The notes under the pieces were generated by a model. That model saw nothing but the letters and a program-made list of their open reading frames with translations. It did no database searches and was not told the origin of the DNA. DNA of 64,000 nucleotides, from the NCBI RefSeq assembly GCF_018141405.1, contig NZ_CP058648.1, forward strand, positions 1,007,001 to 1,071,000, read 5' to 3'. Positions 1-64,000 of this stretch are shown here, one piece after another; position 1 is the first letter of the stretch, and each line of letters starts with the position of its first letter. The position numbers were made by a program, and so were the translations under genes. The stretch comes from Serpentinicella alkaliphila (lineage in GTDB: Bacteria; Bacillota; Clostridia; Peptostreptococcales; Natronincolaceae).

Positions 1-2
1 TT

Positions 3-131
3 AAGGGGTTTAAAAGCATACTCCTCCTAAAATGTCTGGTTATGAATTGGAATGATGTAAAGTGGTCAGATAGTGAAAATGGAAGACAGGCGGTCATGGT
101 TGCGTTTCAGCCATTCAGGTTGAAGGTGTAA
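3..131 (+). CDS. C-terminal end of an unknown protein (partial)
   Basis: An open frame runs in from the window edge and stops at 129-131. It reads as 42 residues ending PFRLKV, with a coding-like mix of charged and aromatic residues (MNWNDVKWSDSENGRQ). I do not recognise the family. It lies just upstream of a structured segment and other prophage-like genes, so a phage gene is possible. Most of the gene is outside the window, so chance remains possible. Confidence 0.3.
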   Translation, partial: KGFKSILLLKCLVMNWNDVKWSDSENGRQAVMVAFQPFRLKV

Positions 132-185
132 AGATTTTATGAGATATAGTTAAAATAGTTCTATTTCCTGTCATGTGTTGTATAA

Positions 186-319
186 GCTTGTAGAATACTA
201 CAAGCCCGTGGGGAGGTTCTATGCTTCCCTCAAGACTGCGGGGCCTTTGATACTTGGATATACACAGCGAACCTTACAGCTATGTGGGGTAGCAGATACA
301 TAAGGGCTTTATCTGCTAC
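186..319 (+). ncRNA. Candidate structured RNA segment with several hairpins
   Basis: This stretch is more GC-rich than its surroundings and folds locally. GCTTGTAG (186-193) pairs with CTACAAGC (198-205) across a four-base loop. A GGGGAGG...CTTCCC arm follows. GTAGCAGATA (289-298) pairs perfectly with TATCTGCTAC (310-319). It starts about 220 nt upstream of the small gene at 407, in phage-like DNA. I cannot match it to a named RNA family. It could be a phage leader, a packaging or replication site, or a small RNA. Confidence 0.4.
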
Positions 320-406
320 GGAGTATAACACCTGTCATTACTATCTTGTACTGCATTGCTTTGTATGCTAATCTTAGATTATTTTACAGAGAGGTGAGGT
401 ATACAT

Positions 407-742
407 ATGGATAAACAGGAGTTTTGGGATATAGTAGCAGAGATTAGCCGCAGGTACTATACATCTGGCGGTAGTTATGATTATCATGTCAATAAGTATT
501 TTGGTGACAGGCTAGATGACAAGGCTATTTATTATAGCAATAATGCGGCCATTGTAATGTCCTACAAAGAGGCGTTAATCCAGTATGTGATGGTTAAGCA
601 ATCAATCAGCCATAATGCTGCTCTGACACACCTACTAAGTAGCGATACTTATAGGTGCTTAATACCGAGTTGTGTGCTTGACTGGCACAATATAGACGCT
701 GTAATCGCAGATTATGACAATGACCAATGTAAGACAATATAG
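407..742 (+). CDS. Hypothetical protein, prophage-like region
   Basis: A 111-residue protein beginning MDKQEFWDIVAEIS with a good ribosome binding site (GAGGTGAGG, about 8 nt before the ATG). It is soluble, with no signal peptide or membrane segment, rich in Tyr and Asp, and has three Cys/Trp-containing segments in its last third. I do not recognise the family. The neighbouring methyltransferase, small gene and serine recombinase suggest it belongs to an integrated element. The strong ribosome binding site and full open frame support a real gene. Confidence 0.6.
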   Translation: MDKQEFWDIVAEISRRYYTSGGSYDYHVNKYFGDRLDDKAIYYSNNAAIVMSYKEALIQYVMVKQSISHNAALTHLLSSDTYRCLIPSCVLDWHNIDAVIADYDNDQCKTI

Positions 743-873
743 GGCTTTTAACCTCACCATATTTAAAACCTCATATAAAGCTCGCAGAGAGGTTTTATAT
801 GGCTTATAGCACCTTTCCCTAAAACCAATTCCAAAGACCCTTACAAACTTTAATAGGGCGAATTAATCATATT

Positions 874-907
874 AAAAAGACAGGTACACCAGAGTATCTG
901 TCTTTTT
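874..907. terminator. Bidirectional intrinsic terminator
   Basis: AAAAAGACAG (874-883) pairs perfectly with CTGTCTTTTT (898-907) around a 14-nt loop, with T runs on both strands. It overlaps the last bases of the minus-strand methyltransferase gene and lies about 130 nt after the plus-strand gene ending at 742. Confidence 0.75.
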
Positions 908-1946
908 ACTTTTCCACTTGTTCTCTTTTTGTCCAAAACTCCTTGACCCTAGCTTTAGCAGTAGCGACATATTGAGGATTAGCGTCTGAGCCATAGACCT
1001 TACGCCTCCCAGCTAACAGCGTTGCTATGATGTATGAAGCACTTCCCATACAGACATCCATGACCGTGTCACCCTCATTGCTAAACGCCTTTACAAGTTC
1101 AACATCTACACTTTGTTGATAAGGGTGTAGGCCGGTATCTTCTGCGACACGAGGAGGAGGTATGTGTAGGTCAGGAATATACGCAAGGTTTTTATCTGGT
1201 TCACCTTTAGTGTAGTGTAGGATGGCTTTCCATTTTGGGATTACCCTCCGACTATGTACTAATTGAGTGCCGTTGGGGGTCATATAAGCATGTGTCCAAT
1301 TATATGTCAGATATTCCCCGAGAGCTTGCATAGCCTGAGGCAAGAGCAGTTGACCACATACCACAACCAAAGACCCCGTTGGTTTTAAGAGTTTAGCACT
1401 TATACGCCCAAGGTGTGGATACAGGTCAGCATACTCTGCCTTGTACATAAAATCGACTAAGATTAAATCTATGGATTCGGGTTTTATCTGGTCGTAGTCA
1501 CTCTCATTGCGTAAATCAGCCACGAACAACTTCACAGCGTCCTCAGTTACCGTTATGCTTGGGTTCTTATTCAATTCCCGTTGTTCTTTCCTTAGAATTG
1601 TCAGAGCAAGCCGTGGGCTTTTCGTGACACCCTCTAGCTCTACCAACTTGTCTAGTACGCCCGGAGTTCTGAGGCATTTAAGGGTTCTATCAGATAACTT
1701 CTTCTTTTCTAAAATATCTTTGTGCCTTTGAACCCAAGGGTGCTGCGTCCAATCCTCAGTATTCACGGGCATAGAGTCCAACTTGGACTCTCCAAACAGT
1801 TCTAATCTATACTTAGCTATGCTTGTAGGACTACACCCTAAAAGCGTAGCTATCTTTTTATTTGAAAGACCTTGATTTCTTCTTAAAGTGCTTTTAATCA
1901 GCTCTTGTCTGTCTTTGCGGGATATTTGCTTTATCTGCTTAGCCAT
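906..1946 (-). CDS. Site-specific DNA methyltransferase homologue with altered motifs
   Basis: 346 residues. The N-terminus (about 15-52) has a helix-turn-helix-like segment (NKKIATLLGCSPTSIAKY). Residues 130-340 have the fold order of phage-type N4/N6 DNA methyltransferases: a segment like KPxGSLVVVCGQ (189-199), then a C-terminal block beginning GDTVMDV and ending YGSDAN (292-323), the usual SAM-binding region. Two key motifs differ from the family norm. The catalytic DPPY position reads DFMY (165-168), and the SAM loop, normally DPFxGxGT, reads DVCMGSAS (297-304). It may be inactive or act as a DNA-binding protein. Located in prophage-like DNA, convergent with the gene at 407. Fold assignment is fairly sure; activity is doubtful. 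Confidence 0.75.
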   Translation of the reverse strand: MAKQIKQISRKDRQELIKSTLRRNQGLSNKKIATLLGCSPTSIAKYRLELFGESKLDSMPVNTEDWTQHPWVQRHKDILEKKKLSDRTLKCLRTPGVLDKLVELEGVTKSPRLALTILRKEQRELNKNPSITVTEDAVKLFVADLRNESDYDQIKPESIDLILVDFMYKAEYADLYPHLGRISAKLLKPTGSLVVVCGQLLLPQAMQALGEYLTYNWTHAYMTPNGTQLVHSRRVIPKWKAILHYTKGEPDKNLAYIPDLHIPPPRVAEDTGLHPYQQSVDVELVKAFSNEGDTVMDVCMGSASYIIATLLAGRRKVYGSDANPQYVATAKARVKEFWTKREQVEK

Positions 1947-2047
1947 TACAGGTCACCTCCATTAACTATGCCTATGATATTTTACCATAGGCCGATGAAA
2001 ATTTCTTCATATTTAAGTGCCTACGAGTCAAGCCCTTCATAAATCGA

Positions 2048-2068
2048 CTATAAATACACGATTTATAG
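2048..2068. promoter_or_regulatory. Inverted repeat before the small element gene
   Basis: CTATAAAT (2048-2055) and ATTTATAG (2061-2068) form a perfect 8-bp dyad with a 5-nt gap. An overlapping dyad ATAAATCG/CGATTTAT shares the same bases. It sits directly before the ribosome binding site of the 47-residue gene and between divergent transcripts, a position suited to a phage-type repressor operator. Confidence 0.4.
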
Positions 2069-2081
2069 GGGGTTTATGATT

Positions 2082-2225
2082 ATGACAAACAGCACTGATA
2101 GGAAAGCAAGGGAAGCAAAGAGGGATGAATTTATAAATATTATGATAGAACTGATAGAAAAGTATGGTGAAGAGGTTATTGCTAAGATAGAAAATGAGAA
2201 TAAGGATACTGCAAAGACTGCGTAA
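2082..2225 (+). CDS. Small charged protein (47 aa), element-borne
   Basis: An ORF of 47 residues starting MTNSTDRKAREAKRDEF and ending KDTAKTA. I chose the ATG at 2082 because GGGGG at 2068-2072 gives a 9-nt spacing; an earlier ATG at 2076 is too close. It is very rich in Lys and Glu and predicted helical, without Cys or membrane segments. It lies 81 nt upstream of the serine recombinase and could be a recombinase-associated or regulatory protein. Family not recognised. Confidence 0.5.
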   Translation: MTNSTDRKAREAKRDEFINIMIELIEKYGEEVIAKIENENKDTAKTA

Positions 2226-2306
2226 GTAGTCTTTTTTTATGTTCAAATTCGGTTTGTCCTATTATTAAGCACGGTTTAATGATAGAATTGGTTATGAGGT
2301 GAAGAT

Positions 2307-3980
2307 ATGGAAGACAAACTGATAAAAAATGTTGTTATATATACAAGGGTATCGACAGAGGAACAAACTGAGGGGTTTTCTCTTCAAAACCAGCTTGATA
2401 GTCTTTTGACATACTGCAAGGCATTTGATTATAAAGTGGTTGGCACATACACCGATGCTGGTATTTCAGGCAAGAGTACCGAAAACAGGGCTCAATATCA
2501 AGATATGTTGTCATACATTGACTCTAATCCAACTGCTGTAGATGCTATACTTATCTGGAAACTCTCACGAATAAGTAGAAAACTCAATGATTTGACTCAT
2601 TTAATGACATATCTTGAAAAGAAGGACATTGTTCTGATTAGTAAAGAAGACGGTATAAATACAGGTACAGCAACTGGGCGATTTATGGCTCAGATTGTAG
2701 GCGCAGTAAGTGAGATGGAACGTGATAACATTGTTTCAAATGCTCGTGCTGGAATGCTCAAAAGAGCTGAATTAGGACATTGGGGTGGCGGTATCATACT
2801 CGGGTATGATAATATTGACAAAAAACTTGTAAAGAATGATGATGAGGCTGAAATAGTTAAGACCATATTTGACCTATATGTAAATAAAGACTATGGCTAT
2901 AGCCTTATTTGCAAGCATTTGAACACACGTAATATGAAAACTAAAAAGGGAAACACTTGGGCTGTTGCCACGGTTAGAACAGTTTTAGATAACCCTACAT
3001 ATGCTGGATATATCAAATGGGGTTTGCGTGAAAATTGGAGTAACAAAAGAAGAAAAGGGATTACTGATAAATTTACAATGGTGAAATCTGATATTCATGA
3101 ACCTATCATATCAGAGGAGCTTTGGCAACAAACAAGAGCGAAGAGAGAAAAAGTAGGCAAAGCAAATCCGAAGGTTTGGAAAGGCGATTGGCTTTTATCT
3201 GGGCTACCAAAATGTCCTGCTTGTGGTGCAAGTATGGTTGCTCATAGGACAAAGAGAAAGAGCAAAAAGCATCCAGAAGGGATTATGTATAGGTACTACA
3301 TTTGCTCACAATATAGTAACAAAGATACGAGTGTATGTCTTCCGAATTTGGTAGAGGCCGAAACCATTGAAAAATATACTGTTGATAAGCTTTTAGAGTT
3401 TGTTTCAAACCCAGACTTAATTAAAGCTATAGCAGAACAAGCCGAAAAGCGTCAAAGGCCTGATAATTCGGCTCTTCTAAAGGATATGGAGAGACTCCAA
3501 AAGTCACTTAAAGAACTTAAACATAAAGAAAGTTTATATTATTCCTATTTAGGTGACCTCAACAAACTCGAGGTCCTCAAAGAAGATAAGATTATAGCAA
3601 TGATTGGTGACTTGAACACTAAAATGGCTGATATAGAAGCTGAAATTGATGATGTAAATTACCAACTCAAAGCGGTTGAAAGAGAAACTCAAACCTTTGA
3701 GCAGATAGCTCTAGCACTTAAACACTTTAAGGTTTTATTTGAACTGGCAACATATGAAGAAAGGAAACGACTGATTCATTCAGTCATCAAAGAGATAAGA
3801 ATAAAGAAGTCGGATAACTTCAAAGAGCGAGTGGTCGATAAAATCATTTTGGCATTTAGTGAAGCGGATGTTTTGGAATACCTAGATACTTCCGCTAAAA
3901 AAGAGAACTTAAAACCGTATGTCCCTAACTATGATACGGTGAACCGTACCATAAGTAACGGCGGTTTTATTGAATATTAG
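2307..3980 (+). CDS. Large serine recombinase (site-specific integrase)
   Basis: 557 residues. The resolvase catalytic domain occupies about 1-150: YTRVSTEEQ, with the nucleophile Ser in the RVS motif, and later an SRKLNDLTH-like arginine segment. It is followed by the recombinase domain (about 160-280), a zinc ribbon with CPACGASM and a downstream CSQY...C pair (about 305-345), and a long C-terminal coiled coil (about 385-475). These enzymes integrate and excise phages and conjugative elements between attP and attB. The ribosome binding site GAGGTGA lies 7 nt before the ATG. The last residues (NRTISNGGFIEY) come from a dispersed repeat rather than from the conserved protein. Its place at the edge of foreign DNA fits an integrase next to an attachment site. 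Confidence 0.9.
   Translation: MEDKLIKNVVIYTRVSTEEQTEGFSLQNQLDSLLTYCKAFDYKVVGTYTDAGISGKSTENRAQYQDMLSYIDSNPTAVDAILIWKLSRISRKLNDLTHLMTYLEKKDIVLISKEDGINTGTATGRFMAQIVGAVSEMERDNIVSNARAGMLKRAELGHWGGGIILGYDNIDKKLVKNDDEAEIVKTIFDLYVNKDYGYSLICKHLNTRNMKTKKGNTWAVATVRTVLDNPTYAGYIKWGLRENWSNKRRKGITDKFTMVKSDIHEPIISEELWQQTRAKREKVGKANPKVWKGDWLLSGLPKCPACGASMVAHRTKRKSKKHPEGIMYRYYICSQYSNKDTSVCLPNLVEAETIEKYTVDKLLEFVSNPDLIKAIAEQAEKRQRPDNSALLKDMERLQKSLKELKHKESLYYSYLGDLNKLEVLKEDKIIAMIGDLNTKMADIEAEIDDVNYQLKAVERETQTFEQIALALKHFKVLFELATYEERKRLIHSVIKEIRIKKSDNFKERVVDKIILAFSEADVLEYLDTSAKKENLKPYVPNYDTVNRTISNGGFIEY
3911..3968 (+). repeat. Dispersed ~55-bp inverted repeat, copy A
   Basis: Outer arms AAAACCG and CGGTTTT flank an inner dyad ACGGT-GA-ACCGT. 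It overlaps the 3' end of the recombinase gene and encodes its last residues. Related copies start near 7441, 10205, 11570 (half), 14391, 16757 and 19641. Confidence 0.75.
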
Positions 3981-4034
3981 GAATTGCAATAGACGAGGCA
4001 TATTTGCAGGTATAAACACAATGCAAAGGATTGA

Positions 4035-4193
4035 TTTGATGTTTATATATGTGTTCCATTATCTAAGGGTCTAGATTATGTAGTGGTAGGTACTCATAAT
4101 GGAGAAAAAGAATTATTTGATAAAATGTTGGAAGAAATAAGAACAAGTATAAGAGATAGCCATATTAATATATTATATCGACCAAAAACTTAA
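4035..4193 (+). pseudogene. Gene fragment without start, after the recombinase
   Basis: An open frame of 52 residues ends at a TAA (4191-4193) and contains KGLDYVVVGTHNGEKELFDK followed by a charged helix and LYRPKT. No start codon or ribosome binding site is visible, and the frame is closed upstream at 4032. It looks like the 3' remnant of a host gene cut by integration of the element on the left. The family is not recognised. Confidence 0.35.
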
Positions 4194-4304
4194 TTATAAA
4201 AACATATAGTGCATTGGAATAAGAAGATAAAAGCTCTTAACCAATGCATTTATTGTTAAAACGATAAAAACTAAAACAAGAAATCAAAAACATTCATTAA
4301 TTTC

Positions 4305-4333
4305 TTGACAAAAACTGTTTACAGATGTAAACT
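4305..4333 (+). promoter_or_regulatory. Promoter of the blaI-like operon
   Basis: TTGACA (4305-4310) and TAAACT (4328-4333) are spaced 17 bp apart, 43 nt upstream of the ATG at 4376. The spacer and -10 region are covered by the first BlaI-type operator, so repressor binding would block RNA polymerase. Confidence 0.7.
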
Positions 4334-4358
4334 GAGCTTAGCGTTTACACATGTAAAC
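4317..4358 (+). promoter_or_regulatory. Twin BlaI/MecI-type operators
   Basis: Two near-identical 16-bp dyads, GTTTACAGATGTAAAC (4317-4332) and GTTTACACATGTAAAC (4343-4358), carry the TACAnATGTA core known for BlaI/MecI repressors. Their centres are 26 bp apart. One covers the -10 region and the other the early transcript just before the ribosome binding site. Confidence 0.85.
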
Positions 4359-4375
4359 AAAAGGAGGAAATAATC

Positions 4376-4771
4376 ATGAAAAGAGCTCCAAATATAACAG
4401 ATGCAGAGTGGGAAGTGATGAAGCTTATATGGAATAATAATCCTAGCACATCTGAACAAATAATAAGTGCTTTGTCTCCTAAGATGGGATGGTCAGCACA
4501 AACCATTAAGACGCTAATAAATAGATTGCTCAAAAAAGGGATAATAGATTTTGAAAAGGAAGGTCGTATTTATAAATACTATCCACTGGTTCCTAGAGAA
4601 GATTACATTAAAACTGAAAATAGATCCTTTCTTGAAAAAGTATATGATGGAGCCTTGAGCATGCTTGTTTCTAATTTTTTAGAGGAAGAATCCTTATCTG
4701 AGAATGAAATCGAAAAAATTCAGAAGATCCTTGAAAAGAAAAAACACGAAAACCAGCACAATAAAAAATAA
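4376..4771 (+). CDS. BlaI/MecI-family winged-helix repressor
   Basis: 131 residues, the usual length for the family. The N-terminus (ITDAEWEVMKLIW, then SAQTIKTLINRLLKKGII) is the characteristic BlaI winged helix, and FEKEGRIYKYYPLV forms the wing. The C-terminal half is the dimerisation region, cleaved in classical systems when the BlaR1 protease is triggered. The ribosome binding site AAGGAGG precedes the ATG by 8 nt. The gene lies behind twin operators, so it is probably autoregulated, and it is followed after 42 nt by an M56 sensor protease gene in the same direction. Target genes beyond this operon cannot be seen here. Confidence 0.9.
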   Translation: MKRAPNITDAEWEVMKLIWNNNPSTSEQIISALSPKMGWSAQTIKTLINRLLKKGIIDFEKEGRIYKYYPLVPREDYIKTENRSFLEKVYDGALSMLVSNFLEEESLSENEIEKIQKILEKKKHENQHNKK

Positions 4772-4813
4772 AATTGTTGTAAGTATAATTATGAAAAAGA
4801 GAGGATACAGGAG

Positions 4814-7063
4814 ATGGATATTTTAGAGATTGTTTTTTTGCATGTGCTATATTCATCGTTGACTACAAGCATTTTTATAATAGCATATTTTCTTGTTAAA
4901 AAGTCCTATTTCCAACGAATTGGACCACGATATCATCATACCTTATGGATGATACTGATTATCAGATTATTGATACCTATCAACATTGAAAGTTCTATTA
5001 GCATTTTAAATCTACTTCCACAGAATAATTTAGTAATCCTAGAAACCTATGTTGAAAAAAATCTTTCTAAAACACTTACTGCCGAGGAGAATGCTCTAGC
5101 TTATAGAACTTGGGATTTTGATAAAAATCAAGAGACAAATTATGAGCTTTATATTGAGGAAAAGCCCATATACGATTACTTATCAGAATATGATTCTGCA
5201 GAGCAGGGGGAAAGCATAATAGCTAAAGAGTCAAGTGGGGAGCTCATAAAAGTATCTGCTAGAATATGGTTGTTTGGAGTGTTGTTATTCACACTATTCT
5301 TTGGTAGCACCTTATTTATGTTTGAAGGCAAATACAAAATGTTAAGAATACATTCAACACCTGAGCTACAGTCTTTAGTAGAAGAAAGCAGAAGAAAATT
5401 GAATATAAGAAAGCCTATTCCAGTCTATTTAAGTGATTATATAGGAAGTCCATGTATTCGAGGAGTCTTTAATCCATGTATTTATCTGCCAACAGATATT
5501 TCTACTAAGACTGACCATACTGAACTTCAGTATATAATCCTGCATGAATCGGCTCATTACAAGAGAAAAGATTTAATTTATAATTTGATTACTTTTATTG
5601 CAGTCTTAATTCACTGGTTTAATCCTATCATATGGTTTGCAATTAAGTATATTAGGCATGATAGGGAGATTGCCTGTGATGCGTATGTGATGGAGATAAT
5701 AGAAGAAGAAGAAATCATACCCTATGGGATGACCATTATTAATTCAGCTAAGGGATTTAGGAGCAATTATAATAAGATTTATTCAGTAAGCTTTTATGAA
5801 GCAAGCAGCTTACTGGAAAGGAGAATAAAAATGATAGAAAAGTTCAAAAAAGGATCCTTTAAAATATCTATAGTAGCTATTATTTTTTGCATAATCATAG
5901 GGGGAATGGTTCTGACTAACCCATCTGGTCTTGATAACACAAATCTTATAAGTACAAATATAGCTGTAAAGGATGATGCTACACAGGGATTAGAACAAGA
6001 GAATTTGTTGAGTAAGAAAAAGGAAGAAGAACCTAACTATAAAGATATTATTAAAGATATGCTTGTACTCATTGATCCTGGGCATGGGGGAGATGACTAT
6101 GGGGCGGTTTATACCATCCCTAATTTTGGTGAGGTAAAGGAGAAGAATCTAAGCCTTGAAATATCACTTTTACTATATAATATGTTAAGAGAATCAGGAG
6201 TCAATGCTGAATTGACTCGTCAAGAGGATGCTGGAGTACCCTTGGAGAATAGAATAGAATTGGTGAACCAGCTTAATCCTTCTCTATTTGTAAGCATTCA
6301 CAATAATTTTGGGGGAGCGTCTGAAAGTGATATGTTGGCTCTGCTGTACTCTTCAACAGATAGAGATACAAGCATAATAACAGGGGAAAGAGTGGCTCAA
6401 ATTATACATAAAGAGCTGATTAATGCAACCAAGAATAAAACCAGTGAAATAACAGAAATACCTAATAGACTGAAATTTAGTGGTATTAAAATACCGGCAG
6501 TCATTATTGAACCAGCCTATATCGTAAACCCTTCTGATACCAAAAACATTTTGATAGAAGAATTTAGAAAGAAAGTTGCAGGCTCTTTACACGATGGTAT
6601 TATAAAAGTTTTGAAAGAGATGGCTGTGGATGCACAAGAATTAATTAAGCAGAGTGAAGAAATAGGACCTGATGGCAAAGGGCAATGGCCAGTGCCAGGG
6701 TATAATAGAATTGCTACTCCCTATGGAGAAAGAATACATCCTATTTCAAAGGATAAAGTATTTTATACAGGAATACAGGTTCCAGCTCCTAGAGGAGAAA
6801 AGATTGTTGCTTTTAAAGATGGAAAGGTGGTTAAGTCCGAGGAATCAAAGGAGTATGGAAAAGTAATTAAGATTGACCATGGAAATGGCTTGGAGACGCT
6901 ATATGCTAATGCATCACATCATAATGTATCTGTTGGAGATGAAGTAAAAGAAGGGCAAAAGATTGCAGAAATAGGTAGCACTGGGTATGCAACGGGAAAT
7001 TATCTTCATTTTGAGGTGTGGGTTAATGGAAAACAAGTAAATCCTACTGATTATTTGAGGTAA
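4814..7063 (+). CDS. BlaR1-like M56 sensor protease fused to amidase_3 and degenerate M23
   Basis: 749 residues in three parts. Residues 1-370 are a BlaR1/MecR1-type M56 metalloprotease: several membrane segments, the zinc motif HESAH (244-248) and a downstream REIACDA glutamate. Residues 415-605 are an N-acetylmuramoyl-L-alanine amidase (amidase_3) with all expected ligands: H424 in DPGHGG, E443, H496 in SIHNN and E566 in VIIEPAY. Residues 625-749 are an M23/LytM domain that has lost most zinc ligands: Y651 and Q655 in YTGIQ, N699 in LYAN, Y730 in YLHFE. The usual penicillin-binding sensor is absent. The protein probably senses or trims peptidoglycan and signals to the adjacent BlaI-type repressor. 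Domain calls are strong; the signal is inferred. Confidence 0.85.
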   Translation: MDILEIVFLHVLYSSLTTSIFIIAYFLVKKSYFQRIGPRYHHTLWMILIIRLLIPINIESSISILNLLPQNNLVILETYVEKNLSKTLTAEENALAYRTWDFDKNQETNYELYIEEKPIYDYLSEYDSAEQGESIIAKESSGELIKVSARIWLFGVLLFTLFFGSTLFMFEGKYKMLRIHSTPELQSLVEESRRKLNIRKPIPVYLSDYIGSPCIRGVFNPCIYLPTDISTKTDHTELQYIILHESAHYKRKDLIYNLITFIAVLIHWFNPIIWFAIKYIRHDREIACDAYVMEIIEEEEIIPYGMTIINSAKGFRSNYNKIYSVSFYEASSLLERRIKMIEKFKKGSFKISIVAIIFCIIIGGMVLTNPSGLDNTNLISTNIAVKDDATQGLEQENLLSKKKEEEPNYKDIIKDMLVLIDPGHGGDDYGAVYTIPNFGEVKEKNLSLEISLLLYNMLRESGVNAELTRQEDAGVPLENRIELVNQLNPSLFVSIHNNFGGASESDMLALLYSSTDRDTSIITGERVAQIIHKELINATKNKTSEITEIPNRLKFSGIKIPAVIIEPAYIVNPSDTKNILIEEFRKKVAGSLHDGIIKVLKEMAVDAQELIKQSEEIGPDGKGQWPVPGYNRIATPYGERIHPISKDKVFYTGIQVPAPRGEKIVAFKDGKVVKSEESKEYGKVIKIDHGNGLETLYANASHHNVSVGDEVKEGQKIAEIGSTGYATGNYLHFEVWVNGKQVNPTDYLR

Positions 7064-7305
7064 ATTAGAATCTAATATGATATTCTAAGCAGTTGATATC
7101 AAACTACTAAAAAATAATGGCCTCAAGTACTAGTGCTATTTTATAAATGAGGCAATTAAATAGCGATTAAATAGAGAGAAAAGATTATAGCGTTGTGAAA
7201 ATGCCTAATAGGGGTGTTCACCTGATAGAAACATATGAGAATTAGAGATGATTTAACTAGCAAGCAGAGTTTGTGAATGCTATATAAAATTTAAGTAGTG
7301 AAAAA

Positions 7306-7500
7306 ATGAAACCCGCAAATGTTACAACTGGGGTTATCTTAAAGGCTATAATGCATTTAAGAAGGAACAAGCTGACAGATGCTTCTGTATTAGATTTAGG
7401 TTCGGCTGTCCCTATAGATTATAACTTAGAAAAATATATAAAAACCGCCATTATACCCGTTACGGAGAACCGTACCATAAGTAATGGCGGTTTTCTCTGA
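7306..7500 (+). CDS. Small ORF running through a dispersed repeat (possible remnant)
   Basis: 64 codons starting MKPANVTTGVILKAIMHLRR. No clear ribosome binding site precedes the ATG. The last part, from about residue 46, is encoded by repeat copy B and ends ENRTISNGGFL, matching the tail of the serine recombinase at 3980. The first 45 residues may be the truncated end of an older gene that the repeat entered. No family recognised. Confidence 0.3.
   Translation: MKPANVTTGVILKAIMHLRRNKLTDASVLDLGSAVPIDYNLEKYIKTAIIPVTENRTISNGGFL
7441..7494. repeat. Dispersed inverted repeat, copy B (best preserved)
   Basis: AAAACCGCCATTA (7441-7453) pairs perfectly with TAATGGCGGTTTT (7482-7494). The inner part has TACGG-AGAA-CCGTA. 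The 13-bp arms and T run could act as a terminator in either direction. Confidence 0.8.
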
Positions 7501-7607
7501 AATTAACTATTATCGATACATAGTCAGATTTAAAATCAAACAGAGTATATTTGATATTAGGTTAATTATAATTAAGCAAGACATAACCGTACAAGGTAAT
7601 ATGATAA

Positions 7608-7991
7608 CAGAGACAAGGCCCATGCAGTGGGACATTATTTTTATACATTGTTGAAAAATACAGAAGAAGCGACGAACAAAATAAGCGTTTCAAAAATCCA
7701 GAACAACACATCTTTGATAAATATAATCTTGTTCGTGTCATTAAAAATGTTACGGGTTATGACTTAAAGAAATTGATGGCCGTAGACGAGAAGTTTTTTA
7801 CAAGATATTGGTCAAAAAGAAAGTTATGGAACTGGGAAAACAGAGTGGATCGCCGAATGGAAAAAAGGGCTGTCTCGCTAGAGTGTAACAAAATAGGAGA
7901 GTTGTTTGGACATCCCCTATTTGTCCCTGCACATGGGGCTCGTACTTATAGTTTATCGATTCTACAGATGTTGCCTAAAAATAACCCCTAG
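7608..7991 (+). pseudogene. Unrecognised degraded coding frame
   Basis: The frame is open from 7608 to a TAG at 7989-7991 and reads like protein (EQHIFDKYNLVRVIKNVTG, later FTRYWSKRKLWNWENRVDRR and HPLFVPAHGARTY). No convincing start or ribosome binding site is present, and the only in-frame start candidate is a TTG at 7773. It is followed directly by a perfect 12-bp stem terminator. I do not recognise the family. It is probably a decayed gene. Confidence 0.3.
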
Positions 7992-8020
7992 CTTTTGATT
8001 TGAAAAATTAGGGGTTATTT
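7979..8020. terminator. Intrinsic terminator between converging frames
   Basis: AAATAACCCCTA (7979-7990) pairs perfectly with TAGGGGTTATTT (8009-8020) around an 18-nt loop. It lies between the plus-strand remnant and the minus-strand DUF4179 gene. Confidence 0.65.
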
Positions 8021-8051
8021 GAAATATAGAAACTAGTAAAGTGGGTGAAGC

Positions 8052-9356
8052 CTACTCTATAGGAATTACTATCTTTTCATTTTCATATATCTCGAAGATA
8101 TAGGAATTCTCCAATATGATTACATATTCCTTATCTTCTGAAAGTTTGGAATATAAAAGTGTAGCTTCTATACGAGAGCCAACTTTTTTATTAGTAATAG
8201 TTGACTTTGGTTCAATGATGTCGCCAGTTTCATCATAGATTACAAACGTTGGTCCATTATCGGGTGAAACCAAATCAAATATAAAGGATATCAAGGAACC
8301 ATCTTTAGAATCTTCAATTTTACTAATGGATATAGTGGTTCCAGAATCCCGAGTTAAGACAATAGGTAGTGTGTTAGGCTTTATCTTTGCAGAGATTTCT
8401 TTATTAGAATCACTAAAGATTCGCCTATATGGTATTAATGTTAGGGACGAGGGTGGGGTATCTACTGGATCACATTCAATAGAAGCCATATAATTTCCAT
8501 TACTGTCGATATTGTAATCTATACCTATGAAAGGTATTTCTGTACCGTCCTGATTGTAAACTATAAAACCATCCCTTAAAGGATCATCTGGAAACTTAGG
8601 AGCAGGTAGTTCAGCTGAACCCAATAGGGAAATTCTTGTGCTAATAGGTGTAAATGCTGCCTTGTTAATTACCACTTTACCCTCTTGAAAATCTATTATT
8701 TCATTTAAATTAACAATCTTACTAGCGTTGTTTATAGATTCTTTGTTTAAATCTAAATGGAAAGTCCAATTACCATTAATATCATTAATCGTTTTAATTA
8801 CATATTTCAAACCAAATTCAGCAGGAAGATTATTAGTATTTATCATATGATGTATAGACATATTATAGGTATGTTGATCTATGAATTCCCCATAACCAGA
8901 CCCAGAGTTAAAAACTAATGTGTCATCCACAAATCCTTCTATAACTCCAACTGCAAGATCATTATATGAATCAGATTTCTCAAAGGCTGTATAATTCTTT
9001 ACAGTCATACTTAATATAAGATTATTTTCATCTAAGATAGATTCATTTATAGTTACCGTAATACCTTTCGATTGTACAGAGGTATTATTAATAACAACAT
9101 ACTCCGAGAGATCCTTGCCTGAAGGGTAGAAGCTAAATAAGTGATATATATCATTCAGCCTATAACCATTTGCATAGGCTCCAGCAATAGATACAATGGT
9201 GAACACCAGTAGTAAAGATGCTACAGTCATGAATTTCTTCAAATAAAAAACTCTTTTATTCGGTAGCTTATTAACAAAATCATCTAATTTTTTAGAGGTA
9301 CTATCTGGCATAATAAAATCTTCTTTTACTATCTTTTCTCTTAATTTATCATTCAT
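8052..9356 (-). CDS. DUF4179-type membrane protein, probable anti-sigma factor
   Basis: 434 residues from the chosen start. I use the ATG at 9356 (MNDKLREK) because GAGGAGG lies 9 nt before it; a longer frame starts at 9374. It has a short cytosolic part (about 1-40), one membrane helix (FMTVASLLLVFTIVSIAGAY, about 48-67), then an extracytoplasmic DUF4179-like region (SVQSKGITVTINESILDENN) and further beta-rich sequence. The gene starts 1 nt after the stop of an ECF sigma factor gene, so it is almost certainly the cognate membrane anti-sigma factor. The signal sensed is unknown. Confidence 0.8.
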   Translation of the reverse strand: MNDKLREKIVKEDFIMPDSTSKKLDDFVNKLPNKRVFYLKKFMTVASLLLVFTIVSIAGAYANGYRLNDIYHLFSFYPSGKDLSEYVVINNTSVQSKGITVTINESILDENNLILSMTVKNYTAFEKSDSYNDLAVGVIEGFVDDTLVFNSGSGYGEFIDQHTYNMSIHHMINTNNLPAEFGLKYVIKTINDINGNWTFHLDLNKESINNASKIVNLNEIIDFQEGKVVINKAAFTPISTRISLLGSAELPAPKFPDDPLRDGFIVYNQDGTEIPFIGIDYNIDSNGNYMASIECDPVDTPPSSLTLIPYRRIFSDSNKEISAKIKPNTLPIVLTRDSGTTISISKIEDSKDGSLISFIFDLVSPDNGPTFVIYDETGDIIEPKSTITNKKVGSRIEATLLYSKLSEDKEYVIILENSYIFEIYENEKIVIPIE

Positions 9357-9357
9357 T

Positions 9358-9900
9358 TTAAATATCCTCCTCAATACTCAAAATATCATAAAGCTTGTTC
9401 CTTGCGCGCGAAAGCCTTGATTTTACTGTTCCCTCTGGGATATTAAGAAGTTTTGATATAGACTTTATCGATAAATCTTCATAGTAATAAAGGACTGTGA
9501 CAAGTCTTAGGTCATCATCTAGATTTAAAATTGCATTCTTTATATCTATATCATTACAAATCTCATTAGGAGTAGATGTGCAATTTGTTAAAGTATCTAG
9601 GGGGAGGTGTGTCTTTCTTTTAAGGACATTATAGCTTTCATTGATAACAATACGTATAAACCAAGACTTAAATAGATCGGCATCTTTTAATTTGATAATG
9701 CTTTTGTAGGCTTTAATAGCAGCTTCTTGTAGGGCATCCTCAATATCGCTATCTTTTTTGAGAATAGAGCGTGATACACGATAAGAAGTATTATAGTACT
9801 CCTTAAACAAAATAGAAAATGCTGATTTATTACCTTGAATAGCTTTTATAACAGTAAGGCTCGTAGCGGAACCTAATTGACATTGTTCTGTGAATTCCAA
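9358..9900 (-). CDS. ECF sigma-70 family factor
   Basis: 180 residues with region 2 (KEYYNTSYRVSRSILKKDSDIEDALQEA, about 29-57) and region 4 (VLYYYEDLSIKSISKLLNIPEGTVKSRLSRAR, about 135-170). It directs RNA polymerase to stress or envelope promoters when released by its anti-sigma partner. The start is TTG at 9900, with AAGGAGG 8 nt upstream. It is co-transcribed with the DUF4179 gene. A perfect 20-bp palindrome lies 31 nt upstream and may be its control site. Confidence 0.9.
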   Translation of the reverse strand: MEFTEQCQLGSATSLTVIKAIQGNKSAFSILFKEYYNTSYRVSRSILKKDSDIEDALQEAAIKAYKSIIKLKDADLFKSWFIRIVINESYNVLKRKTHLPLDTLTNCTSTPNEICNDIDIKNAILNLDDDLRLVTVLYYYEDLSIKSISKLLNIPEGTVKSRLSRARNKLYDILSIEEDI

Positions 9901-9931
9901 AATTTAACCTCCTTATTTTACCAATACTTAC

Positions 9932-9951
9932 ATTATAAACTAGTTTATAAT
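9932..9951. promoter_or_regulatory. Perfect 20-bp palindrome in a divergent gap
   Basis: ATTATAAACTAGTTTATAAT is self-complementary over its full length. It is the centre of the 55-bp gap between the ECF sigma operon and a small plus-strand ORF, where a repressor or activator dimer could control either or both. Confidence 0.5.
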
Positions 9952-9955
9952 TTCC

Positions 9956-10165
9956 ATGGAATTATTTCACTGTACTACATATAAGACAGTTTCATATATG
10001 GGATTGGTTCACGATTATTTTAAAAATATCATCTATGATAATGCAGACAAACGTTTATGGATAGAAATAGTCATTGGAGAAGCTGGAGATGTTTTTGAAT
10101 TTAAAGAGGGAATAGTACATTGTAACGGTGGTTTTTATAAATTCCTACCATACCATGTTTTCTAA
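9956..10165 (+). CDS. Small hypothetical protein (69 aa)
   Basis: It starts MELFHCTTYKTVSYMG and ends FYKFLPYHVF, rich in aromatic residues, with two Cys-containing segments (FHC, HCNGGF). No proper ribosome binding site is visible, which weakens the call. A perfect 9-bp terminator directly after the stop and the palindrome just upstream suggest a transcribed unit. Family unknown. Confidence 0.4.
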   Translation: MELFHCTTYKTVSYMGLVHDYFKNIIYDNADKRLWIEIVIGEAGDVFEFKEGIVHCNGGFYKFLPYHVF

Positions 10166-10166
10166 T

Positions 10167-10199
10167 GAGTCAAAAGGAACGGTTATTTTTGACTCTTTT
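10167..10199 (+). terminator. Intrinsic terminator
   Basis: GAGTCAAAA (10167-10175) pairs with TTTTGACTC (10187-10195), followed by TTTT. It begins right after the stop of the 69-residue ORF. Confidence 0.7.
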
Positions 10200-10204
10200 A
10201 CTAT

Positions 10205-10265
10205 AAAAAAAAACCCCAATATAACGACACGGTGAACCCTATCACACAAATGATTGCGGTTTTTT
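10205..10265. repeat. Dispersed inverted repeat, copy C
   Basis: Outer arms AAAAACCCCAAT and ATTGCGGTTTTTT surround the shared inner GACACGGTGAACCCTATCA. It is the diverged form of the repeat seen at 3911 and 7441. Confidence 0.65.
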
Positions 10266-10564
10266 GGTGATATAAACTTTCCATTGAATGTGCTTATAAT
10301 ACTAAATAATAATGACTAAACAATATTATGTATTGCAATAATTACTTAGTGGGAAATGCTAAAAATTGTAATATTAATAATCTATAAAATTTTGAGATTA
10401 GTGTATGAATATGTTATGATTATTTAAGAGAAATCCAACGATCGATATCTCACAAAAAAACCATATTAGATATGCTTTATGACTTGGATTATCTATAAGT
10501 GTTCTTATTTAAATAGATTAGTACAGTTATAGAAAAGTTAATTATAAAGATTTGGGGGCAGTAT

Positions 10565-10618
10565 ATGGAAATTAAAAGTGTAGGTAGTGTTTGTTCAGGA
10601 ATTGAGGCAGATGGTTAG
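10565..10618 (+). pseudogene. Start of a phage C5 cytosine methyltransferase (fragment)
   Basis: A start with a strong site (GGGGGCAG before ATG 10565) reads MEIKSVGSVCSGIEA and then stops at 10616-10618. SVCSGIEA is the typical beginning of phage Dcm-type methyltransferases (SAM-binding motif I). Only this start remains; the sequence switches at about 10608 into a recombinase tail. Confidence 0.6.
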
Positions 10619-10921
10619 CCATATGGTGAAGAAGAAAAGAGTCTTCGACCTCTACGAAGATGGTCACCTGCCAAAAGAAATGTTGACTGAGCGGTTAAAG
10701 GAGATAGAAACTACCTTAGAGCAACTGGAAGAAAAAAACTTGATATTATGGATAAAATAAAAATAAATAGCTCAACTTCTTAGTAGTGCAGATAAAGACC
10801 AGCGAAAAATGTTCTTACAACTAATGGTAAATAAAATTACAGTGGGTGACAATAGAAAAGATTGATACAATTGAGATACATTTCAGTGAGACATTAAAAA
10901 ACTTAATAAAACCTTCTTAGG
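10611..10921 (+). pseudogene. C-terminal remnant of a serine recombinase
   Basis: The frame reads KKKRVFDLYEDGHLPKEM and TERLKEIETTLEQLEEKN, the coiled-coil tail usual in serine recombinases. It is broken near 10745 and resumes as QLLSSADKDQRKMFLQLMV, then IDTIEIHFSETLKNLIKPS to a TAG at 10919. At least two frame disruptions are needed. The catalytic domain is absent. It is joined to a methyltransferase start, which marks a deletion within old phage DNA. Confidence 0.65.
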
Positions 10922-11149
10922 GGAAGAATCTTCAGATGATGAAGACTCTTCCCTTTCTTTTGTTTTTGCTATTGCTATATAGATAGAAGGTAAACCCATT
11001 TCTCAATATTACTAAATTATGCTGAATAGAAATTAATAGATTGAAAATCTGAAGAATATCTATTCAATAATAGTAAAATATGTTAAAATACTGTTAGTGT
11101 GGAATAGGTACAGGCTATTTATGTAATTAGGCTGTTCTAGAGCTAAGAA

Positions 11150-11430
11150 ATTTAAAAAACCTCAAAACCTTAAAAACTTAAAAAACATAAAAATGATAAA
11201 AACCTTAAAAAAACTTTAAAAATCAAACTCAAAAACCTCCAAAAACCTCAAAAAATCTAAAATAAAAATCTAAAAAAAAAACCTTAAAAAATCTAAAATC
11301 TAAAAAACCTCTCAAAAATCTAAAAAATAAAAAAACCTCAAAAATCAAATCTAATCAAATCTAATCAAATCTAAATATAACTTCAAAACAACCTAAAATA
11401 ATCGCAAAATAAAATAAAATATTCTACTTA
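11150..11430. repeat. A-rich, G-free low-complexity tract with a 10-bp tandem repeat
   Basis: The tract is built from short variants of AAAAACCT, AAAATCTA and TTAAAAA. From 11196 to 11403 the plus strand contains no G (208 nt). The unit AATCAAATCT is repeated three times in tandem at 11343-11372. No gene is present. Confidence 0.85.
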
Positions 11431-11497
11431 ACTAAAACAACTTTTTTATTTACTGACCTCTAATCCACGCAAGAATGATTATATGAGGTGAGGAACT

Positions 11498-11590
11498 TTG
11501 AACACGGAGATTTTGATGGGTTTTATAGTAAATTTCGGAGTAGCAGCCGTTTATGATTTAAAACCGCTAATACAACGGTACGGAAGATAA
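11498..11590 (+). CDS. Very short ORF ending inside a repeat half-copy
   Basis: 30 codons with a TTG start, MNTEILMGFIVNFGVAAVYD, preceded by GAGGTGAGG. The hydrophobic segment with a central Gly-Val resembles the start of small phage membrane proteins such as the YvrJ type. Its last ten codons come from half-copy D of the dispersed repeat, so it may be a truncated gene. Weak call. Confidence 0.3.
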   Translation: MNTEILMGFIVNFGVAAVYDLKPLIQRYGR

Positions 11591-11600
11591 GACAAGTGAA
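11570..11600. repeat. Dispersed repeat, left half only (copy D)
   Basis: AAAACCGCTAATACAACGGT followed by ACGGAAGATAAGAC matches the left half and centre of the family; no right arm is visible. Confidence 0.45.
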
Positions 11601-11706
11601 TCGTAAAGGAATTGTTTTTATAGTTAAAGGTTAGATTGTTATGTTTTTATAGACATAAAGAATATAAAAGGAAAACAACATTGTCTAAATACTTTTTAAG
11701 GGGATT

Positions 11707-12639
11707 GTGGATAGAGTGAGGGCAGATAGATTACTTTCTATTATTCTTATATTATCAAAAAAAGCTATAGTTACAGGAAAAGAGCTTGCTAAACACTTTG
11801 ATGTGTCAGTAAGAACAATATATAGAGACATCGATAAAATTTCCGAGGCTGGTATACCTGTTGCAGCAATTGGAGGTAAGTCTGGTGGATTTTATATAAT
11901 GGAAAATTATAAGCTAGATGATCTATACTTCAATAAAGGAGAGCTACATACTTTAATGGAGGTGCTAAATAGCTTAAATATCGTTTTTGGGAATAACCAT
12001 CAGTTTAATGACATCGTCCTTAAACTTCAGAGCATCTATGAAAATGAAAAGGATAAAAATAACAAACTAAATATAGATATGTCGCATTTTAGTATGGAGA
12101 GTGAATTAAAAGAGTTTTTATACATAATCAATCAAGGAATAGAAGAAAGTAGATTATTGGTGTTTAAATATATCAATAGGAATTTGGAACTTGCAGAGAG
12201 AAATGTGGAGCCTACTAGAATAGAATTCTCTTATGGTCAGTGGTATGTAACTGGATACTGCAGAAATAGAAGTGACTATAGGAAATTTAAGCTGGTGAGG
12301 ATGAAGAACCTAAGCTTAGGTGACAGTTTTGTTAAAAGAGATATAATGGAGGAGAAACTAGACGAAATATTTCGTAGAAGCGATGAGACTAATAATGTAA
12401 ATGTGAAGTTGAAATTTAGTAGCAAAATAGGGGAGCAGTTAACAGAATACTTTTTTAAGGATAACATAAAGAAAGACAGAGAAGGTTATTTTATTGTTGA
12501 GGAGCCTTTTCCATATGATGAGGGACTAATTAAGTTTATACTAGGTTTTGGATGTGAGTGTGAAGTAATAGAGCCCAATTATTTAAGAGAAGATACAAAA
12601 AAGTACTTAAAAAGAATATTAGAAAATTATAATGACTGA
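11707..12639 (+). CDS. YafY-type HTH/WYL transcriptional regulator
   Basis: 310 residues with a GTG start and AAGGGG upstream. The N-terminal DeoR-like HTH (RLLSIILILSKK, then VSVRTIYRDIDKISEAGIP, about 5-50) is followed by a WYL domain (about 135-220) that reads EFSYGQWYVTGYCRNR and a C-terminal WCX-like part. Such proteins bind DNA and are usually controlled by ligands or nucleic acids bound at the WYL domain. A perfect 13-bp stem terminator overlaps its stop codon. The following genes (metallo-hydrolase remnant, phosphotriesterase) could be targets, but no operator was recognised. Confidence 0.85.
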   Translation: MDRVRADRLLSIILILSKKAIVTGKELAKHFDVSVRTIYRDIDKISEAGIPVAAIGGKSGGFYIMENYKLDDLYFNKGELHTLMEVLNSLNIVFGNNHQFNDIVLKLQSIYENEKDKNNKLNIDMSHFSMESELKEFLYIINQGIEESRLLVFKYINRNLELAERNVEPTRIEFSYGQWYVTGYCRNRSDYRKFKLVRMKNLSLGDSFVKRDIMEEKLDEIFRRSDETNNVNVKLKFSSKIGEQLTEYFFKDNIKKDREGYFIVEEPFPYDEGLIKFILGFGCECEVIEPNYLREDTKKYLKRILENYND

Positions 12640-12660
12640 CATAATGGTGTCAGTCATTAT
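12629..12660 (+). terminator. Intrinsic terminator after the WYL regulator
   Basis: ATAATGACTGACA (12629-12641) pairs perfectly with TGTCAGTCATTAT (12648-12660) around a 6-nt loop. It overlaps the stop codon of the regulator. Confidence 0.75.
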
Positions 12661-12738
12661 TTAGTATAATGAACTTGCTAATTGGAAGGAATTATGCCAT
12701 ATAACAAGATGATTATTAGATAGGGAGGAAGAAGAATT

Positions 12739-13324
12739 CTAAAGAAAGAATTATCACCAGATATTATAGAATATGTTTTTGAGCGAAAAAAAGGACTGCA
12801 TTTTGGAGATAGAATAACAGCATTGCTCAACAAAGGCAAGGTAATACTTATAGACACAGGCCATAAGCATCAAGCCATGGAAGTTATTAAGGACTTACAT
12901 TCAAATCATTTAGTAATATGGAAGCAGCTATTATAAGAATACCCTAGATAGGTGGACGCCGAGAGAAGAGCATAGATATTTTACTCCAACAGTTTGTGTT
13001 GAAGCACCTGTGAAGGTTCAGTTTGGAGGTCATGTAATTGAAATCATACCATACCCAGGACATTCAATATGCACTAGTATTGTTAAAATAAATGATGAGT
13101 ATATACATGTAGCAGATGAATTAATGTTCTCTAATAAAGGAGAACCAATATTACCATGTATGACAAAAGAAGATGTAAGAAGGCAATGGGAGTCAATTAT
13201 TCAATTGGAAAGGATATCTCAAATATACTTTTATACACATAATGGAAAATCCCTTATTAGAGTTAATGATAAGAAATTTGAAAATAGAAATATTCTATTT
13301 ACTAGCTCAAAAATATATGCCTGA
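12739..13324 (+). pseudogene. Metallo-beta-lactamase-fold hydrolase, frameshifted
   Basis: The first frame gives LSPDIIEYVFERKKG and KGKVILIDTGHK, the start of an MBL-fold enzyme. Near 12915 a single-base indel changes HSNHFSNMEAAIIR into a frame that stops, and a further stop lies near 12950. The rest continues as VEAPVKVQFGGHVIEIIPYPGHSI with YIHVADEL, the family's PGHS and metal-binding Asp segments, to 13324. The HxHxDH signature is not intact. It lies 51 nt upstream of the phosphotriesterase-family gene and was probably co-transcribed with it. Confidence 0.65.
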
Positions 13325-13375
13325 AATTGAAATGAAAATTGAATTTTTTCAGAATATGAAGAGAGGTGCTTTAAA

Positions 13376-14308
13376 ATGATTTATACAGTAAGAGGACCAA
13401 TTGATAAAACACAAATGGGTAGAACACTATCCCATGAGCATCTAGATTGGATATTTGATCAAAATTTTGCAAGCAGAATGTATTTTGGCAAACAGTATGA
13501 TGAGGACTATAATCAGAAAATATTTGATAAAGTGTTACCAATAATAAGTGGATTAAGGGAGGCAGGATGTCAAACCATCGTGGAAGCTTCACCTCCTCTT
13601 GGAGGACAAAATTTAAAACTGTTATATGATCTGTCCTTCAAAACCAACATCAATATCATTGCCAGCACAGGAATAAACATCACTAAGTATGCATATCATA
13701 TTTTCCCTGAAAAATTTGAAGAGCAACTAGCTAAAAAGTGGATTCAAGACTTTGAGGAAGGTCTAGATGTGATTGATAATGTATGCATAAAACCTGGACA
13801 TATTAAATTGCTTCTTGAACGAGGCGGCGTTAATAATGTGGACAAGGCTATGCTCAAGGCTGCTGCTATAGCCTGTAAAGCCACTGGAATGTCGATACAC
13901 TGTCATGTATTGGAGGCAGAGCATATGCCAAAAGTTATGAAGATCCTAGAGAAAATGGAAGTACCACCCCATAAATTTGTCTGGGCCCATGCAGATTATG
14001 AAAGTAATCGTGAAATGATTTTGGAAGTTGTTAAGAAGGGGTATTGGATTGGATTTGATACGATACAAGCAGGTAAATATGAAGAAAGAAAAGAACTTAT
14101 TGATCATGCCCTAGAGCATAATTATAGCCATCAAGTGATACTATCCGAGGATTATGATTTTTATGCAGAGAGTAAAAAGAAAGATGGGATAGAAAGATAT
14201 TGTGCCTTTTTCAATGTATTTGTACCATATTGTATAGAAAATGGTATCCCCCAAGATGTGATAGAAAGCATGATCGTGGACAATCCTGCACGATTCTACG
14301 ATATTTAG
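13376..14308 (+). CDS. Phosphotriesterase-family amidohydrolase
   Basis: 310 residues with the TIM-barrel metal-dependent hydrolase pattern. It shows the first HxH in LSHEHLDW, a bridging-type Glu in IVEASPPLGG, His in IHCHVLE and in WAHADYE, and the final Asp in LSEDYDFY. The Glu replacing a carboxylated Lys is as in the E. coli Php type. Substrate cannot be told; these enzymes act on phosphotriesters, lactones or unknown esters. The ribosome binding site AGAGAGG precedes the ATG by 9 nt. It follows a broken MBL-fold gene, and a repeat copy lies about 80 nt downstream. Confidence 0.8.
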   Translation: MIYTVRGPIDKTQMGRTLSHEHLDWIFDQNFASRMYFGKQYDEDYNQKIFDKVLPIISGLREAGCQTIVEASPPLGGQNLKLLYDLSFKTNINIIASTGINITKYAYHIFPEKFEEQLAKKWIQDFEEGLDVIDNVCIKPGHIKLLLERGGVNNVDKAMLKAAAIACKATGMSIHCHVLEAEHMPKVMKILEKMEVPPHKFVWAHADYESNREMILEVVKKGYWIGFDTIQAGKYEERKELIDHALEHNYSHQVILSEDYDFYAESKKKDGIERYCAFFNVFVPYCIENGIPQDVIESMIVDNPARFYDI

Positions 14309-14390
14309 AAATCTTATTTGCAACTGATACAAAGAAGCAATTGCATGTTTTGCCCCTTTCTTTAGGAGTGTTACAAGAATTATATATAAC

Positions 14391-14446
14391 AAAAAACCGC
14401 TGTTACAACAATACGGTGAACCTTATTATAAATGATGTCGGGTTTA
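14391..14446. repeat. Dispersed inverted repeat, copy E
   Basis: AAAAAACCGCTGTTACAACA, then ATACGGTGAACCTTATTATA and a decayed right arm GTCGGGTTTAG. It may terminate the phosphotriesterase transcript. Confidence 0.65.
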
Positions 14447-14727
14447 GGTAATGTATTAAAAGTTAAAAATACGTTATAGCTAAAAAATATTCACTAATAT
14501 ATTGCACAAACTTGAAAAAAACTGCAGGTACAGTTTGATGATAAGGAGAGTCCTATCATAGTAGTAAGCGTAAGCGAATTGGACTAAGATGGCCAATAAA
14601 GAAAGAACGTGTTAATTTAGCCCAAAATCTTTATTTGGGAATAAATAATCCCCTCTAGCATTGAGACTTTGTTATATAATCTTAATGCAAAGAGAGGATG
14701 TTAGTTATTGTTTATAAAGGATGCAAT
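14447..14727. other. Intergenic region with a possible minus-strand terminator
   Basis: No gene seen. At 14652-14697 CCTCT/AGAGG and GCATT/AATGC form an interrupted stem that may end the ABC-F transcript, though no strong T run follows. A short open stretch near 14520-14585 is too short to call. Confidence 0.3.
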
Positions 14728-16467
14728 TTAAAGCAGCTTAATTACATCTTCTAACTCTTCAGATAAAGTTTTTGCAAGCTCAAAATTGGTATCTTTTAAA
14801 GCCAACTCTATACTCGTTTCAATTAATTTTTTCTTTTGTTCAACTTCTAAATAGTCCCTATCAAAATGATTAGCATATATCTTTCTTCTAAATTTCTTCA
14901 TACTCATTTTTCTGAGAGTCATATTTTCAATTATCAGAACATAATCCATACAATTAGATATAAAATAGTAATCATGTGAAATGGTTAATATGGCGCCTTT
15001 ATAGTTTTCTATGGCTTTTTCGAGAGCTATTTGTGAATATGTATCTAAATGACTTGTTGGTTCATCCAGAAGCAACATATTTGCTTTACTAACAGCAATT
15101 TTAGCTAATTGAAGCATATTTTTCTCACCACCAGATAAGTACTGGATTTTTTGATGAAGCATTTTTCTGTCAAAACCATAGTTTGAAATATAGGATATAA
15201 CTGCTGTTGAATTTCTAAGACCGGCATCTAATAACTCTTCGAGTATTGTATTAGACTCATTTAGTGTTTCACCTTGATTCTGAGATAAATATGCCATTTC
15301 TATATTAGGATTAATTTCAATTGAATCATTGTTTTTAAAAATAGCCCTCAACAAAGTGGTTTTTCCTGTACCATTTGAACCGATGAGAGCTACTTTATCA
15401 GTAGATTTAATCTCGAAATTAACATTTTCTAACAGTACCTCTTCATCATAGACAACACTAAAATCATTAACTTTTAAAGCGATGGTTTCTTCGACCTCAT
15501 TATCCGTATGAAAACTGATATTCGGCTGCTTAATATCAACGAAAGGTTCTTTAATACGTCTTGCTTCTAATCTTTCTTGAATTTTAACTCTAGCCTTTAG
15601 AGCCTTTCCCCTAGAAGCTTCAGAATTGTGAGTTGCAATAGACCTTAATTTATCGATCAACATAGCGTTTCTCTCAATTTCTTCTGTATCGGCCATAGCC
15701 AATTCTTGCAACTCAATTTTAGTTTGAAGTAATGAAAAATTATAATCGATAAATCTTCCATCAAACTCTTGGAGTTCCTTGTTTTCAAGGTGCAAAATTT
15801 TGTTAAAACAATGATTCAATAAATATCTGTTGTGGGTAATAATTAATAGAGTTCCTTTATGGGAATCAATTAGGTTTTTAAGAGAATCAATGTTTTCAAA
15901 GTCTAAGAATACATCTGGTTCATCCATAATTATTAAGTCTGGGATACTGAGCATTACCTTAATCACTTGTATAAGTTTGAATTCTCCACCACTAAGCTCA
16001 GATACCATTAGATCTTTATGCTTAGTTAGGTTTGCAAGATTCAGTTTTTTATTAATCATGCTTTCAAAATCATCCCCACCAATTGCATTAAATGCGTCTA
16101 AAGCAAGCTGGTATTTGTCTAGTAAAGCATCAATATCCGAAGATGTTTCCATTTGAGAACAAATGTATGTTATTTCATTTTGCAACTTGAAAAATTCTTC
16201 TCCTATAAATTCATAAACTGTAGTATCGTGTATTTTTTCTAGTTGTGAGAACTGACTTACATATCCAATTCTATACTGAGGATCTATTTCTAACTTGCCA
16301 TCAAACATATATTTTTCTGGATCCATAAGTATATCTATTAATGTACTTTTTCCACTGCCGTTTGTTCCTATAAAAGCGCAATGTTGACCATCTTCTAGTG
16401 TAAATGAAATATTCTTATAGATATCTTTTTGCGGGAACGAGTAGGACAAGTTATCAACTTTTATCAT
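14728..16467 (-). CDS. ABC-F ATPase, ribosome-protection type
   Basis: 579 residues from the chosen ATG at 16467 (MIKVDNLSYSF), with GAGAGG 7 nt upstream. It has two ATPase domains without membrane segments. Walker A motifs are GTNGSGKST and GSNGTGKTT, the signatures LSGGEFKL and LSGGEKNM, and the Walker B motifs IIMDEPDVFLD and LLLDEPTSHLD. A linker of about 80 charged residues lies between them. ABC-F proteins act on the ribosome; those of this form often give resistance to lincosamides, pleuromutilins or streptogramins. A terminator hairpin lies in the leader 24 nt before the start, as in antibiotic-induced members. Drug range is not readable from sequence. Confidence 0.88.
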   Translation of the reverse strand: MIKVDNLSYSFPQKDIYKNISFTLEDGQHCAFIGTNGSGKSTLIDILMDPEKYMFDGKLEIDPQYRIGYVSQFSQLEKIHDTTVYEFIGEEFFKLQNEITYICSQMETSSDIDALLDKYQLALDAFNAIGGDDFESMINKKLNLANLTKHKDLMVSELSGGEFKLIQVIKVMLSIPDLIIMDEPDVFLDFENIDSLKNLIDSHKGTLLIITHNRYLLNHCFNKILHLENKELQEFDGRFIDYNFSLLQTKIELQELAMADTEEIERNAMLIDKLRSIATHNSEASRGKALKARVKIQERLEARRIKEPFVDIKQPNISFHTDNEVEETIALKVNDFSVVYDEEVLLENVNFEIKSTDKVALIGSNGTGKTTLLRAIFKNNDSIEINPNIEMAYLSQNQGETLNESNTILEELLDAGLRNSTAVISYISNYGFDRKMLHQKIQYLSGGEKNMLQLAKIAVSKANMLLLDEPTSHLDTYSQIALEKAIENYKGAILTISHDYYFISNCMDYVLIIENMTLRKMSMKKFRRKIYANHFDRDYLEVEQKKKLIETSIELALKDTNFELAKTLSEELEDVIKLL

Positions 16468-16490
16468 ATTATTACCTCTCTTTATCATTC

Positions 16491-16518
16491 AAAAAGAGCC
16501 TTCTAAAATAAGCTCTTT
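16491..16518 (-). terminator. Leader attenuator of the ABC-F gene
   Basis: On the minus strand AAAGAGC and GCTCTTT form a 7-bp stem with a T run, inside the 5' leader and just before the ribosome binding site. A terminator between promoter and start implies regulated read-through. Confidence 0.65.
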
Positions 16519-16593
16519 ATTATATAATATTGCCAATAGAAATTCTTAAATTCAATATTATATAACAATGTAATTATTTTGACTTAAGTGGAT

Positions 16594-16622
16594 AGTATAA
16601 CACTTTCTTTCTCTAATTTCAA
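16594..16622 (-). promoter_or_regulatory. Promoter of the ABC-F gene
   Basis: On the minus strand TTGAAA (16622-16617) and TATACT (16599-16594) are 17 bp apart. Predicted transcription starts near 16587, giving a leader of about 120 nt that contains the attenuator and a possible 21-codon frame starting with TTG, whose own ribosome binding site is not clear. Confidence 0.6.
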
Positions 16623-16756
16623 TTATCTAATATAGAAATTTTAAGAAAATGAACATCATGACCACACATAGAGGAGGGTATGATTAAGGGCGTAGATATC
16701 CAAGGGGTATATATGCAATGGAAGTTTGACTTGTTAATTATACAGAAAACTTTAGT

Positions 16757-16810
16757 AAAAACCGCTGATACAAAGGTGCGGCGAGTCTTATCATAAATAA
16801 CTGCTGGTTT
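16757..16810. repeat. Dispersed inverted repeat, copy F
   Basis: AAAAACCGCTGATACAAAGG, then a diverged centre and TTATCATAAATAACTGCTGG. Right arm ends GGTTT. Confidence 0.6.
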
Positions 16811-17199
16811 GTTTTAAAAACTAAATATCTTAAAAATTCTTTCCTATTACTAGTTACTATCTTTCGATACATCTGTTTGTTATAATATACATAAAAATAA
16901 GAATGTACTGTGATACTAAAATAAAAATAGGCGCTTAACTAATTGGAGGTAGTAGCAACGGGGGGTGTTTACAAACACCAAGGTATATTCGAGTTTGCAA
17001 CAAGTGAGTTTCACAGGATGCATTTATTTATTGGGCGCTTATTGGATTGAATTACCCAAAATGTTCCATATATAAATTTCAAAGGGCTTTATTAAGTTAA
17101 TATTAGAAAAATCATTAAATCAAAATCATAAATTGAATAAATTTGGTGTTGAAGATAACTGCAAACTTTTATAATTTATAGGTGTTGGGGAGGAAAAAA
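16811..17199. other. Leader region of the U32 gene
   Basis: About 390 nt without a gene. It holds a compact hairpin (GGTGTT/AACACC, 16964-16979) in a locally G-rich patch, and GGCGCTT occurs twice as a direct repeat (16930 and 17034). The patch is unlike the AT-rich flanks and may be a leader element or an integration trace. No known riboswitch consensus recognised. Confidence 0.35.
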
Positions 17200-19443
17200 A
17201 TGACTGAATTATTAGCACCAGCAGGAAATATGGAAGCTTTAAAAGCTGCAATTTCTAATGGTTGTGATGCAATATACTTAGGAATGCAAAAATTTGGTGC
17301 ACGTGCATACTCATCTAATTTTGATTTAGAATCGTTAAAAGAGGCTGTTACGTATGCGCACCTGAGAAATGTTAAAATCTATGTTACAATGAATACCATC
17401 GTTTTTGAAAACGAAGTTGAAGAGATGAAAGCCCAGATGCACGAATTAAATGAAATCGGTGTTGATGGCATAATCGTTCAGGATCTGGCTGCTTTCGATT
17501 ATATAGTTAAAAACTTTCTTGATATGGAAGCACATTGTTCAACGCAAATGGGAATAGACGATTTAGACGGAACTTTATTATTTAAAGAACTTGGTGCTAA
17601 AAGAGTTGTTCTGTCCCGTGAGGTTGAGATTGAAAAAGTAAAAGAGATAAAAAGAATAGCTAAAATACCTTTAGAAATTTTTGTTCACGGTGCTTTATGT
17701 GTATCTTATTCTGGAAACTGTCTAATGTCTGGGTTAATCGGCTATCGGAGCGGAAATCGCGGAAGATGTGTTGGTTCATGCCGTAAGGAGTATGAATTAA
17801 TTGATAAGACAACAGATACATCTTTAGGGAAAAACTATATTCTATCTACTAAGGACTTAAACACAATCGATTATATCAATGATTTAAAAGAAATTGATTC
17901 TTTAAAAATAGAAGGTCGAATGAAAGAGCCTGCGTATGTTGCTAATGTTGTATCAAGATATCGCATGGCATTAGATAATAAAATAACCGAAGAAGATAAA
18001 GAAAAACTGAACAAAACATTTAATAGAACATTTACTAAAGGATATCTGTTTTACGAGGATACGAAAGATATTACAAACATCTTAAGACCTAATAACTGTG
18101 GATATGAAATTGGTGAAATTAGCAAGGTACTTAAAGACATGTATGAAATAACACTGACACGTACTTTAAATCAAAACGATATAATCAGAATAAGTCATAA
18201 CAATGAAGATGTTAATTTAACTGTTGTAAAACTGTACGATAAAGATGGCAATCTAATCAACAAAGCAGATGATATCTGCTATATAAAAATCAAAGAAAAG
18301 TTGTCTAAGGGTGATTCAGTATATATATCGAAGGATTATTTCTATTACAAAGTGTTAGAATCATCACTGGAAAAAGAATTTAAGCGTTTCAACCTAGACA
18401 TTAGAGTGCATGCATATCCAGATTCAAAGCTTATCATAGATGCTGAGGGCTTAGGCTTTAATTATTTATATGAAAGCGAGGAAATATTAGGTGAAGCAAT
18501 TAATAATCCAACAACAAAAGACCAGATAATAAAGCAATTTTCAAGATTAAATGATACTATATTCGAACTTAATCATATAGAGTTTGAGGAATGCAATGCA
18601 TTTATTCCAGCTAAACAGTTAAATGCAGCAAGAAGAGATATTGTACAGGGATTATATGAATTAAAGCTTAACAGCAAAAAGAAAAGAACCAAGCCTTTGG
18701 AAGCTAAAGAAAAAATAAGCTTTACTCCTAAAAAACCATACCTTACTGCCACTGTAACGACTAAGGAACAGTATGATGCTTGCATGAGCTGTGGCATTAA
18801 GGAAATCTATTTTGAAAACGTTGTTAGAAGAAATCAGAATGATTATAAGGAAAAAGAAGGGCAGCTACTAATCGGAGGATATGGCGGAATTTATCACTAC
18901 AGAGAAACTAATCCTTTTGTTACTGACTATTCTCTAAATGTTGTTAATGCAACTAGTTGCTATGAATTATATAAATTAAGTACAAAACGAGTCACTTTAT
19001 CTTATGAATTGAATAAGAGACAAATTGAAGATTTAATTAATGCTTATTATGAAGAAAATGACGGGTATCCTGCACTAGAAATGATTGTATATGGTAAGGC
19101 TCCTTTGTTATTTACAAAATATTGTCCGCTGAAAAAAATGAATCAATGCGGTATTTGCAGAACGAAGACCTATGAGTTAAAAGATGAGCACGGAACGTTC
19201 CCTATTATTGCTCATGATGATTGTACAACGACTATCCTGAATGGGAAGACCCTTAATCTTTTAGATGAGCTACAAAACATCAAAGGAATCGAGGCATTCA
19301 GACTAAACTTCACAGTTGAATCAAAAGAGGAGGTTGTGAAAACCATTAATAAGGCCTTAGGCAAATTAAATGGCTCAATGAATAATGCTGTCTTTAATAA
19401 GGAAACAGACACAAGAGGACATTTTAATAAAGAGATTTTGTAG
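17200..19443 (+). CDS. Peptidase U32-family protein (RNA hydroxylase-like)
   Basis: 747 residues. I use the ATG at 17200 because GGGGAGG lies 6 nt before it; the frame opens 18 nt earlier. The N-terminal half is a U32 domain (ELLAPAGNMEALKAAISNG, IYLGMQKFGARAY) with the Cys cluster CVSYSGNC and GRCVGSCRKEY near 165-200. Further Cys residues lie in CPLKKMNQCGIC near the C-terminus. Relatives such as RlhA and TrhP hydroxylate 23S rRNA or tRNA, using prephenate and an iron-sulfur cluster; which RNA is modified here is unknown. The length suits the RlhA-like type with an extra C-terminal domain. The stop codon directly abuts a 3' tRNA fragment, which suggests the gene arrived on an element. Confidence 0.85.
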   Translation: MTELLAPAGNMEALKAAISNGCDAIYLGMQKFGARAYSSNFDLESLKEAVTYAHLRNVKIYVTMNTIVFENEVEEMKAQMHELNEIGVDGIIVQDLAAFDYIVKNFLDMEAHCSTQMGIDDLDGTLLFKELGAKRVVLSREVEIEKVKEIKRIAKIPLEIFVHGALCVSYSGNCLMSGLIGYRSGNRGRCVGSCRKEYELIDKTTDTSLGKNYILSTKDLNTIDYINDLKEIDSLKIEGRMKEPAYVANVVSRYRMALDNKITEEDKEKLNKTFNRTFTKGYLFYEDTKDITNILRPNNCGYEIGEISKVLKDMYEITLTRTLNQNDIIRISHNNEDVNLTVVKLYDKDGNLINKADDICYIKIKEKLSKGDSVYISKDYFYYKVLESSLEKEFKRFNLDIRVHAYPDSKLIIDAEGLGFNYLYESEEILGEAINNPTTKDQIIKQFSRLNDTIFELNHIEFEECNAFIPAKQLNAARRDIVQGLYELKLNSKKKRTKPLEAKEKISFTPKKPYLTATVTTKEQYDACMSCGIKEIYFENVVRRNQNDYKEKEGQLLIGGYGGIYHYRETNPFVTDYSLNVVNATSCYELYKLSTKRVTLSYELNKRQIEDLINAYYEENDGYPALEMIVYGKAPLLFTKYCPLKKMNQCGICRTKTYELKDEHGTFPIIAHDDCTTTILNGKTLNLLDELQNIKGIEAFRLNFTVESKEEVVKTINKALGKLNGSMNNAVFNKETDTRGHFNKEIL

Positions 19444-19477
19444 GGAAATCCCAGTTCAAATCTGGGTGTTGCCTCCA
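19444..19477 (+). other. 3' end of a tRNA-Cys gene (attachment-site-like fragment)
   Basis: CCCAG (19450-19454), TTCAAAT and CTGGG (19462-19466) form a canonical 5-bp T arm with 7-nt loop. TGTTGCC, the discriminator T and CCA (19467-19477) follow. The discriminator U and the terminal GCCTCCA fit bacterial tRNA-Cys. The D and anticodon arms are missing; the bases before it are the U32 coding end. Such fragments are left by tyrosine-integrase elements that insert into tRNA 3' ends. Confidence 0.7.
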
Positions 19478-20021
19478 TGAAAATTCTATAAGTCCTGCTT
19501 TATTTAGTGTTTGGAGTTAAGTAACGTGATATTAATTCTCATTCTGTTGATATAAAAAGCAAATGATAATTCTAAAAGGACAAGGGGACAGATAAAATTT
19601 CCCTGAAAAGTTGCAATTCTATCTATTATTTAGACTTGATAAAAAACCGTAGTTACAGCGATACTGTGAACCTTATCATAAGAGACTGCCGTTTCTTATA
19701 AGGTCAAGATATATATGTGCTTCTACCAGTTATTCATAAAAAAATAGAATGTTGAATTAAAGGTAATTTATAGGATAAATTTGATATAATTGCACATAAA
19801 AGGGTTGTCTATAAAAGGATAGAAATAAAATTACATTGCTATTGACTAAATTATACAGCAAGGTCATTTATTGAAGCAGTTAAAACATTTTTAAGTTATT
19901 TAATAAGGATCGACTACCATAGTTAATAGACACATTTTTTTGGTTTATTAGAGTACAATCAAATCAGAGTTGCTAAGGAAAGTGTTTATTTTGTATGATT
20001 ACTTGAGCGCATAGAACATTC
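19478..20021. other. Intergenic region with repeat copy G
   Basis: No coding frame of note. It contains repeat copy G (19641-19697) and otherwise AT-rich sequence. Confidence 0.4.
19641..19697. repeat. Dispersed inverted repeat, copy G
   Basis: AAAAAACCGTAGTTACAGCG, centre ATACTGTGAACCTTATCATA, right arm GACTGCCGTTTCTT. Outer arms are partly mismatched. Confidence 0.65.
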
Positions 20022-20023
20022 AA

Positions 20024-20062
20024 AAAAGACCTAGTTTCAAGAACGAGAACAGGTCTTTTTTT
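20024..20062. terminator. Bidirectional terminator downstream of the ECF/DUF4367 operon
   Basis: AAAAGACCT (20024-20032) pairs with AGGTCTTTT (20051-20059), with T runs on both strands. It lies 50 nt past the stop of the minus-strand DUF4367 gene. Confidence 0.75.
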
Positions 20063-20113
20063 GTATGAATTCAGATAAGGATAATCCTAAATTGCTACAT
20101 TTGTGAGCATTGA

Positions 20114-21070
20114 TTACTGAATGGATTCAGCGATTTTGATTAGTTCATCTTTGGTAAATTCTCCTCTACTCGATAACCCATAGAGTACATTGTCCCTTTC
20201 CCAATCTATGCCTCTGTTATCAGATAGTATAGCCTTTACACCATTAATTTCTATTTGTTCCACCTTACTGTTAGTTGACAATGTATATGCTGTTTCCTTA
20301 TCAGCATATCTTTGCTGCATATAAATGTACTTGCCTGTTTTACTGTTAGTAAAATATAAGTTGATATACTTAGTATTTTCTACAATGCCATCTTCATTTT
20401 TATAAAATTCCGCTCTGTCAAATTGATAGCCCTCTGGTAAATAGCTCGGAAGTATAACTTCAAAGCAGGTATATTTAGAAAGATCATGAGACTCTCGTAT
20501 CACTAGTATGTTTTCGTTATCATTAGATTTGGTAACTGGTTCTCCATTTGCAAAAGCAATTATTTCTTGGCCCTGGGCAGTATATATTTTCCCTGTGTAC
20601 GTTTCAGAAAATACTTTTATTTCATCTCCTTTTTCATCAAAGATTTTGCCCTTTAGATGATGTGGAATATTTAAAGTTGTGTTCTGAGGCTCGAATTGTA
20701 CCACATTTATATGACCAAGGGTTATAGTTTTTATTATTTTTTCGAACACATTGTGTGCAAGGGATGGTTGGATTAAGGAAATACTTAAAACACATACCAA
20801 TATCAAGCATGCTGATATAGCAATAATACGGTTAAATTTATTTGCTATTCTACAAGGAGATTGTACTCTATATGAGCGAATATTTTTTAAGGTTTGATTA
20901 TATACTGACTCTTTATTACTATTTTTACTGAAATCATTGTCTATGAGAAGTTTACCTAACTCTAAAAGCTCTTTGTACTCTTGGGGTGATAATTCATCTT
21001 TATTCTCAATACCAGCTAAGTAAGCATCTAAATCAGTAGAAAGTTTATATTCCATACTCTTTTTATTCAT
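20114..21070 (-). CDS. DUF4367 membrane protein, probable anti-sigma factor
   Basis: 318 residues. A cytosolic N-terminus of about 90 residues (YLAGIENKDELSPQEYKELL) is followed by one membrane helix (IIAISACLILVCVLSISLIQ, about 87-106) and an outside region with the DUF4367 pattern (LPSYLPEGYQF, then IYMQQRYADKET, IEINGVKAILSD). The ATG has GGAGG 9 nt upstream and overlaps the sigma factor's end by 8 nt, so translational coupling is likely. It probably holds the ECF factor at the membrane until a signal arrives. Confidence 0.82.
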   Translation of the reverse strand: MNKKSMEYKLSTDLDAYLAGIENKDELSPQEYKELLELGKLLIDNDFSKNSNKESVYNQTLKNIRSYRVQSPCRIANKFNRIIAISACLILVCVLSISLIQPSLAHNVFEKIIKTITLGHINVVQFEPQNTTLNIPHHLKGKIFDEKGDEIKVFSETYTGKIYTAQGQEIIAFANGEPVTKSNDNENILVIRESHDLSKYTCFEVILPSYLPEGYQFDRAEFYKNEDGIVENTKYINLYFTNSKTGKYIYMQQRYADKETAYTLSTNSKVEQIEINGVKAILSDNRGIDWERDNVLYGLSSRGEFTKDELIKIAESIQ

Positions 21071-21647
21071 ATATTTTTTCCTCCGACACCATTTTTTGTT
21101 TTAACTTTTTTAGCGAACGATAAATAATGACTCCCACATTACTTTCAGTAATATTTAAAATTTTTGCAATTTCATTATTCTTTAGACATCCACCGAATTT
21201 AAGTGCTATGATATGTCTTTCTCTTCCATCTAAAGTATTAATAGCCTCCGAAAGTTTATCTTTGGTTTCTGTAAAGAGAACTACATCCTCAGGAGTTTTA
21301 CTTTTAGATACCATTTGTTTTACCCCTTCAAAAGAAAAAATACTATACCTTTTTAAAGCTCTGAAATAATCATTTAAAACATTTCGAGCTATAGTAAAGA
21401 GCCATACTTCGAAGGAACCTTTTTTTTCCTCATACTTACTAAGGTTAAGTAATAATTTTTCAAAAACTTGACTTGTAAGATCTTCTGCTGTAGTCTGACA
21501 GGCAATTCGATAATACATATAGTTATAGATTCTTTTATAATAGGTTTCGAATATGTGAGTATATATTTCTTCTTTACATAAAGGGTTCTGATTAGTTCTT
21601 TCACTTAAGGGTTTGATTACGGTAAATTGTTGCATCACTTGAGTCAC
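21063..21647 (-). CDS. ECF sigma-70 family factor
   Basis: 194 residues with region 2 (YKRIYNYMYYRIACQTTAEDLTSQVFEKLL, about 32-62, with WLFTIARNVLNDYFR) and region 4 (GRERHIIALKFGGCLKNNEIAKIL plus NITESNVGVIIYRSLKKLK). The frame starts GTG at 21647; an ATG at 21635 after GGTGA is an equally good start. It is paired with the DUF4367 gene. A perfect 16-bp palindrome lies 17 nt upstream. Confidence 0.88.
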   Translation of the reverse strand: MTQVMQQFTVIKPLSERTNQNPLCKEEIYTHIFETYYKRIYNYMYYRIACQTTAEDLTSQVFEKLLLNLSKYEEKKGSFEVWLFTIARNVLNDYFRALKRYSIFSFEGVKQMVSKSKTPEDVVLFTETKDKLSEAINTLDGRERHIIALKFGGCLKNNEIAKILNITESNVGVIIYRSLKKLKQKMVSEEKIYE

Positions 21648-21664
21648 CTACAATCTTTGATATT

Positions 21665-21680
21665 TTACTTAGCTAAGTAA
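21665..21680. promoter_or_regulatory. Perfect 16-bp palindrome before the ECF sigma gene
   Basis: TTACTTAGCTAAGTAA is fully self-complementary and lies 17 nt before the GTG of the sigma gene, a suitable place for a regulator dimer or an mRNA hairpin that hides the start. Confidence 0.4.
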
Positions 21681-22053
21681 TTTCATCTGTTAATACGTAA
21701 AAACCTCTATTTCATTACAGATACTTTCAATTTAAAAAGTAATTTCCTATAAGCTGGAGTTTTTGAAGTTCAATTATATACATTGTAGTGAGAGATAGCA
21801 ACTGTTCTTTATATAAAAATGTAGAAGGAGGCTTTTCTATTTTTTTTAAGTTCTCTCAAAAGCTTATATAGAATTATCACTTAGACAAAATTACATTTCA
21901 GAGCTGTTGTCTTCATAAAAATTTGACGATCTATTTTATAGACACTTTTATATCTAGAGGTAACTTTTATGGTTATAAAGAATAAATTCTTAATTGTTTA
22001 TTATAGAAGTTAGGATGAGAAACATGAGGTTAGTTAAACAGTCAGGAGTGAAT

Positions 22054-22626
22054 ATGAACATGATTATAAAAAAAATTTCAAATGACGCGAATTATAATGA
22101 AACTATGGTACCTTATGAAAAGAACAAAGAGGCAATACTTAAAACGACATTTGAAAGTATTAAGAAAACTATAGAAGGATCTAATTTTAAAACAAAAGAA
22201 GAAAAAGAAAGCTATGAAAAAAGAATAGGTGAAAAGGTTAAGTTAGGTGAAAAGCTTACTAAAGAGGAGATGAGTTATATACAAAGAACAAATCCCATTA
22301 TGTATATGCGCATTAAAAGGATTCAGATGAATAGAGAAGCATTAGAGAATAAATTAAAGCGATGTAGGTCAAAAAAAGAAGTAGAACAGGCTTATAACGA
22401 AACCATATCCATGATTCATAAAAAGGATCCAGATAAGCAATTATTGATAAGTGCTTATAATAATGTGATGAAAGAATTTAAAAATAAAGGAGAATATAAA
22501 GCTCTGCCCCTAGACATAAAGGATAAAGAAAATAAGAAAAGTAAAAGCAGAAAGTGGAAACAGGGCAGCAATTTTGATATTAGTGTAAGAAGGGATATAA
22601 TAACCACTTTTGATATAAGAGTTTAA
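22054..22626 (+). CDS. Hypothetical helical protein (190 aa)
   Basis: I choose the ATG at 22054 because AGGAG lies 5 nt upstream; the frame opens at 21994. The protein starts MNMIIKKISNDANY and is rich in Lys and Glu, predicted almost all alpha-helical (KTTFESIKKTIEG, then EKLTKEEMSYIQRTNPIMY and NREALENKLKRCRSKKEVEQ). It ends with a basic stretch. No signal peptide or membrane helix. The family is not recognised; a phage or small scaffold-like origin is possible. Confidence 0.6.
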   Translation: MNMIIKKISNDANYNETMVPYEKNKEAILKTTFESIKKTIEGSNFKTKEEKESYEKRIGEKVKLGEKLTKEEMSYIQRTNPIMYMRIKRIQMNREALENKLKRCRSKKEVEQAYNETISMIHKKDPDKQLLISAYNNVMKEFKNKGEYKALPLDIKDKENKKSKSRKWKQGSNFDISVRRDIITTFDIRV

Positions 22627-23137
22627 AAATAATAAGAAACTGCTGCAACGAATAGAGAATAGCCTCAGATTGATTGTATGTGGTTTTTATTAATAGCGTA
22701 ATCACCTTCAGCGTTTTACTTTTTATCACATATTGTTAAATCAAAGGAAAAAGAGAAAAGGTTATGGTTTGTAAATGGATGAATTTCGAGTAGTAAATAC
22801 GTTAAATGTATTTTTAATGATTAATGATACATTCTTTATAGTGTCATCAAACTATGTATATCGAGTCTTATGAGACACAGTTTTCATAGTGGTGGTATGC
22901 TCTTTCCCTTATCCATTTTCTCACTTATTGTTCATACTGATTACCAAAAAAAGTGAATATTTTAAAATGAAGGAAGGTTTCTAAAGTGGGCAAATTTATT
23001 TCCTAAGGAAATAAAATTTAAACTGAAAACTTTATATAAGTAGAAAGAGGGGTTATTTTATTCGAAGCCTTTAGGATATATTGAACAAATTACTACGTTC
23101 AAGTATTTCCAATGGTTTAGATTTAAACTAAGACTAA
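22627..23137. other. Intergenic region
   Basis: About 500 nt with no recognised gene, repeat copy or strong hairpin. Short decayed frames only. Confidence 0.4.
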
Positions 23138-23188
23138 TTGATTTAATTCATTCTCCAAGGTATACTTATAACGATTGAACATGTTCAA
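23138..23188 (+). promoter_or_regulatory. Promoter and TetR-type operator of the hydrolase unit
   Basis: TTGATT (23138-23143) and TATACT (23161-23166) are 17 bp apart. The perfect 14-bp palindrome TTGAACATGTTCAA (23175-23188) lies at the predicted transcription start, so a bound dimer would block initiation. The TetR gene two positions downstream is the likely ligand. Confidence 0.7.
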
Positions 23189-23200
23189 CAAAGGGGAATG

Positions 23201-24181
23201 ATGAAGATGAGTATAGTAAATAGAAATGCTTTAAAAAAAATAGCAGTGATTATCATTTTTATATTAATAAGCACAACTATTGTTTTACTAGGGACCCAAT
23301 ACAAACAATTCTTAAAGATTAAGTCAGACCAGATTGATAAATTGAATGCAAACAGTATTGTAGTTGATACTAATCAGGGAACAATTGAATATTCAATCTC
23401 TGGTAAAGGAGACCCTGTTCTAATGATTCATGGTGCTGGAGGTGGTTATGATCAAGGGTTGATGCTAGCAGACGCGTTTTTGCCAAAAGATTGCATGGTG
23501 ATTGCAGTGTCTAGATTCGGATATCTAAATACCCCATTGCCAGGAGGATCCACCACAGATTGCCAGGCGGGTCTTTACAGAGCCTTACTCGACGAACTGG
23601 ATATAAACAAAGTTCATGTGGTAGCTGTATCTGATGGAGGACCATCTGCGCTAAAATTTAGCATAAATCACCCTGAACGAGTAAGATCACTTACAATGAT
23701 TTGCGCAAAGAGTAAAACTCCACCCAAGCTGACAACTGTACAGTCAGTGGTTTTTGGAACAATATTTCATAATGATTTTCTTTTCTGGATAGTTACAGAG
23801 TATATCCAATCAGATTTGTTGAATGTTTTGGGTGTATCTAAAGAAGTTCAGGATAAAATGACAGAAGATGAAATTCGAATGGCTAAAGAATTCTTTGAAA
23901 TAATGAATCCTATTTCTTTGAGAAAACAAGGGATATTCGATGCAAACATCCAATTTAAAGAATTATTACCTGAAGACTATCCAATCTGGGAGATAAAATC
24001 CCCGACATTAGTGATCCATGCTGAAGATGATACGTTACAACCGTTTTATTATGCTGAGTACACTCACGAAAAAATTCCAAACTCTACATTGCTCTCTTTT
24101 GAGGATGGTGGACATATGTTTTTCGGCCATCATGAAGAAATTACTAAAGCTATAAAGCATTTTTTCGTCAGTGCTTATTAA
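23201..24181 (+). CDS. Membrane-anchored alpha/beta hydrolase
   Basis: About 326 residues with an N-terminal membrane helix (IAVIIIFILISTTIVLLG). The hydrolase fold shows the oxyanion segment MIHGAGGGYDQG, a nucleophile elbow AVSDGG, an acid in HAEDDTL and a His in DGGHMFFGHH. The elbow has Ala in place of the first Gly of GxSxG. The start is uncertain: ATGs at 23198, 23201 and 23207 follow AAGGGG. It is 12 nt upstream of a TetR gene, and together they probably form a self-regulated unit for breakdown or sensing of a small ester or lactone. Substrate unknown. Confidence 0.82.
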   Translation: MKMSIVNRNALKKIAVIIIFILISTTIVLLGTQYKQFLKIKSDQIDKLNANSIVVDTNQGTIEYSISGKGDPVLMIHGAGGGYDQGLMLADAFLPKDCMVIAVSRFGYLNTPLPGGSTTDCQAGLYRALLDELDINKVHVVAVSDGGPSALKFSINHPERVRSLTMICAKSKTPPKLTTVQSVVFGTIFHNDFLFWIVTEYIQSDLLNVLGVSKEVQDKMTEDEIRMAKEFFEIMNPISLRKQGIFDANIQFKELLPEDYPIWEIKSPTLVIHAEDDTLQPFYYAEYTHEKIPNSTLLSFEDGGHMFFGHHEEITKAIKHFFVSAY

Positions 24182-24193
24182 GGGGGGTATATA

Positions 24194-24754
24194 TTGGAGA
24201 TAAAAGCACAACTGATTCGATCGGTCATAGCACTAATTGATGATGGATTTGATGTTGAAGAGTTAACGATTAGGCAGATTGCATACGAAGCCCATGTATC
24301 CATTGGGTTGATTAATTATCATTTTGGTAGCAAATGGGCTTTAATTGTAGCAGCAATTTCTAGCATTATTGACGATGCTGCTACCGAGGCCTTTAAAACA
24401 TTGTCAAAGCAAGATGATTCACCAAAGCAGCAATTGAGGATATTCTTAAAAGCAATGGCTATAGTGGTTTGTAAGTATCAAAAGTATACGAGTATACTTA
24501 TTAAAGACGAGATATTAAGTAATCGCTTCAGTACACCAGAAACAATTGTAGATCTTTTAAAAAAAATTAAGCCTGATTTATCGGAGAAGGAAATTAAATA
24601 TCTTGCTATTCAAGTTGTTGCACCTATTCAATATATCTTTCTGAAAGAAGGGGGATTAAGGAAATATTTAGGGCAAGAACATAATACTAATACTATTTTA
24701 TTAGATGACTACGATGAAATAATGGAAAGTTTTCTAAAAGCATTAGGTATCTAG
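24194..24754 (+). CDS. TetR-family transcriptional regulator
   Basis: 186 residues with a TTG start 6 nt after AGGGGGG. The HTH lies at about 10-55 (LTIRQIAYEAHVSIGLINYHFGS), the typical TetR recognition helix, and a divergent ligand-binding part follows. It follows the hydrolase gene by 12 nt and most likely binds the palindrome at 23175-23188. The ligand may be the hydrolase substrate or product. Confidence 0.85.
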   Translation: MEIKAQLIRSVIALIDDGFDVEELTIRQIAYEAHVSIGLINYHFGSKWALIVAAISSIIDDAATEAFKTLSKQDDSPKQQLRIFLKAMAIVVCKYQKYTSILIKDEILSNRFSTPETIVDLLKKIKPDLSEKEIKYLAIQVVAPIQYIFLKEGGLRKYLGQEHNTNTILLDDYDEIMESFLKALGI

Positions 24755-25084
24755 AAAACACTTTATCAATTATAAGGGGCCTGGAATAGGATATAGAAGG
24801 TCTGCTGCTTGGTCACCTTAAACAACTACTTTGTCACCTTAAACAACTATAAGATTAGGAATAACCTTTTATTGATCTTATTCTGTTGAGTGTGTAATAA
24901 GAAATGTTGGAAAAAGTGACTAAATCAAATATAAGGTGAAAATTGTAGGTATTCTAATCTTTTGAAATATAAAAATCTATAATATAATGCTGTAGAGAAC
25001 GTGAGTAAAGAAACGAAGATTTACTATTTATGTTTTTGTACACCAAAGTAAATTATATTGGGATAAACATAAATAAGAGAGTAA
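24755..25084. other. Intergenic region with a 17-bp direct repeat
   Basis: GTCACCTTAAACAACTA occurs at 24812-24828 and again at 24833-24849, a 21-bp tandem unit. The rest is AT-rich with no gene seen. Confidence 0.5.
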
Positions 25085-25094
25085 TAAATTATTA

Positions 25095-25196
25095 GATAGG
25101 AGGGGACTATCGCTTAGAGCCATGAACACCTATCAGTAACACCGGCACCTCAGGGAATGGCTCGTAGCGTAAGCGCTACGAGTCTATTGGCCGGTG
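25095..25196 (+). ncRNA. Candidate structured RNA, GC-rich island
   Basis: GATAGG (25095-25100) pairs with CCTATC (25129-25134). CACCGGC (25140-25146) pairs with GCCGGTG (25190-25196) and encloses a perfect 9-bp hairpin, CTCGTAGCG (25161-25169) with CGCTACGAG (25174-25182), loop TAAG. The segment is far more GC-rich than its surroundings and contains unpaired conserved-looking purine runs (CACCTCAGGGAATGG). I could not match it to a named riboswitch. No open gene follows on the plus strand, so it may be a stand-alone RNA or a decayed leader. Confidence 0.5.
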
Positions 25197-25490
25197 AACA
25201 GCTAATACCCAGGCAAGTTAAATATGAGATATTAAAGTTTTAAGTTTTAAATTGCATATTTTACGTTAAAATCATAAGATGACTTATGTTGAAGTGCTCA
25301 TGATCCTAACTGTTATAGAAAGTACTGATATATTCAAATATCAATTCATGGACATGCTTAAATACTTAACCACGAATTGGTTCAGCGATTTACGTGTAAT
25401 AAGAGCAAGGAAGGATTCTATACGCTCAACTAAAATACTTCTTTTCTCACTTCCAAAATATTGTCTTAAAGAGTAGGTTTACGGAGGAAG
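25197..25490. other. Region after the RNA candidate
   Basis: A 65-codon frame (25279-25476) exists but lacks a ribosome binding site and recognisable sequence. I treat it as non-coding or a remnant. Confidence 0.3.
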
Positions 25491-25802
25491 TTATTTCTTA
25501 CGTCCAAGTGTATTCCCTAAAATAACCATAAGAGCAATAGGTATTAAAATACCCCAAGGCATAGTCCATTTTAGAAATGGTGGTATTTCTTCACCAAAAT
25601 ATATATTAATAGCAGAAACTAGAGCTAAAACACTTAAGCCTATTCCCAGTATATTGAATATATTCTTTTCGTATATTTTTTTTTCTTCTTTGCTTAGCAT
25701 AGTATAGCCTGCTATTAAAAACTCTCCTTTACCACATAACAATATGACAGAAAGAATTATTAATAATACTACTATTAACCATGCAATAAATTCATTAATC
25801 AA
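25491..25802 (-). CDS. DUF3784-family small membrane protein
   Basis: 103 residues with three predicted membrane helices: an N-terminal one (about 6-24), a second at about 49-68 (NILGIGLSVLALVSAINIYF) and a C-terminal one at about 79-98. Between the first two lies GKGEFLIAGYTMLSKEEKKIYEK, the signature stretch of DUF3784 proteins. The function is unknown. A good ribosome binding site (AAGGAGG) precedes the ATG. It stands alone downstream of the minus-strand regulator/serine-hydrolase unit. Confidence 0.75.
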   Translation of the reverse strand: MINEFIAWLIVVLLIILSVILLCGKGEFLIAGYTMLSKEEKKIYEKNIFNILGIGLSVLALVSAINIYFGEEIPPFLKWTMPWGILIPIALMVILGNTLGRKK

Positions 25803-26047
25803 AAATTTTCCTCCTTAATTGATTTAATAGAAGTTTCATCTAATGTTTTTTACTGTTGTGTAACATAAACTACCACTTTTATTCCAAGTTAAGTAATATT
25901 AAACAAATCCTTCTTACCAACACCCTACCCCATATTGTGGTGTATTGTTGGCTCTAATGACTTTTTCCGGACAAGTTTTCCAAGTGGTGATTCTTTTAGA
26001 ACCAAAGACTTCGGCTATAAGGAAACGTTAGTATTAGTTTCTATTAT

Positions 26048-27988
26048 TTATCCAACAACAAAAAAATAGTTCCAGTGAAATAGCAATGAAAATAATGAAA
26101 TTAATAAAACAATTGATATTAAATATAGGGCTTTAAATCCTCTTGAGATAGATGCCTTTCTTACTGATATAAAGGAAAGCACTGCCACTGTAATCGTTGC
26201 AATAAGCAATGGGAAATTTAACAAAATATGTGGTTTCATCTCTGCAAAAGTGCGAAAACTACTTATCATTATTTTATAAGTAGGAATTAAGTTATTAGTT
26301 AGAGTAACTAAACCAAGTAATACTAAAACTAAAAAGTACAAATTAAAGCGTTTATTTCCCTGATGGAATCCTTTGTTTTTGTCCTTTATTATTGTGATGA
26401 TGAGGACAGCAGGTGCTATAATGAAGAATAATATGTTTACTAATAATATTATTAAACTACTAATCAAAAATGGCATTGTTCTTCCTGTAGGTAGCGGGGA
26501 CAAATCCACTCCATTACCTACAAAAACATGTTTTACAGCATCATTTTCAATTTTAAATCGAATAACATGATACATATTCCTGAAAAAAGGTATGTTATCA
26601 TCAATTAGTTCATAGTAGTATGGCTTGGTTTGAAGGTAAGTACCATTATATGGACCTATGTTCATCATTATTGTATTTTGATCAGTAGCCTTAACCGTGT
26701 ATAGATTGAAATACTCTGTGAAGGCCACAAAGTTTCCTTCCTGTCGATCGACAGGTATATATCTACCAGTAACCTTTTTTGAAGAAGGAAGTTCTTCATT
26801 AGGAACCTTGATGTCAGAATAATCTTTTCCTAGTAATAAATCCTGCAATCCAAATAAAATATTCATCTCAAGGTAAGCATTCGTTAGTATTACAATTCCA
26901 AAACGTTCTTCTGGCACTACTGCAAATTGGCTTGAAAAAGCAGCGGTATTACCACCATGACCTAGTGTACGGTAATTTCCAACATACTCAAAAAAACCAT
27001 GTGAAGTACCAACCATTTCTCCATTGATGTCATAGCTCGGTGATAGCATAGTTATTAGCGTGTTTGTATCTTTAAATAAGGGTGATTTTTCTCTGAAATC
27101 AGGAGTAAGGGCAATAGCATACCTAGCAAAGTCTTCTGCAGTGCCATTGATAGAACCTGCTGGAAGGTGGGAAACATATGACCAATTTCCAAGTTTAAAT
27201 CCACCTTTCTGACTTGGTATGTACCCTTGAGCTTTTTTTTCTATAATTTTACTATTATCTCCAAGTGTTGGGTGAGATGAAGTATTATTCATTGATAGTA
27301 CATTAAAAATATTTTCCCTTATATAAGCCTCAAAGGGTTGCTGGCTAATATTCTGCACTATATATCCAGCTAGGGATGTTGAATAATTGCTATATGCACT
27401 AGCCGTACCTACTTTATAGTACTGTTTGGGTTTATCTCGTAATAGTGCCTCTTCTAAAGAAACTAACTTATCTGGAGATAAAACAATTGTATTAAATGCA
27501 TAATTTCCAAATCCAGCAGAATGATTCATAATATCTCTCATAGTTATAGTTTGATTGTAATTAAGCTTCTCAGCAAATTCTGGTAGAAGATATGTTTTAA
27601 TATCTGCATCTAAATCTAATTTACCTGATTCAACTAATTGCATAACAGATGTCCATGTGAACAATTTGCTTGTAGATGCCCATTCGAAAACTGTAAGTTT
27701 TGGATCAACAGGAATCTGATTTTCTAAGTCAGCATATCCATAACCCTTTAGAAAAACTATTTCACCATTCTTTACAATGGCTATAGCAGCACCAGGTGTT
27801 GTTTTTCCAATATATTTTGACACATACTCATCAATCACCTTTTCCATTTTATTAAAAGGGATACCTGAAGGTGTTTTTTCTTCAAATAAATTTAAGTTCA
27901 GAGCAAAGACTGGTGTAAAAAGAGTACTAATAATCGTGTGAATTATAAAAAAGCTAATAAACAATAGTGACAAAAACTTTCTTTTCAT
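26048..27988 (-). CDS. Class C beta-lactamase-like serine hydrolase, membrane-bound
   Basis: 646 residues. An N-terminal signal or anchor helix is followed by a serine-hydrolase domain (about 45-400) with the SxxK motif in ASTSKLF, the YxN motif in AYSNYS and the third motif GHGGNT. After about residue 500 come four membrane helices. Such proteins (PBP4*/EstB-like) act outside the cell on peptides or esters of the wall or on D-amino-acid compounds. It lies 104 nt downstream of a TetR gene in the same direction and probably belongs to its unit. Ribosome binding site GGGAGG is present. Confidence 0.85.
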   Translation of the reverse strand: MKRKFLSLLFISFFIIHTIISTLFTPVFALNLNLFEEKTPSGIPFNKMEKVIDEYVSKYIGKTTPGAAIAIVKNGEIVFLKGYGYADLENQIPVDPKLTVFEWASTSKLFTWTSVMQLVESGKLDLDADIKTYLLPEFAEKLNYNQTITMRDIMNHSAGFGNYAFNTIVLSPDKLVSLEEALLRDKPKQYYKVGTASAYSNYSTSLAGYIVQNISQQPFEAYIRENIFNVLSMNNTSSHPTLGDNSKIIEKKAQGYIPSQKGGFKLGNWSYVSHLPAGSINGTAEDFARYAIALTPDFREKSPLFKDTNTLITMLSPSYDINGEMVGTSHGFFEYVGNYRTLGHGGNTAAFSSQFAVVPEERFGIVILTNAYLEMNILFGLQDLLLGKDYSDIKVPNEELPSSKKVTGRYIPVDRQEGNFVAFTEYFNLYTVKATDQNTIMMNIGPYNGTYLQTKPYYYELIDDNIPFFRNMYHVIRFKIENDAVKHVFVGNGVDLSPLPTGRTMPFLISSLIILLVNILFFIIAPAVLIITIIKDKNKGFHQGNKRFNLYFLVLVLLGLVTLTNNLIPTYKIMISSFRTFAEMKPHILLNFPLLIATITVAVLSFISVRKASISRGFKALYLISIVLLISLFSLLFHWNYFFVVG

Positions 27989-28092
27989 TTTAATAATTTC
28001 CTCCCTTAATTAATGCTACAAAAGACTGACTAAAAGTCAGTAGTAGCAAATAAAATAATCCAACAGTAGAATTCTATTGGACAGTTTATAAT

Positions 28093-28698
28093 TCAATGGT
28101 CTGAATATAATGTTAGATTAAGTAAATGTCTATATGCTCTTAAATATTCAGTAGCCTTTTCAAGACCAATCTCATGAAAAGATCTATTGTTAACTACAAA
28201 TGTATAGCCAACCATTAAGAATGCAGATGTTTCATAGGGATATTTTACATTAAATAATCCTTCTCTATTTCCTTGAGTAATAATTTCAGCAAAAAACTCT
28301 GTCATAGTATATGACAATTTATGATTAATTTTATCCATCATAAAGGTATTTTCCGGTAAATGAATTGCTTCATGTAGAGAGTAGTCCTCTACATTTACTG
28401 CATTTTCTTCAATGATTGTGCTATTTAAAAATGCATTTACCTTTTCTTTAGCAGAAAGTTTATTATCATAAGTAATTAATCTGAATCGAGCAATAATGGG
28501 TTCTATGTGCTTTTCTACAATAGAAAATAATATATCTTCTTTTGATTTAAAATGATAATAGAGCAAACCTCTTGAAATACCTAGAGAGTTAATGATATCT
28601 TGAGTTGTTGTATCTAAATAGCCTTTCTTGTAAAATAAATTTTTTGCAGCTTCCATTATTTCGGCTTTACGAACTTCAGGATCTTTTATCTCTCTCAT
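28093..28698 (-). CDS. TetR-family transcriptional regulator
   Basis: 201 residues, with HTH at about 8-50 (IMEAAKNLFYKKGYLDTTTQDIINSLGIS, then GLLYYHFKSKEDIL). It has AAGGGTG 6 nt before the ATG. Its own promoter is crossed by operator dyads (28727-28745), so autoregulation is likely, and the serine hydrolase downstream would be its target. The inducer is unknown. Confidence 0.88.
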   Translation of the reverse strand: MREIKDPEVRKAEIMEAAKNLFYKKGYLDTTTQDIINSLGISRGLLYYHFKSKEDILFSIVEKHIEPIIARFRLITYDNKLSAKEKVNAFLNSTIIEENAVNVEDYSLHEAIHLPENTFMMDKINHKLSYTMTEFFAEIITQGNREGLFNVKYPYETSAFLMVGYTFVVNNRSFHEIGLEKATEYLRAYRHLLNLTLYSDH

Positions 28699-28726
28699 TT
28701 TACAACACCCTTTAAGAATAGACTTT

Positions 28727-28782
28727 AACTGACAAAGTGTCAGTTACCAATATAATATAGCACTCAACTGACGATTTGTCAA
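28727..28782 (-). promoter_or_regulatory. Promoter and operator of the TetR/serine-hydrolase unit
   Basis: On the minus strand TTGACA (28782-28777) and TATATT (28759-28754) are 17 bp apart. AACTGACA-aag-TGTCAGTT (28727-28745) is a perfect dyad at the start of the transcript. A half-related AACTGACG lies in the spacer. Confidence 0.75.
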
Positions 28783-28851
28783 TACACTTTAGTGAAAATT
28801 ATATAAAGTATTTGAGGAGAGATTTTATGCTTAAAAAATAACAAATAAGTA

Positions 28852-28902
28852 TTGACATTTTTTAGAAGGAGGTCTATCATATTCTTATAGACCGTCGGTC
28901 GA
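28852..28902 (+). promoter_or_regulatory. Promoter and operator of the second TetR gene
   Basis: TTGACA (28852-28857) and TATCAT (28875-28880) are 17 bp apart. TAGACC-GTC-GGTCGA (28888-28902) overlaps the predicted start. The same T-N-GACC-N3-GGTC-N-A pattern is found upstream of the MFS gene. Confidence 0.75.
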
Positions 28903-28919
28903 CAGAAAGGGAGCTACTT

Positions 28920-29552
28920 ATGAAAACAGTCAAGGATGGTGAAGTAAGAAAACGAGAAATTTTAATTGCAGCCCGAGGGTTATTCGTCAATAAAGGATAC
29001 GATCAGACTTCTGTTAACGATATACTAAATATTGTAAATATTGCAAAAGGCACTTTTTACTATTATTTTGCTTCTAAAGAAGAAGTTCTGGAGGCAATTA
29101 TTCTTGATATCGTTGAAGAAGGAGCAAGGAAGGCAGAGAAGATTATAAAGAATAAAGATATTCCTTTAGTAAACCGTATAATGATGGCCATAATGGCACA
29201 GGCCCCTGAATTTGAAGGAGCAGATGAAATTAAGGATGAATTGCATAAGGTTGAAAATGCAAAGCTGGAACAACTATATTTAAAGACGATGCTTAGACGT
29301 ATGACTCCAATACTTCAGGAACCTGTTTTAGAAGGTATTGAACGAGGTATTTTTCAAATGGATTATCCGACAGAATGTATAGAATCTATTTTACTGTTGG
29401 GACATATGATGTTTGATTGTAATGTTTGCGAATGGAACATAGAAGAGTATCCTAGAAAAATACAGGCGTTCTTGAGTAATACCGAGAGAATGCTAGGAGC
29501 CAAAGATGGAGAACTTAAAGTCTTTTTACAGATGTTTGGACAGATGAGATAA
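28920..29552 (+). CDS. TetR-family regulator of the efflux operon
   Basis: 210 residues. The HTH (ILIAARGLFVNKGYDQTS, VNDILNIVNIAKGTFYYYFAS) occupies about 14-55; the rest is a ligand-binding core. AAAGGGAG precedes the ATG. Identical-type operators lie at its own promoter and between it and the MFS gene, so it probably represses both itself and the downstream efflux genes. Divergent from the other TetR gene. Confidence 0.88.
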   Translation: MKTVKDGEVRKREILIAARGLFVNKGYDQTSVNDILNIVNIAKGTFYYYFASKEEVLEAIILDIVEEGARKAEKIIKNKDIPLVNRIMMAIMAQAPEFEGADEIKDELHKVENAKLEQLYLKTMLRRMTPILQEPVLEGIERGIFQMDYPTECIESILLLGHMMFDCNVCEWNIEEYPRKIQAFLSNTERMLGAKDGELKVFLQMFGQMR

Positions 29553-29596
29553 TACAAGAATAATTTTTTTTACCCATCAATCGACCATTGGTCGAT
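29536..29596 (+). promoter_or_regulatory. Internal promoter and operator before the MFS gene
   Basis: TTGGAC (29536-29541) and AATAAT (29559-29564), 17 bp apart, form a plausible promoter at the end of the TetR gene. ATCGACC-ATT-GGTCGAT (29580-29596) is a perfect dyad of the same type as at 28888. Confidence 0.65.
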
Positions 29597-29670
29597 GAAA
29601 AACTACGAATAGTAAGTAAAGTTAAATAGAGAAAAGTTTAAATAGATCAATAGGTTAAAGGAGGACAAAA

Positions 29671-30984
29671 ATGTATCAAAGTGATGGAATACAAAACAGC
29701 ACTATAATAAATCAAGATAAAGCTATGCAGAAGTTCAAGATACTGATTGTGGGTCAGATTATATCGAGTATAGGTAGTGGATTAACTAGCTTTGGGCTTG
29801 CTATCTATATATTTACGCTGACAAAATCTGTTATGGCTACAGGAATTTTTAGTATTTGTGCGTTTCTGCCTGCTATTCTGTTGTCACCAGTAGGGGGTGT
29901 TCTGGGGGATCGATATGATAGAAGGGTAATGATGATTCTCGGAGAATTATTATCTGGCTTAGGGTTAGTCATGTGTCTTGTTTCAGTTATGAGTACAAAT
30001 CCTTCCCTTGTGCTAATTTGTATTGGTATAGGTGTTAGTTCAATATTTACAGCTTTGATGGAACCTGCATTTAAAGCAACGATTACGGATTTATTACCTG
30101 AAGAGGATTTTGCTAGGGCCAGTGGCATGGTTCAAATAGCGAATAGTACAAAGCTTATAATATCACCAGCTATTGCAGGACTATTGTTACGGATTACCAC
30201 TGTAAGTGCCCTGATAGCTATCGATATTCTTACTTTCTTTACAACGGCATTTATTATCTTAACTATGAGGAAAGGGATGGTTTCAAAACCCAATGTAAAT
30301 TCTAATTTAGGCTTTTGGGGAGAAATGAAAGAAGGGATTAATGCTATACAAGGTAAGCTGGGCATTGTATTTTTGATTGGAATTATGGGAATTGCAACGT
30401 TTTGCCTTGGGTTTGTACAGATTTTAAGTAAGCCACTTATTCTTGCTTTTGCAAGTGAAACAGAACTTGGGATTATTTCTACAGTTATTGCATTGGGAAT
30501 GATGGTGGGTAGTTTTATAATTAGCTGCATGAAGAATTTAAAATCTTATGTGAGGTTGCTTTCTAGGGGATTGCTTGGCTCCGGACTCTTTATTGCAATG
30601 ATTGGAATTAAGGAGAATATATTTCTAGTAGCAGTTTTCGGTTTTATGATGTTTTTATTTATGCCAGCTGTTCATACAGGAGCAGAGGTTCTCATTCGTA
30701 AAAATCTTAAAAATGAAGTGCAAGGGCGTGCTTTTGGATTGATAGGCTTTATTACTCAGATGGGCTATATTATTGCTTTTATACTGTCAGGGGCCCTTTC
30801 TGATTATATTTTTGAGCCTTTTATGCGGGGGGATAGTTTATTAGCAATTAAGATAGGAAGAGTGATTGGTGCCGGATCCGGAAGAGGAAACGCACTGCTC
30901 ATATTGATCTCAGGTATGACTTTAGCAGTAGTGGGGGTTGTTGTTTCTGGTATAAAAAATATAAAAGAACTGGAAAGGGGATAA
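29671..30984 (+). CDS. MFS efflux transporter
   Basis: 437 residues with about twelve membrane helices. The motif-A loop between helices 2 and 3 reads GGVLGDRYDRRVMM, typical of drug-efflux MFS proteins of the macrolide/enterobactin-exporter type. A strong ribosome binding site (AAAGGAGG) precedes the ATG. First gene of an MFS, FtsX, ATPase, S41 operon controlled by TetR operators, so export of a toxic compound is the likely role. Substrate unknown. Confidence 0.87.
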   Translation: MYQSDGIQNSTIINQDKAMQKFKILIVGQIISSIGSGLTSFGLAIYIFTLTKSVMATGIFSICAFLPAILLSPVGGVLGDRYDRRVMMILGELLSGLGLVMCLVSVMSTNPSLVLICIGIGVSSIFTALMEPAFKATITDLLPEEDFARASGMVQIANSTKLIISPAIAGLLLRITTVSALIAIDILTFFTTAFIILTMRKGMVSKPNVNSNLGFWGEMKEGINAIQGKLGIVFLIGIMGIATFCLGFVQILSKPLILAFASETELGIISTVIALGMMVGSFIISCMKNLKSYVRLLSRGLLGSGLFIAMIGIKENIFLVAVFGFMMFLFMPAVHTGAEVLIRKNLKNEVQGRAFGLIGFITQMGYIIAFILSGALSDYIFEPFMRGDSLLAIKIGRVIGAGSGRGNALLILISGMTLAVVGVVVSGIKNIKELERG

Positions 30985-30991
30985 GTAAAGA

Positions 30992-33322
30992 ATGAAAATA
31001 TTACTGAATCTTGTTCAAAAGGATTTTAAGAAAAACAGGGTTATTACAGCTGTCTTGGCAATATTTCTAATCCTAGCCTTCCTCCTAATGGCGGGAGGAT
31101 TAAGAACGACAGTTACAATAATATCCTCAATTAGTGGGTTAAATCAACTTGCTGCTCCGCCACAATACTTACAGATGCATAAGGGAGCCTATGACCAGGA
31201 GGCTTTTGAGAATTTTGTAAAAAACCATAATTACATTAAGGATTCTCTTGTGGTAAAGATGCTCAATATCAAGAATGAAAATATCATATATAAGGGTGAA
31301 ACACTAGAAAAGTATCTTATGGATAATGGGTTTATTGTACAGAATGAAGGATTTGATTTCCTTCTTAATATGAATAATGAAATTGCAACTGTGCAAAAAG
31401 GTGAAATCGGGGTCCCGGTGTATTATGTAGAGGAGCTTGGTATTCAGGTCGGAGATGTTATTACATTAAAAAAAGGCGATTACCAAAAAAAATTGATTGT
31501 ATCAACCTTTATTCGTGACGCACAGATGAACGCCGCACTTACATCGTCAAAGCGCTTTCTAGTTAATGATACAGATATTGAAGAACTAAGCTTGTATATG
31601 GGGGAGTGGGAGTATTGCTTTGAATTTCTGTTAGAGGAGGGTGCATCAGGGTCAACTTTGGAGAGGGATTATATGGAGGCAGGGATGCCTTCTAATGGAG
31701 TTGGGATAAGTGGGAGTCTTGTAACCATGCTCAATGCAATTTCTCATGGTTTAATAGCAGTTATTGTAATTGCAATTAGTATTTTGTTAATAATGATAGC
31801 TTTTTTGTGTTTATCATATATTATTCGAGCAACAATGGCAGAAGAGAGTTATACCATAGGAGAGCTGAAGGCAATAGGCTTTTCAGGAAAAGAAATAGAG
31901 AAATTATATCAGCTGAAGTACATAATACTTGTGCTTGTTGCAGCTTTAGTTGGCTATATAGGAGCTATTCCATTTTCAGATATATTTTCATCATCTGTAA
32001 TAATGTACTATGGAGACGGGACTGTTGAATGGATACAATGGGTTTTTTCTCTAGTGGGGGTAACTCTTCTTAGCATATTTGTCATTCTAGGATGCCGCAG
32101 AATTATTCGTAAGAGTTCAAAGAGGACCGTTATGGAACTGATCCGTGGAGAAGAGAAGAGGAAAAAAGAAGGTCATTACTCTCTACCCCTAACAGGGCTT
32201 AAACATCCGAATTTTACAATAGCACTCGGTGAACTGCAATGTAAATGGATGGAATATACTCTCATATTTATGGTTTATGCTTTTTCATCATTTTTGATTC
32301 TACTACCGTTGAATATAACGAATACCATTAAAAACCCATCTTTTATGACCTATATGGGTGTTGGAGAAAGTGATATTCGGATTGATATCCAGTACAGCGA
32401 GGAGCTAGAGGAACAAAAAGTAGCAGTTGGTTCCTACTTAGATAAAGATGCTCAAGTTGATAAGTATGCAATTTATCGTTATGGTCATGTACAGATTAAA
32501 AATAGGGAGGGTGAATGGGAACGTATACGAGTAGAAAATGGAGACCAATCTATATTCCCATTGAAATATCTTAAAGGAAGCTCACCGGCTGACAGCAGAA
32601 AAATAGCACTTTCCTATTTAAGCGCTCTAGAATTAGGAAAAGAGGTTGGAGACTCCATAAAAGTAATCTGCCAGGGTGAAGAACTTTTGTTTACGGTAAG
32701 TGGAATTTATCAGGATATTACTTATGGGGGAAAAACAGCTAAAGCAGCTATTGATTTTGATAAAAATAACGTAGAAGTCTATATAGTTTATTTGGATGTC
32801 CAAGAGGGGGTTAATATACAAGAAAAGGCAAATGAATTAAGAAATAGGTTTAATGATATTAAAATAACTCCGGTCAGAGAGTTTGTTTCCCAGACATTAG
32901 GAGGTATTACAAATAACATGATACTAGTTGAACGGGCAGCTATTGTTATTTCCTTGTTGTTAATTTTACTGATTACCACCTTGATTTTAAAGCTTGTTAT
33001 AGCCAGGGAACACAGTGCAATTGCAATAAAGAAGGCAATCGGTTTCTCAAATAAAGACATAAGAATACAGTTGGGGATGAGAATTCTTATGATCCAAATG
33101 GCTGCAATCCTTATCGGAACAATTATGGCAAACTTTTCAGGTGAGGCAATTTTTGGGTGGATGCTTTCTTCTATGGGTGCTTCAAAAATAAAAATTCTAG
33201 TTGAGCCGGTTTCCACATATTTGGTTTATCCGGCGATTCAGTTGATTATAGTATTATTAGCAGTGATAGTGAGTACCAAAGGAGTCAAAAACTATCATAT
33301 TAGAAATCAAATTATAGAATAA
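30992..33322 (+). CDS. FtsX/MacB-type ABC transporter permease
   Basis: 776 residues with the two-FtsX-domain architecture: an N-terminal helix (VITAVLAIFLILAFLLMAGG), a large outside part, helices at about 250-370, a second anchor near 425, another outside part and final helices at about 650-765. This is the BceB/YtrF-like form in which one protein makes up the membrane portion. The gene starts 7 nt after the MFS stop and ends 11 nt before its ATPase. Such transporters move antimicrobial peptides, lipids or drugs from the membrane. Confidence 0.85.
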   Translation: MKILLNLVQKDFKKNRVITAVLAIFLILAFLLMAGGLRTTVTIISSISGLNQLAAPPQYLQMHKGAYDQEAFENFVKNHNYIKDSLVVKMLNIKNENIIYKGETLEKYLMDNGFIVQNEGFDFLLNMNNEIATVQKGEIGVPVYYVEELGIQVGDVITLKKGDYQKKLIVSTFIRDAQMNAALTSSKRFLVNDTDIEELSLYMGEWEYCFEFLLEEGASGSTLERDYMEAGMPSNGVGISGSLVTMLNAISHGLIAVIVIAISILLIMIAFLCLSYIIRATMAEESYTIGELKAIGFSGKEIEKLYQLKYIILVLVAALVGYIGAIPFSDIFSSSVIMYYGDGTVEWIQWVFSLVGVTLLSIFVILGCRRIIRKSSKRTVMELIRGEEKRKKEGHYSLPLTGLKHPNFTIALGELQCKWMEYTLIFMVYAFSSFLILLPLNITNTIKNPSFMTYMGVGESDIRIDIQYSEELEEQKVAVGSYLDKDAQVDKYAIYRYGHVQIKNREGEWERIRVENGDQSIFPLKYLKGSSPADSRKIALSYLSALELGKEVGDSIKVICQGEELLFTVSGIYQDITYGGKTAKAAIDFDKNNVEVYIVYLDVQEGVNIQEKANELRNRFNDIKITPVREFVSQTLGGITNNMILVERAAIVISLLLILLITTLILKLVIAREHSAIAIKKAIGFSNKDIRIQLGMRILMIQMAAILIGTIMANFSGEAIFGWMLSSMGASKIKILVEPVSTYLVYPAIQLIIVLLAVIVSTKGVKNYHIRNQIIE

Positions 33323-33333
33323 GGAGGAAAGAC

Positions 33334-34083
33334 ATGATAAAAGTAGATAAGATTAGAAAATTATTTAAAAAAACATTGGTTTTGCATGATATATCTTTTG
33401 AGATTACGAGTGGAGATTTTGTTGCAATTATGGGCCCTTCAGGCTCTGGTAAGTCTACACTTCTTTATAGCATAAGTGGAATGGATAGCATTAGTTCAGG
33501 TAGTGTATTGTTTGAAGGAATAAACATATCAGAAATGCAGGAGGATGAAATATCAAGGTTTCGACTGAGTAAAATGGGGATTGTTTTTCAAAATCCCCAC
33601 ATGTTAAGAAATCTATCTATCTTTGATAATATTATATTACCCGGCCTTGTAGCAAAAAAAGAATCTCCTGATAATATAAGAAAACGCGCAGCGGAATTAA
33701 TGAAGCGTATGGATATTCATGAAATAGTGGATCGAGATATTAACGAAGTTTCTGGGGGGCAGCTGCAAAGGGCTTCTATTTGCCGGGCTATGATAAATAA
33801 TCCTGAAATATTATTTCTAGATGAACCGACAGGAGCTCTCAATTCCAGTGCTACAGACCAGGTGTTAAAAATATTGGAAGATTTAAACGATGAAGGAATA
33901 ACCATTATGACTGTAACCCATGACCCCCGTGTTGCCGCTAGAGCAAAGAAAGTGCTTTATATCAGGGATGGTCAGATAGCTGCCAGTAAGGAATTTGTTG
34001 AGGGTGCAGACCGCCTAAAGGAACTGGATAGATGGTTAAATGAGTTATTACTAGGAGGTGATAAATTTGTTCTCAATGAATAA
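33334..34083 (+). CDS. ABC transporter ATPase (LolD/MacB type)
   Basis: 249 residues with Walker A GPSGSGKST (about 36-44), Q-loop VFQNPHML, signature VSGGQLQRA, Walker B ILFLDEPTGAL and an H-loop TVTHD. The family partners FtsX-type permeases; here the partner lies 11 nt upstream. Ribosome binding site AAGGAGG. The last bases overlap the next gene's start. Confidence 0.92.
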   Translation: MIKVDKIRKLFKKTLVLHDISFEITSGDFVAIMGPSGSGKSTLLYSISGMDSISSGSVLFEGINISEMQEDEISRFRLSKMGIVFQNPHMLRNLSIFDNIILPGLVAKKESPDNIRKRAAELMKRMDIHEIVDRDINEVSGGQLQRASICRAMINNPEILFLDEPTGALNSSATDQVLKILEDLNDEGITIMTVTHDPRVAARAKKVLYIRDGQIAASKEFVEGADRLKELDRWLNELLLGGDKFVLNE

Positions 34084-35542
34084 ATCTAGTTTTATTCCAA
34101 TAGACACTCCAATATTGTTTCTTATGATATGCCTATTACTAACAATAGGGTTAGGGCTTATATGTATAAAAAAATTTAAAGGGTATAGAAAAAATATATT
34201 TAAATTTTGGTGTTTGTCATGGTTAATTATTACAATTATACTCTTTAGTATCGGGGGATTCGGGAGGTTTGTTGAAGTAAATACTATTAATACCAAAGGG
34301 TACACAGTAAAAGAGCTAACAGAGGATTTGGAGCAATTAGAAAAGTGTATTATAAAAGAAAATCCATTATATTTTGCAGATAAAGCTGAGCTAAAACAAC
34401 TTTTTTCATCAGCCTACGGTGAAATTAAAGATGGAATGACAGAGTTAGAGTTTTATCGTTTAGTCAACCCAATTACTGTGGCTGTAAGGTGTGGGCATAC
34501 CAACCTTTCTATTTCCGAGGCCTTAGTTAAAAATAGAGTCAAAACAGCAGCATTTTTTCCATTAAAGGTAACATTCGTTGATGATCAATTATACATGGTA
34601 GAAGGGGACTTGGAAAGGGGCATTAATGCAGGAGATAGAATCCTATCAATTAATGGCAGAACAGATGATGAAATTATTAGTATGCTAATTAAAAATGTTA
34701 GTGGAGATAGCCGAAATAATCAGAAGGCTAAATATATTATAAGCAAGCATTTTAATAACAAGTTCTATGATTTTGTAGATAACTCAGATAGCTTTACTGT
34801 GGAAATAGCTAATAATAAAGGCGAAATAAGAAAAGTTAACTTGAATTCAAAATATAGAGATGAATTTAATGAAACTGCTTGGAGTCTTCATTTCACAGAA
34901 ATTCAAGACGGAAATTATTACGAAAGTATTATAAGAGATGAGTTTGCCATATTAAGTATTCGTTTCTTTTTTGAAGAAGAAGGAACTAAGTTTGAAGAGT
35001 ATCTTAGTGAATTTTTTATAAGCCTGAAAGAAAAAAACATCTCTAAGTTAATAATAGATGTCAGAGGAAATTATGGTGGACCTCCTATTACAAAAACATT
35101 ATTATCATATCTAGTATCTGAGAAAATAGAATATTTCGAGGGCAATTTGCCATTACTTCATAACATAGTTGGGTATGCAAAGCCTGTTTATCCTGCTAAT
35201 ATAAGGTTTGATGGGGATGTTGTAGTTTTGATAGACGGAGCAGTTTTTTCAACGACTGCACACTTTTGTGCATTAGTAAAACATCATAATTTAGGGACCC
35301 TTATAGGAAGTGAAACCGGTGGAACTTATGTATGCACTGACAGTTCAAAGGATAAGGTACTTAATAATACACGACTAAGGTTTCATTATTCAACCCTAAC
35401 TTATAAGGTTGCAGTAGATGGAATGTCTGAAGATGAAGGAATTAAACCACATATTAGTATTTCTCCAAGCATAGAAGATATATTAAATGGTAGGGATGTT
35501 CAAATGGAAAAGGCATTACAATTTCTAAAGCTCAGTAATTGA
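34067..35542 (+). CDS. S41-family peptidase-like protein with membrane helices
   Basis: About 491 residues. The preferred start is TTG at 34067, 8 nt after AGGAGG, overlapping the ATPase gene by 17 nt. Two N-terminal helices (ILFLMICLLLTIGLGLICI, then FWCLSWLIITIILFSIGG) are followed by an extracytoplasmic part with a PDZ-like segment (GDRILSINGRTDDEI) and an S41 tail-protease region (LIIDVRGNYGGPP, then LIDGAVFSTTAHF and GSETGGTYVCTD). The FST sequence fits the catalytic Ser. Its place in an efflux operon suggests a role in processing or protecting against the exported peptide. Activity is inferred. Confidence 0.8.
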   Translation: MFSMNKSSFIPIDTPILFLMICLLLTIGLGLICIKKFKGYRKNIFKFWCLSWLIITIILFSIGGFGRFVEVNTINTKGYTVKELTEDLEQLEKCIIKENPLYFADKAELKQLFSSAYGEIKDGMTELEFYRLVNPITVAVRCGHTNLSISEALVKNRVKTAAFFPLKVTFVDDQLYMVEGDLERGINAGDRILSINGRTDDEIISMLIKNVSGDSRNNQKAKYIISKHFNNKFYDFVDNSDSFTVEIANNKGEIRKVNLNSKYRDEFNETAWSLHFTEIQDGNYYESIIRDEFAILSIRFFFEEEGTKFEEYLSEFFISLKEKNISKLIIDVRGNYGGPPITKTLLSYLVSEKIEYFEGNLPLLHNIVGYAKPVYPANIRFDGDVVVLIDGAVFSTTAHFCALVKHHNLGTLIGSETGGTYVCTDSSKDKVLNNTRLRFHYSTLTYKVAVDGMSEDEGIKPHISISPSIEDILNGRDVQMEKALQFLKLSN

Positions 35543-35616
35543 CTTTTAGTTTAAGTAATATTTTTCATATAGTTCTATAATTAAAACAGAAAAAAATTAC
35601 CGTATGATAAGCTGAT

Positions 35617-35673
35617 AAAAAAAACCGCCGTTTAATAGATACTAAAATTGTATACTATATAACAGCGGTTTTT
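35617..35673. terminator. Terminator related to the dispersed repeat (copy H)
   Basis: AAAAAAAACCGCcGTT and AACaGCGGTTTTTT form long arms around a loop of about 26 nt. It ends the efflux operon and also faces the minus-strand thioesterase. Outer arms match the dispersed repeat, but the inner part does not. Confidence 0.65.
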
Positions 35674-35694
35674 TGTATTAGGTGTATTAGTTTT

Positions 35695-36132
35695 TTATTT
35701 TTGAAGCAGAAAATTGTGAAGAATGCTTCTTGTTTCTTCAGACAATGGTTGTGGACGTCTAGTTTCATCATTGATATGGACAATTACAGTTTCTGCAGTA
35801 CCAGCAATTTCACCATTATAAAAAATCCCCTGAACCAAATGAATAGAGCTTTTACCAACATTTAAAATGGCAGTGCCTATATCAACTGCTCCTGGCCAAT
35901 TTATTTCTGCTAAGAGATCAAGCGTAATATTGGCAATAACAAAAGATCCACCAGGGCTTGACATGGGTCTTTTAGGATTGTAGAAAAACTCTGCTCTTCC
36001 GGTTTCAAGAAAGGTAGTGAAAACCGCATTGTTTACATGACCTTGGCGATCCGTATCACGATATCTGATTTTGTCAAAGGTTTTGAGTGGAAAGTCATTG
36101 AGTGTAAGATTTTTTAAATTTATCTTGTTCAT
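35695..36132 (-). CDS. Acyl-CoA thioesterase, 4HBT family
   Basis: 145 residues, the normal hotdog-fold length. The active-site segment reads RYRDTDRQGHVNNAVF, with the catalytic Asp/His region of 4-hydroxybenzoyl-CoA-type thioesterases, followed by TFLETGRAEFF. It likely hydrolyses acyl-CoA or acyl carrier esters. The ribosome binding site is weak. It is convergent with the efflux operon and has no clear partners. Confidence 0.85.
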   Translation of the reverse strand: MNKINLKNLTLNDFPLKTFDKIRYRDTDRQGHVNNAVFTTFLETGRAEFFYNPKRPMSSPGGSFVIANITLDLLAEINWPGAVDIGTAILNVGKSSIHLVQGIFYNGEIAGTAETVIVHINDETRRPQPLSEETRSILHNFLLQK

Positions 36133-36563
36133 ATGTAACTTTTGTATGATTAATCAAGAATTAACCATAATCTCCCTTCTATATAGTGTGTTTGTTTGTA
36201 CAAAATATTATTGTATGAATTAAATTTTAGCAAACAATAATCAATACTACAAGAATTCTTAAAAAGATAATATTATAAATCTGTATTATCCGTAAATAGA
36301 AAAATAGTTATAGTTAGCATTCAAATATTTTAAGACACTTCCTTAATAAATTATGGAGAAATTAATAAATATAAATTGCGATAATTTATTTGTAGGCTAA
36401 AATGGGAGGATGGAGTATATTAACAGTAGATTATTAAAAAAATGCATAATATCAATTTGGGTAAGCTTTATAGTTTCTTTTACAATTTAATTACATAACC
36501 ACACTGGAGATGATATATGCAATTTTAAATTGAATAGATATTAATTTCGACCTTAGATTGGTT
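36133..36563. other. Intergenic region
   Basis: AT-rich, about 430 nt, no gene or repeat recognised. Confidence 0.4.
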
Positions 36564-37057
36564 ATGATAATAATAAATATTGTTGTGGGACTGGCATTTT
36601 TAATTTCGAGATGGAATTACACACTAAAAGCTGTAAAGTAATATTTGAATTGCATGTACATATTAGAATCTGGAAATGGTTTTTTGCGATTATAATAACT
36701 CCTCTCTTTCTTTTAAGTGGAGGGGCATTCATTGTAATATTTATAGAAAGTCCGTTTTATTACATTGTATTATATTTACTATCAATGATAGTCAGCATCT
36801 ATATAATTACAGAGCTATTGTTTGGTGAAAACTATATAGCTGAAAATGGGATTAAGTATGCAAACCAATATTATTTATGGAAAGAAATATTAAATTATAA
36901 TTGTAAAGAACATAATGATTTAGTTCTAGAGCTCATAATAGAGTCAAAATTACTTTTCTTGAAACACACATACCCAGTAGATATTAATGTGTCGAGAAAT
37001 TCTCTAGAGGAGATTAAAAAACTATTGGATGAAAAGAATAATAGTATAAGCGAGTAG
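36564..37057 (+). pseudogene. Small membrane protein, frame-disrupted at its 5' end
   Basis: The intact frame 36611-37057 (148 codons) has two helices (WFFAIIITPLFLLSGGAFIV and FYYIVLYLLSMIVSIYIITE) and a charged C-terminus (SLEEIKKLLDEKNN), but no ribosome binding site at its ATG. In another frame an ATG at 36564 gives MIIINIVVGLAFLISRWNYT, a natural-looking N-terminal helix, ending at a stop near 36640. One indel would join the two. Function unknown. Confidence 0.45.
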
Positions 37058-37221
37058 TATTTGTAACATTTAAATAGGATTCAAGTATAATGTTAGGTGC
37101 GGAAAGTTAAATAGTTGATCCAAGGTAAATATGCCTAGTGTAATATTTTCAGAGCTTAGATTAAATAAAATAAGGTTATAGAAGTCCTTGTCATATATGT
37201 GTCGGGGATTTTTAAGTTTTA

Positions 37222-37671
37222 TTGTGTTATGTGTTATATGTGGTTTGTCTCGCGTTAATAAAGTTAAACAAAGTTGGAAAACTTGCAGCTTTTAAAATTG
37301 GTAAACAGTGGAGAATATCTGAACAGGATTTAATAGCTTTTGTTGAGGAAAACAATATAGGAGTGAACAGGTATAAGCATGATGCAGTCGCTAGTATTGA
37401 GTACTCAATAACTGATCTGGCTAAAAGAAATAAGCAGAGGATAAATGTATCAACTGTTGTAGATATTAGCCAGCTAGGAAAGGAAGAGTATATAAGGATA
37501 TCTAATACGCTTATTGCTATAACTAATTGTAATGAGCCAGAAAAAGGGAATTCAACAATTCAGGTCAAGTATGATGAGAGAGACAGAAGAGTAAGGGTAA
37601 TCCTTTGGGGGAGTGTAGAGTATATAGAAGGAATGTTAAGTTCCATAACAATGCTTATAGATTCTAAATAG
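37222..37671 (+). pseudogene. Excisionase-type HTH protein with a decayed 5' end
   Basis: KVGKLAAFKIGKQWRISEQDL is the second half of a MerR/excisionase-type DNA-binding domain; the first helix is missing and the frame starts with an unsupported TTG. A folded C-terminal part (QRINVSTVVDISQLGKEEY, then STIQVKYDERDRRVRVILWG) is still open to 37671. The gene has probably lost its true start. It may have been a small regulator of the neighbouring SUMF1-like remnant. Confidence 0.5.
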
Positions 37672-37753
37672 AATTAAATTTGATTAGTAACGAAATAGAA
37701 TAGGAAAACAAGTCGTTTAAGTATAAAAAATTAAGAATACTAGGAGTGATCCT

Positions 37754-38463
37754 ATGGATCAAGTGAAGAAAACAGAAGTTATGCAAGTGATATGATGGTA
37801 AAAATACCAGCTGGCGGGATTGTATTAAATGACGACCGAATAAAATCTAAATGGAGAGTAGAGATAAAACCATTTTTGATAGCTAAGTACACTGTAACTC
37901 AGGAGTTATATTATAACATAACACAAAAATCACCCTCTTCTTTTAGAGGAGACAAAAACCAGTTGAAAACGTTTCTTGGTATGATGCAGTTAATTTCTGT
38001 AATTCACTTTCTCTAAGTGAAGAACTTAAAGAATACTACATTGTAAATAGTGATGGAAGTATAATTTTTGATTCAGAGTCAAATGGGTATAGGCTTCCTA
38101 CAGAGGCAGAGTGGGAGTATGCTTGTAGAGTAGGCTCTAAAGAAATTAGATACGGAGAAATAGACAAAATAGCTTGGTATATGGAAAATTCAGAGGGTAA
38201 AACCCACGAGGTAGGAAAAAAAGAAGAAAACTCATGTGGCCTAAAAGATATGTTAGGAAACGTTTGGGAGTGGTGTTGGGATTTATATGACGAAAAGGTA
38301 TACGGCTCATATGGTATTTTTCGTGGAGGTGGATGGTCTGATTCAGAGCGAGGTTGTCTTGCTACAAATCGCCGCCGTAGTCAAATCCTACATTTTATAT
38401 TAAGGATCTAGTTTTAGAATTGCAAAATCTATTATTGTAGATGAGTCAACAAGGAATAAATAG
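37754..38463 (+). pseudogene. Formylglycine-generating-enzyme-like (SUMF1) protein, frameshifted
   Basis: A good start (AGGAG, ATG 37754) gives MDQVKKTEVMQ. The frame shifts near 37785 into MVKIPAGGIVLNDD and KPFLIAKYTVTQELYYN, shifts near 37965 into PVENVSWYDAVNFCNSLS, RLPTEAEWEYACR and GNVWEWCWDLY plus FRGGGWSDS, and shifts again near 38385 before FRIAKSIIVDESTRNK. These are the SUMF1 signatures. Three indels make it a pseudogene. The catalytic Cys region of true sulfatase-modifying enzymes was not seen. Confidence 0.75.
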
Positions 38464-38490
38464 TAGAGAAAAAGCAAAAGGGGAGAAGTT

Positions 38491-38865
38491 ATGCATATAA
38501 CAACTATTAAAACTGGAAATACAAATGTTGCCGTTATTAGAAGTGAAGAGACAGTTATATATAATATTCAATCAGCCTTAAATTTAATTGCAACAATCAA
38601 TTATGAAACAGTCAGTGATTTGATAGTTTTAAACAAAACAGCAATTGTAGAGGATTTTTTCGATTTAAAAACAAAACTGGCTGAAGAAATTCTACAGAAG
38701 TTTATAAATTATAGGGTAAAAGTAGCTATAGTAGGTGATTTTTCAATATATTCAAGTAAGAGTTTAATTGATTTTATTTATGAGAGTAATAATGGAAAAG
38801 ATTTATTTTTCTTGAGAAATGAGCAAGAGGCTATAGATAAATTAGCTTACTTAGCTATACTATAA
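38491..38865 (+). CDS. DUF4180-family protein
   Basis: 124 residues starting MHITTIKTGNTNVAVIRSEE, with an alternating alpha/beta pattern (SDLIVLNKTAIVEDFFDL, then YRVKVAIVGDFSIYSSKSL and FLRNEQEAIDKL). The segments DFFDL and GDF are shared with DUF4180 proteins, whose function is unknown. A strong ribosome binding site (AGGGGAGAAG) precedes the ATG. It stands alone after the SUMF1 remnant. Confidence 0.8.
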   Translation: MHITTIKTGNTNVAVIRSEETVIYNIQSALNLIATINYETVSDLIVLNKTAIVEDFFDLKTKLAEEILQKFINYRVKVAIVGDFSIYSSKSLIDFIYESNNGKDLFFLRNEQEAIDKLAYLAIL

Positions 38866-38979
38866 ACCTTAAGAATACTATAGAAGGGGAAGATTAAATG
38901 GGTAGGATAATTCCTACCTTATTTAAATTAATTAAAGATTAATAAATTCAATAAAAAAAAAGAAATTCTATATTACCCG

Positions 38980-39010
38980 TTGACATTGACGCTGCGTAAA
39001 GGTGTACTAT
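38980..39010 (+). promoter_or_regulatory. MerR-type promoter with 19-bp spacer
   Basis: TTGACA (38980-38985) and TACTAT (39005-39010) are separated by 19 bp. The spacer holds TTGACGCTGCGTAAAGG, a dyad-like site. The long spacer is the usual design of MerR-activated promoters. Confidence 0.75.
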
Positions 39011-39032
39011 TATTTTAACAGGAGGTGAAAGC

Positions 39033-39794
39033 ATGGAATACACAGTGCAAAAACTAGCTCAAATTGCAGGCATAAGTGCACGTACATTAAGGTATTATGA
39101 TGAAATAGGAATTCTTAAGCCGGCAAGAATTAATTCATCAGGATATCGAATTTATGGAAAAAAAGAGGTTGATAGATTACAACAGATACTCTTCTATAAA
39201 GAGTTGGGCCTCAATTTGGAAAATATTCATGAAATTGTAACAAGTCCTGCTTTTGATGAGGTAAGTGCACTTAGAGATCATCGTGATAAGCTTCTAGTGA
39301 AAATAGAGGAGTTAAACTTATTAATAAGTAATGTGAATAAGACTATAGCGTCAAAAGAAGGGAGTATTAATATGAGTGATAAAGAAAAATTTGAGGGCTT
39401 TAAGAAGACACTTATTGATGATAATGAGTCAAAGTATGGTAGCGAAATTCGTAAAAAGTATGGAGATGCTGCAGTAGATAAATCATATAACAAGATTAAG
39501 AAAATGACTCAGGAAGAATATGAACAAGCAAATAAGTTAGCAGCGAAAGTATTAGAAACACTGAATGAAGCATTTAAAACTGGTGATCCATCAGGAGAAT
39601 TAGCACAAAAAGCAGCAAACTTACACCGTCAATGGTTATGCTTTTATTGGAATGAGTATTCAAAAGAGGCCCATGCAGGTATAGGGCAAATGTATGTAGC
39701 TGATGAAAGATTCACCGCATATTATGATAAAGATCAGCCAGGTATTGCAGAATTTTTAAGAGATGCTATTTTGGTGTATACAGGATTAAAATAG
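39033..39794 (+). CDS. MerR-family regulator with TipAS antibiotic-recognition domain
   Basis: 253 residues. The MerR winged helix is at 1-70 (YTVQKLAQIAGISARTLRYYDEIGIL), a coiled coil at about 75-110, and a TipAS domain at about 125-250 (KYGDAAVDKSY, then WLCFYWNEYSKEAHAGIGQMY and DERFTAYYDKDQPG). TipAS domains bind thiopeptides and other drugs and switch the regulator on. AGGAGG precedes the ATG by 7 nt. Its own promoter has the 19-bp spacer, so it is likely self-activated. No obvious resistance gene is adjacent. Confidence 0.92.
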   Translation: MEYTVQKLAQIAGISARTLRYYDEIGILKPARINSSGYRIYGKKEVDRLQQILFYKELGLNLENIHEIVTSPAFDEVSALRDHRDKLLVKIEELNLLISNVNKTIASKEGSINMSDKEKFEGFKKTLIDDNESKYGSEIRKKYGDAAVDKSYNKIKKMTQEEYEQANKLAAKVLETLNEAFKTGDPSGELAQKAANLHRQWLCFYWNEYSKEAHAGIGQMYVADERFTAYYDKDQPGIAEFLRDAILVYTGLK

Positions 39795-39833
39795 TTATGA
39801 AAGACTTGATTTAATATAAATATTGATAAATAT

Positions 39834-39868
39834 AAAAAAACCAGTCACTGCAATGCAATGACTGGTTT
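39834..39868. terminator. Bidirectional terminator between merR and nspC-like genes
   Basis: AAACCAGTCA (39838-39847) pairs with TGACTGGTTT (39859-39868), preceded by an A run that gives a T run on the minus strand. It ends the polyamine operon. Confidence 0.8.
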
Positions 39869-39874
39869 GATATT

Positions 39875-41002
39875 TTATGATAATCTCATTTTAAAATCTT
39901 GATAACCAAATTGATGGATTATATGACATTCCCCTTCTTTATCTTGAAGAGCGATAGCAGGTAAAGGCATTCCGTTAAAAGTAGTATTTTTAACCATTGA
40001 GTAAATAGCCATATCACCAAAAACTAATCTATCCCCAGGTTTTAAAGGCTCATCAAAAGAATAATCACCTATAACATCTCCCGCAAGACAAGTTTGACCA
40101 CCAAGTCTATACGTAAATGGCTTTTCCCCAGATTCTCCAGAACCAAATAGAGGAGGACGATAAGGCATTTCTAATACATCAGGCATATGGCAGGATGCAG
40201 AAGTATCAAGTATAGCTATATCAATTTTGTTTTTGTGAGTATCTAATACAGTTGTAACAAGATATCCAGCATTTAGAGCAACAGCTTCACCTGGCTCTAA
40301 ATATACTTTTAAACCATAGTTATCTTGCATTTTTTTAATACAGCTTTCAAGTAATTGAATATCATAATCTTCTCTAGTAATGTGGTGACCACCACCAAAG
40401 TTAATCCATTCCATTTTTGATAACCATGGTCCAAACTTTTCTTCCACTGCATTTAAAGTTCTCTCTAAATCATCAGAGTTTTGCTGACAAAGAGTGTGAA
40501 AATGTAAACCAGAAATGCCTTCTAATAAATCAGGGCGAAAATGTTCTATTGTTACACCAAAACGAGAACCTGGTGAACATGGATCATATATAGCATGCCC
40601 AACTTGTGTAGAGCATTCAGGATTAATACGTAAGCCCATCTTTTTACCAGCTTTTAATACTTTATCTTTAAATCTTTCTACCTGAGAAAATGAATTAAAT
40701 ATAATGTGATCACAAATAGATATAATCTCATCAATTTCATCGTCACGATATGCAGGGGCGAAAACATGGTTCTCTTTTCCCATTTCCTCATATCCAAGAC
40801 GGGCTTCATATAAACCGCTGGCTGTTGTACCAGTTAAATACTCCCCAATAAGTGGGTACATTTTATACATTGAAAATGCCTTTTGGGCTAAAACAATCTT
40901 ACATCCTGTACGATCCATGACTCCGCGCAAGATTTCCAGATTCCTTATAAGTAAAGCTTCATCTACTACATAGCATGGGGTTGGTAGTTCGTTAAATCTC
41001 AT
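39875..41002 (-). CDS. nspC: Carboxynorspermidine/carboxyspermidine decarboxylase
   Basis: 375 residues, a PLP-dependent fold-III decarboxylase of the alanine-racemase type. The Lys that binds PLP lies near residue 41 (IVLAQKAFSMYKMY). GLHFHTLCQQN, INFGGGHHIT and LEPGEAVAL form the PLP phosphate and specificity sites, and the C-terminal CLAGDVIGDY holds the Cys-Asp pair of the second subunit's active site. It converts carboxyspermidine or carboxynorspermidine to spermidine or norspermidine. It starts 1 nt after the dehydrogenase stop, so the two are co-expressed. Confidence 0.93.
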   Translation of the reverse strand: MRFNELPTPCYVVDEALLIRNLEILRGVMDRTGCKIVLAQKAFSMYKMYPLIGEYLTGTTASGLYEARLGYEEMGKENHVFAPAYRDDEIDEIISICDHIIFNSFSQVERFKDKVLKAGKKMGLRINPECSTQVGHAIYDPCSPGSRFGVTIEHFRPDLLEGISGLHFHTLCQQNSDDLERTLNAVEEKFGPWLSKMEWINFGGGHHITREDYDIQLLESCIKKMQDNYGLKVYLEPGEAVALNAGYLVTTVLDTHKNKIDIAILDTSASCHMPDVLEMPYRPPLFGSGESGEKPFTYRLGGQTCLAGDVIGDYSFDEPLKPGDRLVFGDMAIYSMVKNTTFNGMPLPAIALQDKEGECHIIHQFGYQDFKMRLS

Positions 41003-41003
41003 C

Positions 41004-42203
41004 TTAGTCTACAAGCTCCGGATTGAAGCTTTCTTTCCAAGGTAATCCCCATTTATTTAATGCGTCCATAAATGGATCTGGATCAAATTCTTCAATATTA
41101 AATACACCTTTTTTATTCCATGCTCCTGTCATTAGCATCATGGCACCAATCATTGCAGGAACTCCTGTTGTATATGCTACTGCCTGAGACCCCACCTCTT
41201 TGTAGCATGCTTCATGATCACAAACATTATAGACATAATAAGTTTTGTCTTGTCCATCTTTTTTTCCACGGAAAATACAACCAATATTAGTTTTACCTTT
41301 TGTACGTGGTCCAAGGGAAGAAGGATCTGGTAATACAGCTTTTAAAAACTGTAACGGTATAATTTGTTTTCCTTCGAATTCAATTGGTTCGATTGAAGTC
41401 ATTCCAACATTTTCAAGACATTTTAAGTGTGTAAGATAGCTTTGTCCAAATGTCATAAAGAAACGAATACGTTTTAAGCCAGGTATGTTTACAGCAAGAG
41501 ACTCAAGCTCTTCATGGTATAGTAAGTACATATCTTTTTCACCAATCTCAGGGAAGTTATATACTCTTTTAATTTCCATTGGCTGAGTTTCAATCCACTC
41601 ACCATTTTCCCAATATCTTCCGTTAGCTGATACTTCACGAATATTAATTTCGGGGTTGAAGTTAGTAGCAAATGGATATCCATGATCTCCAGCATTACAA
41701 TCAAGAATATCAATATATTCAATTTCATCAAAATAGTGTTTTAAAGCATAAGCAGAAAACACTCCAGTTACACCAGGGTCAAAACCGCTACCAAGAAGAG
41801 CTGTAATGCCAGCTTTTTCAAAACGCTCACGGTAATCCCATTGCCATTTATATTCGAATTTTGCTGTATCCTCTGGCTCATAGTTTGCTGTATCTAAGTA
41901 ATTTGTTTTAGTTGCTAAACAAGCATCCATTATTGTTAAGTCTTGGTAAGGTAGAGCTAAATTCATAACGATATCTGGTTTTACTTCCTCAATTAAAGCT
42001 ATTAATTCATCTACGTTATTTGCATCTACTTGAGCAGTTGTGATTTTTGTTTTTCCACCGTCAAGTTTAGTTTTTAAATCATCACATTTAGATTTTGTAC
42101 GACTTGCTATACATATCTCTTCAAAGACTTCACTGTTTTGTACACATTTGTGAATGGCTACCTGTGCCACTCCGCCACAACCGATGATAAGTGCTTTTCC
42201 CAT
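41004..42203 (-). CDS. Carboxynorspermidine/carboxyspermidine dehydrogenase (saccharopine-DH-like)
   Basis: 399 residues with an N-terminal Rossmann fold (ALIIGCGGVAQVAIHKC, then CIASRTKSKC) and the saccharopine-dehydrogenase-like middle part (NYLDTANYEPED, LLGSGFDPGVTGVFSAYALK). It joins aspartate semialdehyde to putrescine or diaminopropane with NADPH to make carboxy-(nor)spermidine, which the next gene decarboxylates. AAGGAGA precedes the ATG. A leader of about 490 nt with a terminator 64-111 nt upstream of the ATG suggests control by an RNA switch. Confidence 0.93.
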   Translation of the reverse strand: MGKALIIGCGGVAQVAIHKCVQNSEVFEEICIASRTKSKCDDLKTKLDGGKTKITTAQVDANNVDELIALIEEVKPDIVMNLALPYQDLTIMDACLATKTNYLDTANYEPEDTAKFEYKWQWDYRERFEKAGITALLGSGFDPGVTGVFSAYALKHYFDEIEYIDILDCNAGDHGYPFATNFNPEINIREVSANGRYWENGEWIETQPMEIKRVYNFPEIGEKDMYLLYHEELESLAVNIPGLKRIRFFMTFGQSYLTHLKCLENVGMTSIEPIEFEGKQIIPLQFLKAVLPDPSSLGPRTKGKTNIGCIFRGKKDGQDKTYYVYNVCDHEACYKEVGSQAVAYTTGVPAMIGAMMLMTGAWNKKGVFNIEEFDPDPFMDALNKWGLPWKESFNPELVD

Positions 42204-42266
42204 TTTTCATATCTCCTTATCAAATAAATTTTTTATAGGTTATTACTGTTAATAACCATTTACAAT

Positions 42267-42314
42267 AAAAAAAGCAGGTGTGAAAACGCATAATCGCGCA
42301 CAACACTTGCTTTT
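42267..42314 (-). terminator. Leader terminator before the polyamine operon
   Basis: On the minus strand AAAAGCAAGTGT pairs with ACACCTGCTTTT (one G-U pair) and is followed by a T run. It lies between the mapped promoter and the first gene, so it must be conditional. Confidence 0.75.
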
Positions 42315-42695
42315 AGATATAATCATTCATATTAAAAATAAGTATAGAGTGGCTAATGGCCACATTTATACACTTACCATATAAGTCAATAGACCTTTAG
42401 GTAAAAAGCTTTTTAATATTCAAATATATCTTAGTATCATCAGAGTCTATATAGCAAATAATTACTTTTACTACTCTTATTGACCGTTTCACAAGTTGAT
42501 GTGCATATGCACTGGTTGTAAAGTAACCAACTTATAAAATTTGAGCTTTTAACTCAATCAATAAAGCAACTAAAGTTGCCAATCGGCATTTGACCCGGCT
42601 GTCCGTATGGCCTTAACCTCTTAGGGAAGTGGTCATAATTATCTGCGTGGAAAGACTCAGATAGATATATTGAATAGTAGCTTTCCAACTAACGC
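42315..42695 (-). ncRNA. Structured leader, candidate riboswitch
   Basis: About 380 nt of the leader are rich in pairing. GCGT...GGAAAG pairs with CTTTCC...ACGC (between 42645-42654 and 42681-42695). Smaller hairpins are GCAAC-TAAA-GTTGC (42566-42579), GCC-AATC-GGC (42578-42587), TTGAG/CTCAA (42541-42557), and AAGTTG/CAACTT enclosing GTGCATATGCAC (42493-42533). The core around 42585-42640 is GC-rich and complex. It has faint S-box-like pieces (AAGAGG, GGAC, GGCAAC) but does not fit that consensus. It would regulate the dehydrogenase and decarboxylase genes. Confidence 0.6.
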
Positions 42696-42701
42696 TTCTT
42701 T

Positions 42702-42730
42702 ATTTTAACAGTATATAGTAGAAATAGCAA
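42702..42730 (-). promoter_or_regulatory. Promoter of the polyamine operon
   Basis: On the minus strand TTGCTA (42730-42725) and TAAAAT (42707-42702) are 17 bp apart. The predicted start near 42695 coincides with the 5' end of the first leader helix. Confidence 0.6.
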
Positions 42731-43168
42731 TAGGAAATTTTATAATTATCGCAAATTTCGACTGCAGACTTAAAAAGCAAGCGTTAATGCGCATTTAAAA
42801 GGGTTTAAGAGTAAATATTTTAATCAAGATTAACAGATATACTAGTAATGTAAGATATATTCTGAAAAAGCCATTAGCTATTTCTTTAATTTCCATAGTA
42901 TGTAAGTTTCTAAAAGATTCTATACATTAGTTTAATAGTCTAATTCAAAATAGATTAAATTTCTAGCTACGTTTAATAAAAGTCTGTTGAAGCACTAATA
43001 ATTAATACATATGGAGCAGCCAAGTAGAAAAGTCAGACTTATTGTTTTCTAGATAAATATATCATATAATAATACCTGTGCTAAAATTACTAAGAACATT
43101 TGTGCTTAAGAATAGTATGTAATTATTAACTAAGTACTTAAGACAAATGACCAATAGGAGGAATTTAC
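42731..43168. other. Intergenic region before the cyclophilin gene
   Basis: About 440 nt with no gene seen. AT-rich; the ribosome binding site of the cyclophilin gene (AGGAGGA) lies at its right end. Confidence 0.4.
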
Positions 43169-43795
43169 ATGAAAAAAATAAAATTTAAATCAATAGCATC
43201 TATTTTAGGGGTTATACTGTCTATTACTTTGCTTATGACTGCATGTAGTAGCAACAAAACAAATGAAGCACCACAGGGTAACAACTTTGAGGAAAATCCT
43301 AAAATTCAAATAGAGATGCAAGATGGAAGTACAATGGTACTAGAACTATACCCAGAATATGCTCCAGAAACTGTTCAAAACTTTGTAAACTTAGTGGAGT
43401 CTGAGTTTTATAATGGATTGACATTTCACAGAATTATTGAAGGTTTCATGATTCAAGGTGGAGATCCTAATGGAGATGGGACAGGTGGATCAGGGAAAAA
43501 TATACGAGGTGAATTCGCTGAAAACGGATTTTCTCAAAACACTTTAAGTCATACAAGAGGGGTTATTTCTATGGCCCGTAGTAAGGAACCTAATTCTGCA
43601 AGTAGCCAGTTTTTTATTATGCACGGAGATGAAGAGTTTCTAGATGGTAAATATGCTGCTTTTGGTAAGCTAATAGAGGGAGAAGAGACTTTAGACAAAA
43701 TTGCAGGGACTCCAGTAAAACCAAACATATATTCAGGGGAAGTTTCTACACCTGAAGAGAATATTGTAATTAATAAAATAACAGTACTAGAATAG
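43169..43795 (+). CDS. Cyclophilin-type peptidyl-prolyl isomerase, lipoprotein
   Basis: 208 residues. A signal peptide with lipobox LMTAC (Cys about 26) is followed by a linker and a cyclophilin domain (about 45-205) with EYAPETVQNFVNLVE, the active-site Arg in FHRIIEGFMIQGGD, GEFAENG and SMARSKEPNSASSQFFI. It folds exported proteins at the outer face of the membrane. AGGAGG precedes the ATG. It is followed by a strong terminator. Confidence 0.92.
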   Translation: MKKIKFKSIASILGVILSITLLMTACSSNKTNEAPQGNNFEENPKIQIEMQDGSTMVLELYPEYAPETVQNFVNLVESEFYNGLTFHRIIEGFMIQGGDPNGDGTGGSGKNIRGEFAENGFSQNTLSHTRGVISMARSKEPNSASSQFFIMHGDEEFLDGKYAAFGKLIEGEETLDKIAGTPVKPNIYSGEVSTPEENIVINKITVLE

Positions 43796-43804
43796 TTAAG
43801 ATGA

Positions 43805-43840
43805 ATTGAGCGTCTATGGATAGATGCTCAATTTTTTTTG
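43805..43840 (+). terminator. Intrinsic terminator after the cyclophilin gene
   Basis: ATTGAGC and GCTCAAT enclose a further TCTA/TAGA stem, followed by eight T. Confidence 0.85.
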
Positions 43841-43943
43841 TTATTAATGTTTACATCCTAAGCAATCTATTAATAGGTATAATAAAAGATTTAGAACAAA
43901 TCATAATGTTAAATATAAAGACTGGAACTGGAGGGATGTTTGT

Positions 43944-45131
43944 ATGAAGGAATTAAAAGATATGGTTTATTGGGTTGGAGCAAAGGACTGGGAAGTAAGA
44001 CATTTTCACGGTTTTGAGTTATCTACCCATAGGGGTTCTACATATAATGCTTACTTAATTAAGGATGAAAAAACTGTGCTGATAGATACGGTATGGGAGC
44101 CACTTACAGAAGCATTTTTACAAAGATTAAAAGAGGTTACAGATATAAGTAAAATAGATTATATAGTGATAAATCATGCAGAGCCTGACCATTCTGGAGC
44201 ATTGCCAGGTATAATGGAATACTGCCCAAATGCGACTATTTATGCATCGAGAAATGGAAAGGGAAGTATAGAAAGACACTACCATAAGCAATGGGATATT
44301 AATATTGTAAAAACAGGGGATAAAATTAATATTGGTGAAAACAATTTAATATTTGTTGAAGCATCAATGCTACATTGGCCGGATAGTATGTTTACATATT
44401 TAACAGGTAAAAACATCTTATTTTCAAATGATGCTTTTGGACAACATTTTGCTTCTTCTGAAATATTTGATGATGAAGTAGATGAAACAGAGGTTTATCA
44501 AGAATCTATAAAGTATTTTGCTAACATACTAACACCCTTTAGTAAACTAGTTATGCAAAAAATAGATGAGCTGAAATCCTTTAACTTGCCTATAGAAATG
44601 ATAGCACCAAGCCATGGAATAATATGGAGAAAACACCCTGTGAGGATTGTTGAAAAATACTACGAGTGGGCGAGTGGAAAGTCAGAAAACAGTGTAGTTA
44701 TTTTTTATAACTCTATGTGGGGAGCGACAAAAAAAATGGCGGAGTACATAGGGAAAGGTTTGGACGAGGTAGGCATAAGTTATAAAATATATAATACAGC
44801 TACAACAGATAAAAATGATTTGCTCACTGAAATATTCAAGTCAAAAGGAATTATATGTGGGTCATCAACTGTTAACAATGGAATACTTAGCTCTTTAGCC
44901 CCAGTACTAGAAGAAATGATTGGACTTAAATTTATTAGTAAAGTGGGAGCTACCTTTGGTAGCTATGGTTGGAGTGGAGAATCAACAAAGGTACTAGAGG
45001 AGTTATTAACAAAAGCAAAGGTTAAAATTATTCAAGACAGTTTCAAGGTTAAATATGTACCAAATAAGGACGAGTTAGAAGAATGCATTGATTTTGGGAA
45101 GAGCTTTGGCAAGAAGTTGCAGGAAAACTAA
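43944..45131 (+). CDS. A-type flavoprotein / flavodiiron protein (FprA type)
   Basis: 395 residues. The N-terminal metallo-beta-lactamase-like part (1-245) carries the diiron site NHAEPDHSG and later iron ligands (LHWPDSM, SNDAFGQHF, PSHGIIW). The C-terminal flavodoxin (about 250-392) has the FMN loop YNSMWGATKKM. Such proteins reduce oxygen to water or nitric oxide to N2O, protecting anaerobes. GGAGGG precedes the ATG. It is monocistronic or followed by the broken Memo gene 52 nt on. Confidence 0.93.
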   Translation: MKELKDMVYWVGAKDWEVRHFHGFELSTHRGSTYNAYLIKDEKTVLIDTVWEPLTEAFLQRLKEVTDISKIDYIVINHAEPDHSGALPGIMEYCPNATIYASRNGKGSIERHYHKQWDINIVKTGDKINIGENNLIFVEASMLHWPDSMFTYLTGKNILFSNDAFGQHFASSEIFDDEVDETEVYQESIKYFANILTPFSKLVMQKIDELKSFNLPIEMIAPSHGIIWRKHPVRIVEKYYEWASGKSENSVVIFYNSMWGATKKMAEYIGKGLDEVGISYKIYNTATTDKNDLLTEIFKSKGIICGSSTVNNGILSSLAPVLEEMIGLKFISKVGATFGSYGWSGESTKVLEELLTKAKVKIIQDSFKVKYVPNKDELEECIDFGKSFGKKLQEN

Positions 45132-45183
45132 GCAAGGGTACAAAATAAAGTATATAGAGCTATCATTAAAAGAGGTGATTCTA

Positions 45184-45480
45184 ATGAGCATTCAGGGGTT
45201 TTATTTGCTTCCTCATCCTCCAATTATAGTTCCAGAGGTTGGAAAGGGAGCAGAGGAAAAGATTAAAAATACTAGGGAAAGTTTAAATGATATAGCTGCA
45301 GATATCAGTATGAAAGGGCCTAGTACAATTATATTAATTACACCACATGGCCCAATGTTTCAAGATGCTATTGCCCTTGCATCAGAGGATGAGATTAATG
45401 GGGATTTAAAGAATTTTGGAGCACCAGAAGTAAAAATGACAATACAATTAAGTAGAGAACTCACAAAGAAGATAATATGA
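45184..45480 (+). pseudogene. Memo/extradiol-dioxygenase-like gene, 5' part cut by an insertion
   Basis: From an ATG with AGAGGTGATT the frame reads SIQGFYLLPHPPIIVPEVG and TIILITPHGPMFQDAI, typical of the AmmeMemoRadiSam Memo-like protein. It runs out at residue 98, in LSRELTKKI, where the insertion element begins. The remainder lies at 47377 and beyond. About 50 residues are missing between the two parts. Confidence 0.8.
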
Positions 45481-45613
45481 ATTAACAAATAAAAGAAAAT
45501 AAATAAAACACTTAAAGCACTTGACTTTTCAGGTGTTTTTTTATGTTTTTTCAATAAAATTATTGTTGTGAGCTGTAGTTAGTTATTGGTATAATAGAAG
45601 AGGGTGCCATTTT

Positions 45614-47305
45614 ATGTATATAAGACTAAGTAAAGGTAATACTTCAAAGTTCACAAAAGTATATCTTGTTGAAGGTTATCGAGATGAAAATGGTAAGTCA
45701 AAACAACGAATAGTTAAGTCATATGGTAATCTTGAGGAGTTAGAAGCAAAAGATCCAAATATACTTCAAAAGTTAAAAGACGAAGCAAAAAATATGACCA
45801 AAAACCAGGTGAATATTACTCTTAATCTTAATAGTTCCAATGATGATATGGAAGTAGACCAAAACTATGGTTACTTCTTTTTAGAAAGACTTTATGAAGA
45901 TCTAGAAATATCTAACTTCTTTAAAAATAAGATGAATAATAAAAAATATGTTTTTGACGTGGATCAAGTTTTCAAACTTCTTCTTTATAGTAGGATACTA
46001 AATCCAGCTAGTAAAAAGGCGACAGTTGAGAATCGAAATCAATTCTTTGAACCCTTTGATGTGACTTTAGATTCTGTCTATGAAACTCTATCATTGATGA
46101 AGGAGATTAAGGGCGATCTACAGCTACATCTTCATAGAAAGATTACCGAAACCCAAGGAAGAGATACCTCGCTCATTTTCTTCGATGTAACCAATTATTA
46201 TTTCGAGACAGAAATTGAAAATGAGTTAAAAAAGGTTGGTGTTTCAAAAGAGAAAAAAAGAACACACATTGTTCAAATGAGTCTAGCTATCGATCAAGAA
46301 GGACTGCCTGTTGGCTATGAGCTTTTCTCTGGTAATACCCATGATAGTACAATGTTGATTCCATCTATGATTGATATGAAAGAGCGATATAAAATGGGTA
46401 GAGTTATATTAACAGCTGATAAAGCGCTCAATAGTGGTAAAAATCTCGCATTTCTTGTTAGCAATGGTGATGGTTACATAGTTTCACAAAAGGTAAGAGG
46501 CTCATCTAAAGCATTCATAAATAAGATATTAGAAGATGATGGCTATGTCTATAACGACTCGAAAACATTTAAAATCAAATCTTTTCTAAGAGAAAGAAGT
46601 ACAAAAGATGAAAATGGAAATGATGTCTTGCTAAAAGAAAAAGTAGTTGCTTTCTGGTCACAAGATTTTGACTCAAGAGAAAAACATAAAAGAGAGTTAT
46701 TAGAAGATAAAATTAACGAGTACCTTACTAATCCTTCAAAATACAAAGCTTCAAATCGACATGGGATAAAAAAATATTTGAAAGAAATTGAAGTTGATAC
46801 AATAACCGGTGAAGTAGAAGATAAAAAAACAATTTTAAAATTTGAACAGGATAAATATGAAAGGGATGTAGCCTTAGATGGCTATTATGCCCTAGTAACA
46901 AGTGAAATAGACATGCCTGATTCGGATATTATTGAGAGGTATAGGGGGCTTTGGAGGATTGAAGACTCATTTAGAGTTTTGAAATCGGACCTAGAAGGCC
47001 GTCCTGTTTATGTTAGAAGAGAAGATCGCATAGAAGGACACTTTCTATTATGCTTTGTAGCCCTTCTAATGACAAGACTTCTAGAGAATAAACTATGCAA
47101 TAAGTATTCGATTAGAAAAATACAAGAGGCTTTAAAAAATGCTACTTGCAGAAAAATCACCAGTGGAATCTATTCATTAAACAAACAAGATGATGTGTTT
47201 AGAACCTTAGAAAATGCTTATGATGTATCTCTTAATTATAAAAACGTCAGGATAGAGCAGATTCGTTTATACCGAAAGGAAATAGTTCACAACGTCAAAA
47301 ACTAA
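45614..47305 (+). CDS. IS1634-family transposase
   Basis: 563 residues and uninterrupted. DDE-fold segments include LIFFDVTNYYFETE with the first Asp, VILTADKALNSGKN with the second, and GLWRIEDSFRVLKSDLEGRP with the final Glu. The last has the (Y)-x2-R-x3-E-x6-K order usual in IS4-superfamily enzymes. AGAGGGTG precedes the ATG. It appears intact and may be mobile. A 14-bp stem terminator follows. Confidence 0.9.
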   Translation: MYIRLSKGNTSKFTKVYLVEGYRDENGKSKQRIVKSYGNLEELEAKDPNILQKLKDEAKNMTKNQVNITLNLNSSNDDMEVDQNYGYFFLERLYEDLEISNFFKNKMNNKKYVFDVDQVFKLLLYSRILNPASKKATVENRNQFFEPFDVTLDSVYETLSLMKEIKGDLQLHLHRKITETQGRDTSLIFFDVTNYYFETEIENELKKVGVSKEKKRTHIVQMSLAIDQEGLPVGYELFSGNTHDSTMLIPSMIDMKERYKMGRVILTADKALNSGKNLAFLVSNGDGYIVSQKVRGSSKAFINKILEDDGYVYNDSKTFKIKSFLRERSTKDENGNDVLLKEKVVAFWSQDFDSREKHKRELLEDKINEYLTNPSKYKASNRHGIKKYLKEIEVDTITGEVEDKKTILKFEQDKYERDVALDGYYALVTSEIDMPDSDIIERYRGLWRIEDSFRVLKSDLEGRPVYVRREDRIEGHFLLCFVALLMTRLLENKLCNKYSIRKIQEALKNATCRKITSGIYSLNKQDDVFRTLENAYDVSLNYKNVRIEQIRLYRKEIVHNVKN

Positions 47306-47310
47306 TAAAT

Positions 47311-47352
47311 AAACAGTTCAAACCTAGTTGTTTAAAGGGGTTTGAACTGTTT
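47311..47352. terminator. Terminator at the right end of the element
   Basis: AAACAGTTCAAACC (47311-47324) pairs perfectly with GGTTTGAACTGTTT (47339-47352), followed by a T run. Confidence 0.85.
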
Positions 47353-47376
47353 GTTTTTATCTTAACCTCTAAACTC

Positions 47377-47905
47377 GGGTATAAGCTTGTATATATTACT
47401 TATGCTGCCTTAAACGATATTGATTTATATAAATTAGGTATACAAATTAATAGGGCAGTAGAAGGGATCGCTGAAGAGGTGGTTATTACAGCTAGTGGGA
47501 AGTTATCACATAGGCTTAAAGAAGATGGACCCTACGGATATGATATTTCTGGTGAAATATTTGACTAGCAGTTTCTTCATTTTTTACAAAAGGGAGATGT
47601 TGAGGGGGTACTAGCTATTTCTGACGAAACTATTTGTAATGCAGCGGAATGTGGAAGAAGATCTGTACTTATATTACTTGGTGCCTTAGAAGGCAAGCAG
47701 TTTAACGGAGAACTTCTAAGCTATGAAAGCACTTTTGGAGTAGGCTATGGAGTAATGAAGTTTAATGTATTATCTGAGAAGAACCGCTACTAGACAAGCT
47801 GGAAAAACAACGGTATGACGCATTCGAGAAAAGAATAAATCAGAGGCACCCTTATGTTAGACTAGCTAGGGAGAGTCTAACTACATATATTAACAAAGGG
47901 CTCTT
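47377..47905 (+). pseudogene. Memo/AMMECR1 gene, 3' part, interrupted and truncated
   Basis: The frame resumes as YKLVYITYAALNDIDLYKLG and AIEGI-like sequence, hits an in-frame TAG near 47566, then continues DVEGVLAISDETICNAAECG and a Memo-like Cys/Gly segment. After a stop near 47793, a shifted frame gives FEKRINQRHPYVRLARESLT, the start of an AMMECR1 domain. That domain breaks off at about 47905, where a minus-strand gamma-carbonic-anhydrase fragment begins. The gene was therefore a Memo-AMMECR1 fusion and is now dead. Confidence 0.7.
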
Positions 47906-48207
47906 AGACCGTGAAGAATAATACCATCTTGAATATTTGAATTTGTTCCTATATAAAAAGGGAATCCCTCATCTGCCCTAATTGAAGCACTAGGGGCAAT
48001 AAATACATTTTCATTTATTACAACAGCCCCTATTATGCTTGAAAATGGACTCGAAAAACTACTGGGATGAATAATTGGATAATATGCGTAAGGAGTAAAG
48101 GAAGTTATAGGGCTCGGGCCTATAAAGACTGTATAAATATTTGAAGGATTGCACCTACAGTAAGAATACTTCTGCTGTAATAGCTCGGTCTCATGTTTTT
48201 TATTCAT
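47890..48207 (-). pseudogene. Gamma-carbonic-anhydrase-like protein, truncated
   Basis: Reads MNKKHETELLQQKYSYC, then IGPSPITSFTPYAYYPIIHP, SPFSSIIGAVVINENVFIAP and SIRADEGFPFYIGTNSNIQD, the N-terminal part of the left-handed beta-helix CamH type. It stops after GIILHGL where catalytic His residues and the rest of the beta-helix should follow. The truncation coincides with the broken AMMECR1 domain. Confidence 0.75.
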
Positions 48208-48385
48208 TTAAAGGCACCTCATAAGAGTAATTTGCTACATGATATGCAACAGTAAAAATAAAAGTACCTTAAATAAGGAACATCCATTAGAAGATAGAAA
48301 GTGATTTAAAAAAATAGTGAATAATACTCGTAAATAGCATAAGGCGATATATTTGGAAGTGTTACAAAATAATTTAAAAAAAATA

Positions 48386-48432
48386 TTTACATTATATAAA
48401 AAACATGGTAATATTACTGATAAGTGTTATCA
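48386..48432 (+). promoter_or_regulatory. Promoter and Fur-like box before the FMN-binding gene
   Basis: TTTACA (48386-48391) and TAATAT (48409-48414) are 17 bp apart. TGATAAG-T-GTTATCA (48418-48432) is a perfect 7-1-7 palindrome of the Fur/PerR type at the predicted start. Confidence 0.75.
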
Positions 48433-48555
48433 CATAACAAAAACAATCACTACAATTAATTTATCATTTAAAATTGATTATGAATGACAGTTGTTTGATA
48501 GGGGTTGTTATAAAAGGATAATCAAAATAAAAAGACAACCAAGGAGGATTTTTTA

Positions 48556-49233
48556 ATGAAGAAAAAAATTGTATCAGGTTTATTGGTAGCAGTAATGTTA
48601 GCAACTGGTGTAGCATATGCGTCAGGAAAGAAAGTTGAGGCATCTGTTTCATCAATTAAGTATTTCTTTAACGGGGTAGAGAAGGCACCTGTAGGATCAC
48701 ACATACTTATTCACGATAATACAACTTATGTACCACTAAGATTCGTAGCAGAGACATTAGGAGCAAATGTAGAATATGATAAAAATACTAATTCTGTATA
48801 TATTACTGATAAGTCTCAACCACAGGCTCAAGCCCAAGTACAAACTAAAGCACCAGCTACAGTATCATATGAGGATGGGATTTACAGAGGAACTTTTGAT
48901 TATGAAGGGATACAACAAGTAGCAGTTCAATTTGAGCTTAAAAACAATGTAATCCAAAATATTAGATTTGCACATTTAGCGTATAAAGGTGTTGATTATA
49001 GAGCAGAGAAAGAAGATGCCAAAATAATAGGATTAAGAACACAACATGAAGACTTAATTAACTACCTAGTAGGTAAAGATATTAGGGTAAGCTTAAAAGA
49101 CCTTTATGATCCAGGAAAAATTGTTACAAGTCAAGTAGATGCAATGACAGGAGCAACTTTAAGATCTGGTAAAATAATATCTGCAATTAGAGATAGTCTT
49201 AACAGAGGAGTATATAGCTACCCTAAAAAATAA
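48556..49233 (+). CDS. Secreted copper-amine-oxidase-N / FMN-binding domain protein
   Basis: 225 residues. A signal peptide (1-23) is followed by a copper-amine-oxidase-N-like stalk domain (IKYFFNGVEKAPVGSHI, TYVPLRFVAETLGANVEYD; about 30-85), a Gln/Ala-rich linker, and an FMN-binding domain (about 103-225). That domain ends in VDAMTGATLRSGK, the D-x-x-[ST]-G-A-T motif at which ApbE attaches FMN to Thr. It probably carries electrons outside the cell. AAGGAGG precedes the ATG. A Fur-like box suggests induction in low iron. Confidence 0.88.
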   Translation: MKKKIVSGLLVAVMLATGVAYASGKKVEASVSSIKYFFNGVEKAPVGSHILIHDNTTYVPLRFVAETLGANVEYDKNTNSVYITDKSQPQAQAQVQTKAPATVSYEDGIYRGTFDYEGIQQVAVQFELKNNVIQNIRFAHLAYKGVDYRAEKEDAKIIGLRTQHEDLINYLVGKDIRVSLKDLYDPGKIVTSQVDAMTGATLRSGKIISAIRDSLNRGVYSYPKK

Positions 49234-49256
49234 TTTAAATTAAATATGTACATAGC

Positions 49257-49290
49257 AAAAATAGTAGGTATAAAAGTGCCTACTATTTTT
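49257..49290. terminator. Bidirectional terminator between the FMN-binding genes
   Basis: AAAAATAGTAGG (49257-49268) pairs perfectly with CCTACTATTTTT (49279-49290). The two flanking genes converge on it. Confidence 0.85.
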
Positions 49291-49359
49291 GTTGGTAAAA
49301 TTTTAGCAAACTAAAAAAGTTAGCGTTATCAATGATATGCTAACTTTTAATAATAGTAA

Positions 49360-50016
49360 CTAGTGATTAAGAGAATTTTTTACTGCATTTATAAAGCCAT
49401 TTGATGAATGTGTTGCACCTGATACAGCATCTACTTCTAGCTCTTGAGAAGAAATGATAGTATTTGATAAAGTTTTAAAGGCTTTTTCCGCGATACTAGG
49501 AGTATCATCATGATATGTAACGTCAATTTTATTAATTTTTCCATTAACAACGCTCACTGTAACATCTATAGTATCCTCATACCCCATTGCAGAACCCTTA
49601 TAGGTACCATCCTTATATTTATTTGTATTTACTATTGGTTGTTCCTTTTGTTCCTCTATGTTTACATTATTTTCAATCTTTATGTTATTATTACTATTTT
49701 GTGAAGTCCCGTTATTTTGATTATTTGGTATAGAATTTTCCTTAGTACTAACCTCTTTTTTTATAGATTCTTTAGTTGAAGGAGCAAGGGGCTGAGTAGC
49801 TTTTTCTTGGTTTTCTTCTTCAACTTCATTTATTTTTACATCCTCATTTAAATCACTTTCTTCTGTTTCTACATCATCTTCTAAATTAGTTTCTGATATT
49901 TCTATTTTTGTATTGGAGTCCTCTAGTTTTTTAGACGTATCCTTTTGAGTGTTGCAGCCTAGTAAAGTAATAGAAACTACTGTACATAGAGCAATAAATT
50001 TGATAAATGAACGCAA
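49360..50016 (-). CDS. FMN-binding domain lipoprotein
   Basis: 218 residues from a TTG at 50016, chosen because AAGGAGG lies 8 nt upstream. The lipobox ITLLGC lies near residue 20. A long acidic, Glu/Asn/Thr-rich linker follows, then an FMN-binding domain (about 130-218) with DGTYKGSAMGYEDTIDVTV and the flavinylation motif DAVSGATHSS. It is a membrane-anchored electron carrier, likely the partner of the protein encoded convergently at 48556. A Fur-like box precedes it. Confidence 0.88.
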   Translation of the reverse strand: MRSFIKFIALCTVVSITLLGCNTQKDTSKKLEDSNTKIEISETNLEDDVETEESDLNEDVKINEVEEENQEKATQPLAPSTKESIKKEVSTKENSIPNNQNNGTSQNSNNNIKIENNVNIEEQKEQPIVNTNKYKDGTYKGSAMGYEDTIDVTVSVVNGKINKIDVTYHDDTPSIAEKAFKTLSNTIISSQELEVDAVSGATHSSNGFINAVKNSLNH

Positions 50017-50056
50017 ATGTAAATCCTCCTTTAATATAATGAATATTTCGATCAAA

Positions 50057-50114
50057 TGACACTTGTTATCATTGTCTTGTATAAGATAATAAACTAATTA
50101 CTTAATAATGTCAA
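50057..50114 (-). promoter_or_regulatory. Promoter and Fur-like box of the FMN-binding lipoprotein gene
   Basis: On the minus strand TTGACA (50114-50109) and TATTAT (50091-50086) are 17 bp apart. TGACACT-T-GTTATCA (50057-50071), an imperfect 7-1-7 palindrome, lies just inside the transcript. Confidence 0.65.
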
Positions 50115-50370
50115 CTATTTAATATATCTGTTAAATATGCACGAATTAATCGAGAATAGAAGTTATTTTATAAAAATAAGATAATGATGGATATATTCTA
50201 AGTTATATAGAATAGTATATATAGTCTAGGAATTTAATGTAGCATTTAGCATTAAGAAAATTAACAATAATATGGTAATATAAAGATGTAGTAATAAAAT
50301 GTACAATTAGTTTAAATGATGTTTAATATAAGTGGAATTAAGTAAAAGGAAAAGAAATAAGAGGTGAGGT

Positions 50371-50805
50371 ATGGAAAAAATAAAAAAAGTAATTTATATA
50401 TGTATGGGAGTAGTAGCTTTTTCATTAGGAGCAATTGGGGCATTTCTCCCAATACTTCCTACTACACCATTTTTATTGCTAGCATTATTTTGTTTTTCTA
50501 AGGGCTCTAAAAGATGTAATGATTGGTTTGTAAAAACGAAGCTCTATAAGAAATATTTAGAAGAGTTCGTGAATAATAGAGCTATGACTTTGAGACAAAA
50601 GGTTTACATATTATTGTTTGCGGACACAATGATTGCAATACCTTTGATAGTTATTAATAACTTATATGTCAGATTATTTTTAATTGTTCTTGTTTTATTT
50701 AAATATTATTACTTTATATATAGAATCAAAACTATTAAAGCTGAGGCCGATAGTGGGGAAGGAGGGCCATTGCAGGTGGATTTTTATGAGCAACAGAATA
50801 GATAA
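50371..50805 (+). CDS. DUF454 / YbaN-family small membrane protein
   Basis: 144 residues with two N-terminal helices (VIYICMGVVAFSLGAIGAFL, then PTTPFLLLALFCFSKG) and two more at about 73-115. The family signature GxxLPxLPTTPFLLLA is present, followed by the conserved FVKTKLYKKYLEEF region. Function unknown; often found with haem or iron genes. A GAGGTGAG site precedes the ATG. It overlaps the next gene by 20 nt. Confidence 0.88.
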   Translation: MEKIKKVIYICMGVVAFSLGAIGAFLPILPTTPFLLLALFCFSKGSKRCNDWFVKTKLYKKYLEEFVNNRAMTLRQKVYILLFADTMIAIPLIVINNLYVRLFLIVLVLFKYYYFIYRIKTIKAEADSGEGGPLQVDFYEQQNR

Positions 50806-51085
50806 GGAAAAAGATATAATTAATTTAATGATAAGGCTATATTGTACTAGAAAACATGATAATAATGAAAATGAAATTTGCAATCAATGTAAGGGGCTTT
50901 TAGCTTATGCTATTATGCGCTTAAGTAATTGTAAATATGGAAATAGAAAAAGCTCATGCAGAAGGTGTAAGACACCATGTTATAGACCTGAAATGAAAAT
51001 AAAGATAAAAGAAGTAATGAGATATTGTGGACCTAGGATAATAATATATAAACCCATGGAGTTTGTAAGACACCTTGTTAAATAA
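50786..51085 (+). CDS. Nitrous-oxide-stimulated-promoter family protein
   Basis: 99 residues from the ATG at 50786 (MSNRIDKEKDIINL). Residues 18-75 contain seven conserved Cys (CTRKH, CNQCKGLL, CKYG, CRRCKTPC) and YRPEMKIKIKEVMRYCGPR, the hallmark of this family, which may bind metal or an FeS centre. The name comes from early expression data and its function is unsettled. It overlaps the DUF454 gene by 20 nt, so translation is coupled. Confidence 0.85.
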   Translation: MSNRIDKEKDIINLMIRLYCTRKHDNNENEICNQCKGLLAYAIMRLSNCKYGNRKSSCRRCKTPCYRPEMKIKIKEVMRYCGPRIIIYKPMEFVRHLVK

Positions 51086-51122
51086 AGTAAGATAAGATAT
51101 TAAATAATATAGTAAATAGATT

Positions 51123-51154
51123 AATGGTCATATTCCAAAAATATGACCATTTTC
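51123..51154. terminator. Bidirectional terminator
   Basis: AATGGTCATAT (51123-51133) pairs perfectly with ATATGACCATT (51141-51151), T run on the plus strand. Confidence 0.85.
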
Positions 51155-51166
51155 AAATAAAACATA

Positions 51167-52126
51167 CTAATGAGGAGAAATGAAGTTTTCAAGTCTTTCT
51201 TCTATGAAACAAACAAGTTCTGATATATCTTTATTATCAACAGGAAGTTTCTCAAACCACACATCTTTACCTTCGTTCGTGAAATATAGAGCTTTCATTA
51301 TTATTTCAGGACGATATTCAAAGTGAAGTATATCAAACTGTCCCCATTTACCACCCCAAATAAAATAGTTTTTTTCCATGATATCTACTATTTCTTGTGG
51401 GTAGCCCTTAAGTCGTTTTTCACCGGCGGCTCTAGATGCCCATTGCCAGTAGTCATCTTTATTACTAGCTAAATCTATTGCTAAACCAAAGGCATGAGGA
51501 CTTAACCTATTAGTTTTAGAAATGTACCTATAATTATATGTACCCCCTAAGGGATATATATATGACCAAAGCAGAGGCTTTTCCTTTGCTAGGGCATTTA
51601 ATTCTGTGATAGCAGCTTTAAGATAATCTGAAGCATTATTATTGCTATTAAAACGATGATAATTTAAGTTTATTTGTACACCCACAAGATTTTTTTCTAT
51701 TAAGTGTTGTGTACCTCCATAAACTACATTTAATAGGGGATAGACTCTTATTCTTCCTGGATTATAGTCTTCTGGCATAAGCTTATTTATTGCCCCTATT
51801 ACGTACCTTTGCTCCAACATATCTTTAATATCAGGGTTACTCAACTTCTGTTCGTGAGTTTTCTCTTTTCCATCGTCGTATAAGATCTTCTCACCAGATT
51901 TTAAAATGAGGTATACCTTACTAGAATCCACAACTTCTAAATCTATAATATACTCTGGATAGGCTAGCATAAGTGAAAAAATATCTTGCTTCAATGTCGT
52001 CTCATAATCGTAAGTAGAGTTGACGGATGTTTTTTCGGTTCTGCCAATAATATAGTGGACTGTCAGTACTGAAAAAACTCCAAATATAACTAAAAGAAAA
52101 AACGTATACTTTTTAAAGGTTTTCAT
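51167..52126 (-). CDS. M15-family D-Ala-D-Ala carboxypeptidase/endopeptidase-like protein
   Basis: 319 residues. One N-terminal membrane helix (YTFFLLVIFGVFSVLTVHYI) anchors it outside the cell. The M15 zinc site appears at the C-terminal half: SPHAFGLAIDLAS supplies His and Asp, the catalytic Glu lies nearby, and DILHFEYRPE supplies the last His. It probably trims peptidoglycan peptides in the VanY/L,D-endopeptidase manner. It stands alone and has no visible regulator. Confidence 0.85.
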   Translation of the reverse strand: MKTFKKYTFFLLVIFGVFSVLTVHYIIGRTEKTSVNSTYDYETTLKQDIFSLMLAYPEYIIDLEVVDSSKVYLILKSGEKILYDDGKEKTHEQKLSNPDIKDMLEQRYVIGAINKLMPEDYNPGRIRVYPLLNVVYGGTQHLIEKNLVGVQINLNYHRFNSNNNASDYLKAAITELNALAKEKPLLWSYIYPLGGTYNYRYISKTNRLSPHAFGLAIDLASNKDDYWQWASRAAGEKRLKGYPQEIVDIMEKNYFIWGGKWGQFDILHFEYRPEIIMKALYFTNEGKDVWFEKLPVDNKDISELVCFIEERLENFISPH

Positions 52127-52488
52127 AGTTCACCTACTTATTATTTTTATAAACTAATTCTTTTTAAAGTGCTGATATATTATTTTATGTGTTAGCTTTA
52201 GATAAATATTACCCTGGTTATAAAGTAGGCAATGTATTTATGTGTCTAAAGACTAAGAATTTTTAAAATAGATTAGTGAAAGTTATAGATTTAGAAGAAG
52301 TCGAAAAAAACCATAACTACTAAAAAAAGACTAGATAAACAATAGTTAGGCCCATGATGAGATTAGGAAAAGATAACTCAAATTAATTTGTAGGATATTT
52401 AATTATTTTAGAAGTGAGCATATTTTTGATTATCCTCACTTCTGATTAATTAATTTCGTAACTTAATATAGTTGTACATGAATTCGCA
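52127..52488. other. Intergenic region
   Basis: About 360 nt of AT-rich sequence; no gene or repeat identified. Confidence 0.4.
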
Positions 52489-53310
52489 CTAAAGGTTTTG
52501 GATAAATTTGCCAACAACTGAGTTGTTGCACAAAGTTCCTATAGGGCACTTAATATTTGCTCTGAGTTTATAGCCTGTGTATTGTTGAATCTGACGGGTT
52601 TCAAGACTGCTATGCATAATTGATACAGAACTACTGATAGAATCTAAAATATTTTTTATATTAACTACTACACTAGTCGTTTCTTTTGATAGTTTTCTAA
52701 TCCTCTCTGCTACAACAGAAAAACCTTTTCCTTGGTCTCCAGCTTTTGCAGCTTCAATTGCAGCATTTAATCCCAAAAGATTAGTCTCATCAGATATTTC
52801 TTTAATATATCTTAAAATAGTATCGCTCTGGGACATTGCATTTATAGCATTTTTGTTTTTTCATCGTTTTTCAGATGAATTAGCAATACCAATGGCTGAG
52901 TTAGAAATTTCATTAACACTAGCAATAATTTCTTCAAAAGCAGCAGCAATATTTTCTGTAAGCTCTTTGTGAGTGTTTTGTCGTTTTAAGCTTCTACCAA
53001 TGTTAATTGACCCAATGGCTTTTCTTTTAGAGTTCCTTAAAGGTACTGTAATAGATTTAAAAGGAATCCCGAATACTTCTTTTGGTATAATTTCTACTAT
53101 TTTTCTATTTTCACAAATACATCTATACATAACATCACAAGATTGTAACGATGCACCTTCAATAGCACGTACATCTAGTTCAGTTCCTGGTAAATACTTT
53201 GAAAATGTTTTAGATCACCTATCCCAATTATACAATCCTCATCAAACAATTCTTGTAATAGTGGACTTATCTTAATAAAGTCATTTATTATCTTCTTATT
53301 CTTTTGCACA
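52489..53310 (-). pseudogene. Methyl-accepting chemotaxis protein, disrupted
   Basis: The conserved signalling hairpin is intact ([20 protein letters not shown], then [18 protein letters not shown]). Upstream, in the same frame but separated by a single TGA at 52861-52863, lies HKELTENIAAAFEEIIASVN with a sensory part (VEIIPKEVFGIPFKSITVPL). A further frameshift near 53205 separates DEDCIIGIGDLK from the start near 53308. After [10 protein letters not shown] the end has also diverged. It was a soluble-type receptor and is now broken. Confidence 0.75.
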
Positions 53311-53689
53311 ATCCCAACCCCTGTCTCGAATATTCGAATAATTTATAAAATATCCTGCATTAACAAATTATATTCAGAATTATTAACATTTCCAGGGCAA
53401 TAATTATATTAAAGTATCTACCCTCTAATAAATCTCATAAAATAAAATCTTAAAAGCACAGATTCGATTACACAAAGATAATAAATTAATATTGTAAAAA
53501 AATATGTATTTAATCTAAGTTATATAAGAGTATTCTTATCGACAAAACCTGCCGAACACTTTGAATTTACGAGGTTTCAAACGACTATATATCTTTAAAC
53601 AAGCATAATTTTAAAAACAATACCAATTATTGCACTAACTAAAGCATACAAATGAAAAAAAGAGAGACAGATTTACAAAACTCGGATTC
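53311..53689. other. Intergenic region
   Basis: AT-rich, nothing recognised except short spurious frames. Confidence 0.4.
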
Positions 53690-54060
53690 ACTCTGATTGT
53701 ATCGGTTACAATCAGTTGAGAATAAAAGAAACAGTGAAACGTCCACTGTGTTGTAAGACTAGATGTAGACCTGCTACGGAGACTGTGATGAGGATGAGAC
53801 TTACATAGTAGGTTCACCTCGAAGCAATAAAAGGGTAGCTAGAAAGTATAGCCTGTATGAGGACACTTGGGCTATATGAGCGGATTCTTTGTCCTATCCT
53901 TAAAGATGATACCTTATGAAACAACTGGGGTCTATCTGGAAACCTTCAAGCATGATAACTAATGAAGCAACTGCTGATGAAGGGAGAATACCTTCTTCGG
54001 TTACTTAGATATAGAAGTGATTGACTATGTTGTAGCCTCAATGGCTATATCATCATTATA
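53690..54060 (+). ncRNA. Candidate large structured RNA
   Basis: CTGATTGTA (53693-53701) pairs with TACAATCAG (53707-53715). ACAGTG (53731-53736) pairs with CACTGT (53744-53749). TATAGCC (53847-53853) pairs with GGCTATA (53870-53876). GAAGG-GAGAATA-CCTTC and TAGCC-TCAAT-GGCTA occur further on. TGTAAG and CTTACA enclose CCTGCTA, which can pair with TAGTAGG beyond them, giving a pseudoknot. The segment is more GC-rich than its flanks and carries no coding frame. It ends just before a ribosome binding site. It could be a decayed group I intron, a riboswitch-like leader or a free RNA. Confidence 0.45.
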
Positions 54061-54075
54061 CAAGGAGGAATGGAA

Positions 54076-54619
54076 ATGAAAAAGAAGAGCTTATCGATAT
54101 TTTTTGCTTTGCTTATGGTTTTATGCATGAGTGTTGTAGCTATGGCAGGGACTACAACAATAAATGTTAATGTTAATCCGATTGAAATTTACAATACACA
54201 AGCTTTCCACAGATACATAATGTAACAGGAGCAGTAAGTATAATGGGAGTTTAGAATATGTAATGCTTTTTGCAAATAATGCTTTAAAGGCAAAAGTTAA
54301 TACTATGGGTGGTAGTGGTTCTGCTTACTCATTTAGTTTTCCATGGGAAATTACAGAAGCTGGTACATACAACGTTATAGTGACAGCACTAACAAATGCA
54401 GGCGGTCCAGATGGAACTGCTGAATACGAAAAAAAAGTAGTCGAGGTGAGGTTAAGAAACAATTATTGTTGATTACCCTGCTGCACCAGCTGTAGCAACC
54501 GTATATTAAAGACTTTTAACAAGCCTATTATGATTGGAAAAGGCAAGAATGTTGTAAATGTCATCTCTGAAGTAGCAAAAGCTATGGGTCCAGGAGCTAC
54601 TTTGAATAATGTTGAATAG
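54076..54619 (+). pseudogene. Secreted protein with signal peptide, frameshifted
   Basis: AAGGAGGAATGG precedes an ATG that opens MKKKSLSIFFALLMVLCMSV and a signal-peptidase site near AMA, then GTTTINVNVNP and a stop near 54223. Shifted frames continue with SGSAYSFSFPWEITEAGTYN and VIVTALTNAGGPDGT, an Ig-like or PKD-like beta domain. A later frame gives GKGKNVVNVISEVAKAMGPG to 54619. A terminator follows. It was an exported beta-rich protein. Confidence 0.6.
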
Positions 54620-54732
54620 GCTTTTTTAGTAGAAATAGGTGCATTGTAGTAATATTTAATGTATAATAATGTAATTTACTAAATTCTTGAATTATAGGGA
54701 TGGTTCCTATGATTACCAATATTAATGAAATC

Positions 54733-54762
54733 GAGCTAGTATCATAAGGTGCTAGCTCTTTT
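54733..54762 (+). terminator. Intrinsic terminator
   Basis: GAGCTAG (54733-54739) pairs with CTAGCTC (54752-54758), followed by TTTT. It lies after the secreted-protein remnant. Confidence 0.65.
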
Positions 54763-54893
54763 ACATGCCTAAACTAGTAAAGGGACGGGTACAAGCAATG
54801 AAAACATTTAAGAAAAATCGTGTTCCCCAAAGTAGCACCATAAACTAATGATACATAAAATAAAGTAAAAATGTACCTTTGGGGGAGTTAGCT

Positions 54894-55820
54894 ATGATGA
54901 ATTATTCAAATGGTTCTTTAGAAGACATGATTGCTACTGTTGAGGATAAAAAAGTATCTAGAAAAAATAACAGAAAAAATAGAATTAAAAGACCTATGAA
55001 GAAATGGTACCAATTGCCTTATGCTGGAGAGACAGAAAGACCAAAAGGGATTGATCCAGCCGCAGGGTCTTGGCCTTTATATTACATAAGAAGAAATAGA
55101 AAAGGGCAGTTTATTTCTTCTGATGGTAAGCTTATAAAATTTGATATTGAGAACCCGGACAATATTGACTTTTGCAAAGAATTAGCTTTAGTAAAAAAAA
55201 CCTTAAGAAATGTTACAAAACATCAAAAGGTAATAGCCGATTATTGGGGAGATGGTCCAGCTACAAAGCAATGGACTCCAATAATAGATAGACTTGTAGA
55301 CACATATAATTTAAGTCCAGCGCAGTCTGCTCGAGTGATAGCAGCTGTACAGGCGGGAATAAATGATGCATTTGTTGTTACCTGGTATTTTAAGTATTTG
55401 TGGGAAATACCTCGCCCAAATCAATTAGACCATAATTTACTCACTGTAATTTGTACACCAAAATTCCCTGCGTACCCTTCTGGTCATTCTGTAATTTCTG
55501 GTACAGCAGAAGTAATCTTAAGCTATTTTTTCCCTACAGAAGCTGAGAAACTTAAAGAGCTAGCCGAAGAAAACTCTATTTCACGTTTATACGGAGGAGT
55601 ACATTTTTTAGCTGACATAAATGAAGGATTAAGGCTTGGAAGACAGATTGGAAGGATAATCGTAGATATTTTAAGGGGTCAGTTTGATAGTAATGGGAAA
55701 TTAATTTATGAGCCAGTACTGAAGCCTTTGCATGCAGAGTTAAACCCACCACCATATGAGCAGGTTATTCCTTATACCCCAAGGGCTAGGTTATGTGATT
55801 TGCCACTTTTGCCTGAATAA
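54894..55820 (+). CDS. Vanadium-dependent haloperoxidase / PAP2-like protein
   Basis: 308 residues from the ATG at 54894, which has GGGGGAG 6 nt upstream; an in-frame TTG lies earlier. The PAP2/haloperoxidase vanadate or phosphate site is complete: K and RP in KYLWEIPRP, PSGHS and SRLYGGVHF with Arg and the last His. No membrane helices or signal peptide are visible. Residues 1-60 are basic and low in order. It might act as a haloperoxidase or a soluble acid phosphatase. It stands alone. Confidence 0.85.
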   Translation: MMNYSNGSLEDMIATVEDKKVSRKNNRKNRIKRPMKKWYQLPYAGETERPKGIDPAAGSWPLYYIRRNRKGQFISSDGKLIKFDIENPDNIDFCKELALVKKTLRNVTKHQKVIADYWGDGPATKQWTPIIDRLVDTYNLSPAQSARVIAAVQAGINDAFVVTWYFKYLWEIPRPNQLDHNLLTVICTPKFPAYPSGHSVISGTAEVILSYFFPTEAEKLKELAEENSISRLYGGVHFLADINEGLRLGRQIGRIIVDILRGQFDSNGKLIYEPVLKPLHAELNPPPYEQVIPYTPRARLCDLPLLPE

Positions 55821-55917
55821 TGGAAGTAATAAAAACATATTAAAATATAGAGGGAAAAACAGGTATATGTTAAATATATACAATATTTACTAAAAAGTTT
55901 AGGAGAGGGTGTAGATT

Positions 55918-56344
55918 GAAGAAAATACTTGAAGGTTTTGATAGAGTAATTCCACGGGATATCTATTTAAGCACTAAGACTTTTATAAGTGACCAGGATT
56001 GGTGGGCACAATCAAAATAGTAGTATTGATAATAGTTCTGCATTAAATAGATTATTAGACAGGACCATTTATGTCCTTCAGAACTTTGGCAGGATCGTAG
56101 GAATAAGTCAAGGAGTTCAAGTTATAGCAATAGTTTTGCATTAGATCAGATGATTTTTGTGGCAGGGAATGGCGAAAATGGAGATACCATTTCATTTAAT
56201 GATGCTAGAACTAGCACAACACATATTGATTTAGGTTGGGATTTTACAATTATCTGGGTTATGGATAGCACCAATACTAGTTTCCCTCATTTTAAAAGTA
56301 TATATTCAGTAGTTCAAAGTGCTGGAATAGGAAGTGTCTTATAA
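55918..56344 (+). pseudogene. Degraded coding region, unknown
   Basis: A TTG start with AGGAGAGGG gives MKKILEGFDRVIPRDIYLST, ending at a stop near 56019. Later frames read NDARTSTTHIDLGWDFTIIW and FPHFKSIYSVVQSAGIGS. The pieces suggest one gene with several indels. Family not recognised. A perfect 13-bp stem terminator follows. Confidence 0.4.
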
Positions 56345-56366
56345 AAGAATTCTAATATAGTAATAG

Positions 56367-56412
56367 TTAAAATCTCCTTTTTAGATAATAAATTTTAAGA
56401 AGGAGATTTTAA
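56367..56412. terminator. Bidirectional terminator
   Basis: TTAAAATCTCCTT (56367-56379) pairs perfectly with AAGGAGATTTTAA (56400-56412), loop 20 nt. It ends the minus-strand germination operon. Confidence 0.85.
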
Positions 56413-56422
56413 CAATATTCAG

Positions 56423-56647
56423 TTAAGCTAATAAACCAAATAACCAATCTGTTATAGGTTGCATCTTATCTATCATAATTTCGAACGGACTTATTTCAAA
56501 AAATTGATATTTACTTTCAAGACTAGTTAATATAGCTAATGCTACAATAAAAAAATAAACAATTATTATTTTTTTACTGCTCTTTTCAATTCTTAAGAAA
56601 TCAACTAATATTACTAGCCCTGTAACAACAGTAGTTATAATATTCAT
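56423..56647 (-). CDS. Small membrane protein of the germination operon
   Basis: 74 residues with two predicted helices (IITTVVTGLVILVDFL and KIIIVYFFIVALAILTSL). Its ATG overlaps the stop of the gerC-type gene by one base (TAATG), which implies translational coupling. Such short two-helix proteins often accompany GerA-type receptors (the D subunit), and this is a likely match. Sequence alone is too short for a firm family call. Confidence 0.6.
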   Translation of the reverse strand: MNIITTVVTGLVILVDFLRIEKSSKKIIIVYFFIVALAILTSLESKYQFFEISPFEIMIDKMQPITDWLFGLLA

Positions 56648-57798
56648 TAAATTCTCCCCCTATTTAAATTAAGTGCAGAGTGAATAATAGTACTGTTAAC
56701 TGTAACATTAATAGTAGCAGATGAGAATGCATCATTCCAATTATCCTTAATTTCTTTAAATTCTTTAGGGTATTCTCTAAAAAAGTAGCCACTTAAATTA
56801 AAGTAGTCTACCCCATAACCTTTCTGGGCATTAACTATGGCCTTATTAATTTTATCTGCTAAGACTTTATTCAATTGCCTTTGAAGAATCTCTATATCTA
56901 ACTCGTGAGGTAGGTCCTCCGTAGATACTCTTTCAGCTACATTACCCTTTACATTTAATTCAATATCAAATCTTATTTTACCATTTTCGTACTTTGGTTT
57001 AATGTCAGCTTTAGACTCTAGACCTTCAATAGTAATTTTATCGTTGTTCAGAGCATAATCAAAAACTATTAAACCATTTTTAAAGTTATTAGTCACTAGA
57101 TTATACGCTTGACCCTCTTCATAGTCTAAGTAGCCAACTAATTTATCACTATCAAATATTGCTATTCTAGAAAGTATTAACTCGGGCTTCTCTAATTCTG
57201 TTGGTGGGGACACTATAGTAACAAGAGTAGTTACATAATTTATAAATGGGTTATTTACAGCTTCAACAGTCTCGTGCATATCTGCTACATATATTTTATT
57301 ATTTGCTCCAAAGTTTTCAGCTATAATAGATAAACCTAGTGCCGGAACTATACCGACAAAATTTGGTGTATCATAAATTTTTTCAGGGGGGTCATTAGTT
57401 ACTAATACAATCATTTCTAATCTTACTTCCATATCTTGTGCAAAAAAGCTTACAACCTCACCCAAGCCTTCCTTTGCAATTTTTTCATCAATAACTAAGG
57501 ACTTAATATGGCCGATGTACAGACGTCTTTTAGCTATCTTACTCATATTTCTTAAAGCATCAAAAATTGTAAGGCCTTTGGATCCAATAGTGGTATAAAT
57601 TTCCTTTCCAGTTACCCCTTCGGCTGCAATAGAACGTGGATTAGCTAACTGAGCAACAACAGAGTAAAGTCCAGCGTCAGTTTTTGAAATGCCGAGTCCA
57701 ATAACAAAACCTAGGTTATTAATTTCCCTTCGGCTCCAACAGGAGGTTAAAGATGTAGTGAATAGCACAGTTGTAAGTATAATAAGAAATTTTTTCAT
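56647..57798 (-). CDS. Ger(x)C-family spore germination lipoprotein
   Basis: 383 residues. The signal peptide ends in a lipobox before Cys (TTSLTSCWSRREINNLG, Cys about 20). The domain features GFVIGLGISKTDAGLYSVV, then YIGHIKSLVIDEKIAKEG and the C-terminal GYGVDYFNLSGYFFREYPKE are standard for the GerC subunit of nutrient receptors. It sits on the outer leaflet of the spore inner membrane with the A and B subunits. It starts 17 nt after the gerA-type gene. Confidence 0.92.
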   Translation of the reverse strand: MKKFLIILTTVLFTTSLTSCWSRREINNLGFVIGLGISKTDAGLYSVVAQLANPRSIAAEGVTGKEIYTTIGSKGLTIFDALRNMSKIAKRRLYIGHIKSLVIDEKIAKEGLGEVVSFFAQDMEVRLEMIVLVTNDPPEKIYDTPNFVGIVPALGLSIIAENFGANNKIYVADMHETVEAVNNPFINYVTTLVTIVSPPTELEKPELILSRIAIFDSDKLVGYLDYEEGQAYNLVTNNFKNGLIVFDYALNNDKITIEGLESKADIKPKYENGKIRFDIELNVKGNVAERVSTEDLPHELDIEILQRQLNKVLADKINKAIVNAQKGYGVDYFNLSGYFFREYPKEFKEIKDNWNDAFSSATINVTVNSTIIHSALNLNRGRI

Positions 57799-57815
57799 AA
57801 TGTTTTCCTTCTTTC

Positions 57816-59414
57816 TTATTTTGATGGAGGAGTAGGTTTTATATTTTTATCTTTTTTAACTATATTTTTCTTGACTATATGACCTGACCTTTCGGTAATC
57901 GACCATAGGGGCATTCTTAAAAACCAATCTTTCAATTCCTTAAGACTTAGGGGTGCAAAGGGCACCATAAAGGGCACGCCAAATGATCTGAGGGAAATTA
58001 AGTTAAGGGCTAGTATTAAAAGTCCAGTCATAATACCATAAATCCCAAGAATCCCTGCTAAGACAAGCATAAAAAACCTAGCAAGCCTTAAGCTTAATAC
58101 AAAGTTAGTATAAGGGATAGTAAATGAAAAAATGGCCGTCATTGCTACAATAATTACTACTATTGAGGAAACTAGACCAGCTTCAACAGCAGCTTGGCCT
58201 ATAATAAGGGCTCCAACGATACTTACGGCTTGACCTATATGGGTTGGAAGTCTAGTTCCTGCCTGCCTAAGGGCTTCAAATGCTACCTCCATAATTACTG
58301 CCTCAATAAAAGCAGGGTAAGGAACTCCTCCTCTAGCAGCAGCGATAGTAAGAGCAAGTTGAGTTGGAAGTACCTCTTGATGAAAAGTCGTTATAGCAAC
58401 ATATATAGATGGTAAAAAAGTTAGTAAAATAGCTCCAAAGTAACCTAATAAACGACAAAAGGAAGCAAAGTATTGATTTTGATAATAATCATCCATACTT
58501 ATAAAAAAGTCTGAAATTATTGCAGGAACAATTATTACAAACGGGGTACCATCACATATTATTGCTATTCTGCCTTCAAGAAGAAGACTTTGAACCCTAT
58601 CAGGCCTCTCCGAGTAAAATGTAGTATGAAATAGATTTATAGGATTGTCATTTATATACTCTTCTATGCTTGCTGAACTAACAAATCCATCAACATCTAT
58701 TCTGTTTATCCTATCACACAATTCATCGACTATATTTAAGTCAGCTATATTACATAGGTACACAATTCTAATATCTGTTTGCGTCTGTCGTCCTACCTTA
58801 AAATTTTTAAAAATTAAGTTAGGGGATTTTATACGCCGTCTTAACATTAAACAATTAGTATTAATACTTTCTACGAAGCCTTGCTGAGGGCCTTTCACTA
58901 CTTTTTCTGTTTGGGGTTCTGTGCTTTCTTTATTATCTGCCTTCAAAGTATTTACAGATACTACATAGGGTACTTTATCAATAAGTAATAAGCTATTGCC
59001 AATTACAAGTTCATTTATTGCTTCACTTAGATTTTTCTTAAAAGATAGTTTAGAGATAGAAAGTGATTGTTCAATTAAAGTATGTATTTTTGATTTTAAA
59101 TAAATTCTATCTTCTGTAGTTCTTTGGGCAAGTTCATTTATAAGTGGGTCTAATACTGAAGATTGAAGGGATTTGTCATCTACCATTGACTCTATATAAA
59201 TAACCACTGCTTTTGTATAAGGTTGTGTAGAAATATTAAAATATCTAAAGATCAAATCATCACTTTTTCCTAAACAAAATTTAATTAATTCTATATTTTT
59301 ATTAAAGTCTTTATTAAACTCAATTGATTTTATATTGTTGTTATCATTTGTAGCATCACTACTATTATTTGATTTGAATAATTTTGATATAGTATTTTTT
59401 ATGAAATTAAACAT
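57816..59414 (-). CDS. GerA-family spore germination protein (A subunit)
   Basis: 532 residues. The N-terminal soluble half (to about 270) is followed by five or six membrane helices at about 300-480. The family segments SVNTLKADNKESTEP, ISDFFISMDDYYQNQYFASF, PFVIIVPAIISDF and ARGGVPYPAFIEAVIMEVAF are clear. GerA-type proteins form the oligomeric ion channel of the germinant receptor. It is divergent from the gerB-type gene, with about 90 bp between. It may be expressed in the forespore. Confidence 0.93.
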   Translation of the reverse strand: MFNFIKNTISKLFKSNNSSDATNDNNNIKSIEFNKDFNKNIELIKFCLGKSDDLIFRYFNISTQPYTKAVVIYIESMVDDKSLQSSVLDPLINELAQRTTEDRIYLKSKIHTLIEQSLSISKLSFKKNLSEAINELVIGNSLLLIDKVPYVVSVNTLKADNKESTEPQTEKVVKGPQQGFVESINTNCLMLRRRIKSPNLIFKNFKVGRQTQTDIRIVYLCNIADLNIVDELCDRINRIDVDGFVSSASIEEYINDNPINLFHTTFYSERPDRVQSLLLEGRIAIICDGTPFVIIVPAIISDFFISMDDYYQNQYFASFCRLLGYFGAILLTFLPSIYVAITTFHQEVLPTQLALTIAAARGGVPYPAFIEAVIMEVAFEALRQAGTRLPTHIGQAVSIVGALIIGQAAVEAGLVSSIVVIIVAMTAIFSFTIPYTNFVLSLRLARFFMLVLAGILGIYGIMTGLLILALNLISLRSFGVPFMVPFAPLSLKELKDWFLRMPLWSITERSGHIVKKNIVKKDKNIKPTPPSK

Positions 59415-59505
59415 TATCTTTTAAAGCCCCCTCATGTATAATAATAAATATTTTGTACAATTATGGTTAAAATATGACAAGTAAATAAAAAAGGTGGAGA
59501 AGACT

Positions 59506-60624
59506 ATGAATAATAATAATTTAACAATTATATCCTATAGACAGATTTTGTTTCTAACAATAGCTCAATTAGGCGGAGCTGCAATTCTGTACTTACCAGG
59601 TATGAAAGAGGCTGGACGAGATGTATGGATTTCTAATATTATTGCATCTGTTATGGCATATATAGTAATTTACTGTAATTACTTACCACTTTCTTTATGT
59701 CCAGGCGGCTCTATGACAAAAACATTAAATAAATATTGGGGTAAGATTTTTGGTGGGCTAGTTAATGTATACTATCTCTTATTCTTTTTTATTTTAAGTC
59801 TCCTTATTGTTTCTGATGTATATTATTTAGGAAAGATAACAATGCCTGAAACTCCAGGATACATTTTCATCATTTTTTTTCTTATTCCAACTATGTATGC
59901 TTTAAAGTTAGGCGTGGAGGTTTTTATAAGATTCATGGAATTTATATTGCCAATTTTAGTAGTAATATATATAATTTTATATTTACTAGTTATACCTAAA
60001 TTAGACTATCAAAAAATATTACCTATTATGTCAGATGGCATAAAACCTGTATTTTCAGGTGCAATACCAAATTTAAATTTTCCATATGCTCAAGTACTAC
60101 CAGTAGTCTTTTTTTATAAACATATTAAAGGGGATAGGAATGAACGTAAAAAATTTATAAAATATTCATTTTTAGGTATTCTAGGAGCTACCATACTGCT
60201 AAGTATAAGATCCTTAGCATCAACTACTGCTTTCGAGGAATTCACATTGAAAACCCTAACTTTTCCGCCTTTAAGTACAATTAGAATTATTCAGGTTGGA
60301 GATGTTATAGAGAGGTTAGATCCATTCTTTTATGCAATATTATATATAGCTACCTTTTTTAAATTTCTAATAACATTTTATGTGATATGCGAAATTATAT
60401 CGGAGTTGTTTAATGTAGGGGAACCTAGGGACTTTGCTATTCCAGTGGCTGTATTGATAGGGGTATTTATGCCCTATGCAATTCATAAGTTTGATATTAT
60501 ATTACGAACAGTAGTACCATATTTTATTTTATCTATACCATTGTTTTTTCCGATACCCATTTTGTTATATGCAACAATCAAGTATAAAAATAAAAAAAAT
60601 AAAAAAGAGACAGTTAATCAATAG
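59506..60624 (+). CDS. GerB-family spore germination permease
   Basis: 372 residues from the ATG at 59506, with GGTGGAG 6 nt before it. About ten helices give an amino-acid/polyamine-permease-like (APC) fold, the GerB subunit that binds the germinant (ISYRQILFLTIAQLGGAAIL, ALKLGVEVFIRFMEFILPIL). The genes gerA-C-D on the minus strand and this one on the plus strand make up a complete receptor set in an unusual divergent order. Its end overlaps a terminator stem that serves ung. Confidence 0.92.
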   Translation: MNNNNLTIISYRQILFLTIAQLGGAAILYLPGMKEAGRDVWISNIIASVMAYIVIYCNYLPLSLCPGGSMTKTLNKYWGKIFGGLVNVYYLLFFFILSLLIVSDVYYLGKITMPETPGYIFIIFFLIPTMYALKLGVEVFIRFMEFILPILVVIYIILYLLVIPKLDYQKILPIMSDGIKPVFSGAIPNLNFPYAQVLPVVFFYKHIKGDRNERKKFIKYSFLGILGATILLSIRSLASTTAFEEFTLKTLTFPPLSTIRIIQVGDVIERLDPFFYAILYIATFFKFLITFYVICEIISELFNVGEPRDFAIPVAVLIGVFMPYAIHKFDIILRTVVPYFILSIPLFFPIPILLYATIKYKNKKNKKETVNQ

Positions 60625-60635
60625 ATAACTGTCTC
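60607..60635 (-). terminator. Terminator of ung
   Basis: GAGACAGTTA pairs with TAACTGTCTC around 9 nt. On the minus strand it is followed by six T. The stem overlaps the last codons of the gerB-type gene. Confidence 0.8.
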
Positions 60636-60642
60636 CACGATA

Positions 60643-61317
60643 TTATATGTTTTCAATTTGCCAATCTATAGGTTTTTTGCCTATAGATAGTAGAAAATTA
60701 TTGGCCCCCGAAAAAGGCTTACTTCCAAAGAAACCTCTATGGGCAGATAAAGGACTAGGGTGAACAGATTTAATAATATGGTGATTAGAGCTAGTAATGA
60801 GTTTTATTTTTGCTTGGGCATTGTTTCCCCATAGTATAAAAACTACTGGGTCTTCTCTCTCATTTAATAGACTCACAACCTTATCTGTAAAATACTCCCA
60901 ACCCATATTTTTATGGGAGTTAGCTTGTCCTTCGACTACTGTTAATACAGTATTAAGAAGAAGAACACCTTGATCTGTCCATTTTTTCAGATAGCCGTTG
61001 TTCGGAATGTAGCAATCTAAGTCCGTAAGGAGCTCTTTATAGATATTTAGCAGTGACGGCGGAATTGAAACATTTGGAGTGACAGAGAAACTTAAACCAT
61101 GGGCCTGATTAGGACCATGATAGGGGTCTTGACCAAGAATAACTACCTTAACATCTTTATATTGTGTATAGTGTAGGGCATTAAAAATATCATTCATATT
61201 TGGATAAATGGTTTTTGTTTTATACTCTTTCTTTAAAAAATCTCGCAAGCCCAAATAATATTCTTTATTAAATTCATTTTTCAATAGCAAATGCCAATCA
61301 TTTTTTAATATTTGCAT
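60643..61317 (-). CDS. ung: Uracil-DNA glycosylase, family 1
   Basis: 225 residues from the ATG at 61317, the usual family length and start; a TTG 18 nt earlier is less likely. [16 protein letters not shown] is the water-activating motif with the catalytic Asp and Tyr, and [14 protein letters not shown] is the DNA-intercalating loop. It removes uracil from DNA in base-excision repair. It is followed by a terminator and lies 24 nt after an unrelated membrane gene, which may share its promoter. Confidence 0.95.
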
Positions 61318-61341
61318 TAGATCACCTTTACTCAAGTGTAG

Positions 61342-61854
61342 CTATTTTTTATTTTTATAAATAGTTTTTGTAGGAAGATTATAATATACAAAGTAAAAGC
61401 CTAGAGCACTCATTAACCCAAGTACATAAGCAAAAACTGAATGCATGCTTTGCCATTTACCTTGTGCATATGTAAGTAATCCTAAACGAATAGCAATTAA
61501 TTCTATACCTGTAGCTAATAAAGAGAGTAGTAATACAAGCAGTAGTTTATGAACTGGACGTTTAGGTAAGTATCTTACTAAAATTACACCTATAGTGAAA
61601 AAGGGTCCAAGCATTACAAACAAATCTAATTCACCTATAGGAATTAATATAAAACTCTCATGCCAGAACTTAGCATTGATAAAGAAATTTTCGAGTAATC
61701 CCCCAACTAGCATGGTCCATAATCCTATAGGCATCGCATATATAAATTGACGAAGTGAGCAGGTAAATATAATTAATGCCCATGTAAAAATTGCCAAGAT
61801 TACCCAAGGGAGTCTATAATAATAAATAAGATTTAGCACTGTTCTAAAATTCAA
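61342..61854 (-). CDS. CBO0543-type polytopic membrane protein
   Basis: 170 residues with five predicted helices (for example LPWVILAIFTWALIIFTCSL and HKLLLVLLLSLLATGIELIA). The ELIAIRLGLLTYAQGKWQ region and SMHSVFAYVLGL match my memory of the CBO0543 family, whose function is unknown. The ribosome binding site AGGAGG precedes the ATG. No partner is evident. Confidence 0.65.
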   Translation of the reverse strand: MNFRTVLNLIYYYRLPWVILAIFTWALIIFTCSLRQFIYAMPIGLWTMLVGGLLENFFINAKFWHESFILIPIGELDLFVMLGPFFTIGVILVRYLPKRPVHKLLLVLLLSLLATGIELIAIRLGLLTYAQGKWQSMHSVFAYVLGLMSALGFYFVYYNLPTKTIYKNKK

Positions 61855-61930
61855 AATGAACCTCCTAGTGTTATTTTATTTATTAGTATGTCAATTATGT
61901 TTGCAGAATATTTTAAAAAACTAAAATAAT

Positions 61931-61948
61931 AGAGACTTAAAAGTCTCT
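61931..61948 (-). terminator. Short terminator-like hairpin
   Basis: AGAGACTT and AAGTCTCT form an 8-bp stem with a two-base turn, 7 nt past the stop of the hypothetical minus-strand gene. The T run on the minus strand is weak. Confidence 0.5.
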
Positions 61949-61954
61949 TTAACT

Positions 61955-62533
61955 TTATTTTTTAAATTCTATTACCATCAATATATTTCCAGAAACCTCT
62001 CTTACAAGCAAATAAGATCGAAACATCTTTTCAATAGCATTTAAAAGTGCTAACTTAGATATGCTAGAATCGGCTTTTACCTCATAAATATCCGCATTAA
62101 TAAGTTCCCAATTAAGTTTTTGTAGCTTTTTGCATTGAGAGCTATCAATAAGCTCTAAGGGAGTAGTTGCAAAAATATTCCCTGACATTATTTCATGAGC
62201 ACCCCAAAACTTGTTATGAATTTCTAAAACACCACTATAGCTTAAGTCAGAGGTTCTTATCTCCGAAAATTTTTCGAGATAATCATCGTCATAATAGTTT
62301 TTAGTGGTAACTGGTTTATATAAAAACACTTCGTCGGAAATCTTGTCAATTTTTAAACCATGATAATTTAACTTTCCTTCAGATTTGCTATTGAATCCGC
62401 CAGATTTTATTACTTCTTGTTTATATAGAGATAGATTTTCAATTAATTTTTCAATTATTTCTACTTCTCTTTTAGGATTATTTAAAGATAATTTCTTAAC
62501 AGTAGTTTTTATATTAGTTATTAAAGAGTTCAT
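61955..62533 (-). CDS. Hypothetical protein (192 aa)
   Basis: The ATG at 62533 is preferred, as AAGGATGG lies upstream; the frame opens at 62542. The protein has no signal or membrane segment. It starts MNSLITNIKTTVKKLSLNN and holds a middle part with VFLYKPVTTKNYYDDDYLEK and an end YLLVREVSGNILMVIEFKK. The family is not recognised. It is 50 nt downstream of the FadR-type regulator and could be its target. Confidence 0.55.
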   Translation of the reverse strand: MNSLITNIKTTVKKLSLNNPKREVEIIEKLIENLSLYKQEVIKSGGFNSKSEGKLNYHGLKIDKISDEVFLYKPVTTKNYYDDDYLEKFSEIRTSDLSYSGVLEIHNKFWGAHEIMSGNIFATTPLELIDSSQCKKLQKLNWELINADIYEVKADSSISKLALLNAIEKMFRSYLLVREVSGNILMVIEFKK

Positions 62534-62583
62534 TTGCACCATCCTTGCGGAAAATTACATTTAAATAGACTAATTAAAGCGAA

Positions 62584-63291
62584 TTAAAAGTTTTTCAAAT
62601 ACTGTTCTTCAATGAAATCTATATGTTCCTTCATACAAGCTTTAGCTTCTAAGGGCTGTTTATTCTTAATAGCCTCGTATATTCTGTAATGTTGTGATGA
62701 AACCAAATCTTTCTTTTCTACAGTTGTCGTAATTTTACCCCTTGCTTCTTGAACTGAAATATCAATTAGTCCAGAAGATAAATGTAAAATATTTAAAAGT
62801 AATAGGTTTTTAGAAGCTTTGGCTATAGAATAATGAAACCTTTGATCCGCAATTTCACTTCTCAGAGTATCATTAATTTTATCAGCCTCGATTAACTCTA
62901 CAACTAGTGATCTTAACAGTTCAATTTCTTCATCTGTACATCGCTTTGCGGCCAAATAGGCTGCCTCTAATTCAATAATTCTTCTAAGCTCTATTATTTC
63001 TTGAGGGTTACTTTGTTGTAGAGTAAACAACAAAGTAAGTGGTTGAAATAAAAATTCTTCAAAGCTTTCTTTTATATAGCTACCTTCACCTTGTCTAACA
63101 TGTATAAGCCCTATAATTTCTAAGGCCCTAAAGGCTTCCCTTACAGAAGCTCGACTCACTTGTAATTGTTCGGATAAATCTCTTTCAGAAGGAAGTTTTT
63201 GACCTCTTTTAAGTTCTCCACTAATAATCATTTGTTCTATTTGTTTAATTACTTGTTCGTATACTTTAGTAGTCTTTATTGGACTAAACAT
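62584..63291 (-). CDS. FadR/GntR-family transcriptional regulator
   Basis: 235 residues from the ATG at 63291 with AGGAGC 6 nt before it; the frame runs further upstream without a start signal. The winged helix is typical GntR (GELKRGQKLPSERDLSEQLQ, VSRASVREAFRALEIIGLI) and the FCD ligand domain (about 95-225) has a RRIIELEAAYLAAKR start and metal-binding His near QRFHYSIAKAS and SSQHYRIYEAI. Such regulators sense organic acids such as lactate, gluconate or pyruvate. Its target operon is not obvious. Confidence 0.9.
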   Translation of the reverse strand: MFSPIKTTKVYEQVIKQIEQMIISGELKRGQKLPSERDLSEQLQVSRASVREAFRALEIIGLIHVRQGEGSYIKESFEEFLFQPLTLLFTLQQSNPQEIIELRRIIELEAAYLAAKRCTDEEIELLRSLVVELIEADKINDTLRSEIADQRFHYSIAKASKNLLLLNILHLSSGLIDISVQEARGKITTTVEKKDLVSSQHYRIYEAIKNKQPLEAKACMKEHIDFIEEQYLKNF

Positions 63292-63389
63292 GACACACGC
63301 TCCTAAAAATTGATATAAAGGCCCAATTTCAGTAAATACACTATTGTTTTTATTATACTTTAAGATATAGTTCATTACAACGAGAAAAA

Positions 63390-63416
63390 AGTCCCTGTAG
63401 ATTAAACTAAGGGACT
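63390..63416 (-). terminator. Terminator of the F420-ligase-like gene
   Basis: AGTCCCT pairs with AGGGACT around 13 nt; on the minus strand a run of T follows. It lies 9 nt past the gene's stop. Confidence 0.8.
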
Positions 63417-63424
63417 GAAAACCA

Positions 63425-64000
63425 TTATTTTGTGTAATTATCGAAATACCCTTGTACAAGTACTATAGGTGTACCTTTATCTCCGCTACCTGATGTTAAA
63501 TCTGAAAGAGAACCAAGTAAGTCTGTAAGTCGTCTTGGTGTTGTTCCTTGAGCAACCATTGCTCCAGTAAGGTCACCCTCTTTATTTTTAATATATTCAG
63601 AAATAGCTTTCTTTAGCTCTTCTCCACGCAGGTTTGCGAAGTCATTATCAGCTAAATACTTTAATTTTACTTCATTTGGAGTACCTTCTAATCCAGATGT
63701 ATAAGCTGGAGAAACAACAGGGTCAGCCAACTCCCATATTTTACCTACAGGATCTTTAAAAGCTCCATCTCCATAAATCATAACCTCAACAGCTTTACCA
63801 GTTAAGGCTTTAAGTTTTTCGTGTATTTCATCTACTACAGGCTGACAATTTCTTGGGAATAGCTTCACACTTTCCTCGGTAGATTTGTTTGATCCTAGTA
63901 AACCATATGATTCGTTAAATCCACTTCCATCTATTGAGGTAGAAAGAATATCATCTAAGCTATATACCTTTTCTCCACCATTAGCCTTTAATATTTTTTT
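63425..64000 (-). CDS. Coenzyme F420-0:gamma-glutamyl ligase-like protein (partial)
   Basis: 192 codons are visible; the N-terminal part lies beyond the window. Segments such as VMIYGDGAFKDPVGKIWELA, VVSPAYTSGLEGTPNEVK and DLTGAMVAQGTTPRRLTD are those of the Clostridial branch of the F420-0:glutamate ligase (CofE/FbiB) family. True F420 synthesis is uncertain in this kind of organism, and the branch may use a different glutamyl acceptor. A GTG at 63868 is only an internal codon. Confidence 0.8.
   Translation of the reverse strand, partial: KKILKANGGEKVYSLDDILSTSIDGSGFNESYGLLGSNKSTEESVKLFPRNCQPVVDEIHEKLKALTGKAVEVMIYGDGAFKDPVGKIWELADPVVSPAYTSGLEGTPNEVKLKYLADNDFANLRGEELKKAISEYIKNKEGDLTGAMVAQGTTPRRLTDLLGSLSDLTSGSGDKGTPIVLVQGYFDNYTK

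Follow-up and report, generated by a model that had tools for sequence, protein, structure and literature searches.

A BlaI repressor and an M56 protease with amidase_3 and M23 domains in an rlmH-linked cassette of Serpentinicella alkaliphila: a putative wall-reading variant of the BlaI-BlaR1 switch

The window analysed here is a stretch of 64,000 nucleotides of the Serpentinicella alkaliphila genome (contig NZ_CP058648.1, positions 1,007,001 to 1,071,000), in which a BlaI/MecI-family repressor gene adjoins the gene of a 749-aa protein joining a BlaR1-type M56 membrane protease, an amidase_3 domain and an M23 domain (Table 1). This pairing and the one-frame fusion had been proposed in a sequence-only reading, and both are borne out by the profile matches; on alignment the protease motif HESAH occupies residues 244-248 with H244, E245 and H248 all kept, and the amidase residues H424, E443, H496 and E566 are confirmed. 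A sequencing artefact is excluded as the source of the fusion, because another genus (locus L075 of genome G012) has a full-length homologue, 69% identical, in which all three domains are likewise joined, and a frameshift, the doubt attached to that reading, is thereby answered. The amidase_3 and M23 domains lie C-terminal to the last transmembrane helix, and the fusion protein is the only M56 protein of the 3.26-Mb genome.

Table 1. Features at and around the blaI-receptor pair (window positions unless another locus is named)
Feature	Position	Strand	Basis or remark
Ccr-like large serine recombinase of neighbouring cassette	2307..3980	+	CcrB model 325 bits
rlmH-3'-end-type (att-like) repeat, left cassette boundary	3936..3958	+	overlaps 3' end of recombinase gene
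Sigma-A-type promoter TTGACA-N17-TAAACT of blaI operon	4305..4333	+	sequence; layout common to most homologous blaI genes
Predicted BlaI operator 1, GTTTACAGATGTAAAC, within promoter spacer	4317..4332	.	exact 16-bp palindrome
Predicted BlaI operator 2, GTTTACACATGTAAAC, 26 bp downstream (start to start)	4343..4358	.	exact 16-bp palindrome
BlaI/MecI-family repressor, 131 aa	4376..4771	+	Penicillinase_R PF03965, 2.4e-36
M56-amidase_3-M23 receptor gene, 749 aa	4814..7063	+	single frame, no interruption
Peptidase_M56 (BlaR1-type) membrane protease domain, residues 11-341	4844..5836	+	PF05569, 7.6e-58
Ser326-Phe327 codons, aligned to BlaR1 autocleavage site Ser283-Phe284	5789..5794	+	alignment; predicted site
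Amidase_3 domain, residues 418-597	6065..6604	+	profile match 4e-33
Peptidase_M23/LytM-fold domain, residues 651-744	6764..7045	+	profile match 2.4e-30
Second rlmH-3'-end-type repeat, right boundary of 3.5-kb cassette	7462..7484	+	
ECF sigma + DUF4179 (RsiV-type) gene pair, window	8052-9900		
ECF sigma + DUF4179 (RsiV-type) gene pair, L075	7013-8885		
ECF sigma + DUF4179 (RsiV-type) gene pair, L088	12358-14246		

The only Pfam matches in the C-terminal part of the protein are amidase_3 and M23, and since a penicillin-binding (class D beta-lactamase-like) domain is absent from it, the protein is, judged by its domains, not BlaR1 in the strict sense; the NCBIfam model blaR1_generic ends at residue 368 with 160 bits against a cut-off of 400. 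The copper repressor CopY was considered as the identity of BlaI and rejected, because CopY_TcrY scored 116 bits against a cut-off of 122 and the partner gene encodes an M56 protease. In the AlphaFold model the protease core, amidase and M23 domains are confident (mean pLDDT 80.6), and the domain arrangement is uncertain (pTM 0.48), so an amidase-M23 docking drawn from the model was dropped; the extracellular loop at roughly residues 60-145, which in BlaR1 touches the sensor, is mostly disordered or of low confidence, and together with the pTM this makes a receptor-loop contact unreadable from the model. Structural matches comprise BlaR1 (8exs, Z 17.8, over the protease part only, residues 7-335), amidases at Z 27 (4rn7, Z 27.1) and LytM/M23 proteins including EnvC at Z about 21.

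The mechanism of BlaR1 has been worked out by cryo-EM, and the sites of its autocleavage, Ser283-Phe284, and of BlaI/MecI cleavage, Asn101-Phe102, are known (PMC9834060). The repressor of the window carries at the latter site, by MecI alignment, the predicted N100-F101, and the predicted autocleavage dipeptide of the receptor likewise aligns (Table 1). Both operators of the blaI promoter, which the earlier reading had pointed out, are exact GTTTACANNTGTAAAC palindromes, one inside and one after the promoter, and this layout, with a spacing of mostly 26 bp, is conserved upstream of most homologous blaI genes; the L087 and L089 promoters, two of those sampled, lack a perfect TACANNTGTA core.

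The genome-wide search suggested with that reading found the exact 16-bp operator in 3.26 Mb at these two sites only and no copy with one mismatch, and the 21 other sites with two mismatches correspond to the control level (46 versus 48 strand-counted matches in all), so the two operators exceed chance expectation. In G012 and G123, the relatives with exact sites that were tested, the exact operator is likewise confined to their own blaI promoter. A third TTTACANNTGTAAA site of the genome, at 2918443, was discarded as a target, lying inside a ribonucleotide-reductase-like ORF and failing the 16-bp pattern, and is taken as chance. The genome holds no beta-lactamase or PBP gene with an exact BlaI operator, though strongly diverged sites may exist, and a sequence search upstream of the neighbouring ECF sigma gene found no BlaI operator. 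There is a precedent in Clostridium thermocellum for a BlaI whose regulon is just its own operon (PMC8457756).

The zinc ligands and the catalytic glutamate of the window amidase are all present. The M23 domain has changed at four active-site positions (H651Y, D655Q, H699N and H730Y) and keeps H732, and H, D, H and H stand at these four positions in 16/16 free M23 domains, in agreement with the ligand loss first read from the sequence; with four active-site residues gone from the alignment, the domain cannot be catalytically active. This loss is specific to the window copy, because the G012 homologue has an intact M23 site, beside a complete amidase catalytic set. Receptors made of M56 and one or two M23 domains, in G005 and G010, also have intact M23 sites, and M56-amidase receptors in G123 and G070 have His or Ser for the catalytic Glu with all zinc ligands kept. 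The division of labour that had been supposed, a degenerate M23 binding peptide stems beside an amidase that cuts, is consequently not supported as a general rule.

Every active-site residue was found in the free-standing proteins sampled (19/19 amidases and 16/16 M23 domains), and catalysis is lost in 3 of 9 M56-fused hydrolase domains versus 0 of 35 free ones (Fisher p=0.006, with few receptors sampled, relatedness ignored and two fused M23s being tandem copies in one protein); active-site loss is thus, as far as these alignments go, a feature of M56-fused hydrolases. In the window M23, four of the seven window-only changes at conserved columns fall on the five active-site residues (p=5e-4), its identity to the G012 sister is 72.5% compared with 66.9% and 72.9% for the other domains, and dN/dS is 0.40 in M23, 0.20 in the amidase domain, the lowest, and 0.31 overall. 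Because the losses concentrate on the active site and the rest is conserved like the other domains, this is the pattern of a domain presumably kept for its fold or for binding, and not of simple decay.

M56-amidase fusions are rare: strict-threshold searches for the fused architecture, as had been advised, gave four M56-amidase proteins including that of the window in 297 genomes of the order and 391 of the class, with all three domains recurring in G012. Plasmid and phage collections held no record covering 80% of the 749-aa protein, a scan of genome contigs gave weak M23-type matches only, and the roughly 370-aa C-terminal domains found in sister receptors matched no Pfam family. Fusions of M56 to M23 were found in the host's family (L088, L089) and in one Subdoligranulum plasmid record; they share this junction with the window protein, but those sampled lack an amidase and keep the M23 active site. 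In a published review M23 co-occurs with amidase or M56 domains in under 1% of M23 matches, and no function is given for these combinations (PMC9662197).

In the M56 tree the receptors of the window, G012 and G123 form one clade (100/98) and the amidase receptor of G070 joins two other G070 receptors with a different C-terminus (98/96), which places amidase-bearing receptors in two positions. The fused M23 domains of the host's family fall among the family's housekeeping M23 proteins, and that of the Subdoligranulum record clusters (100/99) with the immediately adjacent M23 autolysin gene. Since the amidase receptors are split and the fused M23s cluster with free ones, M56 proteases seem to have acquired hydrolase domains on more than one occasion, free and fused domains apparently being drawn from the same pool. 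The Subdoligranulum record (L178, OY725877.1, listed as plasmid) is unannotated and reads BlaI, then M56-M23, apparently split over two frames, then an M23 coiled-coil autolysin. When the window genome (G000) is compared with G012, rlmH is saturated at synonymous sites, but dS reaches only 0.54 in blaI and 0.58 in the receptor gene, which points to horizontal transfer of the pair between the genera.

A point absent from the sequence-only reading is that the pair forms the content of one 3.5-kb cassette, with gene remnants on both sides of it, between copies of the rlmH 3' end. The 45-bp direct repeat 3935-3979 / 7461-7505 includes GAACCGTACCATAAGTAA, the 3' end of rlmH, with rlmH itself (G000:C1:996740-997219) located some 14 kb upstream of the blaI-receptor pair. 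Further repeats follow in the window, giving starts at 3936, 7462, 10229, 14413, 16778 (doubtful) and 19663, and in genomes of the host's family (L126-L140) the repeats after rlmH are forward-only, 53 forward and 0 reverse in 15 regions, spaced about 1-12 kb apart with cargo that varies among genomes. Only one such repeat was met in 17 M56 loci mostly away from rlmH. To judge from this repeat pattern, the whole looks like an SCC-like cassette array, the word "SCC-like" being chosen because the recombinase is only Ccr-like, scoring below the 900-bit cut-off of the CcrB model. No close relative of this recombinase was found within the 15 rlmH-array regions of the family; the closest, 63% identical, is encoded in L173 (G008:C38), some 5 kb past rlmH and with its 3' end beside an rlmH-type repeat as in the window.

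SCC-like composites and tandem cassettes at rlmH are already known across Bacillota, and the bracketing rlmH 3'-end copies, the large serine recombinase and the tandem arrangement are shared with them (PMC10061031), whereas here the recombinase is only Ccr-like and the window cassette itself has neither a recombinase nor a resistance gene. The cassette also has the rlmH-3'-end boundary downstream of rlmH of staphylococcal SCC, but not the ccrA/B/C genes. The mecI-mecR1 pair is cargo of SCCmec, which is integrated at rlmH, and being cargo of an rlmH-integrated cassette is a trait that the window pair shares with it. Compared more closely, the pair has in common with BlaI-BlaR1 and MecI-MecR1 of Staphylococcus and B. 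licheniformis the repressor-M56 gene order, TACANNTGTA operators in the promoter, the HEXXH protease and the aligned Ser-Phe autocleavage and Asn-Phe repressor sites, and it differs in a C-terminus of amidase_3 and M23 in place of the penicillin-binding domain and in a genome with no beta-lactamase or PBP target under an exact operator and no further exact operator. The M56-amidase-M23 receptor is therefore a variant of the BlaI/BlaR1 kind. The earlier proposal of a wall-type module replacing the penicillin sensor in such a relay stands in part: the architecture, M56 site, cleavage dipeptides, operators and missing penicillin-binding domain agree with it, and its sensing step is a matter of likelihood.

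A BlaR1-type proteolytic switch with a receptor built from wall hydrolases is the reading to which we give somewhat better than even credence. BlaI dimers on both operators would repress blaI and the receptor gene, and the amidase/M23 module would engage peptidoglycan outside the membrane, where the amidase may still turn peptidoglycan over and the window M23 could not. An altered wall state or ligand occupancy would then move the transmembrane helices, upon which the M56 site would cleave BlaI at N100-F101, and possibly itself at S326-F327, and so derepress its own operon. The receptor would have arisen by recruitment of wall hydrolases, with catalysis switched off in some lineages, in parallel to the BlaR1 sensor, a kin of class D beta-lactamases, and the pair would travel as a 3.5-kb passenger of the rlmH-linked SCC-like array. 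What we infer from the sequence is that wall binding would serve as the signal and that helix movement, cleavage of BlaI and derepression would follow; this suggests that the switch reads the cell-wall state rather than a drug. A regulon confined to a single operon speaks against the reading, as it leaves a wall signal with no evident gene beyond the pair to switch on. An enzymatic rather than sensory use has to be allowed for, because the window amidase has its full catalytic set and neither active site is lost in the sister.

That use is the chief and a serious rival, although we hold it to be unlikely on balance: the extracellular part would be an effector and not a sensor, namely a membrane-tethered, self-regulated amidase (with an endopeptidase in the sister), its dose set by the BlaI/M56 loop. 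It gains from the complete amidase sets in the window and G012, from the intact M23 of G012, G005 and G010, from a dN/dS that is lowest in the amidase domain (0.20), and from the operators, since with the exact operator confined to its own promoter the receptor protein is the only visible transcriptional output. However, the receptors of G123 and G070 have lost the catalytic Glu, and G123 did so under the same closed operator loop; the window M23 is inactivated, and BlaR1 has its receptor at the corresponding position. Much less probable is a degenerate M23 that activates the adjacent amidase in cis, like the LytM domain of EnvC/NlpD. The best fold matches include the LytM domain of EnvC and an AmiB-EnvC complex, EnvC and NlpD do activate amidases (PMC9662197), and a degenerate M23/LytM fold beside amidase_3 is common to the window and to EnvC/NlpD with AmiA/B. 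Yet the window protein is a single polypeptide with a protease, the M23 of its sister is intact at the active site, some M56-amidase receptors have no M23 at all, and the inserted regulatory helix of E. coli-type enzymes is missing from the window amidase, since it has about 57 residues between the aligned blocks against about 96 in AmiA, the insertion of ~39 residues being absent.

The two remaining alternatives shift the attention away from the hydrolase domains. M56 might mainly cut another protein, for example the adjacent RsiV-like DUF4179 anti-sigma factor, with BlaI merely autoregulating, which we regard as very improbable: in 3/3 genomes checked the M56-M23 gene has an ECF sigma/DUF4179 pair no more than 1.2 kb away, with only three DUF4179 genes in each genome, and in the lysozyme receptor RsiV the segment cut at site 1 is DUF4179 (PMC8844934), but the sigma factors are only 31% alike between pairs, the orientation differs, the pairs have no BlaI operator, none stands beside the G123, G070 and G010 receptors, and ECF pairs occur elsewhere in rlmH arrays, so that cargo clustering may explain the proximity. 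Least credible is a decaying, functionless passenger gene of a mobile cassette, to which the lost M23 active site and the flanking gene remnants would correspond; both ORFs are open with dN/dS of 0.31 overall, the promoter and both operators are perfect, and the loss is limited to active-site positions.

A broader form of the wall-sensing reading, offered tentatively and short of an even chance, is that hydrolases were made receptor domains of BlaR1-type proteases repeatedly, with zinc and fold kept and catalysis sometimes lost, in a wall-sensing pathway of which penicillin sensing would be a derived case and which spread as a small rlmH-array cassette. A literature search, with subscription papers mostly outside its scope, gave no description of the M56-amidase-M23 receptor or of its loss of catalysis. 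BlaR1-like proteases without a recognisable penicillin-binding domain recur in the genomes searched, and for the window receptor a guess at the ligand is available, namely peptidoglycan or fragments of it. A peptidoglycan dipeptide is bound by BlaI/MecI (PMC3305447), and if the reading is true the beta-lactam induction pathway, perhaps already using that dipeptide at BlaI, would be tied to direct reading of the wall, and a second BlaI-M56 pair carried at rlmH would stand after mecI-mecR1 on SCCmec.

Several minor observations concern the arrays and the wider M56 family. ABC-F ATPase-like and U32-peptidase-like genes are 95-96% identical between L131 of G017 (1714-5601), where they come after an rlmH-type repeat, and the window (14728-19443), and since RlmH of the two genera is 73% identical, a recent transfer of an array segment is probable. 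In L092 (11252-13326) the interval separating rlmH from the recombinase contains genes for a C5 cytosine methylase and for an NgoBV-type restriction enzyme, a position that restriction systems also take in many SCC-like elements. At L090 and L091 the M56 proteins reach about 1110 aa; the one scanned, from L090, bears a solute-binding-protein domain (SBP_bac_1/8) outside the membrane, so that here too a BlaR1-type receptor has had its sensor exchanged.

Follow-up and report, generated by a model that had tools for sequence, protein, structure and literature searches.

A large leader RNA upstream of polyamine genes in Bacillota: a strong candidate for a polyamine riboswitch class catalogued in part as an sRNA

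The leader and its operon

The window, i.e., the whole 64-kb stretch of DNA that was analysed, encodes on its minus strand a carboxy(nor)spermidine dehydrogenase (synthase) gene (41004-42203), which matches Pfam Sacchrp_dh and, below that model's cut-off, the carboxynorspermidine synthase-like model NF043000 (E 3e-127). It is followed by nspC, for carboxy(nor)spermidine decarboxylase (39875-41002; TIGR01047, E 1e-149, above cut-off). The two genes are preceded on the same strand by a leader of about 490 nt, which has a promoter at its start and an intrinsic terminator at its end, followed by a Shine-Dalgarno sequence (AAGGAGA, 42212-42218) and the start codon. The promoter matches the consensus, with the -35 hexamer TTGCTA (42725-42730) and the TG-extended -10 hexamer TAAAAT (42702-42707) separated by a spacer of 17 nt. 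A lone match of this kind is not above chance (3 found vs 4.3 expected). Among the homologous loci, sigma-70-type promoters scoring at least 10/12 are found upstream of 79/139, against 10/139 when shuffled, which is a strong enrichment.

The leader (42261-42694) has a fold energy of -121 kcal/mol (z -5.1, equalled by 0/100 shuffles). Folding and covariation both point to the terminator (42264-42313), whose 5' arm GCAAGUGUUGUG lies at 42299-42310; it has an energy of -16.1 kcal/mol (z -3.3), with a T run after the stem, and was missed by a simple terminator scan because the stem has internal loops. An earlier note on this DNA had placed the promoter hexamers at these very positions and had described a structured leader, a long closing helix, a terminator and downstream genes for carboxyspermidine dehydrogenase and decarboxylase. 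All these features are real, the closing helix according to the MFE fold and to the strand-swapping tests given below.

One sub-domain is catalogued as an sRNA

Searching with cmscan (Rfam 15), we found a match to RF02440, "Streptococcus sRNA SpF59 (ldcC RNA)", at 42583-42635 (70 bits, E 1.5e-10, gathering threshold 37.2). The match is full-length (model positions 1-54 of 54) and is the sole Rfam match in the whole window; at E up to 5, there was no other credible Rfam match to the leader. The SAM-I (RF00162), T-box (RF00230) and lysine (RF00168) riboswitches, which share with this RNA the terminator/antiterminator layout in Bacillota leaders, were rejected because none gave a covariance-model match up to E 5. 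The earlier note had likewise judged that the core, despite some "S-box-like pieces", does not fit the SAM-I consensus, and that the T-box sequence is absent. By our search, these pieces are not SAM-I.

RF02440 proves to be just one sub-domain of an RNA of about 250-300 nt. Its 54-nt model spans about one-fifth of this RNA, is typed "Gene; sRNA" with no assigned function, ligand or cis role, and lacks the helices P0-P8 and the expression platform that are present here, whereas many homologues retain the 3' core without the RF02440 domain. The note had also called the leader a candidate new riboswitch and had stated that a confident match to a known family would refute this. There is such a match, yet a 54-nt functionless "sRNA" family does not explain the element. 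The element is therefore not wholly unknown, and "new" needs qualifying, since part of it is a confident Rfam match.

The namesake of the family, pneumococcal F59, lies between SP0915 and SP0916 in S. pneumoniae, upstream of the decarboxylase gene SP0916 (PMC3395615). The RNA at this locus (srn235/F59/Spd_sr49, TIGR4 869478-869804) is 327 nt long, about the length of a terminated leader, and figures as an uncharacterised sRNA in a 2025 survey (PMC12323649). The Rfam label "ldcC RNA" shows that the gene association had already been noticed by someone. In the openly readable literature on ldcC RNA, SpF59/srn235, polyamine or spermidine riboswitches and riboswitch discovery, no description of the full RNA was found, and a fuller account may exist elsewhere.

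Distribution and downstream genes

A search with RF02440 alone found 18/398 Bacillota genomes, and in these near-identical sequence continues for 150-200 nt beyond the family's limits. A pattern of the 3' core matched at least 120 stretches of genome contigs and was found in 14/291 genomes of the same class. A covariance model built from the 3' domain (R1) was found in 24 of the 398 Bacillota genomes sampled (about 6%), as a single copy in each and in some without the RF02440 domain, and in 38/398 genomes of the class containing genome G393. The core pattern fixes part of the core, and conservation there is partly by construction for the loci collected in this way; the set collected with RF02440 is free of this bias. 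The named hosts include Heyndrickxia coagulans, Bacillus testis, several Paenibacillus, Acetobacterium, Faecalibacterium prausnitzii, Phascolarctobacterium, Pectinatus, Blautia and Kurthia.

The gene association is exclusive. Downstream sequence was readable in 145 loci, and the genes that come next there form only four protein clusters, all polyamine-related: ornithine/lysine/arginine decarboxylase (55), SpeD (39), carboxyspermidine dehydrogenase (31) and PotA (20). No function beyond these four classes was found among the 145 loci, and such a steady association with the genes of one metabolic pathway is as expected of a riboswitch. Cluster representatives were checked with NCBIfam, PotA via a single representative. 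The decarboxylase matches are below the curated NCBIfam cut-offs, so that its substrate may be any of ornithine, lysine and arginine; some loci counted as decarboxylase have speD first and the decarboxylase second. SpeD (0/15) and NspC above cut-off (0/15) were not detected in the genomes that have the RNA ahead of PotA, several of which are incomplete metagenome assemblies, and most of these 15 genomes hold a decarboxylase of the same fold. The genome of the window encodes SpeD and two such decarboxylases elsewhere, yet we found no second copy of the RNA in it. In PotA loci such as L050, L099, L147 and L153, there is a hairpin insert between GCCGA and UUGGC, and these loci possibly form a sub-class.

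The range of controlled genes bears on the ligand. A riboswitch could respond to something other than an end product, e.g., SAM, decarboxylated SAM, agmatine, a carboxyspermidine intermediate or an amino acid that serves as precursor, and the genes do span pathways with different precursors. We consider this unlikely. The same aptamer stands before SpeD, before the SAM-independent dehydrogenase route and before PotA in genomes where neither SpeD nor NspC was detected, which makes a biosynthetic intermediate improbable as the common ligand. What the SAM-dependent route, the dehydrogenase route, the decarboxylation of amino acids and import have in common is their products alone, and the simplest interpretation is feedback by spermidine or a closely related polyamine.

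Structure and covariation of the aptamer

Two long-range helices close the structure. We tested them by comparing, for each locus, the pairing of its own two strands with that obtained when strands are exchanged among loci. P0, the outermost helix, pairs 42664-42686 with 42403-42430 in the MFE fold, and own strands pair better than swapped ones (z -7.1 over 95 loci; z -2.8 over the 17 carboxyspermidine dehydrogenase loci). P1 pairs GCAGAUAAUUA (42636-42646) with UAAUUAUUUGC (42454-42464) and also covaries (z -6.5). Dehydrogenase leaders have an extra structured linker between aptamer and terminator, which in the window occupies 42315-42440 and contains a hairpin, GUGGCCAUUAGCCAC, as well as the 3' strand of P0.

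Within P1, domain I (42583-42635) corresponds to RF02440 and, by cmscan and covariation, consists of a UGACC/GGUCA helix, a hairpin and a GGC/GCC hairpin with a CGG loop (42603-42605). This loop is invariant in 36/36 sequences, likely forms a pseudoknot with CCG at 42584-42586, and is missing, along with the rest of domain I, from other loci. The P2 hairpin follows (GGCAAC-UUUA-GUUGCU, 42565-42580), with double changes in 4/5 pairs. P3 pairs UUAUUGA (42558-42564) with UCAAUAA (42477-42483) in the alignment and is near invariant, with a compensatory change in the divergent locus L174. It encloses the covarying P4 hairpin (UUGAG-CUCAA, 42541-42557), the 10-bp helix P5, formed by UUUUAUAAGU (42530-42539) and 42487-42496 and paired in 99% of cells, and the covarying hairpins P6 (GGUU/AACC) and P7 (GUGC/GCAC) at 42501-42528. 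The segment GAGUAGUAAAAG (42465-42476) is near invariant and comprises the P8 5' strand (GAGU, 42473-42476) and a strongly conserved joining segment, possibly the ligand site. The P8 3' strand, ACUC (42443-42446), would form a pseudoknot with this GAGU and is invariant in the 70 sequences of alignment A1. In the MFE fold, ACUC pairs instead with a GAGUC further 5', and two conformations are possible.

An alignment of 36 full aptamers fits a 65-pair model with two pseudoknots, in which 92.7% of cells are paired. Covariation among homologous leaders, which had been proposed as a check, was found: 22 pairs show double changes, with 126 double-change cells vs 39 in shuffles (0/500), and sliding the 3' partners lowers pairing to 35-44%. 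In the alignment of the 3' domain (70 sequences), 93.8% of cells are paired and 12 pairs show double changes. The 5' UTR thus has the conserved and covarying aptamer-like structure expected of a riboswitch. A further helix, P9 (AGUA/UGCU), was proposed by RNAalifold when the 3' domain was folded by itself; it competes with P1, and we discarded it after adding the 5' strand.

P3, P5, P8 and the CGG/CCG pseudoknot are too conserved for covariation, except in rare divergent members. In L174, P3 (UGUUGA/UCAACA) and P8 (GAGC/GGCUC) are altered on both strands. In a divergent RF02440-positive branch, the GGC/GCC hairpin is flipped to GCC/GGC while the same CGGA loop is kept; the genomes of this branch are near 2 Mb in size, and it is a single genus of the G393 class, by inference Streptococcus. 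Loci L174, L207, L214 and L208-L216 are strongly divergent or rearranged. In L207 and L214, the 5' half is altered, yet CUUGUGAAAACGAUU..GUAAGAGU and the downstream decarboxylase are retained. The RF02440 domain and the CCG segment are absent from many loci (e.g., L034, L035, L052 and L076), which indicates that domain I is optional, the 3' core being essential.

These comparisons also bear on attenuation by a leader peptide, in which the ribosome would stall while translating a short ORF ahead of the genes. A 44-codon ORF with a TTG start (42554-42688) is readable in the leader. The corresponding frame is open in only 18/97 homologues, so that the ORF is not conserved, and a leader peptide was rejected on this ground; moreover, domain I is absent from many loci, and indels disregard codon phase. 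We give this explanation almost no credence.

The terminator/antiterminator switch

The segment CACAUCAACUUGUG (42490-42503), which carries the 3' strands of P7 and P5, is complementary to the terminator 5' arm (42299-42310), and would be its alternative partner, i.e., the antiterminator. This long-range pairing covaries: over 96 non-redundant loci, own pairs reach -11.4 kcal/mol vs -9.0 kcal/mol with swapped terminators (z -11.2). In the controls, z lay between -1.7 and 1.6 for the 3' arm and for each of five shifted segments, and was -2.3 for the reversed core. The effect persists (z -8.2) when only the eight bases that lie upstream of the pattern-fixed part are counted. On these comparative grounds, we read the signal as compensatory evolution between aptamer and terminator. 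Since the strand cannot pair in P5/P7 and with the terminator arm at the same time, a stabilised aptamer should leave the terminator free to form, as in an OFF switch. The comparison thus reveals an expression platform of the general riboswitch kind, in which terminator and antiterminator are mutually exclusive. In the window itself, the antiterminator has about 10 kcal/mol vs 16 for the terminator and, being the weaker, would have to act kinetically.

The covarying antiterminator argues against a small RNA that acts in trans and is encoded upstream of polyamine genes by chance. RF02440 is typed as an sRNA, and the pneumococcal F59/srn235 was discovered as one; a review of pneumococcal sRNAs names it in connection with lung infection (PMC4387999). 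Yet the RNA stands upstream of four polyamine gene types in about 145 loci, and its antiterminator covaries with a terminator just ahead of each gene, which makes a trans-acting role improbable. The F59/srn235 sRNA is best explained as a terminated leader.

The same anatomy is less discriminating for a protein-dependent attenuator, in which a polyamine-sensing RNA-binding protein, and not a metabolite, binds the leader: the switch would be identical whichever factor stabilises the aptamer. Metabolite aptamers typically have large, near-invariant unpaired segments, and those of this RNA fit such an aptamer. Furthermore, the gene that follows the leader encodes in every case a polyamine enzyme or PotA and never a regulator, a count that covers linked genes only. 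We thus regard a protein attenuator as rather unlikely, and infer that a small molecule binds, that it is spermidine-like and that the switch is of the OFF type.

A candidate polyamine riboswitch class

The leader probably acts in cis as an OFF riboswitch that terminates transcription in response to a polyamine, the likeliest ligand being spermidine or a close triamine. Its structure, its exclusive gene association, its terminator and the mutually exclusive antiterminator are shown by comparing homologous sequences. When the ligand is scarce, CACAUCAACUUGUG would pair with the terminator 5' arm, no terminator would form and the operon would be transcribed. When it is plentiful, the pseudoknotted aptamer (P0/P1, domain I, P2-P7 and P8) would keep CACAUCAACUUGUG in P5/P7; the terminator would then form, and polyamine synthesis or uptake would stop. 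Gene association, covariation and the covarying antiterminator lend good support to the transcription-attenuating, riboswitch-like layout proposed in the earlier note. Of the ligands listed there, a polyamine stands as the best guess, given the logic of the controlled genes, whereas SAM, lysine and aspartate-derived compounds are disfavoured.

Polyamines bind all RNA, and selective polyamine sensing by RNA is contested for this reason. In the literature found, the sole validated natural class is a rare variant of SAM-I, a spermidine riboswitch with a four-stem aptamer and 13 representatives that controls speE, speB and ldcC by intrinsic termination in Gram-positive bacteria (PMC10853860). It is a functional analogue of the RNA described here, with the same gene context and the OFF logic that we propose. 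Our RNA differs from it in having no RF00162 match up to E 5, other helices, a considerably larger size, pseudoknots and a far wider distribution, and is a separate architecture. The authors of that study expected that further polyamine riboswitch classes surely remain to be found (PMC10853860). The speF and odc1 motifs (the latter described in PMC8632094) are likewise upstream of polyamine decarboxylase genes; the leader has no Rfam match to such families, and is set apart from them by this search only.

We thus rate the leader RNA as a strong candidate: it may represent a new and widespread class of polyamine riboswitch that has been hidden as an "sRNA". On balance, we favour an unrecognised class that senses spermidine or a similar polyamine and, across Bacillota, governs uptake as well as three entry points into biosynthesis. 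Its aptamer would be pseudoknotted and about 250-300 nt long, and no more than a fragment of this RNA has been catalogued so far. If so, it would be a common and independent RNA solution to polyamine sensing, present in gut commensals (Faecalibacterium, Blautia and Phascolarctobacterium), in Paenibacillus and Bacillus, and in the divergent RF02440-positive branch, and the unexplained pneumococcal "sRNA" would become a terminated riboswitch leader. The large size and near-invariant core make this RNA an attractive structural target.

Upstream of the leader, a transposase-like ORF of 563 aa (45614-47305) comes directly after an apparently truncated ORF that ends at 45480, and this arrangement (45088-47305) is possibly an interruption by an insertion sequence.
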